Virus record (IMG/VR): IMGVR_UViG_3300031513_000158
Location: 1-28,366 of that record
Direction: 5' to 3' (one strand)
DNA: 28,366 nucleotides
Source: a virus
The position numbers were made by a program, and so were the translations under genes. Positions 1 through 28,366 of the stretch are shown piece after piece; positions within the stretch are counted from its first letter, which is position 1, and every line of letters starts with the position of its first letter. Below the pieces are notes generated by a model that saw only the letters and a program-made list of their open reading frames with translations, ran no database searches and was not told the DNA's origin.

Positions 1-441
1 CAGGGGCGCTACGATGAGGGTGCGCATGGCGCGCAGCCCGAGGAGGATCATGCAGGCGACCAGGGTCTTCCCCGTGCCCATCCCCATGGCGAGCATTACG
101 CCCGGTGAGCCGCCCGTGAATCGCTCCATAGCGAACTCGTAAGCCGCGATCTGGTGCCGCCAGGGGCGCGTCTTGAGGCCGGCGGGCAGGTCCGTACGGG
201 CTGGGGCGGTCTTGGTGGCGACGAGCGCAGCGAAGTCTTCCGAGGCGCTCAGCCGGGGGATAGTGGCGCGGACCAGCGCAGCGTGCCGAGGCGTGGCGGG
301 GTAGGTCCAGGCCTTCCGCGAGGCGTCCCACCAGGCGCCGGGAATCCGTTTGCAGAGCAGCAGGTTCGAGAACGGTGTCCGGAGGATGATCTTGCCCGCC
401 TCAACATCGGCGAAGCTCGGGCTGGGGGTGGGGTTGAACAT
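1..441 (-). CDS. SNF2/DEAD-type helicase, N-terminal part (runs off the left edge)
   Basis: I read this frame by hand: it starts at ATG 441 and stays open to base 1, giving 147 codons. The first ~95 residues (MFNPTPSPSF..., with ILRTPFSN and WDASRKAWTYP) resemble the small HARP-like or accessory domain found before phage SNF2-type helicases. A helicase core then begins with WRHQIAAYEFAMERF (Q-motif-like), a Walker A motif MGMGTGKT, and TLIVAPL (motif Ia region). It is therefore a superfamily-2 ATPase, probably acting on phage DNA in replication, recombination or remodelling. The start is supported by a purine-rich GGGGGAGTAAGG stretch just upstream. It lies 4 bp behind the 82-aa gene and is probably co-transcribed with it. 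DEAH/DEAD box, motif VI and any nuclease fusion lie outside the window, so the exact subfamily is open. Confidence 0.85.
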   Translation of the reverse strand, partial: MFNPTPSPSFADVEAGKIILRTPFSNLLLCKRIPGAWWDASRKAWTYPATPRHAALVRATIPRLSASEDFAALVATKTAPARTDLPAGLKTRPWRHQIAAYEFAMERFTGGSPGVMLAMGMGTGKTLVACMILLGLRAMRTLIVAPL

Positions 442-445
442 GACC

Positions 446-694
446 TTACTCCCCCACGGCCATACGGTTGCGGACGAGGAATTCCTCGACGGCCGGATGC
501 ACCCGAATCCGGTCCAGTCGCTTCATGACCGACCAGATCAAGTCATCGTCGAGCCCGTGGATGGCGGCGGCGCCTCCGATCACCAGGACGATGTCGTCCA
601 ACGCCTCCCGCACGAGTGATTCGGGATTCGAGGTTTCCGGCTGCTGTGGCGCACCCGGCTTCTCGGCCGGTGTAGCAGAGGGATTCGTGCTCAT
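446..694 (-). CDS. Small hypothetical phage protein (82 aa)
   Basis: Not recognised. The first ~25 residues are Pro/Ser/Glu-rich and look disordered (MSTNPSATPAEKPGAP...). The rest looks like a compact helical unit (ESLVREALDDIVLVIGG, then DDDLIWSVMKRLDRIRVHPAVEEFLV). AGAGGA lies about 5 bases before the ATG at 694, a good ribosome binding site. The gene ends 4 bp before the helicase start, so the two form one leftward unit, possibly as helicase partner or early gene. Function is unknown; reality is supported by the binding site, the tight spacing and the candidate promoter upstream. Confidence 0.65.
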   Translation of the reverse strand: MSTNPSATPAEKPGAPQQPETSNPESLVREALDDIVLVIGGAAAIHGLDDDLIWSVMKRLDRIRVHPAVEEFLVRNRMAVGE

Positions 695-712
695 TTTTTC
701 CTCTGCTACTGG

Positions 713-732
713 CAGGGTGAAAAGTCACCCTG
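713..732. promoter_or_regulatory. Palindrome copy 1, candidate operator or hairpin
   Basis: CAGGGTGA-AAAG-TCACCCTG is a perfect 8-bp inverted repeat with a 4-base centre, 19 bases upstream of the 82-aa gene start. The core GGTGAAAAGTCACC recurs exactly at 822-835. Repetition in one short intergenic region suggests a protein-binding site; an mRNA hairpin in the leader is the alternative. Confidence 0.5.
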
Positions 733-781
733 CGGACCGTTTCCGGAGGGTCAATGGCGGGAAGTTGTTGAGCCGTAGGGA

Positions 782-787
782 AATATA
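782..787 (-). promoter_or_regulatory. Candidate -10 box for the 82-aa gene/helicase unit
   Basis: On the minus strand the sequence reads GAACTATATTTCCC; TATATT matches the -10 consensus at 5 of 6 positions and lies in the most AT-rich part of this intergenic stretch. No convincing -35 box is seen 16-18 bp upstream, so it would need an activator or is weak. Its position between two palindrome copies makes regulation plausible. Bases 695-835 hold no other gene that I can see. Confidence 0.4.
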
Positions 788-821
788 GTTCGAGGTTTTT
801 TCAGGGGCAGTGCTCAGCGAC

Positions 822-835
822 GGTGAAAAGTCACC
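822..835. promoter_or_regulatory. Palindrome copy 2, candidate operator
   Basis: GGTGA-AAAG-TCACC, identical in core to the copy at 713-732, lies directly next to the TAG stop (838-836) of the 478-aa gene. Relative to the TATATT box it sits about 40-50 bp upstream, whereas the other copy is about 55-70 bp downstream. It has no T-tract, so it is a poor intrinsic terminator. Confidence 0.45.
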
Positions 836-2272
836 CTACTGGCAGCGCTCGCTCGTGCACTCGAATCGTACGCTCCAGCTCTGGGTGCTTTGGCTGTATT
901 CCAGTGGGGCGCCACCCAGGCCGGTCCACTCTTGGAGCCACCTCGACAACTTCAGCACGGCCATATCATCCCCCCGCCGCTTCAGCTTGCCCTGGCCGCG
1001 GAGCAAGTCAACCAGCGCCTTGCCCTCAGCAGTGAATTGCCCCCGCGCATTTCTCAGGCCGAGATCCTCGAGTGAGTAGGTATGGGAGGAGGCCTTGTCT
1101 TGCTGGGCAACCTCTTCGACCCACTCGCCACGACCACGGTCCACCGCACGAGCCCGGAAGGTCTGTCTTTCCGGCACGCTCACCACGAGCCGGCCATCAC
1201 GGCACTCATGGAAGCGGAGGTCAAGCCAGGAGCTGTCGGCCGGGATCGGCAGGAACTCTTGGCGTTCGAGTCGCAGCCTGAAGTTGCAAACGTACAGGCC
1301 GGCCTTCCTGTTGTACGGGATGGGATCGCCTTCGATGGGGAGCAGTTCCTGGAGGTGATAGCGGAGTCGACTGACCCGAGTCTTGATCGGGGTCCTATCG
1401 AGAGGTTTGCCCGCAATCCGGTCGGGAACAAGCCGGCCGCGACTCGCAGCCAAGATTCGAAGGGTCTCCAGCCGCTGATCCCGTTCACCGAAACCAGCCT
1501 CCTCGAAGCTGAGTTCCTTTATGAAAGCCCCGATCTCGATGCGGAGCGTCGCGTCAGACAGCTCGATCGACACCTCGGGCCACGTCGCTCCGTCCGGCAC
1601 TGCAAGACTCCGGGCTTTCCGCGCTTTGCTCGTGTCACCCTCGCGCGAGAGCAGCTCCTCGATGTAGTCAAGGTCAACGGTTAGTCGGCCTCCGTCTAGC
1701 GATGCCACATTCGAAAGGACCACGTGTCTCAGGCGCGCTATCCCCCATCCGGGTTCCAGTGCCGGTTGCCGCAGGAACATGAGCAAGCCGCCGCCAGACG
1801 TCAGGTGCCGGTTAGCCTCTGCGAGTGTTCGAGAGACGTCCTCGTGGTCGGGGACGGCCAGGAAGAAGTCACGGAAGCGGCCGGCAAGGCGCCGGCGACC
1901 GAGGTACCAAAGCCGGCCCAGGAGCAAGTTCTGAACCGGGCCAGCGAGTTCGAGTGCCCCGGCCAACAGGGCAGCCAACCGATCTGCGTCGATGCGCCAT
2001 CGACGCAGGCGTTCAGGCTCCACATCAACGGTTCCTTCTTCCGGGCAGGCTATGAAGGCTCGCTGACCGTCCTCCGTCCAGTGCACTTCTTCCCAGTGCG
2101 GATCTGGGCACGAATCACACAGTAAGTGCGTTGCCAGTTCCGCCTCGCGCAGTAGTCCAATGTTGCTGAGCCTTTCGAAGTCCTCCTGGCTCCAGCGATG
2201 CACGTCGTCATAGGTGAGCGTCGGCTCACCGGCGCCGAGACGGCGGAGGACATCTTGCCAAGCGTCACGCAT
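836..2272 (-). CDS. Unrecognised protein with zinc-finger-like N-terminus and winged-helix-like middle (478 aa)
   Basis: I do not recognise the family. The N-terminal ~100 residues contain C52-x2-C55, H59 and C76 (LLCDSCPDPHW...FIACPEEG) followed by EPERLRRWRID, which looks like a small zinc-binding module leading to a helix. Residues ~264-337 (QRLETLRILAASRGRLV through TRVSRLRYHLQE to AGLYVCNFRL) resemble the OmpR/SARP-type winged-helix DNA-binding domain, with the recognition helix at TRVSRLRYHL. The C-terminal ~90 residues include ARGQFTAEGKALVDLLRGQG, another helical segment. The ATG at 2272 overlaps the end of the 390-aa gene by 8 bases, so the two are translationally coupled. It is not a known virion or replication protein. 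A regulator, or the nucleic-acid-sensing part of an accessory (for example anti-phage) system, is possible but inferred. Confidence 0.8.
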   Translation of the reverse strand: MRDAWQDVLRRLGAGEPTLTYDDVHRWSQEDFERLSNIGLLREAELATHLLCDSCPDPHWEEVHWTEDGQRAFIACPEEGTVDVEPERLRRWRIDADRLAALLAGALELAGPVQNLLLGRLWYLGRRRLAGRFRDFFLAVPDHEDVSRTLAEANRHLTSGGGLLMFLRQPALEPGWGIARLRHVVLSNVASLDGGRLTVDLDYIEELLSREGDTSKARKARSLAVPDGATWPEVSIELSDATLRIEIGAFIKELSFEEAGFGERDQRLETLRILAASRGRLVPDRIAGKPLDRTPIKTRVSRLRYHLQELLPIEGDPIPYNRKAGLYVCNFRLRLERQEFLPIPADSSWLDLRFHECRDGRLVVSVPERQTFRARAVDRGRGEWVEEVAQQDKASSHTYSLEDLGLRNARGQFTAEGKALVDLLRGQGKLKRRGDDMAVLKLSRWLQEWTGLGGAPLEYSQSTQSWSVRFECTSERCQ

Positions 2273-3437
2273 CCCGCTCTATGCCCCAGACCCTTAGATA
2301 GCGCCTGAGCACAAGCTCCTCGGGGCTATCGCCGAGATCGCAGTGCGCGCCCACCGAGAGCCGGAACGTGATGCCCCGGTCCTTTCCGCCGGGCGTCCGG
2401 AATACCGCCTCCATCACCACCCCGAGCACCGTTGTATCCGCCAGCCGCGTACGCCGCTCATCCAGCGTGGCTGCCACCAGATCGTAGACCGACGCCGCCT
2501 TGTTTCGAGCATCGACCTCGAAGGTGAGCCGCCCGCCCGGGCGACCGTGAATCTGGAGCCGGAGCGCCCTTACGCGCACCGAGGCGATGTTGTCCGCGGG
2601 GTCGGTTGGGAATGTGAGATTGGGATTCTTGAAGAGCTCCAGGTCAAAGCTCTCGCTCTGCCAAGGCTCGGAACGATCATCCTGGCCGAAAACAACCCGG
2701 GAGAACCGCCCGGAGAGTTCGCTGCGAAGCTTCCTGCCTCCCCTGGCGAACGCCTCCAGCGTACCGGTGGAGCTTTCGCGGGAGAACACCACCTCGAACG
2801 CGGGCCTCCAGCTCTGGCGCAGGAATCTGCCGTCTTCAGCATAGCCCTCACGCTCATCAGCGTAGTCTGACGGATACGCGAAGAACGAATCGAAGTCACC
2901 CTCGCGGCGGCGGTGCTCCACGGTGCAGTGATGGCCGCGCCCATCGCGCTTTTGGTAGAAGTTGGAAATCTCCCGGCCCAATTCCTGGAGCATGGCGTCG
3001 GTAACCTGAATTGGCCCCTTTGGAAGCCCCCTTCGTTTCTCCCAGGACTGCCGCGGCAAGGCGTCGATATGCGCCAGAGTGCGGGCGTCTTCGAACATCT
3101 GGGGGTGCTCCAAGTAGCACCAGAGCGCCCGCTCGTGGGCATTCTGCTTCGAGCTAATCTGTGCCGAGATCTCCAACCCGCGATCGCGAGCCGCCTCGAT
3201 GAGCACCGCCGTGCCGACCGAGTCCGCCAGAGAATGCACCTTACGGAACACGACGTCCACGCGGTGTCGCTGCGGCTCAGGCATCGCCTGCCATCGCTCA
3301 AACACCGGCTCAATTTGGGCTTCCTTGATCCCGGTCCAATCGAAATCGCCGAACTCGGGGAATTGCCCAAAGAATCGCTCCAGGAGAGCGTTGGGAATGT
3401 TGCGGAGAATCGACCGAGGATTGTACTGGCTGGGCAT
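2265..3437 (-). CDS. Unrecognised 390-aa protein, first gene of a two-gene cassette
   Basis: No family recognised. The N-terminal ~180 residues are mostly helical (SILRNIPNALLERFF, HRVDVVFRKVHSLADSVGTA, NAHERALWCYLEHPQMFEDA). The remainder looks β-rich (FEVVFSRESSTGTLEAFARGG, GGRLTFEVDARNKAASVYD, GITFRLSVGAHCDLG) and ends LRRYLRVWGIERDA. No P-loop, nuclease, protease or transmembrane motif is visible. It starts at ATG 3437 with only a weak ribosome binding site and has a candidate extended -10 promoter about 125 bp upstream. Its stop overlaps the start of the 478-aa gene, implying that both products act together. It lies outside the conserved late gene order, after the tail fibre, where phages often carry cargo genes. 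Confidence 0.8.
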   Translation of the reverse strand: MPSQYNPRSILRNIPNALLERFFGQFPEFGDFDWTGIKEAQIEPVFERWQAMPEPQRHRVDVVFRKVHSLADSVGTAVLIEAARDRGLEISAQISSKQNAHERALWCYLEHPQMFEDARTLAHIDALPRQSWEKRRGLPKGPIQVTDAMLQELGREISNFYQKRDGRGHHCTVEHRRREGDFDSFFAYPSDYADEREGYAEDGRFLRQSWRPAFEVVFSRESSTGTLEAFARGGRKLRSELSGRFSRVVFGQDDRSEPWQSESFDLELFKNPNLTFPTDPADNIASVRVRALRLQIHGRPGGRLTFEVDARNKAASVYDLVAATLDERRTRLADTTVLGVVMEAVFRTPGGKDRGITFRLSVGAHCDLGDSPEELVLRRYLRVWGIERDA

Positions 3438-3514
3438 GGCACCCCACTTTCAACTGAGGCCCCGCGCACCGTCGTAGCGCCACAGCCAGCGTACGTGTTT
3501 CCTCTCAGAACCTT

Positions 3515-3534
3515 CCGAGACGGACTGGTCTCGG
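3515..3534. other. Hairpin in the 3438-3641 intergenic region
   Basis: CCGAGAC-GGACTG-GTCTCGG is a perfect 7-bp stem with a 6-base loop. It lies between the tail-fibre stop and the two-gene cassette, downstream of the candidate extended -10 box, so it would form in the 5' leader of the cassette mRNA. It lacks a U-tract and is therefore not a standard terminator. The rest of this 204-bp gap holds no gene that I can see. Confidence 0.4.
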
Positions 3535-3561
3535 CGCCTCTGATTTGCAGCTTTAGCTCGT

Positions 3562-3570
3562 ATCATAGCA
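3562..3570 (-). promoter_or_regulatory. Candidate extended -10 promoter for the two-gene cassette
   Basis: The minus strand reads TGCTATGAT: a TGn extension directly before TATGAT (5 of 6 matches to TATAAT). Extended -10 promoters can work with a poor -35 box, and none is obvious here. It points leftward at the gene starting at 3437, which suggests the cassette can be expressed independently of the late structural operon. Confidence 0.45.
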
Positions 3571-3641
3571 TGGGGTTGGTGGCGATTTATCGCAGATGGT
3601 GGCCACGCTGCCGTGCTAGGCGCCGAGGAGGGCGGGGATCG

Positions 3642-5420
3642 TCAGGGGTGGGAGTAGAGCAGGATGTAGCCGAGGGTGGCGCCGGCGGGGGTTTTGACCT
3701 TGATGACGCCGGCCCAGCCGGAGGGATTGGTGGCGCCCATCAGCTCTGCCAGGCGGTAGCCGTTGCCGGTACCGCCAGCGAGGATGAGTTCGCCGCCCGC
3801 GGTGAGCTCGAGCAGCGTGCTGTCGGCGAGGTTGGAGCCGGGGCCGTGGATCTTGAGGGGCGAGGTGGTGATGTCCGTGGCGGCGATCACGGTAGGCCCC
3901 GCGGCGAGGCCGGCGTTCACGTGTGGCGTTTGCGAGGACCAGGTGCGGGCGTAGCCTTCTTGGGGATCAGTGCCCTGTTGGAGGCAGGCGCCCCAGAGGT
4001 GGATGTCGCCGGTCGCCCAGTCGTCGCCGTTGGCGGTGTACTGGCGCACGACAATCCAGAGGCCGGTCTGACCGTTTGCCAGCGTGCAGGTGATCTTGAA
4101 ACGTTGCCAGGCGGTGGTGAGCGTCACCTGCGTCGGGCCGGCCAGGTATTCGGTGTAGCCGTTGTTCACGATCGCCAGCGAGACCTTACGCGTGCCCGAG
4201 GCGACGCGCGCCCAGATGTAGAAGGTGTAGGTGCCGCCGTCCACCAGGCTGGCGATCTGCTGCTGGATCACGGGCGTGTCGCTGACGGCAGTGACCGTGT
4301 CCGCGGTCTGGTTCCCGTCGGGAGCGATCACGCTGTTGGGCGTCACCGAGCAGCTCCCGGCGTTGCGGTCCCAGACGCTGGCGGAGAAGTCCTCCGAATA
4401 CTTCGCCATGTTCTCGAAGGCTCCGCCGATGATCTGGTAGGGGCCGGATTGCTGCAACTCGGGCGGCAGGTCCGCGAGAGCGATGGTCCCGACGGTGACG
4501 GGGCTTCCGGAACTATCCTGGCGCAGGAAGCCGGGGCCGGTGGCGGAGAGATTCGCCCCGGTGCCACCACGGGCCAGCGCCAGCGCGCCGCTCGTGACGT
4601 CGCTTGCGACGTGCTGGTGCGCGGGTAGGTCCGATCCCGAGAGCGCTGCGCCGGCGGTGACGCGGCCCTTTTGGTCCACGGTGACCTTCGGATAGGTGCC
4701 CGGCGTCACGCTGGAGTTCGCCAGCCCGATTACGCCGGCGTTAACGGCGATCCCGCCGGTCGCGTCGATCTGGACGATGCCCTTGCTGGTGGTGGTGGCA
4801 TCCGGGTAGGATGGCGCCCCGAAGGTCTGGCCCAGCGCGAAGTCGATGATGGCGTCCGCCACCAGGTGGTCGTTCGCTCCGAGCGCGAGCCCGAGATCGC
4901 CGGAGTCATCGGCCTTGCGCCACTTCACCGCGCCGGCGTTTGGCAGGCGCACGAGACCAGTCGCAGCCTTGCTGCCGGAGCCGAATGCCGCTCCATCCTG
5001 GAAGGTCTTCATCCCAGTGACGATCTGGTCGCCGATCGCCCGAACGAACTTCCAGGCCGCCGCAGTGCCGAGCTCATTCTCGATGGCCAGCACGGCCGAC
5101 TGGAGCGCCGTAATGAAGGCCGCGACCATGTTGGCGCGCACGATGGCGCCCTGGGCGTGCTGCGCGGCCTGCGTGCCGAACGCCCCGCGCTGGCAGCCGG
5201 TGAACTGGGTGGCGTTCTTGCTGGTATAGACGATCAGCTCGTCATCGATCGAGAGGATGCCATAGGCGGCGGCGAAGCCGTCCGTTGAGCCAACGCTGAT
5301 CGTCGTGTCGCCGGCCAGAACCTGCTGCGTGGCGGTGGTTTCAAGCGGCCGCGTCGAGAAGGCGTCCACGGGCGAATAGAGCGTGGCGGGGCCGTCCAGC
5401 GCGTTGGGAAAATCACTCAT
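3642..5420 (-). CDS. Tail fibre / receptor-binding protein (592 aa)
   Basis: This is the last gene of the late tail module. An N-terminal β-rich segment (TTISVGSTDGFAAAYGILSI, ELIVYTSKNATQF) precedes a region typical of tail fibres (TTTSKGIVQIDATGGIAV, SVTPGTYPKVTVDQKGRVTA, DVTSGALALARGGTGANLS). Residues ~340-480 (NMAKYSEDFSASVWDRNAG ... YTFYIWARVASGTRKVSLAI ... TAWQRFKITCTL) look like the carbohydrate-binding-module-like jelly roll found in phage fibres. The C-terminus (ITTSPLKIHGPGSN...GGELILAGGTGNGYRL) resembles a fibre tip. By family knowledge it contacts the host surface; the receptor is unknown. The ATG at 5420 has AGGAGG five bases upstream and overlaps the previous stop by 8 bases. 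Confidence 0.85.
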   Translation of the reverse strand: MSDFPNALDGPATLYSPVDAFSTRPLETTATQQVLAGDTTISVGSTDGFAAAYGILSIDDELIVYTSKNATQFTGCQRGAFGTQAAQHAQGAIVRANMVAAFITALQSAVLAIENELGTAAAWKFVRAIGDQIVTGMKTFQDGAAFGSGSKAATGLVRLPNAGAVKWRKADDSGDLGLALGANDHLVADAIIDFALGQTFGAPSYPDATTTSKGIVQIDATGGIAVNAGVIGLANSSVTPGTYPKVTVDQKGRVTAGAALSGSDLPAHQHVASDVTSGALALARGGTGANLSATGPGFLRQDSSGSPVTVGTIALADLPPELQQSGPYQIIGGAFENMAKYSEDFSASVWDRNAGSCSVTPNSVIAPDGNQTADTVTAVSDTPVIQQQIASLVDGGTYTFYIWARVASGTRKVSLAIVNNGYTEYLAGPTQVTLTTAWQRFKITCTLANGQTGLWIVVRQYTANGDDWATGDIHLWGACLQQGTDPQEGYARTWSSQTPHVNAGLAAGPTVIAATDITTSPLKIHGPGSNLADSTLLELTAGGELILAGGTGNGYRLAELMGATNPSGWAGVIKVKTPAGATLGYILLYSHP

Positions 5421-8400
5421 TGAACCTCCTGGTGTTCAGTGCTCCGCGTCCGACCGGCTGGATTGGAATCGCAACCACGGCCTCCACCGCGCGTGCCGCA
5501 CGGGGCTTGTGGTAGGCGACCGCCGTTGCTACCGCTTGGGTTGCGACGGGCAGCGGCACCGGGCGCGAGTTCAGGCAGAACTGGTCGAAGGCCCAGAAGC
5601 AGAACGAGTAGAGTCCCTTGGTGCGCCACATGCCGTAGGCCTGCGCCATCGGCGGATCGGGCGGGCCGTAGATGCCCGACAGGTACATGCACTCCTCCGG
5701 CGGCCGCCCGAGCGTCAGCGGGAACACCATCGTCTGCCGCATCCGGATGGCGTTCTTCTGCCAGACGTCGTAATCGAAGCCTTCGGCGCGGAAGTACTTC
5801 ACGCCGTAGGCGGAGGTCTTCCACTCGTTGGGCAGATTCACGCGAAAGTTGAGCGCGCGGAAGGCCGGATCGGGCGCCGGCTTGCCCTGGTTGGCGTCGA
5901 GGGGCCAAAGGCACTCGAACACGGCCGTCGGATGAAACTGCCGCACGTAGGCGATCACCTCCTGGCAGTAGGCCCAGATGCGGTCGCGCAGGAAGTCGGC
6001 GGTCTCGAGGTCGTCGTTGGGATCGTCGGTGTTGGCGAGAAACCGGTGCATCGGTCGGCCGTAGCGGGCGAGGAAGTCGGACTTGGTTTCGTCGTCGTAG
6101 TAGGGCATGCCGGAGGCGTTCGGGAAGTACCACCACTGGGTCTCACCGAACTGGAGCACGATGGCGAGGCCGGCGGCGGCGATCTGGTCGGCGCATTCCT
6201 TGTACATCTGCTTGAGGTAGCTCCGCACGCGCGCGCCGAAGTGCATCTGCGTGGAGGGCACAGGTAGTTCGACCGGCACCCCATCCCAATAGCGCGCGGC
6301 CATTTCAACGGGCGGCCGGTAGACCTCCATCGAGAAGGCGAATGATGCCGGGATGCCCGCCGCCTGGAACTCGCCGGCGAGGTCACGAATCCAGCGCCGG
6401 ACCGGCTCGATCATCACCGGCGTGACCGCATCGATCAGCTCCCAGTCACCCTCGGCTCCGGGCGAGCCGAGGTGGTTGGTCAACGTGAGGGTAACCGAAT
6501 TCGGCGGGCTCACAGCAACGTTCGGGAAGGCCCACAACGGCGCCTTCGACTGAATCCGTAGCGTGGTGGACGTTCCGAAGTTATCGTCGGCCCACACGCC
6601 CACGAACAGGCCGTTGATGGCCGCTCGGAAGTGGCTCACGATGTCCTGAAGCGTCTCACCGTAGCCGATGGCGTGGTTGACCTGCGTCCCCGAGATCGAG
6701 ATCCACACGACGTCGCCCGGGGCGGGGTCGCCAGAGAACTCGACCGTAGCGTAGGGGTACGACACGCTCACGCGCCGCCGCTTGTTGTTCCAGAAGACGC
6801 CCATGTAGACGTCGGCGTGGCCGCGGAAGCCGAGCCGCTCGAGTTGCCACAGGTGCCAGGCCGGGGGCTTGCGGTAGCCGTGGTCGGTGTCGAAGTCGAT
6901 GGCGAGCGAGACATTGTCGTAGACCTGGGGCGGATCGGGCGCGTCCGGCGGTACCAGCGGCCAGAGGTAATCGAAGTAGAAGTAGCCGCCGCTGGCGGTA
7001 ATGCTTACCGTGTGTGTGCCGCCAGAGAGACCCGAGCGCAGCGGGATGCAGGCGGTGTTTCCGCCGTACTCGTCGAGGTACAGGTCATGTATGCTTGGCG
7101 TGTCGCCGTCCACCGAGACGCTGATCTCGCCAGACAGCGTGCTCAGGAAGGTGCCCAGGTAGAGGTCGTGTGCGGTGGGGTAGCTGTAGCGAACCGTCAC
7201 CGTGCCACTGGTGGTGCGCTTGGCATGACCGCCGCTCCACCACTGGGTAGGCCAGCCGGCGCCGTAACGGTAGTCCTCCCAGGAGCCCTCATACCTGCAC
7301 CGCGCATCGGATTCCTCGATGCGGGGCGCGCCGCCGCCCACCTTGAGCAGGCGGTCGCCGTTGACCGTGATGTTCGACAGCGTGACGCGCCACTCGATGT
7401 CGGCGGCCACCCCGGTGACGGGTGAGACCTTCTTGAGGCGCGTGCCAGCCGGCCAAGAGGCCGCCATAGAGTTCTCGTAGCCGCGCTCGACGGTGATCTG
7501 GGTTGGGGAATCCACGGAGACCAGCAGCAAGCGCTCCTCGCTCGAGGAATCCCCGATGAAGTACCGGCCCCCGGTGAGCTTTGCGGTGTCGTCCACCTGG
7601 AGGGCCGTGTCGCCCGGCGCGGCGTCGGCGGTGAGGAAGCAGCCGTCTTCGAGCTCCTCCTCGATGCGCTCGAAGCGCGGCGCAAAGACCAGGTAGATCT
7701 TGCGGCAGTCGTTCATCGGGACTGCTCGGCCGTTCTTGTCGAGCAGCGGCTCGGTGAAGTCGAGCGTGACGCGATACTTCTTGTCGGTGTCACCGCCGGT
7801 GAAGCGAGCGGTCCTCTGGAGCCAGTTGCCGGCAAGCTGACCCGCCCCTTGATGCCCGCAGGTCGCCAGCACGCGGTCGAGGTTGCCCAGCTTGCCGTAG
7901 TTTGCGTCAGGCTTGAAGGAGATGCGCAGATAGCCGGATCGATTGAGGCCGATGCCGCCCTGAGCGGTGATCACCGCGGTCTGGCCGGGACCATAGCGTC
8001 CTGCGGGACTCCCCGGATCATTGATGATGGCGGCGAACTTCTCCGCGATGTGGTAGCCCTCGACGCGGAGGGTGACGTAGCTGCCGGCTGGATGGGCGAG
8101 CGTCACATTGGCTTGGAGGCGGTTCTGTGCTGCATCGACGGCGAGCACGGCGACTAGCTCCTCGTTGGTTCCGGTGCGCTCGATGTACACCCAGTCGCCG
8201 GCCCGGAAGCCCGCGGCTGAGCCGACGTATATCCAACTCACGCCGCCGCCTTGAACGTCCTGGGCAAGCTGCGTCTCGAGGATCGCGTCCGTGTGGGCGA
8301 CCGTGTAGCGGGTATCGCGGAACCACACGTGGTAGTAATCGATTCCCTCGGCAGGCGCTTCTGCGGCAATGTCCAACTGGAGGCCGGCGGGCGTCTCCGT

Positions 8401-8793
8401 GCCGGAGATCGCCGCCGCCTGGTCGAGCAGCTTCACCTCGTGGATGTCGCCCGCGCCGGTGACGAAGGTGATCGAGTCCCAGGAGACGCTGGGGTACTTC
8501 GGCGCGTCGAAGCGCATGGCCCCGTCAAGCGCGTGGTCGTATTCGATGTCGAACTCCAGTTTCAGCCCCGAGAGGTCCGTCCGCGGCAGAGGCTTCAGGC
8601 GGAGGTGGTTGAAGTAGTCGTAGGCGTTGTAGAGGCAGAGGACGGCGAAGTCCTCGGCCGCCTGGAAAATGCCGGAGATCGAGAGGCCAGTGTCGCTGGC
8701 GTCGTGGATGGTGGTCGTCGCCGCCCGGCCGGAGAAGCCTTGCACGTGCATCGTCCGGCGGGGATCGAAGATCTGGAGAGCTTCCGCGGGCAC
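5413..8793 (-). CDS. Large tail protein with TIM-barrel-like C-terminal half (1126 aa)
   Basis: It lies between the tail-tip hub and the fibre, so it is a virion tail or baseplate component. The first ~600 residues are β-rich, with repeated small-barrel motifs such as VGSAAGFRAGDWVYIERTG and DDTAKLTGGRYFIGDSSSEE, common in phage adhesins. Residues ~630-1110 contain PPAWHLWQLERLGFRG, PASFAFSMEVYRPP, GLAIVLQFGETQWWYFPN (about residue 881), AVFECLWPLDANQG and FCFWAFDQFC. This is the alternating pattern of a (βα)8 glycoside-hydrolase-like or GTA-type TIM barrel. Similar phage proteins have been annotated as non-contractile tail sheath or host-specificity proteins; I am not sure which applies. It begins with GTG at 8793, one base after the previous stop. 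Enzymatic activity is unproven. Confidence 0.75.
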   Translation of the reverse strand: MPAEALQIFDPRRTMHVQGFSGRAATTTIHDASDTGLSISGIFQAAEDFAVLCLYNAYDYFNHLRLKPLPRTDLSGLKLEFDIEYDHALDGAMRFDAPKYPSVSWDSITFVTGAGDIHEVKLLDQAAAISGTETPAGLQLDIAAEAPAEGIDYYHVWFRDTRYTVAHTDAILETQLAQDVQGGGVSWIYVGSAAGFRAGDWVYIERTGTNEELVAVLAVDAAQNRLQANVTLAHPAGSYVTLRVEGYHIAEKFAAIINDPGSPAGRYGPGQTAVITAQGGIGLNRSGYLRISFKPDANYGKLGNLDRVLATCGHQGAGQLAGNWLQRTARFTGGDTDKKYRVTLDFTEPLLDKNGRAVPMNDCRKIYLVFAPRFERIEEELEDGCFLTADAAPGDTALQVDDTAKLTGGRYFIGDSSSEERLLLVSVDSPTQITVERGYENSMAASWPAGTRLKKVSPVTGVAADIEWRVTLSNITVNGDRLLKVGGGAPRIEESDARCRYEGSWEDYRYGAGWPTQWWSGGHAKRTTSGTVTVRYSYPTAHDLYLGTFLSTLSGEISVSVDGDTPSIHDLYLDEYGGNTACIPLRSGLSGGTHTVSITASGGYFYFDYLWPLVPPDAPDPPQVYDNVSLAIDFDTDHGYRKPPAWHLWQLERLGFRGHADVYMGVFWNNKRRRVSVSYPYATVEFSGDPAPGDVVWISISGTQVNHAIGYGETLQDIVSHFRAAINGLFVGVWADDNFGTSTTLRIQSKAPLWAFPNVAVSPPNSVTLTLTNHLGSPGAEGDWELIDAVTPVMIEPVRRWIRDLAGEFQAAGIPASFAFSMEVYRPPVEMAARYWDGVPVELPVPSTQMHFGARVRSYLKQMYKECADQIAAAGLAIVLQFGETQWWYFPNASGMPYYDDETKSDFLARYGRPMHRFLANTDDPNDDLETADFLRDRIWAYCQEVIAYVRQFHPTAVFECLWPLDANQGKPAPDPAFRALNFRVNLPNEWKTSAYGVKYFRAEGFDYDVWQKNAIRMRQTMVFPLTLGRPPEECMYLSGIYGPPDPPMAQAYGMWRTKGLYSFCFWAFDQFCLNSRPVPLPVATQAVATAVAYHKPRAARAVEAVVAIPIQPVGRGALNTRRFNE

Positions 8794-8794
8794 G

Positions 8795-11700
8795 CTACGT
8801 CTGGATCACCACGGTCAGATCGGAGCCGGGATCAGGCGAGGCGACATCCAGGATGTCGAAGGCTAGGTCGTCGCCTTCGTTGAGGACCGGCGTTGGCCAG
8901 ATGGTCGGGCGGACGGTGGCGCCCACTGCGTGGTCCTTCGTGAAGATCGCCGTGAACGTCTGGTTGTCGGGGTCAACCGCGAGGACCTTGACGTACTCCT
9001 CGTCGGCCCGGCCGAGGTCGATGTGCACGAACTCGCCTACCTCGAGGCCGAGCCGGTTCGCGCCGTAGGAGGCGGTGTGGACGGTTTGCGGGTTCGGGCC
9101 GGCAGTGACCGCCTGAGCGAGAACAACGCCAAAGTCGTTGTACGGCAGCCGGCGCGTTTCCGGTCGCCCGTAGCCCTGCGTCAGCAGGAAGTCATAGGTG
9201 GTCTTGAACGGCATCGGGATTGACTGCGCGATGCCCATGTACTCGAGCGGCTCCCAGGTGGCGCCGCCGTCGCGGCTGATCTTGACCAGGTAGGCCGACT
9301 GGCCGTCGGTGGTGCCCTGCTGAAGGTAGGCGTAGATGCAGCGGATCGACGCCGCATCCTGCACCTTTATCGGGATGGCGACGTTCTCTTGCACAGCGAG
9401 CGGGCCGGGTATCTGGAAGGTGTAGGCGCCGCCGTTCGAGGTGCGGTCGCCGGGCATGAATGGTTCGTTGTGGTGCGAGAGCGGGAAGACCGTGAAGGGT
9501 CCGTAGCCGAAGTGGTTGGCCACGCCCGCCACCGCCGCCACGATGCAGGCACTCGGCAGCTTGGCCTCGATGCGGGCCGGAAGCCCGGGCGTCCGGAAGA
9601 AGCCCTTCTTCACGGAAAAGGTGAAGATCTTCCGGTCGAGCTTGTAGAAGCGAATGCCGGCCTGGTGGGCGCAACGGAGCGTGCCGAAGGTAGCCTGACC
9701 GCTCGGCACACCGGCATACGCGCGCTGGAAGGTGAACTGGTTGGCGTTGATGCCGGTGATTTGGGCGCACTCGTAGGAACGCCGCCCCGGATTGGCGGCA
9801 TCTTGGGCCTCGTCGTTGAAGACGACGAAGTCACCGACCTGGAATTGGCGACCGGTGGCCGGATTCACGGTGCAGGGCACGCTCAGCGGGTCGGTCGCGG
9901 CATCGACGGCGGCATCGATCGATGCCCAGAGGTCGGCGGCCAGCTCATCCACGTAGTAGAGCGCCAGCGTGATCTCGTGCGCGCCGACGATGTTCAGGTT
10001 GCCCGAGGCGTCCGGGGCTACGCTCATGTCGTCGAGCGCGAAGGTGCCGTAGTCGCCCAGCTTCGGTGTCCCGCTCAGGACACCCGGCACGCCGGTGTCG
10101 ATCAGGATCTCCTCAGGCACCGGCTCGGGGACCACATCAGCCGGTTTCGGCCCGGTGAGCAGGTCGTACATGGAATCGGTCGTCGTGCGGCCCTGGATGT
10201 CGATCGAGTAGTCGCGGTTGAGCCGCCAGGAAGTGACGCGGAACTCGCCCGAACCGCCCGGCATGTCGGGGTGCGCCATCGAGCAGACCATGCCGGGCTC
10301 GGTCGAGAGGGCAAGCACGGTGGTCTTGAATGCGATTTCGCGCGCGGCTTTCCATTCCGCCGGTGTGATCCCACCGAGCTCTTCGCGCAGCCGGGTGGTG
10401 ATGATCCGTGCGGCCTGGGATTTCGAGGCTGTGCCGGACAGGTTGACGGTAGATTTCAAGAACAGCGGCCCGGCGCCGCCGCCGATGAGCGCTGCATGGT
10501 CGATGTCGTAGAGCGAGATCGAGTTGGCGACGAAGTTGAAATCCTCGTCGGCGAAGTTGGCGGTCAGGTGGTTGAAGCTGGGCTTGAGCGGCCCCAACTG
10601 GAGGCTCCCGAACAGGATGTTGCCTTCGGTGAAGGCCTCAACCGCAGAGGAGTTCACGCGCACGCCGAGTTTCAGCTTGCCGTTGGCGAAGGTGTAGTAG
10701 CCCAGCGAGTTCATGAGGACTTCCTGGAGCCAGTCGCGTAGCGGCTTTTCCTCCTGAATCACGCCGCGGAATTTGAACTGGGTCTCGGCGCCCGTGCCTA
10801 CGAGCTTCGTCACCTGCTCGTCGCAGATCTGGGCAGCGGCGATGGCCGCATCGACATCGAAGAACTGCTCGCAGGTGGCGGCATCGGCAAAGCGCAGCCC
10901 ACGCGCCCGGAGCAGCATGTTGATGGCGATCCAGACCGGGTTGGTGAGCACCTGGAGCGAGCGCACGCCGGGCGCCGTCCACACCCAGCCGCTCAGGCCC
11001 TGGGCGACCACCACCTCCATGGCATGCTCGCTCAGCCGAGAGAGCTGAAGCCCCTTGGCGTCGGCGCGGCGCATCATCACGAAGGCCGTGCCCGCGGCGC
11101 GCTCGACTGGATTGTCGGTATCGATGCCAAAGGGTGTGGGATTCGGGTCGGGGCCGAGGCTTTCCATCAATCCAAGTGAGCCAGGGTAGCCGTGATGATA
11201 CTGCCCATCGAGCTTGTGGCCCGTGCCGTAAGCGCCGAGCGGCCCTTCGCCCACAATGCCCACGGCGGCATAGAAGTCGCTTTCTTCTCGGCCCAAGGCG
11301 ATCTTGGCGTTGACCGGCATGTCGGAGTCGGTGTAGATCTCCGGCACGACCTCGTCGTAAATCGAATCGGCCACGAGCGAGACGCTGGTGATGGTTGAGC
11401 GCCCGAAGCCCCAGGTGCCCGTCGAGTTGTCCTTGATGCGCACGCCGACGGGTTTGGCCAGGATGCCGCCGAAGTAGTCATCCATCCCGTGGCTTCGACA
11501 GCCGTTGGGCGTGTCGAAGCCTTTGTCGCAAGTGGTGTCGGGGCCCGTGTAAGGGCAACCGGCGCCGTCTTTGAACTGCTTCCAGCAGGTGCGCGAGATG
11601 CGGCGCGTGGGGTAGGGCAGGTTCAGCTCGTAGATGCCGTCGGCGGCGCGGACGTGGAACTCCGGGCCGGCATCAAAGGACCAGTCGATGATCTCGCCCT

Positions 11701-12469
11701 TCCATAGATCGAGCTTGATGCCGGTCGCCACATGGAACAGCGAGAACTCAAGCGCCGCCCGATAGAGATCCACGTCGTTGGCCAGATCTCTCATGACGCG
11801 GTCGGCGTTGCCGAAGGTGAACTCAGCCTCGTCAGCCTCATTGCCGATCGACTGCGCGATCCCGTCGAATTCCAGAAGCCGGGCTTGGTAGAGCTGGCTG
11901 CCGATGGTCGCGCGCCGGTCCGAGACGTAGATGGCCGGGTAGCCGGGCTGCTTGGCGACGATCTTCACGAGCGGGATGATCTCCTGGACCTGCGAGAGCA
12001 GGGCCTGCTGGAGTGCGGCGGGAGGGAACCGATTGACGGTCTGATTGAGCGTGTAGGTGGGCGAGGAGGAGGGGATTTCGATGAGCGTCACGCCGAGGGA
12101 GCAAACCGCCGCGCCGAGCATCTCCCAGGAGAGCGGCTCATTGGCGAAGCGGCATGTGTAAGCGGTGGTGCCGACCCCATCGTCGTTCGGCGCGTTGTAG
12201 GTGAAGGCGCCGTAGGGGCCATAGTGCTGCTCCCAGAAGTCACGCAGGGCGATCCGGTCGGTCTCGCGCAGCCGGGCCTTGCGCACGGTGAAGCGCTTGG
12301 CGCCGGCGCCCAGCAAGAACCGCTGTTCGATCTTGGCGTTTCCGGAGCCGAACTGGTGGATCGCGACCTCGGGCGCCTGCGCGCGGCCGTGCGGGTAGTC
12401 TGGCACCAGCGGAAAGACTCCACTCGGCGCACTCTTGGGCACCGGGATGTTGCCGAGGTAGTCAGGCAA
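8795..12469 (-). CDS. Fused tail-tip / baseplate hub protein (1224 aa)
   Basis: It appears to combine several λ tail-tip functions in one chain. Residues ~40-135 (KRFTVRKARLRE, ALRDFWEQHYGPYGAFTYNAP, VTLIEIPSS) repeat the fold of the preceding 133-aa gene. Residues ~135-330 resemble λ gpL/BR0599-type tail-tip proteins, ending in a four-cysteine cluster C295, C305, C314 and C324 (TCWKQFKDGAGCPY...CDKGFDTPNGC) that could hold an iron-sulfur cluster as in λ gpL. Residues ~330-770 look like the hub domain (CDEQVTKLVGTG, LRDWLQEVLMNSLGYY, FRVTSWRLNRDYSIDIQG), akin to the central region of gpJ-like proteins. The last ~400 residues are β-rich fibronectin/fibre-like segments. It starts with TTG at 12469, overlapping the previous stop by 8 bases. 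It should plug the tail tube and carry the fibres. Confidence 0.85.
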   Translation of the reverse strand: MPDYLGNIPVPKSAPSGVFPLVPDYPHGRAQAPEVAIHQFGSGNAKIEQRFLLGAGAKRFTVRKARLRETDRIALRDFWEQHYGPYGAFTYNAPNDDGVGTTAYTCRFANEPLSWEMLGAAVCSLGVTLIEIPSSSPTYTLNQTVNRFPPAALQQALLSQVQEIIPLVKIVAKQPGYPAIYVSDRRATIGSQLYQARLLEFDGIAQSIGNEADEAEFTFGNADRVMRDLANDVDLYRAALEFSLFHVATGIKLDLWKGEIIDWSFDAGPEFHVRAADGIYELNLPYPTRRISRTCWKQFKDGAGCPYTGPDTTCDKGFDTPNGCRSHGMDDYFGGILAKPVGVRIKDNSTGTWGFGRSTITSVSLVADSIYDEVVPEIYTDSDMPVNAKIALGREESDFYAAVGIVGEGPLGAYGTGHKLDGQYHHGYPGSLGLMESLGPDPNPTPFGIDTDNPVERAAGTAFVMMRRADAKGLQLSRLSEHAMEVVVAQGLSGWVWTAPGVRSLQVLTNPVWIAINMLLRARGLRFADAATCEQFFDVDAAIAAAQICDEQVTKLVGTGAETQFKFRGVIQEEKPLRDWLQEVLMNSLGYYTFANGKLKLGVRVNSSAVEAFTEGNILFGSLQLGPLKPSFNHLTANFADEDFNFVANSISLYDIDHAALIGGGAGPLFLKSTVNLSGTASKSQAARIITTRLREELGGITPAEWKAAREIAFKTTVLALSTEPGMVCSMAHPDMPGGSGEFRVTSWRLNRDYSIDIQGRTTTDSMYDLLTGPKPADVVPEPVPEEILIDTGVPGVLSGTPKLGDYGTFALDDMSVAPDASGNLNIVGAHEITLALYYVDELAADLWASIDAAVDAATDPLSVPCTVNPATGRQFQVGDFVVFNDEAQDAANPGRRSYECAQITGINANQFTFQRAYAGVPSGQATFGTLRCAHQAGIRFYKLDRKIFTFSVKKGFFRTPGLPARIEAKLPSACIVAAVAGVANHFGYGPFTVFPLSHHNEPFMPGDRTSNGGAYTFQIPGPLAVQENVAIPIKVQDAASIRCIYAYLQQGTTDGQSAYLVKISRDGGATWEPLEYMGIAQSIPMPFKTTYDFLLTQGYGRPETRRLPYNDFGVVLAQAVTAGPNPQTVHTASYGANRLGLEVGEFVHIDLGRADEEYVKVLAVDPDNQTFTAIFTKDHAVGATVRPTIWPTPVLNEGDDLAFDILDVASPDPGSDLTVVIQT

Positions 12470-12863
12470 TTTCGACCAGCTCCAGGCTGACTTCGATCAG
12501 GCCGATGCCGGCCGACTGCTCCCAGCCGTCTTCGAAGCGCACGGTGTAGCGGCCCTGGGTGGCCTGGCCCGTCGGATCGTAGCTGAACTTCGGGCTGGCA
12601 TCCCAGGGATCATAGAAGTAGAAGGGTTCCTGCGGCCCCTTGCGCGCCTCGTAGAAATCGCGCAGCGCTTGAAGCTGCGCCGGCGTGAGCCGTTTCGACA
12701 GTCGCCAGCGCTTGCGGCTCGTGCTCGCCAGCACCGAGCGTTGCGATTCGCCGCCCGCGTACTCGTTGTCGAGAACCGGGTACTCCTGGCTGCGCACGAA
12801 GGCGCGCGACAGGCTCCACGGCAGGACCGTGGAGGGCGCGGCGTTCTCAACCGATCCCGGCAT
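12462..12863 (-). CDS. Distal / minor tail protein, λ gpM-like position (133 aa)
   Basis: This short protein lies between endolysin and tail-tip hub. The pattern RKRWRLSKRLTPAQLQALRDFYE, GPQEPFYFYDPWD, TGQATQGRYTVRFED and ending LIEVSLELVEIA is typical of phage distal tail / DUF2460-like minor tail proteins that dock the tip to the tube. The ATG at 12863 comes a few bases after the endolysin stop (TAATGAGTAATG). Its core is clearly similar to the N-terminus of the next protein. Function is assigned by position and motif pattern. Confidence 0.8.
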   Translation of the reverse strand: MPGSVENAAPSTVLPWSLSRAFVRSQEYPVLDNEYAGGESQRSVLASTSRKRWRLSKRLTPAQLQALRDFYEARKGPQEPFYFYDPWDASPKFSYDPTGQATQGRYTVRFEDGWEQSAGIGLIEVSLELVEIA

Positions 12864-12869
12864 TACTCA

Positions 12870-13739
12870 TTACTGGGACGCCCGCTTGAGCCAACCTTCG
12901 AGATACGGCAGATATTTCGGGTCTTTGGCCGCCAGAGAGCGGTAGTGCTCGGCGGCCAGCGCGCGCAACTGAGTGAGTGCGCATTCAGGCGGAACTTGAT
13001 TGGCAGCCGCGATCGTGCGCTCGCCCAGGAGGCCGTCCACCTCCAGGTGAGCGCCACAGCGCACGAGCGCCTGCTGGAGAAGCCGGGTTGCACGTTGCGG
13101 CCCGAGATTCACCGCCAGGTCGAAGAGCTTGGTCGCCAGCCGCTGATCCCGAAGGCGCTCGAAGCCGTACTTCTCCCACCAGTGCTCGCGGTAGATCGCG
13201 ATTGCCTGCTCCAAGGTCAAGTTGCGGACCGAGTCCCGGTCATGCGGCAGGCCGATCGAGCGCAGAAACTCGGCGGTGATGCCGAACTTCGAGATCTCGC
13301 CGGTCGTGTGGTCTTCCAGATACCCGCCCTCGTGTTGGAGCACGACGGCCACGGCGGCGTTGAAGTCGGCGCCGCGTGCGGGCGGAGAGTTCATGCCGCG
13401 CGGCCCGCGGCCCACCAGCAGCAGGATCACGCCGACCAGGATCAGCGTAAGGGTGGCCAGGATAAGCAGGAACATCTGGCGGTTGGCGGCCTGAGCTTCC
13501 TTGGTGGTCTCGATGTAGGTCTCGATGCGGGTCAGGCGCTGGGCGGCATCGAGGCGCTCGATCTCGTGGTCGAGCCGGTCGATGCGCCGTTCGAGCTGCT
13601 CAATGCGATCGGTCTGCTGCGCCTGGGCGCCGTCGTGCATGGCGAGGGCGAACTGAACGCCGAGGAAGAGCAGGTAGAGGATCATCACGGCGCCCAGGGT
13701 CTTGCGGAGCGCGTCGTAGTGGCGGCGGATGGTGGCCAT
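12870..13739 (-). CDS. Membrane-anchored GH108-type endolysin (289 aa)
   Basis: Residues 1-12 are basic, 13-34 form a transmembrane segment (LGAVMILYLLFLGVQFAL), ~42-80 form a coiled coil with heptads (RIEQLERRIDRLDHEIERL), and 89-110 form a second transmembrane segment (MFLLILATLTLILVGVILLL). Residues ~124-289 are a GH108/ZliS-type muramidase: AVVLQHEGGY with the expected catalytic Glu at 137, then ISKFGITAEFLR, EQAIAIYREHWW, LFDLAVNLG and EVDGLLGERT. It should cut peptidoglycan for lysis. The holin/spanin-like N-terminus is fused in the same frame, which is unusual; the positive-inside rule would put the enzyme domain on the cytoplasmic side until lysis. The ATG at 13739 has AGGAGGG six bases upstream, overlapping the tape-measure stop. 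An internal ATG at residue 116 could give a soluble form but lacks a good binding site. Confidence 0.88.
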   Translation of the reverse strand: MATIRRHYDALRKTLGAVMILYLLFLGVQFALAMHDGAQAQQTDRIEQLERRIDRLDHEIERLDAAQRLTRIETYIETTKEAQAANRQMFLLILATLTLILVGVILLLVGRGPRGMNSPPARGADFNAAVAVVLQHEGGYLEDHTTGEISKFGITAEFLRSIGLPHDRDSVRNLTLEQAIAIYREHWWEKYGFERLRDQRLATKLFDLAVNLGPQRATRLLQQALVRCGAHLEVDGLLGERTIAAANQVPPECALTQLRALAAEHYRSLAAKDPKYLPYLEGWLKRASQ

Positions 13740-13747
13740 AGGCCCTC

Positions 13748-16700
13748 CTATGCGGTGAGCGTGCCGGGGCTGAGCTGGAGCGCGGTCAGCTCACGCCGTC
13801 CGGCGTTGGCGCGGGTGGCGGTGAGCGCCGCCGATTGCACGGCGCGGGGATTCTCGACCACCACGCGCACGGTCTCCTTCTCGAAAAACTCCTTGGCGCC
13901 CGGCACGCTGATGTTGATGACGATCGGGCCGGCTGCCTGCGGCGTACCGGCAGAGATGCGGTCCAGCGCAGGCGCCGCCCCTGCGGTGAGCGTCTGCTGG
14001 AAGAGCGCGCCGCCTTGCTGGGCCAGCGAAACCGGGCGCATGCTGGGTGGCAGGCCGGCGGTCGATTGTCCGGTGGCCATCGCGTACAGCTCGATGACAT
14101 CGCGGACTTGCTGACTGCGAATGGCCGCGTCCAGATTGCCGCCGAAGGCCTGCTTGGCGGTCTCGACGATCTGCCGCAGCACGGCCTTGTCGCGGATGTC
14201 GACGCCGTAAGTGGCGCGGATTTTCTCGCGGGCTTTCTCCTCGGCGCTCTTGACGAACAGGCGAGCCGTGCCGGCGATTGCGCCGATGCCGGCGCCGATC
14301 GCGGCTCCGATGGGGCCTCCGAACTTGAAGCCCAGCATCGCGCCGCCGGCCGTGGTCATTGCGAGGCCAGAAAGACCGCCGCGCTGGAAGCCCGCCAGGG
14401 CCAGCAGACCGCCGCCTAGGGCCGCGGCGGGTGAGTGGCCGATGGCAGAAAGCTTCTGCCAGAGCGTCGCTGCCTGCCAGGTCGTGGCCAGGCCGGGGCC
14501 GAGCTGCACGCTGCCGCCGATGCCGAAGAAATCTTTCCAGCCGGAGACGAGGCCGGCCAAGCCGCGACCGCGGCTATTCGGCACAAACGGCGGCGTGGCG
14601 GCCGGCGCGCTCCCGGCAAAGACTGGCACCGCGCCCACGCCAAGAATGCCGCCGAGCCGCCCAAGCGCGCCGCCGCCTCCCGCGCCCGCAAACGTGACTC
14701 GCGCGCCGGTGAATAACTCGATCAGCATCGCGGCCACGCGCGAAGTCACAATCTCTTTGATTGCCGTCAAGATCGCGGTCTTGAGCGCGTTTGCAATGGC
14801 CGACCAGACCGACTGGGATTTCGTCAGCAAGGCATCGAAGACGCCTTCAGCCTGGCGCTTCAGGGACTCGAAGATCTGCCGGTTGTGGTCGCGGACGAGT
14901 TCTGCCTGGCGGATGGCAGCATTCTCACGCGCCGCCTGAGTGGCGGCGTCGGTGGCCTCCTGCTGCTGGCGGCGGATCTCCTCGCGCTGCTCTGTGAGTT
15001 CGGCAATCTGTGCCCGGACCTCGTCGGCACGGTAGCCCAGGCGCCGGAGGTTGGCTTCCTCTTCGAGCACCATGCGCGAGGTCTCCAGATCAAACAGCCG
15101 CTGCTTGATCTCGTGGACCCGCTCCAGGTACTCGATCTCGATCGCAGCCTTGCGCTGCTCGAGCGCGACCTTCTGCTCAAGCGTCTGCGCGTCGGCGGCC
15201 TCGGCCTGGCGCAACTGGGCATCGCGCACCCAGCCGGCCCGCTCGAGCTCGAAACCGTAGACGCGCTCGGTGTGCTCGAGCGCCCGGCGCGCGGTGTCCT
15301 CGTCGCTCGCAAGCCGCCGCTGGTAAAGCTCCGTCTCCCAGGCGAGACGCTGCTCGTATTCCTCCTCGTAGCGCTTGAGCGTCTCCTCGATGGTCTCCTT
15401 CTGGAGCGCGCGCAGCTTGGCCTGGAGTTCGCGCTCGAGGTTGTGACGGGCCTCGGCAAGCAGCGCGTAGCGATGGATCACGCCGCGCTCATCGACGAAC
15501 GTCGTCAGCCGCTGGGCCTCGCGCTGGACCTCCAGCAGCGCCCGCGCCGGCCCTTTGAGCGCTTCCGCCTCCGCAGCCAGGGCGCTTTCCCGCGTCGCGC
15601 GCACGGCTTCCATCTGCCGCTTGCGGATCTCGGCGGCCCGCTTCAGGCTCTCCAGATCCGGCGCGGCCTCAAGCGCGACCTTGGGCCCCTGGATCTCGAA
15701 GCTCTGTTCGCCCGGCAAGGCCCGCCGGCCGGCGACGAGCTCCCGGAGCTGCTCGTCCGTCATCCCGCGCCGGCGCAGCTCATCCACGCTGATCTTGCCG
15801 GCCAGCAACTGCATCCGCAGCGCACGCCGTTCGAGATCCGAGAAGCGGGCCTCTACCTCATCCTGGCCACGCTTCCACTGCGCATAGATGGCCGCGCCTG
15901 CGCCCACGGCGGCGACGCCCAGCAGGGCATAGGGGTTCAGCGTCGCCAGATTCAGCGCGGCGAGACTCTTGGCCAGCGCCAGGATCTTGTCCGCGAGCTT
16001 GTAGGCGGCGAAGGCGGCTCCTACCGCGGCTACTGCTTGAGCGAGCTTGATCAGCCAGGCGGAGTTGTCCCGCAGCCACCTCACGAGCTCGCGCAAGTGG
16101 CCGAGCAGCGCCACCAGGTCGCTCTGGAAGCGGGCGCCGATCTCCTCACGCAGGTTCTGAAACTCACGCCTGAGTGCGCCGAGCTGGCCTGCCGCGGTTT
16201 CGAGGACCGCCGCGTGCGCGCCCTGGATCTTGGCGCCCTCGCGCAGGACGGCGTTGTAGCGGACCTGCTTCTCCTCTGCCTCGGTGAGGGCGCGGCCCAG
16301 CCGGAGCTGCTCGGCCAGCGCCTCCCGCTCGAAGTTGATGAACAGGCCCAGGCTGCGCAAGCCGCGGGAGGCGCCGGACTCGATCGCCATGATGAGGGCC
16401 TCGAGCGCCTCGTCGGCGGCCACGTTCTCGATGGCGGCAGCGTCCTTGGCGAGCTTGGCAAGACCCTCCGCTTTCGCCAGATCAAGATCTGCGATCAGGA
16501 AGCGCTTGACCGCCTGGGCGGCTTCGGTGAACTCGAAGCCGATCTGCTCGATAGCCGCCACATGCCGGGCCGCCGCCGCCGCACTCACCCCGTGCGCTTG
16601 CGCCATGGCGCGCACGCCGGCCTCGGCTTTGGCATTCTCGGCCGCCAGCATCACCGAGCCGAAGGTGAACTCCTTGACCCAGCCGAGCGCGCGCTGGATT

Positions 16701-16897
16701 GCATCGGCGAGCAGGTTGCCGGCGGTGGCTCCCTTGACCATGGCCGCGGTCATGCCGTCAATGCTCCTCGTGGCGCCGCGCGCCGCGCCTACGGCAGTGG
16801 TCTCGATCGAGGACAGGCCGGCATTGACGCTCTTGATGGATGCGTTGGCCTTGTCGGCATCAACGGTGACCACCAGATCGAGCTTGCTGTCAGCCAT
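13748..16897 (-). CDS. Tail length tape measure protein (1049 aa)
   Basis: This is the longest helical protein of the tail module, in the correct position after the chaperone. The N-terminus has the usual phage pattern (ADKANASIKSVNAGLSSIET, AMVKGATAGNLLADAIQRAL). A hydrophobic Ala-rich segment lies near residues 280-340 (LAQAVAAVGAAFAAYKLA, YALLGVAAVGAGAAIYA). A long coiled coil covers ~420-680 (EEYEQRLAWETELYQRRLA, RQQQEATDAATQAAREN), followed by Gly/Ala-rich membrane-active stretches (GGPIGAAIGAGIGAIAGTA). By family, it sets tail length and leaves the tail at DNA injection. The ATG at 16897 lies only 28 bp from the divergent antitoxin start, and its first seven codons are duplicated at 17668-17648. 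Confidence 0.9.
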   Translation of the reverse strand: MADSKLDLVVTVDADKANASIKSVNAGLSSIETTAVGAARGATRSIDGMTAAMVKGATAGNLLADAIQRALGWVKEFTFGSVMLAAENAKAEAGVRAMAQAHGVSAAAAARHVAAIEQIGFEFTEAAQAVKRFLIADLDLAKAEGLAKLAKDAAAIENVAADEALEALIMAIESGASRGLRSLGLFINFEREALAEQLRLGRALTEAEEKQVRYNAVLREGAKIQGAHAAVLETAAGQLGALRREFQNLREEIGARFQSDLVALLGHLRELVRWLRDNSAWLIKLAQAVAAVGAAFAAYKLADKILALAKSLAALNLATLNPYALLGVAAVGAGAAIYAQWKRGQDEVEARFSDLERRALRMQLLAGKISVDELRRRGMTDEQLRELVAGRRALPGEQSFEIQGPKVALEAAPDLESLKRAAEIRKRQMEAVRATRESALAAEAEALKGPARALLEVQREAQRLTTFVDERGVIHRYALLAEARHNLERELQAKLRALQKETIEETLKRYEEEYEQRLAWETELYQRRLASDEDTARRALEHTERVYGFELERAGWVRDAQLRQAEAADAQTLEQKVALEQRKAAIEIEYLERVHEIKQRLFDLETSRMVLEEEANLRRLGYRADEVRAQIAELTEQREEIRRQQQEATDAATQAARENAAIRQAELVRDHNRQIFESLKRQAEGVFDALLTKSQSVWSAIANALKTAILTAIKEIVTSRVAAMLIELFTGARVTFAGAGGGGALGRLGGILGVGAVPVFAGSAPAATPPFVPNSRGRGLAGLVSGWKDFFGIGGSVQLGPGLATTWQAATLWQKLSAIGHSPAAALGGGLLALAGFQRGGLSGLAMTTAGGAMLGFKFGGPIGAAIGAGIGAIAGTARLFVKSAEEKAREKIRATYGVDIRDKAVLRQIVETAKQAFGGNLDAAIRSQQVRDVIELYAMATGQSTAGLPPSMRPVSLAQQGGALFQQTLTAGAAPALDRISAGTPQAAGPIVINISVPGAKEFFEKETVRVVVENPRAVQSAALTATRANAGRRELTALQLSPGTLTA

Positions 16898-16902
16898 GGC
16901 GC
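16878..16902. repeat. Left copy of the 25-bp direct repeat flanking the toxin-antitoxin cassette
   Basis: These 25 bases cover the tape-measure start (codons for MADSKLD) and the last codons plus TGA of a former chaperone frame (minus strand CGC CAT GGC TGA). They match 17649-17673 at 23 of 25 positions in the same orientation. The distance between copies is 771 bp and encloses the plus-strand antitoxin and toxin genes. Confidence 0.85.
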
Positions 16903-16913
16903 GCCGCCTGGGT

Positions 16914-16919
16914 TAGAAT
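16914..16919 (+). promoter_or_regulatory. Candidate -10 box (TAGAAT) of a leaderless antitoxin transcript
   Basis: TAGAAT fits the TAnnnT pattern and ends seven bases before the antitoxin ATG at 16926, so transcription would start at the A of the start codon. No Shine-Dalgarno sequence precedes that ATG, and no good -35 box is seen. Evidence is spacing and pattern only. Confidence 0.3.
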
Positions 16920-16925
16920 GAAGTC

Positions 16926-17180
16926 ATGGTGCGGAAGCTACAGGCTGTTTACGAGGGCGGCATCTTGCGGCCTGTCGAACCGCTGCGTCTCGACGAGCAT
17001 CAGCTCGTAAGCGTGATCATTCTGGACGACCTCGCCAACGACGAACTCGCTTTTGAGCCACCCGAGCGCTTCGAGGCCCTCGCCGACCACAGCGTGTCCC
17101 TGGAGGCGGTGCGGCGGGCGCTGGCGAAGATCCCCGGTCCCCTAGACGCCGACTTCGCGGCAGAGCGGAACGAACGTTAG
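16926..17180 (+). CDS. Antitoxin, DUF104 / AF2212-like family (84 aa)
   Basis: The N-terminus MVRKLQAVYEGGILRPVEPLRLDEHQLVSVII follows the DUF104 antitoxin pattern (short β-strand, YenGvlrPleplxLxeg). The C-terminal half is acidic and helical (FEPPERFEALAD, LEAVRRALAKIPGPLDADF) and probably wraps the toxin. The stop codon is followed directly by the GTG of a PIN-domain toxin, the standard arrangement. It reads against the surrounding structural operon. The absence of a ribosome binding site and the TAGAAT at 16914 suggest a leaderless message. Confidence 0.85.
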   Translation: MVRKLQAVYEGGILRPVEPLRLDEHQLVSVIILDDLANDELAFEPPERFEALADHSVSLEAVRRALAKIPGPLDADFAAERNER

Positions 17181-17642
17181 GTGCCGGGCTACTTCGTTGA
17201 CACCAGCGCACTGGCAAAACTCTACCATTGGGAAGTCGGAAGTGAGCGCATGGAAGCGCTCATGGAAGCACCCGATGCTCGGTTGATCATCTCGCAGCTT
17301 TCCCTGGTTGAGATCGAATCCGTTTTCGCCACCAAGGTCAGGATGGGAATGATCGACAAGACAGCGCTCGAACAGCTTCGAGGGCGGTTCTATGCCGATC
17401 TGGCTCGGGGCCGGTTCGAAGTCGTTCTAATGGCCCGCCGTCACTTTCAAGGTGCAGAAGCGCTGGTGCGAACCCACGCGGTGAAACATACGCTCCGGAC
17501 GCTGGATGCCCTGCAATTGTCCGTGGCCCTCGACCTGCACCGCCGTGGGGCGGCATCCCAACTGGTCACCTCCGACAGAGCTCTCTCCGAGGTGGCCACC
17601 CTGGAGGGGCTGCCGGTGGTGAATCCTTTATCAGGGCAATAG
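17181..17642 (+). CDS. vapC: VapC-type PIN-domain ribonuclease toxin (153 aa)
   Basis: A complete PIN domain: YFVDTSALAKLY with D7, SLVEIESVFATK with E44, RTLDALQLSVAL with D109 and LVTSDRALSEVA with D132. These are the four acidic residues that bind Mg/Mn in VapC nucleases. Family members cut tRNA, rRNA or mRNA; the target here is unknown. The start is GTG, adjacent to the antitoxin TAG with no gap. It ends 18 bp before the convergent chaperone-extension stop at 17661. All catalytic residues are present, so it is probably active. In a phage it could stabilise the prophage or exclude other phages; that role is inferred. Confidence 0.92.
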   Translation: MPGYFVDTSALAKLYHWEVGSERMEALMEAPDARLIISQLSLVEIESVFATKVRMGMIDKTALEQLRGRFYADLARGRFEVVLMARRHFQGAEALVRTHAVKHTLRTLDALQLSVALDLHRRGAASQLVTSDRALSEVATLEGLPVVNPLSGQ

Positions 17643-17648
17643 CCGCTT

Positions 17649-17673
17649 TCGAGCTTGCTATCAGTCATGGCGC
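17649..17673. repeat. Right copy of the direct repeat; relic tape-measure start
   Basis: On the minus strand this begins with the last chaperone codons CGC CAT GAC TGA overlapping ATG ACT GAT AGC AAG CTC GAA, that is MTDSKLE, nearly the MADSKLD of the real tape measure. After seven codons the frame runs into cassette sequence. This looks like the ancestral tape-measure start left behind when the cassette (or a donor segment carrying it) was inserted. Confidence 0.8.
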
Positions 17674-17987
17674 TTGAGCCGCTCCTCGTCGAAGCGCGTC
17701 TGCTCCTCTTCGATGATCAGCACGGCGTGGAACTCATCTGCCGCGATCTCATCGAGCGACAGCCTTACGCCGAGCTTCAGCGCCGCCCGCAGATCGAGCG
17801 CCCGGCGAAGGAGTTGACCGGGTTCGGAAGACTGCGCCGCATCGAGGCGGTCGAGCGGGCAGTGGTCGCAGCGGCCGCCGTCGGGCGCATCCGGACAGAG
17901 TCCGGGATCGCACAACTGGTCCCGCCGCAGCGACCAGTAGACCAGGTAGCGCAGGGAGGGCCGCTCCGGCCACTCCCCGCTCAAGAG
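17661..17987 (-). CDS. Tail assembly chaperone frameshift extension (λ gpT-like)
   Basis: This frame lies -1 to the upstream chaperone and has no ATG of its own; its only nearby start is TTG 17984. It is best read as the C-terminal 108 codons of a -1 frameshift product spanning 18577-17661, about 305 aa, made at the slippery heptamer 17993-17987. The extension contains a four-cysteine cluster (CDPGLC ... RCDHC, fusion residues ~223, 228, 237 and 240) and ends with an acidic helix (LDEIAADEFHAVLIIEEEQTRFDEERLK). By analogy with λ gpGT, the extension would recruit tail-tube subunits onto the tape measure. Its TGA overlaps the relic tape-measure ATG at 17668. Confidence 0.85.
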   Translation of the reverse strand, partial: LLSGEWPERPSLRYLVYWSLRRDQLCDPGLCPDAPDGGRCDHCPLDRLDAAQSSEPGQLLRRALDLRAALKLGVRLSLDEIAADEFHAVLIIEEEQTRFDEERLKRHD

Positions 17988-17993
17988 TTTGGG
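17951..17993 (-). promoter_or_regulatory. Programmed -1 ribosomal frameshift signal
   Basis: On the minus strand, in the chaperone frame, GA C CCA AAC TCT TGA contains the heptamer C CCA AAC (17993-17987; X XXY YYZ in the correct phase). A 6-base spacer follows, then a hairpin at 17980-17951: GCGGGGAG (bulged U) GGCCG, loop GAG, CGGCC CUCCCUGC. That is 13 pairs with one G·U. Slippage by -1 bypasses the TGA at 17983 and enters the open frame ending at 17661. Confidence 0.9.
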
Positions 17994-18577
17994 TCGCGCT
18001 CCTCAAAGCCGGCCTCCAGAGCATCGATGGCCGCCTTCACCGCCACGGCCTGGTGGATGATCGGGACGGCACCGGCGTAGCCCTCCCTGGTCTGGCAGAG
18101 CTTCTGGTAGAGCGCCCCGGCGGCCGCCAGATTCACGGTCAGCTCCTGGCGGTTGAACGGCAGGTCCAGAATGCGGGCGAAACCGCGGCGGTACTCGATC
18201 ACGTCCTTGGCGCTCGGCATGCGCAACACGTGTACCGTGGTCCCGCCGGGGACGCGCAGGAGCACGCGAAAGGCCGCACCCTCTGCAACGACGTCATCCA
18301 CCTCGGCCTGGCTCAACTGCTCGATGATCCGGCTGGCCTCGTAAGCATCGACTTCATCGCCATCGTCGGCGCGGATCTTGCGGAACAAAGCCGCATCAAC
18401 TTCCTCGGCGTTGGGGATGGTCGTCTCCGACACTCCGCGCCCGAGCTGCTTGATGATGATCTTGCGGCGCCGCTGGCGCTCGATCCACTCCTCATCGGTC
18501 GGGAAGCGGACCTTGACCGTACGCGCGCCATCGGCGGAGCGAAGCTGCACGTGGATTTCTTTCTGTGAATCGAACAT
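17981..18577 (-). CDS. Tail assembly chaperone (λ gpG-like, 198 aa)
   Basis: It lies between tail tube and tape measure, the fixed position of this gene. The chain starts MFDSQKEIHVQLRSADGARTVKVRFP, followed by TDEEWIERQRRRKIIIKQLGRG and a mostly helical remainder rich in acidic residues (DDGDEVDAYEASRIIEQLSQ, LYQKLCQTREGYAGAVPIIH). I chose ATG 18577 because it follows the tail-tube TAG (18582-18580) by two bases; the longer open frame would run back inside the tail-tube gene. The protein should coat the tape measure before tube assembly and is not kept in the virion. A fraction of ribosomes shift at its 3' end to make the extended form. Confidence 0.85.
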   Translation of the reverse strand: MFDSQKEIHVQLRSADGARTVKVRFPTDEEWIERQRRRKIIIKQLGRGVSETTIPNAEEVDAALFRKIRADDGDEVDAYEASRIIEQLSQAEVDDVVAEGAAFRVLLRVPGGTTVHVLRMPSAKDVIEYRRGFARILDLPFNRQELTVNLAAAGALYQKLCQTREGYAGAVPIIHQAVAVKAAIDALEAGFEERDPNS

Positions 18578-18579
18578 AA

Positions 18580-19611
18580 CTATCCGATGTTGTCCTGAGC
18601 TGTTTTTGCCACAGCCGTGAGTAGGCCGTTGGTCGTTTCCCACAGCGGCTGGCATTCCACCTCGACGGTGACAATCCCGTCGGTGTCGCCGACCACGGCC
18701 GTGCGGAAGGCGACCTTGTGGAAGGTCACTTCGATCGAGTGGTAGTCGCTGCCCGAGATCAACTCCCCCTGGAGGCTGATCACGGCCGTGCCCGTGGTCT
18801 GGTTGTGGAGCTTCGTGAGTTCAGTCGAGCCGTTCTCAAAGCGGGCCACAAACTTCAGCGAGGCCTCCCGGTCGCCGAACTCCATCCGGCCGCGGATGGC
18901 CGCGCCGTCCCGGGTGCCCGAGCCGGGGTAGAAGCCGCTATCGAGTCTGAGATTGTTCTTGAAGCCCAGCTCGAGCGAGACCAGGTTGCGGCTGGTCGCG
19001 TAGTCCACGCCGTTGATCGTGACCTGGGCGCTCGCGCCGGGTAGCAGGTGCTCGGTGGTGCCGGCGGGAAGGGTGATGCCGCTCGGCTCGACCAGTTTCC
19101 CCGAGCCGGCGAAGTTGATTGCGATGCGCGAGTTCGCCCGACCCGGCCCCGATCCGATCGTGATGGTGAAATCTTCGACCACGCAGCCCACCGCCATGCG
19201 GTCAAGCACGACGCTTGCGCCCGGCCGGATCTGCTCGATAAAGGAGAACGCCGGCAGCTCAATGCCGCCCGTGACCGGATCCTGTGGCGTACAAGTGTAG
19301 GTGATCGCCGGCGGCGTGCCGCTCTTCACCTTGCCGCCCAAGCCAAAGACAAACGCCCAGGCGGCGATCTCGCTGGTGAGAAACTTCTCAACCGAGCCGC
19401 TCACGTCCCAGTGCGATTTGAAGACTTGCGTGGCGAACTCGTGCCCTTTGCCGAGCTCGACCGCATCGTTCTCCGTGTTGAGCGTTACGGTCGAAAGCGC
19501 GGCATTGGTCTTAGTCAGGCTCCAGATGTCGCCTGCCGCATTGGGCGTCTGCAAATCGGTCTGCTTCTTGTAGCCGAAGCCGATCTTGGTCTCACGAATG
19601 TTGGCGGGCAT
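18580..19611 (-). CDS. Major tail tube protein (343 aa)
   Basis: Order (after the tail terminator, before the chaperone) and composition point to the tube subunit. It is β-rich with segments typical of tube proteins: RETKIGFGYKKQTDLQTPN at the N-terminus, SHWDVSGSVEKFLTSEIAAWAF, FSFIEQIRPGASVVLDRMAVGC and FTITIGSGPGRANSRIAINF. The C-terminal ~100 residues (GRMEFGDREASLKFVARFENG ... YHSIEVTFHKVAF) may form an additional surface domain. It starts at ATG 19611, one base after the stop of the terminator gene. It should stack as rings around the tape measure to form the DNA channel. Confidence 0.85.
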   Translation of the reverse strand: MPANIRETKIGFGYKKQTDLQTPNAAGDIWSLTKTNAALSTVTLNTENDAVELGKGHEFATQVFKSHWDVSGSVEKFLTSEIAAWAFVFGLGGKVKSGTPPAITYTCTPQDPVTGGIELPAFSFIEQIRPGASVVLDRMAVGCVVEDFTITIGSGPGRANSRIAINFAGSGKLVEPSGITLPAGTTEHLLPGASAQVTINGVDYATSRNLVSLELGFKNNLRLDSGFYPGSGTRDGAAIRGRMEFGDREASLKFVARFENGSTELTKLHNQTTGTAVISLQGELISGSDYHSIEVTFHKVAFRTAVVGDTDGIVTVEVECQPLWETTNGLLTAVAKTAQDNIG

Positions 19612-19612
19612 C

Positions 19613-20083
19613 TCAGTCTCCCATCTCGGTGAAGCTCATCGTGACTTCGAAATAGTCGGTTCCTTGCTCGTCGCTGGCGCGCTGGATCGAGGGCAGATCC
19701 ATCGGGTGGCAACGCGGGTGCACCGTGGTGTGGAGCATCTTCAGCGCGCTCGCGGCCGGCACGCCGTTGACGATCAGATCGAACAAGCGGTAGTAGGCCG
19801 TGGGCGGGTCACCTTCGAGCGTCTCCCGCGCGCGCAGGTAAAGCGAGAGGTTATGTTTCCAGGCTTCGCCTGCACCGAAGCTGCCCGGCGTGGTTCCCTG
19901 CCAGGCGACCAGGATCGAGGGCACCGGCATCTCATAGATGGCCAGGAGCAGGCTCACGCGCTTGGGGTAGAGGTCATGGTAGGCGAAGATCCGCTCCGGA
20001 TCCCCTTCCATCTCCGCGACCAGCTCAGGGATCGCGCGCAGCTTGGCGACCAGCGCATCGACCAGCTCGGCCGGGTTGATCAT
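19613..20083 (-). CDS. Tail terminator / completion protein (λ gpU-like, 156 aa)
   Basis: Position and size fit the tail terminator, which caps the tube before it joins the head. The sequence begins NPAELVDALVAKLRAIPELVAEM, has a central β-rich core (PSILVAWQGTTPG, WKHNLSLYLRA) and ends YFEVTMSFTEMGD, as in many minor tail proteins of this class. The ATG at 20083 overlaps the preceding TGA (ATGA), with GGAGG about ten bases upstream. Confidence 0.75.
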   Translation of the reverse strand: MINPAELVDALVAKLRAIPELVAEMEGDPERIFAYHDLYPKRVSLLLAIYEMPVPSILVAWQGTTPGSFGAGEAWKHNLSLYLRARETLEGDPPTAYYRLFDLIVNGVPAASALKMLHTTVHPRCHPMDLPSIQRASDEQGTDYFEVTMSFTEMGD

Positions 20084-20538
20084 GACTGTCTGCCTCCGAG
20101 GAAGCGCTCGACGACCAGCCGGGGCGTGACCTCACGCAGGATGCGGCGGGCGGCCTCGATGACCGCGGCGCGGTTGCGCGGCGAGAAAACCAGCCAAGGC
20201 TCACGGCGCATGTTGGCCAGTCCCTTGATGCGCTCCTTGCGGGAGGTGAGGGCCGCTTTGGCCGCGCGCTCGCTCACCGTGCGCACGGAGAGGTTGCCGA
20301 GCATGCTGCCGGTGAGCGAGAGGTCGCGCACGGCGCGCCGCCTCAAGCGCTTGCTCTTATAGATCGCGTAGCGCTTGGTGAGCGGCTTAGCCGGCGCGTC
20401 ACCAGGCCCCAGGCCGGCGGCCAGTCGGTTCTTCACCGCCGCCAGCCCCACGGCGCCGAGCTTGAGCATCTGGAACTGGCGGAAGTTCAGATGATCCACC
20501 CGGAGCTGCTTGCGGAACCAGATGCGAACGCTCGGCAT
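20080..20538 (-). CDS. Neck protein, phage virion morphogenesis / HK97 gp10-like (152 aa)
   Basis: A basic helical protein with the pattern of tail-completion proteins: PLTKRYAIYKSKRLRRRAVRDL, LTGSMLGNLSVRTVSERAAKAAL, and a C-terminal WLVFSPRNRAAVIEAARRILRE. It lies between head-tail joining and tail terminator genes and would help join head and tail (λ gpZ-like place). The ATG is at 20538; the stop overlaps the next start by 4 bases. The exact family is uncertain, the role moderately sure. Confidence 0.75.
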   Translation of the reverse strand: MPSVRIWFRKQLRVDHLNFRQFQMLKLGAVGLAAVKNRLAAGLGPGDAPAKPLTKRYAIYKSKRLRRRAVRDLSLTGSMLGNLSVRTVSERAAKAALTSRKERIKGLANMRREPWLVFSPRNRAAVIEAARRILREVTPRLVVERFLGGRQS

Positions 20539-20541
20539 GAA

Positions 20542-20853
20542 TCACACCGCCCGGTTGAAATGCAGCACCAGCCGGAGGCCGCCCTCGGCGTCGGCTTCGA
20601 GGTCCACGACCTTGTACACCGAGCCGCCCACGGTGACTTCATCGCCCCGCGCGGGCGGCTCGACGAAGGCCGCCGCCCTGACAAACAGCAACGCGTAGAC
20701 GCCCGGCGCGGCGTTCTCTGGCCGAGCCCCTCTGTCCAGGATGCCGGACAGCGCGAACGGTGAGCCCGCCTGCGGTGTGTAGGTGACCTCGCGGCCGAAC
20801 GTCGAGAGTACCTGCTCGTTCAGCCTGCCCACGAGCGACGCCCAGTCAGCCAT
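20542..20853 (-). CDS. Head-tail joining protein (λ FII-like, 103 aa)
   Basis: A small β-rich protein directly after the capsid gene: ADWASLVGRLNEQVLSTFGREVTYTP, LSGILDRGARPENAAPGVYALLFV, PPARGDEVTVGGSVYKVVDLEADAEGGLRLVLHF. This is the pattern of phage head-tail joining proteins of the FII/attachment class. A GTG at 20856 directly precedes the ATG at 20853; I prefer the ATG. No separate FI-like gene lies between the capsid and this gene. Confidence 0.8.
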   Translation of the reverse strand: MADWASLVGRLNEQVLSTFGREVTYTPQAGSPFALSGILDRGARPENAAPGVYALLFVRAAAFVEPPARGDEVTVGGSVYKVVDLEADAEGGLRLVLHFNRAV

Positions 20854-20856
20854 CAC

Positions 20857-21861
20857 TCAGGCCTTGGTGCCGCGCACCAGGCATTCGGGTCTCAAGCAGA
20901 GTGGCAGCGGGTTGCTTTGCGTGTGCAGGTCGGTCCCCCGCCCGAACTTGCGCGGCTCCTGCTTGGCGTAAAGCGCGAGGCCCAGCGTGTTGGCCGTCTC
21001 GTTGAAGTCCGCCGGGGCAAAGTAAGTGCGGAACGTGGTGGCCGTGCCCAGCGGGAAGAAATGCGCCTCATCGTCGGCGATGAACTTGCGCACCGTGCCG
21101 CTGGCATCGGTCGCCTGGCCGCGGTACTCCTCAAACGTCACCCCGCCGAAGGTGAAGCCCGTGCGGTTGTCCGAGAACAGCACCAGGCCCTCGCGCCAGC
21201 GCTGGTAGGCCTCCTTGACCTTGGGATGCGTAGTCAGGGCGTCGAAGAACCCCGGCGAGCACAAACACATCACTCCGGTCATGAACTCGCCCTTGAGGTT
21301 GTCCTCGATGTGCCGCCGGACCTCAAGCACCTTGACGAGCACCTCGGTCGAGGCGGTGGTCAGGGCGAAGTTGACCACCTTGGGCGTGATCTCGAACTCG
21401 CTGTAGAGGTCGTAGAGGGTCGAGCCGTCGGCGTCGAGGATCACGCCCTTGAGCGCGCCCATGCGCAGATGCTCGAGCGTGATGGCGTGCTTGGCGCGCA
21501 TGGTTTGAAGCTTCTGGGCCATGAGATTGGCCAAGGCATCAAGCTCGGTCTCCGAGCCGAAGGCGCGGATGCCCTGGACCTCCTCGGGCAGCACGACATC
21601 GTCATGCGGGATGTGCGGGATCACGAAGCTCCGCACCTTACGCTTGCCCTGGGTACCCACCGTACCCGGCGAGCCCACGGGCCGGGTGGGCAGCAGGTTG
21701 AGCACGCCGTTCATCTCCTCGATGATGATGGTGCGCGTGCGCACGCCGACGGGCGGAAAAAGGTTCAACTGCTCCAGGCGCCCGTAGGTGTTGGGGATCT
21801 TGTTGATGGCGGCGGTCAGGGCCGCCATGTCGAAAGCATCGGAAGAGAAGGGATTCAGCAT
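20857..21861 (-). CDS. Major capsid protein, λ gpE-like (334 aa)
   Basis: Length is close to λ gpE (341 aa) and the order after gpD is the same. Typical segments are DMAALTAAINKIPNTYGRLEQLNLF at the N-terminus, VRTRTIIIEEMNGVLNLLPT, KRKVRSFVIPHIPHDDVVLP (E-loop region), LLQ-type helix ETELDALANLMAQKL, and the C-terminal FFPLGTATTFRTYFAPADFNETANTLG. It forms the icosahedral shell in the HK97 fold. The ATG at 21861 follows the decoration-protein stop closely, with GGAGCTTGAG upstream. Confidence 0.92.
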   Translation of the reverse strand: MLNPFSSDAFDMAALTAAINKIPNTYGRLEQLNLFPPVGVRTRTIIIEEMNGVLNLLPTRPVGSPGTVGTQGKRKVRSFVIPHIPHDDVVLPEEVQGIRAFGSETELDALANLMAQKLQTMRAKHAITLEHLRMGALKGVILDADGSTLYDLYSEFEITPKVVNFALTTASTEVLVKVLEVRRHIEDNLKGEFMTGVMCLCSPGFFDALTTHPKVKEAYQRWREGLVLFSDNRTGFTFGGVTFEEYRGQATDASGTVRKFIADDEAHFFPLGTATTFRTYFAPADFNETANTLGLALYAKQEPRKFGRGTDLHTQSNPLPLCLRPECLVRGTKA

Positions 21862-21864
21862 TTC

Positions 21865-22239
21865 TCAAGCTCCTTCGCGGACCAGGATTCCCAGGGCCTT
21901 CAGTTGCCCCAGGGCGGTGTTCTTCTGGGGACCGGTAATCCCGCTCGGCCAGACCAGCCCCTTGTCGGAGCAGATGGCGTGCCGCGCGATGATCGCGCCC
22001 GGCGTGTCACCCGCGCTGGCATCGACATCGCCAAGCAGAACTCCGGCGGCGTTCTCAGAGCCGTCATTCGCAGAAGGCGCAAGTTGGGTGACCTTGCCAG
22101 TGGCCGTGATGATGCCGACCACGGCGCCGGTTTTGAGGTTCTGGCCGGAAGCCACGGTGACTTGGTCGCGACTGTAAAGGTTGTCTTCTTCGAACTTCAG
22201 CCAGTCGCCCAGGTAGTTGGATTCGGTTTTGGCAGCCAT
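21865..22239 (-). CDS. Head decoration protein, λ gpD-like (124 aa)
   Basis: Matches the gpD/SHP class in length and pattern: ESNYLGDWLKFEEDNLYSRDQVTVASG, LKTGAVVGIITATGKVTQLAP, NAAGVLLGDVDASAG and KGLVWPSGI. It binds threefold sites on the expanded capsid and stabilises it. The ATG at 22239 has GGAGGAG upstream and overlaps the end of the protease region closely. Confidence 0.92.
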   Translation of the reverse strand: MAAKTESNYLGDWLKFEEDNLYSRDQVTVASGQNLKTGAVVGIITATGKVTQLAPSANDGSENAAGVLLGDVDASAGDTPGAIIARHAICSDKGLVWPSGITGPQKNTALGQLKALGILVREGA

Positions 22240-22240
22240 G

Positions 22241-22576
22241 TCAGTTCACTCCTCCTTTGGCCAGCCGCTCGACGGCCTTGACCACAGGGTTGTTCTCCAG
22301 CGTCGGCTTGGCGCTGGTCCCGGTGTCCGGCATCACGTGCGAGCGGATCTCGGCAGCGTCTTCGGCCGCGCGGGCTTCGACGAGAAACTGGCGCGCTTCC
22401 GTTGGGGTAGCCCCACGCGCCAGCAACGCGGTGGCTTTGGCCGGCAGGCCAGCCAGGGCGCACAGCTCGACGATCTCGCGCGCCTCGGCATAGCCTTGGC
22501 GGCGCGCCTCGGCGCGGATCGCTTCCAGATTAATGGTGGGCTCGGGCGCCTCCGCCCGAACCGTTCCTTCGGTCAT
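22241..22576 (-). CDS. Internal, in-frame scaffold protein (Nu3-like, 111 aa)
   Basis: Inside the protease gene, AAGGAGGG precedes an in-frame ATG at 22576 by about ten bases, a much stronger binding site than most in this window. The product MTEGTVRAEAPEPTINLEAI... is helical and ends NPVVKAVERLAKGGVN. This nested arrangement is the same as λ C/Nu3, where the separate C-terminal piece is the assembly scaffold. Expression as its own protein is inferred from the site and the parallel. Confidence 0.75.
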   Translation of the reverse strand: MTEGTVRAEAPEPTINLEAIRAEARRQGYAEAREIVELCALAGLPAKATALLARGATPTEARQFLVEARAAEDAAEIRSHVMPDTGTSAKPTLENNPVVKAVERLAKGGVN

Positions 22577-23377
22577 GATGCGTTTCCCTCCTTGTGGAAT
22601 CGAAGTGGGTCTAACGAATGCGGCCAGATCCGCGAGCGCCGTGCGGAAGGTGCCCGTGCGGTCGGCCAAGCCGGCGGCCACGGCATCGGGGCCATACTTG
22701 AGGGCGGCGCCCATCTCTCGAATGGCCTGCTCGCTCAAGCCGCGCCGCGTGGCCACCCAACGCACGAACAGCCCGTAGAGCCGGGCGACCTCGGAGGCGA
22801 GCGTGGCCCGCGCCGCGTCCGAGAGCGGCTCATTCGGGTTGCCGTCGGTCTTGCCTTCGCCTTCTGAGATATAGGTGACCTTGACGCCCAGCTTGCGGTT
22901 GAACTCGCTCCAATCCAGGTGCTCGGCGTAGACGCCGATCGAGCCGGCGCCGCCGGTGAACTCCGGCACGTAGATCCGCTCCGCCGCCGTCGCCAGCAAG
23001 TACGCCGCGCTGAACATCGAGTTGTCGGCCACGGCCCAGGTGGGCTTCCGGCGAGCAAGCTCGGCCAGCGCGGCAGCCGTCTCGAAGGCGTTCTCTGAAT
23101 CCCCGCCCGGCGAGTCGACGCGCAGCAGGATGCCGCGCGCGTCAGGGTCCTCGACGGCCTGCTCGACTTCCTCCAAGATCTGCCCGTAGGCCGTGGCGCC
23201 GAAGAAGAGGGCATCAAACAGCGACGGCTCATTGGCCAGCACACCAGCGATGTCGATGACGGCCACGCCCTCCTGAAGCGCATAAGGTCTCCGCATGCCG
23301 TAAGCGGCATCGAGCTTCGTTGCCTCGATCAGCAACGGCTTGGCGCCGAACAGACGCAGCAGTTGTTCGCGTCGCAT
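22241..23377 (-). CDS. S49-family capsid maturation protease (λ gpC-like, 378 aa)
   Basis: A phage SppA/ClpP-like serine protease. The central domain has GVAVIDIAGVLAN, GILLRVDSPGGDSENAFE (oxyanion region, 83-100), AVADNSMFSAAYLLATAA with the nucleophile Ser at about 123, and GSIGVYAEHLDWSEFNRKLG followed by YISEGEGKTDGNP with the general-base Lys at about 176. Residues ~268-378 form a separate helical domain that can also be made alone from an internal start (scaffold). It would process portal and scaffold inside the procapsid. The ATG at 23377 overlaps the portal stop by one base (TAATG). Confidence 0.92.
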   Translation of the reverse strand: MRREQLLRLFGAKPLLIEATKLDAAYGMRRPYALQEGVAVIDIAGVLANEPSLFDALFFGATAYGQILEEVEQAVEDPDARGILLRVDSPGGDSENAFETAAALAELARRKPTWAVADNSMFSAAYLLATAAERIYVPEFTGGAGSIGVYAEHLDWSEFNRKLGVKVTYISEGEGKTDGNPNEPLSDAARATLASEVARLYGLFVRWVATRRGLSEQAIREMGAALKYGPDAVAAGLADRTGTFRTALADLAAFVRPTSIPQGGKRIMTEGTVRAEAPEPTINLEAIRAEARRQGYAEAREIVELCALAGLPAKATALLARGATPTEARQFLVEARAAEDAAEIRSHVMPDTGTSAKPTLENNPVVKAVERLAKGGVN

Positions 23378-24804
23378 TATGCTTCCTCGCTATCGCCGCC
23401 GGGGTCGGTGTCGTAGCTCAAGCCCAGCTCCCGGGCGCGCTGATTGTCGGCCGCGATCTCGCGATCAATCGCCTCGGCGTCGTAGCCCTGCTCGGAGACC
23501 ACCTCGGCGCGGCTCTTAAAGCCCGCCCGCACCGCCATCACCTGGGCCTTGATGTCCTTCAAGGGATCGACCCAGGCAAAGCCCGGCGGAATCCACTTGG
23601 CGTCGTAGTAGGGCGCGACATCGCCTTGCTTGGGCAGCGCGCCACTCAGCAGCGCCGCCTCGATCCACCGCCGCCACACCGGGCGGCAGAACTGGTAGAC
23701 GATCACCTGGTGCTGGAACTGCTCGCAGCGCCGGCGGAACTCGAGCAGCCCCGCGCGGATCGAGGAGTAGTTGACGCCCGTCAGATCCCCGGTCAACTGC
23801 TCGTAGGTGATCCCCATGCCGGCAGCGATCGAGCGCAACTGCACGCGCATGAAGGTCTCGTAGCTGGCGCCCACGTCGGCCGGCGTCGAAAACTTGATGT
23901 CTTCGCCGGGCAGCAAGACCTGAAGCGTGCCGGGTTCCAGGCCTGCCAGGGCGGTGCCGCTCTGGTCTGTCGCCGTCTCGCCCAACACCTGATCCTCGGG
24001 GGCGTTCTTCAAAACGAAGCCCGCAAACATGGCGGCCGTCTTCTTGCGCACCAGCTCGGCATCGTCGTACTGGTCGAGCTCATAGAGCTTCACCAGGACC
24101 TGGGTGAGCCACGGCTGGCCGCGCAACTGGCCGGGCCGAATGGGGCGGAACAGGTGCAACACCGAATCGGCCGGCACGCGCACCAGCTCGGTCGAGGCCA
24201 CCGGGTTGAGCGCATCGAAAGGGTGCTCGCGGTAGAGCCAGTAAGCCACGCGCCGCCCGATCTGGTCGAACTCGATGCCGGCCCGAATGTAGTTGCCGTT
24301 CTCGAGCTTTCTGGTCTCGCCCGTCGGCAAGTGCTCAGCTTCGAGCAACTGGAGCTGCAAGGGCACTGTCAGGCCGTCCCGCGGCAGGCGCGGCCGCAGC
24401 CGGATCAAGCACTCGCCGGCCTCCATCACCGCCCGGCAGGCCAGCGCCTGGAGGCCGTAGAAATCGGTCAGATTACTGGCGTCGGCCTCATCGGTCCAGC
24501 GCAGCCACAGCGCTTGAATCCGCTCCTTGATCGGCGCATCCGGATGGAGTGACTGCGGCTTGATCCCCGTGCCGATCGAGTTGCCAACAAAGGCATCCAG
24601 GGCGTTCGCCGCCCAGGGATTGCGGCGCACCATGTCGCGCGAGCGCGCTCGCAAGGTGTCCAGGTTCCGGAAGACGAGCGTGTTGATGTCGCCGGTCGCC
24701 GGCAGCCACCCCGTGGTGCGGCGCGTCGCGGCCGCAGCCTCATACTCAGCCGCCGCCCGCCGACGGGGAAACGCCGCCGCCTGGAACCGCTTCCAGAAAC
24801 CCAC
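23377..24804 (-). CDS. Portal protein, λ gpB-like (475 aa)
   Basis: Fits the lambda-portal family in length and motifs: WLPATGDINTLVFRNLDTLRARSRDMVRRNPWAANALDAFVGNSIGTGI at the N-terminus (SRDMVRRN and GNSIGTGI are hallmark stretches), then ALWLRWTDEADA, AVMEAGECLIRLRPR, VLHLFRPIRPGQLRGQPWLTQVL, and a stem/wing helix region FMRVQLRSIAAGMGITYEQLTGDL. The C-terminus (WIPPGFAWVDPLKDIKAQVM) is also typical. It forms the dodecameric DNA gate at one vertex. The start is GTG at 24804, three bases after the gpW stop. Confidence 0.93.
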   Translation of the reverse strand: MGFWKRFQAAAFPRRRAAAEYEAAAATRRTTGWLPATGDINTLVFRNLDTLRARSRDMVRRNPWAANALDAFVGNSIGTGIKPQSLHPDAPIKERIQALWLRWTDEADASNLTDFYGLQALACRAVMEAGECLIRLRPRLPRDGLTVPLQLQLLEAEHLPTGETRKLENGNYIRAGIEFDQIGRRVAYWLYREHPFDALNPVASTELVRVPADSVLHLFRPIRPGQLRGQPWLTQVLVKLYELDQYDDAELVRKKTAAMFAGFVLKNAPEDQVLGETATDQSGTALAGLEPGTLQVLLPGEDIKFSTPADVGASYETFMRVQLRSIAAGMGITYEQLTGDLTGVNYSSIRAGLLEFRRRCEQFQHQVIVYQFCRPVWRRWIEAALLSGALPKQGDVAPYYDAKWIPPGFAWVDPLKDIKAQVMAVRAGFKSRAEVVSEQGYDAEAIDREIAADNQRARELGLSYDTDPGGDSEEA

Positions 24805-24807
24805 GCT

Positions 24808-25008
24808 TCAGAATCCTTTCTCTGTCGAGACGCGAATCTGCCTCACCACCGCCCCTTTGCTCTTGGCCAGCTCCGCCTCAGCCGCGGCGATGGCTGCCTT
24901 CAGCTCCTCGACCGTGCGGTACTCAATCTCGCGATTCTCAAATCGCACGCGGCGCACGCCGTTGGCCAGTGCATCGCGCAGCGCCTGAAGCTGCTCGTCG
25001 CTGTACAT
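24808..25008 (-). CDS. Head-tail joining protein, λ gpW-like (66 aa)
   Basis: MYSDEQLQALRDALANGVRRVRFENREIEYRTVEELKAAIAAAEAEL is a near-complete gpW signature, and 66 aa compares with 68 in λ. I use ATG 25008; a longer version from TTG 25047 adds 13 residues unlike the family. gpW plugs the filled head through the portal. It is the most upstream gene of the structural run; the terminase gene expected just before it is absent. Confidence 0.88.
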   Translation of the reverse strand: MYSDEQLQALRDALANGVRRVRFENREIEYRTVEELKAAIAAAEAELAKSKGAVVRQIRVSTEKGF

Positions 25009-25141
25009 CGCCGCTAAATCATCCGCACCCACATCTGTTTGAAACAACGCGAGATCGAGTTGTCAGATTCTGCTTGCCTTTCCGTCGAAGCTGAGCGATG
25101 ACTGGGGTCGCTGTGCGCAACACCCACACCAGGAGACACAC
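25009..25141. other. Divergent intergenic region between the late module and the plus-strand islet
   Basis: This stretch separates leftward gpW from the rightward 78-aa gene. It contains a short inverted repeat, ACAAC-GCGAGATCGA-GTTGT near 25045-25065, that could be an operator. The right edge carries CAGGAG before ATG 25142. I see no convincing -35/-10 pair for either direction, although at least a rightward promoter must lie here or nearby. Confidence 0.4.
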
Positions 25142-25378
25142 ATGAAAAAGCACGAAGTCCGCATCGGCGGCATCTATGTCGCCAAAGTCAGCGGCGCGCT
25201 CACCCGCGTCCGCATCAACCAGGAATCCCGCTATGGCGGCTGGGAGGCCACCAACTTGGGCACCAACCGGCCGGTGCGCATCCGCAGCGCCGCCCGCCTG
25301 CGCTGGGAGGTCACTCCCCAGGCGGCGCCCCTCAGCCCGGAGGAAGCGCGGCGCATCGTCGACAAGATCGAGTTCTGA
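25142..25378 (+). CDS. Small hypothetical protein (78 aa)
   Basis: Not recognised by name. It looks like a compact β-barrel of ~50 residues ([46 protein letters not shown]) followed by a short acidic helix ([14 protein letters not shown]); the barrel pattern resembles small SH3-like or KOW-like domains. CAGGAG lies seven bases before the ATG. It is first of three rightward genes and probably co-transcribed with the DUF3489 gene 15 bases downstream. Confidence 0.75.
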
Positions 25379-25393
25379 AACCGGAGGACTGCG

Positions 25394-25939
25394 ATGCCCA
25401 GATTCTCCATCGACGCCGACCACAACATCACCGCCTACCTCGACGGCGAGGGGCTGCCCGCCGGTGAGGCGCACTTTGCGAGCGAGAAGGAGCTCGCCAA
25501 GCTCGCCGCCACTTGGCCGCTCGATCGCTTGGTCGAGGTCTGGAACAACTTCGCCGGCGTAGTCCCCTTCGACGACCTCAAGCCGGTGCGAAGGTTTACC
25601 GACCGCAAGACCGCCGTGGCCCGCATCTGGCGCGCCATCCAGCGCCTGGCGCCGGCCCCCACGGTGGCCACTGTTGGCGAACCGGGCGCCCAGGGCGCGC
25701 CAAAAAAGGCGGGCTCGAGCAAGGAGGCCACCGCCCGCCAGGGCAGCAAGAAGGCCCAGGTGATCGAGCTGCTCCGCCGGCCCGAGGGCGCCACGCTCCA
25801 GGAGCTCATGGCCGCCACCGGCTGGCGGCCACACAGCGTCCGCGGCTTCCTCTCCGGCGCGCTCGCCAAGAAGATGGGACACAAAGTCACCCGCCGCAAG
25901 GGCGACGACGGCGCCGGCGTCTACTTCCTCACCGAGTAG
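25394..25939 (+). CDS. DUF3489-domain protein with winged-helix C-terminus (181 aa)
   Basis: Residues ~115-181 (KKAQVIELLRRPEGATLQELMAATGWRPHSVRGFLSGALAKKMG ... GAGVYFLTE) match the DUF3489 pattern, a small winged-helix-like domain. The N-terminal ~90 residues (EKELAKLAATWPLDRLVEVWNNFAG, FTDRKTAVARIWRAIQRL) form a second helical unit found before it in such proteins. A low-complexity Lys/Ala/Gly linker joins the two. GGAGG lies eight bases before ATG 25394. The family is common in bacterial mobile regions, often near recombinases; function is unknown, and DNA binding is inferred. Confidence 0.85.
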   Translation: MPRFSIDADHNITAYLDGEGLPAGEAHFASEKELAKLAATWPLDRLVEVWNNFAGVVPFDDLKPVRRFTDRKTAVARIWRAIQRLAPAPTVATVGEPGAQGAPKKAGSSKEATARQGSKKAQVIELLRRPEGATLQELMAATGWRPHSVRGFLSGALAKKMGHKVTRRKGDDGAGVYFLTE

Positions 25940-25949
25940 GTGGCCCGCC

Positions 25950-26201
25950 ATGATGATCGAATTCGAAGACCACGACGACGAGGGGCGAGAGCTGCTGCTT
26001 GAGTATCTGCGGCAGCACCCGCCCGCCCCCTGCTCGGCCTGCCTGGGCCGGGGCTGCCAGATGTGCAGCCACACCGGCTTGGCCGAGTTCATGCCCCGGC
26101 AAGCGCCCTCGCCGGAGCCATCCCAGCCGGGCTGCCTGTGGCGCCTCGTCGGGCGCCTGTATCTGGGCTGGCTGCGCCGGCGCTACGGGCGCCGCAACTG
26201 A
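25950..26201 (+). CDS. Small zinc-ribbon protein (83 aa)
   Basis: The core PCSACLGRGCQMCSHTGLAEF contains four cysteines in two CxxC-type pairs, like the DnaJ zinc-repeat or a rubredoxin-like knuckle. The C-terminus is basic and aromatic (CLWRLVGRLYLGWLRRRYGRR). An acidic N-terminal helix precedes the ribbon. The start could be ATG 25950 or the next ATG; only a weak TAGGTGG lies upstream. It ends directly against the convergent 64-aa gene. A role in nucleic-acid or protein binding is inferred. Confidence 0.65.
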   Translation: MMIEFEDHDDEGRELLLEYLRQHPPAPCSACLGRGCQMCSHTGLAEFMPRQAPSPEPSQPGCLWRLVGRLYLGWLRRRYGRRN

Positions 26202-26396
26202 TCACCGCATCCCTGACGCCGCTGGGTCGTGCACCCGGCGGCGTTCCTCTTCGAGCAGCCTTAGCTCCGCACTCCAGTCGGCCAGCGCCAGGCACAGCCC
26301 GGCGACGTCCCGGTGACCGCTCGACAGCAGGCCCTTAATCTCGGCAATCTCGCGCCGGCAGCGCTCGATCTCACGATCGATACTCAGCGGCGCCAT
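26202..26396 (-). CDS. Small helical hypothetical protein (64 aa)
   Basis: Not recognised. It is almost entirely helical and charged (LSIDREIERCRREIAEIKGLL, LCLALADWSAELRLLEEERRRV), suggesting a two-helix coiled coil. It begins inside the end of the HNH gene (26-base overlap) in the same direction, which supports co-expression. It has no clear ribosome binding site of its own and its stop abuts the convergent gene stop at 26201. Confidence 0.55.
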   Translation of the reverse strand: MAPLSIDREIERCRREIAEIKGLLSSGHRDVAGLCLALADWSAELRLLEEERRRVHDPAASGMR

Positions 26397-26997
26397 TCTG
26401 CAACTGTTCGAGGTCTCGTCCGCTCGATGCAGTCACACCTCCCTTCGGATCGGCCCAATCCCACTTACGGTGGCACGAGGTGCAGAGCCAGCGAACCTCA
26501 AGCGGCTGATCGTAGTTCTCATGGGCGGCTTCGACGCGTCCGTACCGGCCACACCACGAGCAGCACTCTGGGCGCTGAAGTCGGCCGGTCTGGACGTGGT
26601 AGCGAACGATGCGCTGGGCAGCCTTTGCCTTTTGGTTGCACTGCATGGGCGGCCGACGACCGACGGCCTGCGCCAGCGCTTTGCAGGCATACGAGCAGTA
26701 CACACGGGTAAGACGATCAACCGGACCAAAAGTCCGCCCGCAATCACGGCACGTCAAGAAGGTTTGCGGCCGGTAAAGCTTCCTGCACCGTTCCGAACAA
26801 AGTTTTCGCCCGGCTCTTCCTTCAAATTCTGCCCCGCATATGACGCACTGACGTACCTCCACACCGTGGCAAGAACGGCAGCGGGACGACAGAGTGTTCG
26901 AGCGGACCCGATAGAACTGCTCGATCGGCAATTCTCGTTGGCATCGCTTGCACGCCTTTGCAACCGGGCCAGGAACTTGCGGACTTAGAGCAAGCAT
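26371..26997 (-). CDS. HNH-type endonuclease with multiple zinc modules (208 aa)
   Basis: Residues below count from the alternative TTG start at 27012 (213 aa); I prefer ATG 26997, five residues later, though neither has a clear binding site. Four cysteine modules follow each other: C21/C24 with C45/C48, C56/C59 with C72/C76, C88/C91 with C106/C110, and C151/C154 with C177/C180. The last holds RVEAAHENYDQPLEVRWLC and TSCHRKWDW, the phage HNH-like signature (compare VEAHHxDYxxPLxVxWLCxxCH). Phage proteins of this type cut or nick DNA as free-standing or homing endonucleases. It lies just downstream of the intein-bearing methyltransferase and in the same direction. One canonical His of the HNH pair is replaced by Ala (AAH), so activity is not certain. 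Confidence 0.8.
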   Translation of the reverse strand: MLALSPQVPGPVAKACKRCQRELPIEQFYRVRSNTLSSRCRSCHGVEVRQCVICGAEFEGRAGRKLCSERCRKLYRPQTFLTCRDCGRTFGPVDRLTRVYCSYACKALAQAVGRRPPMQCNQKAKAAQRIVRYHVQTGRLQRPECCSWCGRYGRVEAAHENYDQPLEVRWLCTSCHRKWDWADPKGGVTASSGRDLEQLQNGAAEYRS

Positions 26998-27032
26998 ACG
27001 TGGAAAAAGCAAAGCGGATGACGTTCGGAGCT

Positions 27033-28366
27033 TTACTGAGTCACAGAACTGCGATTCGCTCGAACTACTTGGAAGGGCTCCCCGGACGACTCAAGCACCG
27101 CTTTCTTGCCAGTATGAGATTCCCAGCGAGAAATCACGACATCACAATACGATGGATCGATCTCCATCAGCCGCGCCCGGCGTCCCAGCTTCTCGGCCGC
27201 GATCAGCGTCGAGCCCGAGCCGCCGAACAAATCCAACACCACCTCGCCGGCCCGCGACGAGTAGGTCAGCGCCCTCAGGGCCAACTCTACCGGCTTCTCC
27301 GTCAAGTGCACCATCGCCGCCGGGTTGACCTTCTTGACGACCCACACGTCGGTGGCGTTCTTGATCTCCGGGTTGAACCAGTGCGCCGCGCCTTCACGCC
27401 AGCCATAGAAGCAGTTGTGGGTTACTAGGCCATCGGCCACGTAGTGAGCGTAGCGCGCCACGTCCAGTGAGTACACCTCGCCATCGAACGGCTCCCAGTC
27501 GACATGAATGGGCTCCCACCGCGTCTGCTGGCCGTGGACTGCTACGGGAATCATCATTACGCCCGACAACAAGTTGCAGGCCCGCACGCGCACGGACGGG
27601 CGAGCGCCGATCTTGTCGCGCGTGTGGTGAGCGATCAGGAACGGATGATCGAACGATCGGCCGTGGTCCTGGAGCAGGCGGCGCGCGTTCTGCTCCAGTC
27701 GCGTCAGGTCCAGTCGATCATAAAGCCTGCGCACGTCGGCCAGGGCCCTTCGCGAGGAGGCACTCTCCGACCAGGTCGTCGTCGGAATCCCGTACTCGGC
27801 CAGAATGAGTTGCTCGGCGATGGTCGCTTCCACGTTCGAGGGATAGACGGACAAGATCCAAGCCGCTTCGCCCCCCTCGGTCTTGAGCCGGTGTTTTACC
27901 CCGACGCCCCAGGTGGAGCGGAGCTTGGACTTCCCGATGCGCCACCAGCAACCTCGCCGCATCAGATAGACACACCACCACTCCCCCGCCCACGGGGCGA
28001 GCTTCACGCTCCAATGGTGCCCCGGCGTGCAGCGTGTCACTGAACGCCCGGCACGGACCGAGAGTAGCGGTCCGTGGTAACGCCGCCGGGTCTGCCGCAC
28101 GGGCAGGCCCTGGCGCAGCCCTACGAGCACGTTCGAGTTGCGACTGTAGCTGATGACCCGATCGCCATCGCGCAGGCTCTGAATAGGAACCGCACCCTCG
28201 GGCGTCATGACCTGCGTGTCCGCAGGCTGGCACCACTCGTGGTTGCCCATGAAATCCTTGCGCGTGAGCACGGGGTGTTCCTTGACCCAGATGATGGCCT
28301 GCGAGAAGTACAGGCCGCAGTCGGCCAGCGCCGGCGGGTAGTTGGCGCAGTTGGCGTAGCCGCCCC
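27033..28366 (-). CDS. DNA adenine/cytosine-N4 methyltransferase interrupted by an intein (5' end outside the window)
   Basis: The frame is open to the right edge: before the apparent start at 28271 it reads YANCANYPPALADCGLYF and QAIIWVKEHPVLTRKDFMGNHEW, a methyltransferase segment. After the intein the chain resumes CFYGWREGAAHWF, DVWVVKKVN, HLTEKPVELALRALTYSS (motif X region), VVLDLFGGSGSTLIAAEKLG (motif I, SAM binding) and RRARLMEIDPSYCDVVISRWE (motif II/III). Motif IV before motif I indicates β-class order; the DPPY motif must lie outside the window. The enzyme would methylate phage DNA, often protecting it from host restriction. GTG 28271 is not the real start. Confidence 0.9.
   Translation of the reverse strand, partial: GGYANCANYPPALADCGLYFSQAIIWVKEHPVLTRKDFMGNHEWCQPADTQVMTPEGAVPIQSLRDGDRVISYSRNSNVLVGLRQGLPVRQTRRRYHGPLLSVRAGRSVTRCTPGHHWSVKLAPWAGEWWCVYLMRRGCWWRIGKSKLRSTWGVGVKHRLKTEGGEAAWILSVYPSNVEATIAEQLILAEYGIPTTTWSESASSRRALADVRRLYDRLDLTRLEQNARRLLQDHGRSFDHPFLIAHHTRDKIGARPSVRVRACNLLSGVMMIPVAVHGQQTRWEPIHVDWEPFDGEVYSLDVARYAHYVADGLVTHNCFYGWREGAAHWFNPEIKNATDVWVVKKVNPAAMVHLTEKPVELALRALTYSSRAGEVVLDLFGGSGSTLIAAEKLGRRARLMEIDPSYCDVVISRWESHTGKKAVLESSGEPFQVVRANRSSVTQ
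27414..28232 (-). other. Intein (273 aa) with GIY-YIG-like insert
   Basis: It begins with Cys (TGC 28232) after the extein residues GNHEW and ends with HN (AAC 27416-27414) before Cys+1 of the C-extein. Block A is CQPADTQVMTPEGAVPIQSLRDGD, block B is RSVTRCTPGHHW (Thr-x-x-His), and blocks F/G are GEVYSLDVARYAHYVADG and LVTHN/C. All catalytic splicing residues are present, so it should excise itself and restore ...NHEW-CFYGW.... No LAGLIDADG motif is present. The insert instead has VYLMRRGCWWRIGKSK, HRLKTEG, AAWILSVYPSNVEATIAEQLILAEYGIP, which resembles a diverged GIY-YIG nuclease fold (VYL for GIY, RIG for YIG, then Arg and Glu). Whether it still cuts DNA cannot be said. Confidence 0.88.

Follow-up and report, generated by a model that had tools for sequence, protein, structure and literature searches.

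The window analysed here is a stretch of 28,366 bases, the IMG/VR virus record IMGVR_UViG_3300031513_000158, and stems from a tailed phage, with genes for a lambda-type portal protein, an S49 protease and capsid protein E. Its right end is occupied by an open frame on the minus strand (27033-28364) for the C-terminal part of an N6/N4 DNA methyltransferase, with an interruption of 273 residues. The C-extein (27033-27413, minus strand) runs from the +1 Cys of CFYGW to the stop codon and forms the C-terminal half of the methyltransferase (Pfam N6_N4_Mtase, 9e-17; PHROG 498, 4e-38). The N-extein (28233-28364, minus strand) consists of the 44 amino acids preceding the interruption, ending in KDFMGNHEW; because the contig edge truncates the precursor at its 5' end, the N-terminal part of the methyltransferase lies outside the window. 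At a distance of 20 bp, the methyltransferase gene is followed on the same strand by a gene for an HNH-type endonuclease (26371-27012; PHROG 2340, 2.5e-19), for which Pfam gave no match at 0.01. In the head and tail module, a pair of genes coding for an AF2212-like protein (84 aa) and a PIN-domain protein (153 aa) is present at 16926-17642 on the plus strand, in opposite orientation to the surrounding structural genes; this is likely a VapBC-type toxin-antitoxin pair.

The interruption is read without stop codons from 28232 to 27414 on the minus strand and, with near certainty, represents a class 1-type intein. It begins with Cys1, contains the block B T-x-x-H motif as T69-PG-H72 and ends with H272-N273, followed by the Cys at +1, so that all residues expected for this class (C1, the block B motif, the penultimate His, the terminal Asn and C, S or T at +1) are present. 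The Hint N-terminal half (27987-28232; residues 1-82) carries C1, T69 and H72 and was delimited by a Hint_2 match and an AlphaFold2 model, while the Hint C-terminal half (27414-27596; residues 213-273) ends in VTHN and was identified by the NCBIfam model intein_Cterm (TIGR01443), which is above its cut-off (19.5 versus 15.6 bits). The window intein also matches two Pfam models below their own cut-offs, Hint_2 (E 4e-5) and Intein_splicing; relatives reach 2.5e-8. The AlphaFold2 model of the whole intein, based on 48 aligned rows, has a pLDDT of 95 and a pTM of 0.90, and in a Foldseek search it retrieved intein and other Hint structures from the PDB with E-values down to 7e-6. Among 63 representatives of the family, clustered at 85% and with identities down to about 25%, C1, H72, Y264, T271, H272 and N273 are invariant, and T69 is present in 62. 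From these intact residues, the Hint domain would be expected to excise itself and to ligate NHEW to CFYGW.

With the joined exteins as query, the 80 closest loci were collected, 74 of which are uninterrupted at the junction, and a DNA pattern search yielded at least 120 viral stretches in which the site is empty. A sequence-only reading of the window had placed a splicing-competent intein at these coordinates, with exteins joining to a continuous methyltransferase, and had suggested searching for related phages with an intact NHEW-CFYGW junction; position and strand were correct, such phages proved abundant, and both the anatomy and the empty sites support splicing competence. The closest full-length intein-less methyltransferases (L213 and L215) are 85-87% identical, and over the 90 bases spanning the junction the window allele differs from L215 at two positions. 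At the +1 position of the 74 uninterrupted junctions, Cys was found in 57, Ala in 15 and Ser in 2; every intein-bearing allele of the methyltransferase gene has Cys. In the intein-less alleles with Ala or Ser (L213, L214, L224, L226, L227, L262 and others) the junction is otherwise nearly identical. Without the splicing nucleophile, the alleles with Ala (L213 and L214 among them) would be unable to splice an intein of the window type and may thus be naturally resistant to its invasion.

More than 90 relatives of the window intein were recovered from phage methyltransferases and UvrD helicases. Their hosts include Streptococcus suis phages, SPO1, E. coli phages, Planctomycetota, Cyanobacteria and Actinomycetota. 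By tblastn, full-length relatives were identified in S. suis phage methylases (39% identity) and, at 37%, in the intein annotated in the UvrD helicase of SPO1 and of related phages. Further ones lie on a Providencia plasmid and in helicases encoded on Nostoc, Stanieria and Thermobispora plasmids, while Vibrio phage RYC and phages of the phi92 type contain more distant members. Scans with family alignments returned 80 of 94 matched viral loci and 31 loci in bacterial genomes, among them Planctomycetota and Acidobacteriota MAGs, Streptococcus, Roseomonas and Cyanobacteria. When viral contigs were scanned with only the SPO1 intein as query, relatives were not found, because its exact peptide patterns were too narrow. 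Within the Actinomycetota, the inserted domain described below is present in 19 of 296 sampled genomes, mostly in frames of about 830-1160 aa, and the host frames read were of the UvrD type as judged by the junction motif. The domain is rare in the phyla of the other seeds, with 1 of 249 genomes for the Roseomonas search, 2 of 194 for the cyanobacterial and 2 of 249 for the Streptococcus search, counts which are slightly inflated because one genome in each search is the seed itself. Free-standing copies of the insert were not found in about 990 genomes from four phyla, where all matches lay in frames of at least 734 aa, except for one broken fragment of 46 aa. The occurrence of the same intein family in many unrelated phages and bacteria makes it look mobile.

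Among known systems, two groups of phage inteins are closest to the window intein. The gp34.33 intein of Bacillus phage SPO1, with its counterparts in CampHawk, SP82G and Goe2, is a full-length member of the family (37% identity, E 2e-47; 275 aa compared to 273 aa in the window) and shares the landmarks of the insert. Unlike the window intein, it resides in motif III of a UvrD-type helicase (GDDDQ-S, where the hyphen marks the insertion point here and below), and it has been annotated as an intein only, with the nuclease type unnamed, also in the CampHawk paper. The methylase inteins of the S. suis phages phiD12, YS162 and Javan599 share with the window the host family and the insertion point (HEP-CL[FY]GW) and are 39% identical to the window intein over 273 aa. 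These are annotated as methylase only, and the YS162 record contains no intein feature. An S. suis phage DNA methylase, L005 (OP662530.1), is a family member without intein annotation, and on a Providencia rettgeri plasmid, L007 (NZ_CP077319.1), a copy of the family lies where the gene table lists zero genes.

The methyltransferase site is common to the group of the window (NHEW-CFYGW) and to a Streptococcus and proteobacterial group ([QK]HEP-C[LWF]). In UvrD-like helicases, three registers were identified at motif III (GDxxQ-S/C, GD[PS]-CQ and GDxxQQIY-S/C), together with two motif-II-like contexts (DE-CQD and DExQD-C). These helicase sites lie only a few residues apart (L008-L011, L072, L080, L084-L089 and L074); the host of L074 has no Pfam match. 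It is known that GIY-YIG enzymes such as I-TevI cleave at a distance from the insertion site, which could explain why one intein family is found at several registers of one helicase motif. A family occupying so many registers is unusual and would fit an enzyme whose cleavage may lie away from the insertion point.

The two Hint halves are separated by an insert consisting of a compact domain (27768-27983, minus strand; residues 84-155) and a variable helical segment (27597-27767, minus strand; residues 156-212). The latter has the highest column entropy of the intein and contains two helices in the AlphaFold2 model (164-172 and 176-189); it may contact DNA. The compact domain was delimited by its invariant landmarks, the order of its predicted elements and an hhalign match to the GIY-YIG domain of UvrC. 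The landmarks named in the sequence-only reading were all located, with VYL at residues 88-90, RIGKSK at 98-103, R115, and AEQLILAEYGIP at 139-150. Among the 63 representatives, Y89, R98, G100, R115, W125 and E140 are invariant in the insert (minus-strand codon starts of the landmarks are 27968 for Y89, 27941 for R98, 27935 for G100, 27890 for R115 and 27815 for E140), and residue 97 is always aromatic. In its degree of conservation the core of the insert is similar to the Hint halves, and the helical segment following it is the most variable part.

At the GIY position the family reads (V/T/L)YLM, with the Tyr in 63 of 63 representatives and the initial Gly absent. At the YIG position it reads (W/F/Y)R(V/I)G, in which the Gly is retained and the Tyr is replaced by Arg, again in all 63. 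The central Arg and the C-terminal Glu of the superfamily are present throughout as R115 and E140. AlphaFold2 predicted the elements beta 86-93, beta 96-103, alpha 111-118, beta 123-130 and alpha 133-147 (pLDDT 92-95), both when the insert was modelled alone and inside the intein, and this beta-beta-alpha-beta-alpha order is that of GIY-YIG domains. When the insert family was compared by hhalign with GIY-YIG sequences gathered from genomes, the UvrC domain was matched with a probability of 59-71% and a score of 27-30, with Tyr, Gly and Glu in register. As controls, further 90-aa slices from those UvrC proteins scored no more than 16.3, non-self slices from nine conserved ORF families (77 real-domain slices) no more than 16.7, and 100 column shuffles no more than 20. 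The profile relation to known GIY-YIG members is thus of moderate strength and is carried by the UvrC match.

Pfam, NCBIfam and PHROG scans of the insert gave nothing significant. In a Foldseek search with the insert alone, no GIY-YIG structure was among the 50 listed of 72 weak matches, all with E above 1, and a PDB search with the insert profile gave no match. GIY-YIG structures were likewise absent from the Foldseek matches listed for the whole intein, where Hint predominates. An insert of another small beta-beta-alpha-beta-alpha fold, with GIY-YIG-like landmarks acquired by convergence, would account for these results as well as for the altered YIG motif and for a UvrC match which is moderate rather than overwhelming. 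Such an origin is nevertheless considered unlikely, since the UvrC score is clear of all three sets of controls and the landmark residues as well as the secondary structure elements agree in their order with GIY-YIG domains. In addition, the actinobacterial members L208 and L209 have short loops and are almost URI-like, with a near-canonical "VYLM...WRIGVTNDIVTRL"; the short-loop stretch of L208, YVYLMHKQELGWRIGVTNDIVTRL, is close to canonical URI domains, and that of L209 differs from it by one residue. L208 was also the only member through which a PDB sequence was reached, with 1zg2 as its best match, in register, at an E-value of 0.23.

Based on sequence comparison and structure prediction, the insert is therefore very probably a divergent domain of the GIY-YIG type. 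It resembles the superfamily (the N-terminal domain of UvrC, URI/UPF0213 and I-TevI) in the order of Tyr, Gly, Arg and Glu, in the order of elements and in the UvrC profile match, and differs from it by the Arg in place of the YIG Tyr, the missing first Gly, a long loop that precedes the Arg in the majority of members, and its embedding in an intein. The term GIY-YIG-type is used, and canonical membership is not claimed, because the YIG Tyr is Arg in every representative, Pfam is empty and GIY-YIG structures are absent among the Foldseek matches listed. The derivation proposed earlier from the sequence alone is supported by landmarks, element order, UvrC match and actinobacterial bridges, though not as a canonical GIY-YIG; the structure prediction and profile search suggested with it likewise returned the GIY-YIG element order and the UvrC match, together with the empty Pfam and Foldseek results. 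That the insert is not of the LAGLIDADG type was borne out, as LAGLIDADG and HNH models of Pfam were silent in the family members scanned. The T5orf172/MUG113 branch shares with the insert a basic residue for the YIG Tyr (YKIG there, WRIG here), and accepted T5orf172 members have Lys at this position. As the closest branch, T5orf172 and MUG113 were rejected, since their profiles, like that of URI, matched the insert no better than background. The T5orf172 branch is treated as GIY-YIG, with phage nucleases known and nuclease activity in at least one case (PMC10448857).

The replacement of the YIG Tyr in every member might indicate that the insert is a GIY-YIG-derived fossil, no longer cutting and retained since the intein needs an open frame and proper folding. 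Homing nucleases inside inteins commonly decay, and some intein pairs of this family are more diverged than their own exteins, so that not every copy has moved recently. However, decay would not spare exactly the candidate catalytic residues Y89, R115 and E140, which are invariant in 63 of 63 representatives next to a helical segment that varies freely, and the dN/dS of the core is 0.02-0.20 for pairs with usable dS, not above that of the Hint halves. A fossil is accordingly judged unlikely, and the invariance of the landmark residues makes the degenerate domain, which had been left as an option in the earlier reading, less likely.

The distribution of the intein was analysed on a tree of 99 host methyltransferases, in which the intein label requires 17 changes, at least 11 of them forced by well-supported branches; this tree is based on 156 columns with an unsettled bootstrap, contains a long branch (P_L023), and its relatives were picked by similarity to the query. 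Several times, intein-bearing and empty alleles are near neighbours on it, and empty alleles with scattered presence are what characterizes a homing element. Between the loci L015 and L016, a tract that covers the intein with 300 bp upstream and 200 bp downstream of it contains a single difference; outside this tract, the two mostly show 6-26 differences per 100 bp on both sides. For L057 and L111, a one-sided tract with a boundary about 100 bp upstream was identified. In the group of the window, the dS of the intein is 0.13-0.29 depending on the region, about half of the extein dS of 0.37-0.50, a comparison which is descriptive. The tracts and the low intein dS would fit homing with co-conversion, while phage mosaicism could be an alternative source of single identical tracts. 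The insertion point in the conserved body of the enzyme had been expected to make a good homing site; the patchy distribution and the conversion-like tracts argue for homing, though indirectly.

Also considered was a reuse of the domain for a purpose other than homing, such as binding DNA, acting as a repressor or setting the time at which the host protein splices. Conserved residues indicate a function and not its type, the hosts of the family are DNA enzymes, and I-TevI also acts as a repressor (PMC10448857). A role serving the host predicts stable inheritance, whereas the observed presence is scattered with many empty sisters, and such a reuse appears improbable. Still less probable is a spread of the intein by general phage recombination or by the HNH neighbour in trans, with the insert uninvolved. 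Phage genomes are mosaic and the HNH-type gene lies directly beside the methyltransferase gene, but among related loci, several of them short-flanked, homologues of it adjoin just the intein allele L028 and the empty alleles L302 and L355, and it is therefore not linked to the intein. As a partner of the intein the HNH neighbour was rejected on these grounds; moreover, the conservation of the insert residues would be left unexplained.

The locus is thus best read, with fair probability, as a mobile class 1-type intein with a divergent GIY-YIG-type nuclease domain between its Hint halves, which most likely cuts intein-less alleles. The domain would cut the methyltransferase alleles at or near the insertion site, or UvrD helicase alleles in the case of the UvrD-hosted relatives, and the intein would spread when, in a co-infection, the cut is repaired with the intein-bearing copy as template. 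Judged from these comparisons, it is probable that homing is driven by the insert. For the broader proposal, that a widespread intein family homes by a divergent GIY-YIG nuclease with Arg for the YIG Tyr and has settled at the methyltransferase and at neighbouring UvrD registers, the chances are put at slightly better than even.

LAGLIDADG and HNH nucleases are the types described in inteins, and Dassa et al. in 2009 reportedly linked a Vsr-like nuclease to split inteins. Like LAGLIDADG and HNH inteins, the family has a nuclease-like domain splitting the Hint halves and uses conserved motifs of nucleic-acid enzymes as sites, and it differs from them in the silence of those models. In a survey of the superfamily from 2006, GIY-YIG members were not known from inteins (PMC1564403), and a later report of a GIY-YIG intein was not found in the open literature. 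The nuclease type is therefore likely new to inteins. If active, the family would add another nuclease type to inteins, and, if the proposal is true, would provide the first description of GIY-YIG homing in them. Its hosts include model phages, SPO1 among them, in which homing is directly testable.

In the actinobacterial and phi92-type inteins (L122, L012 and L194-L209), roughly 100 additional residues with a pattern like VNLTMFSD..HRVQWSSN..RFETSRKDY separate the helical segment from the Hint C-terminal half. This part is perhaps a DNA-recognition domain which is missing from the short version in the window.
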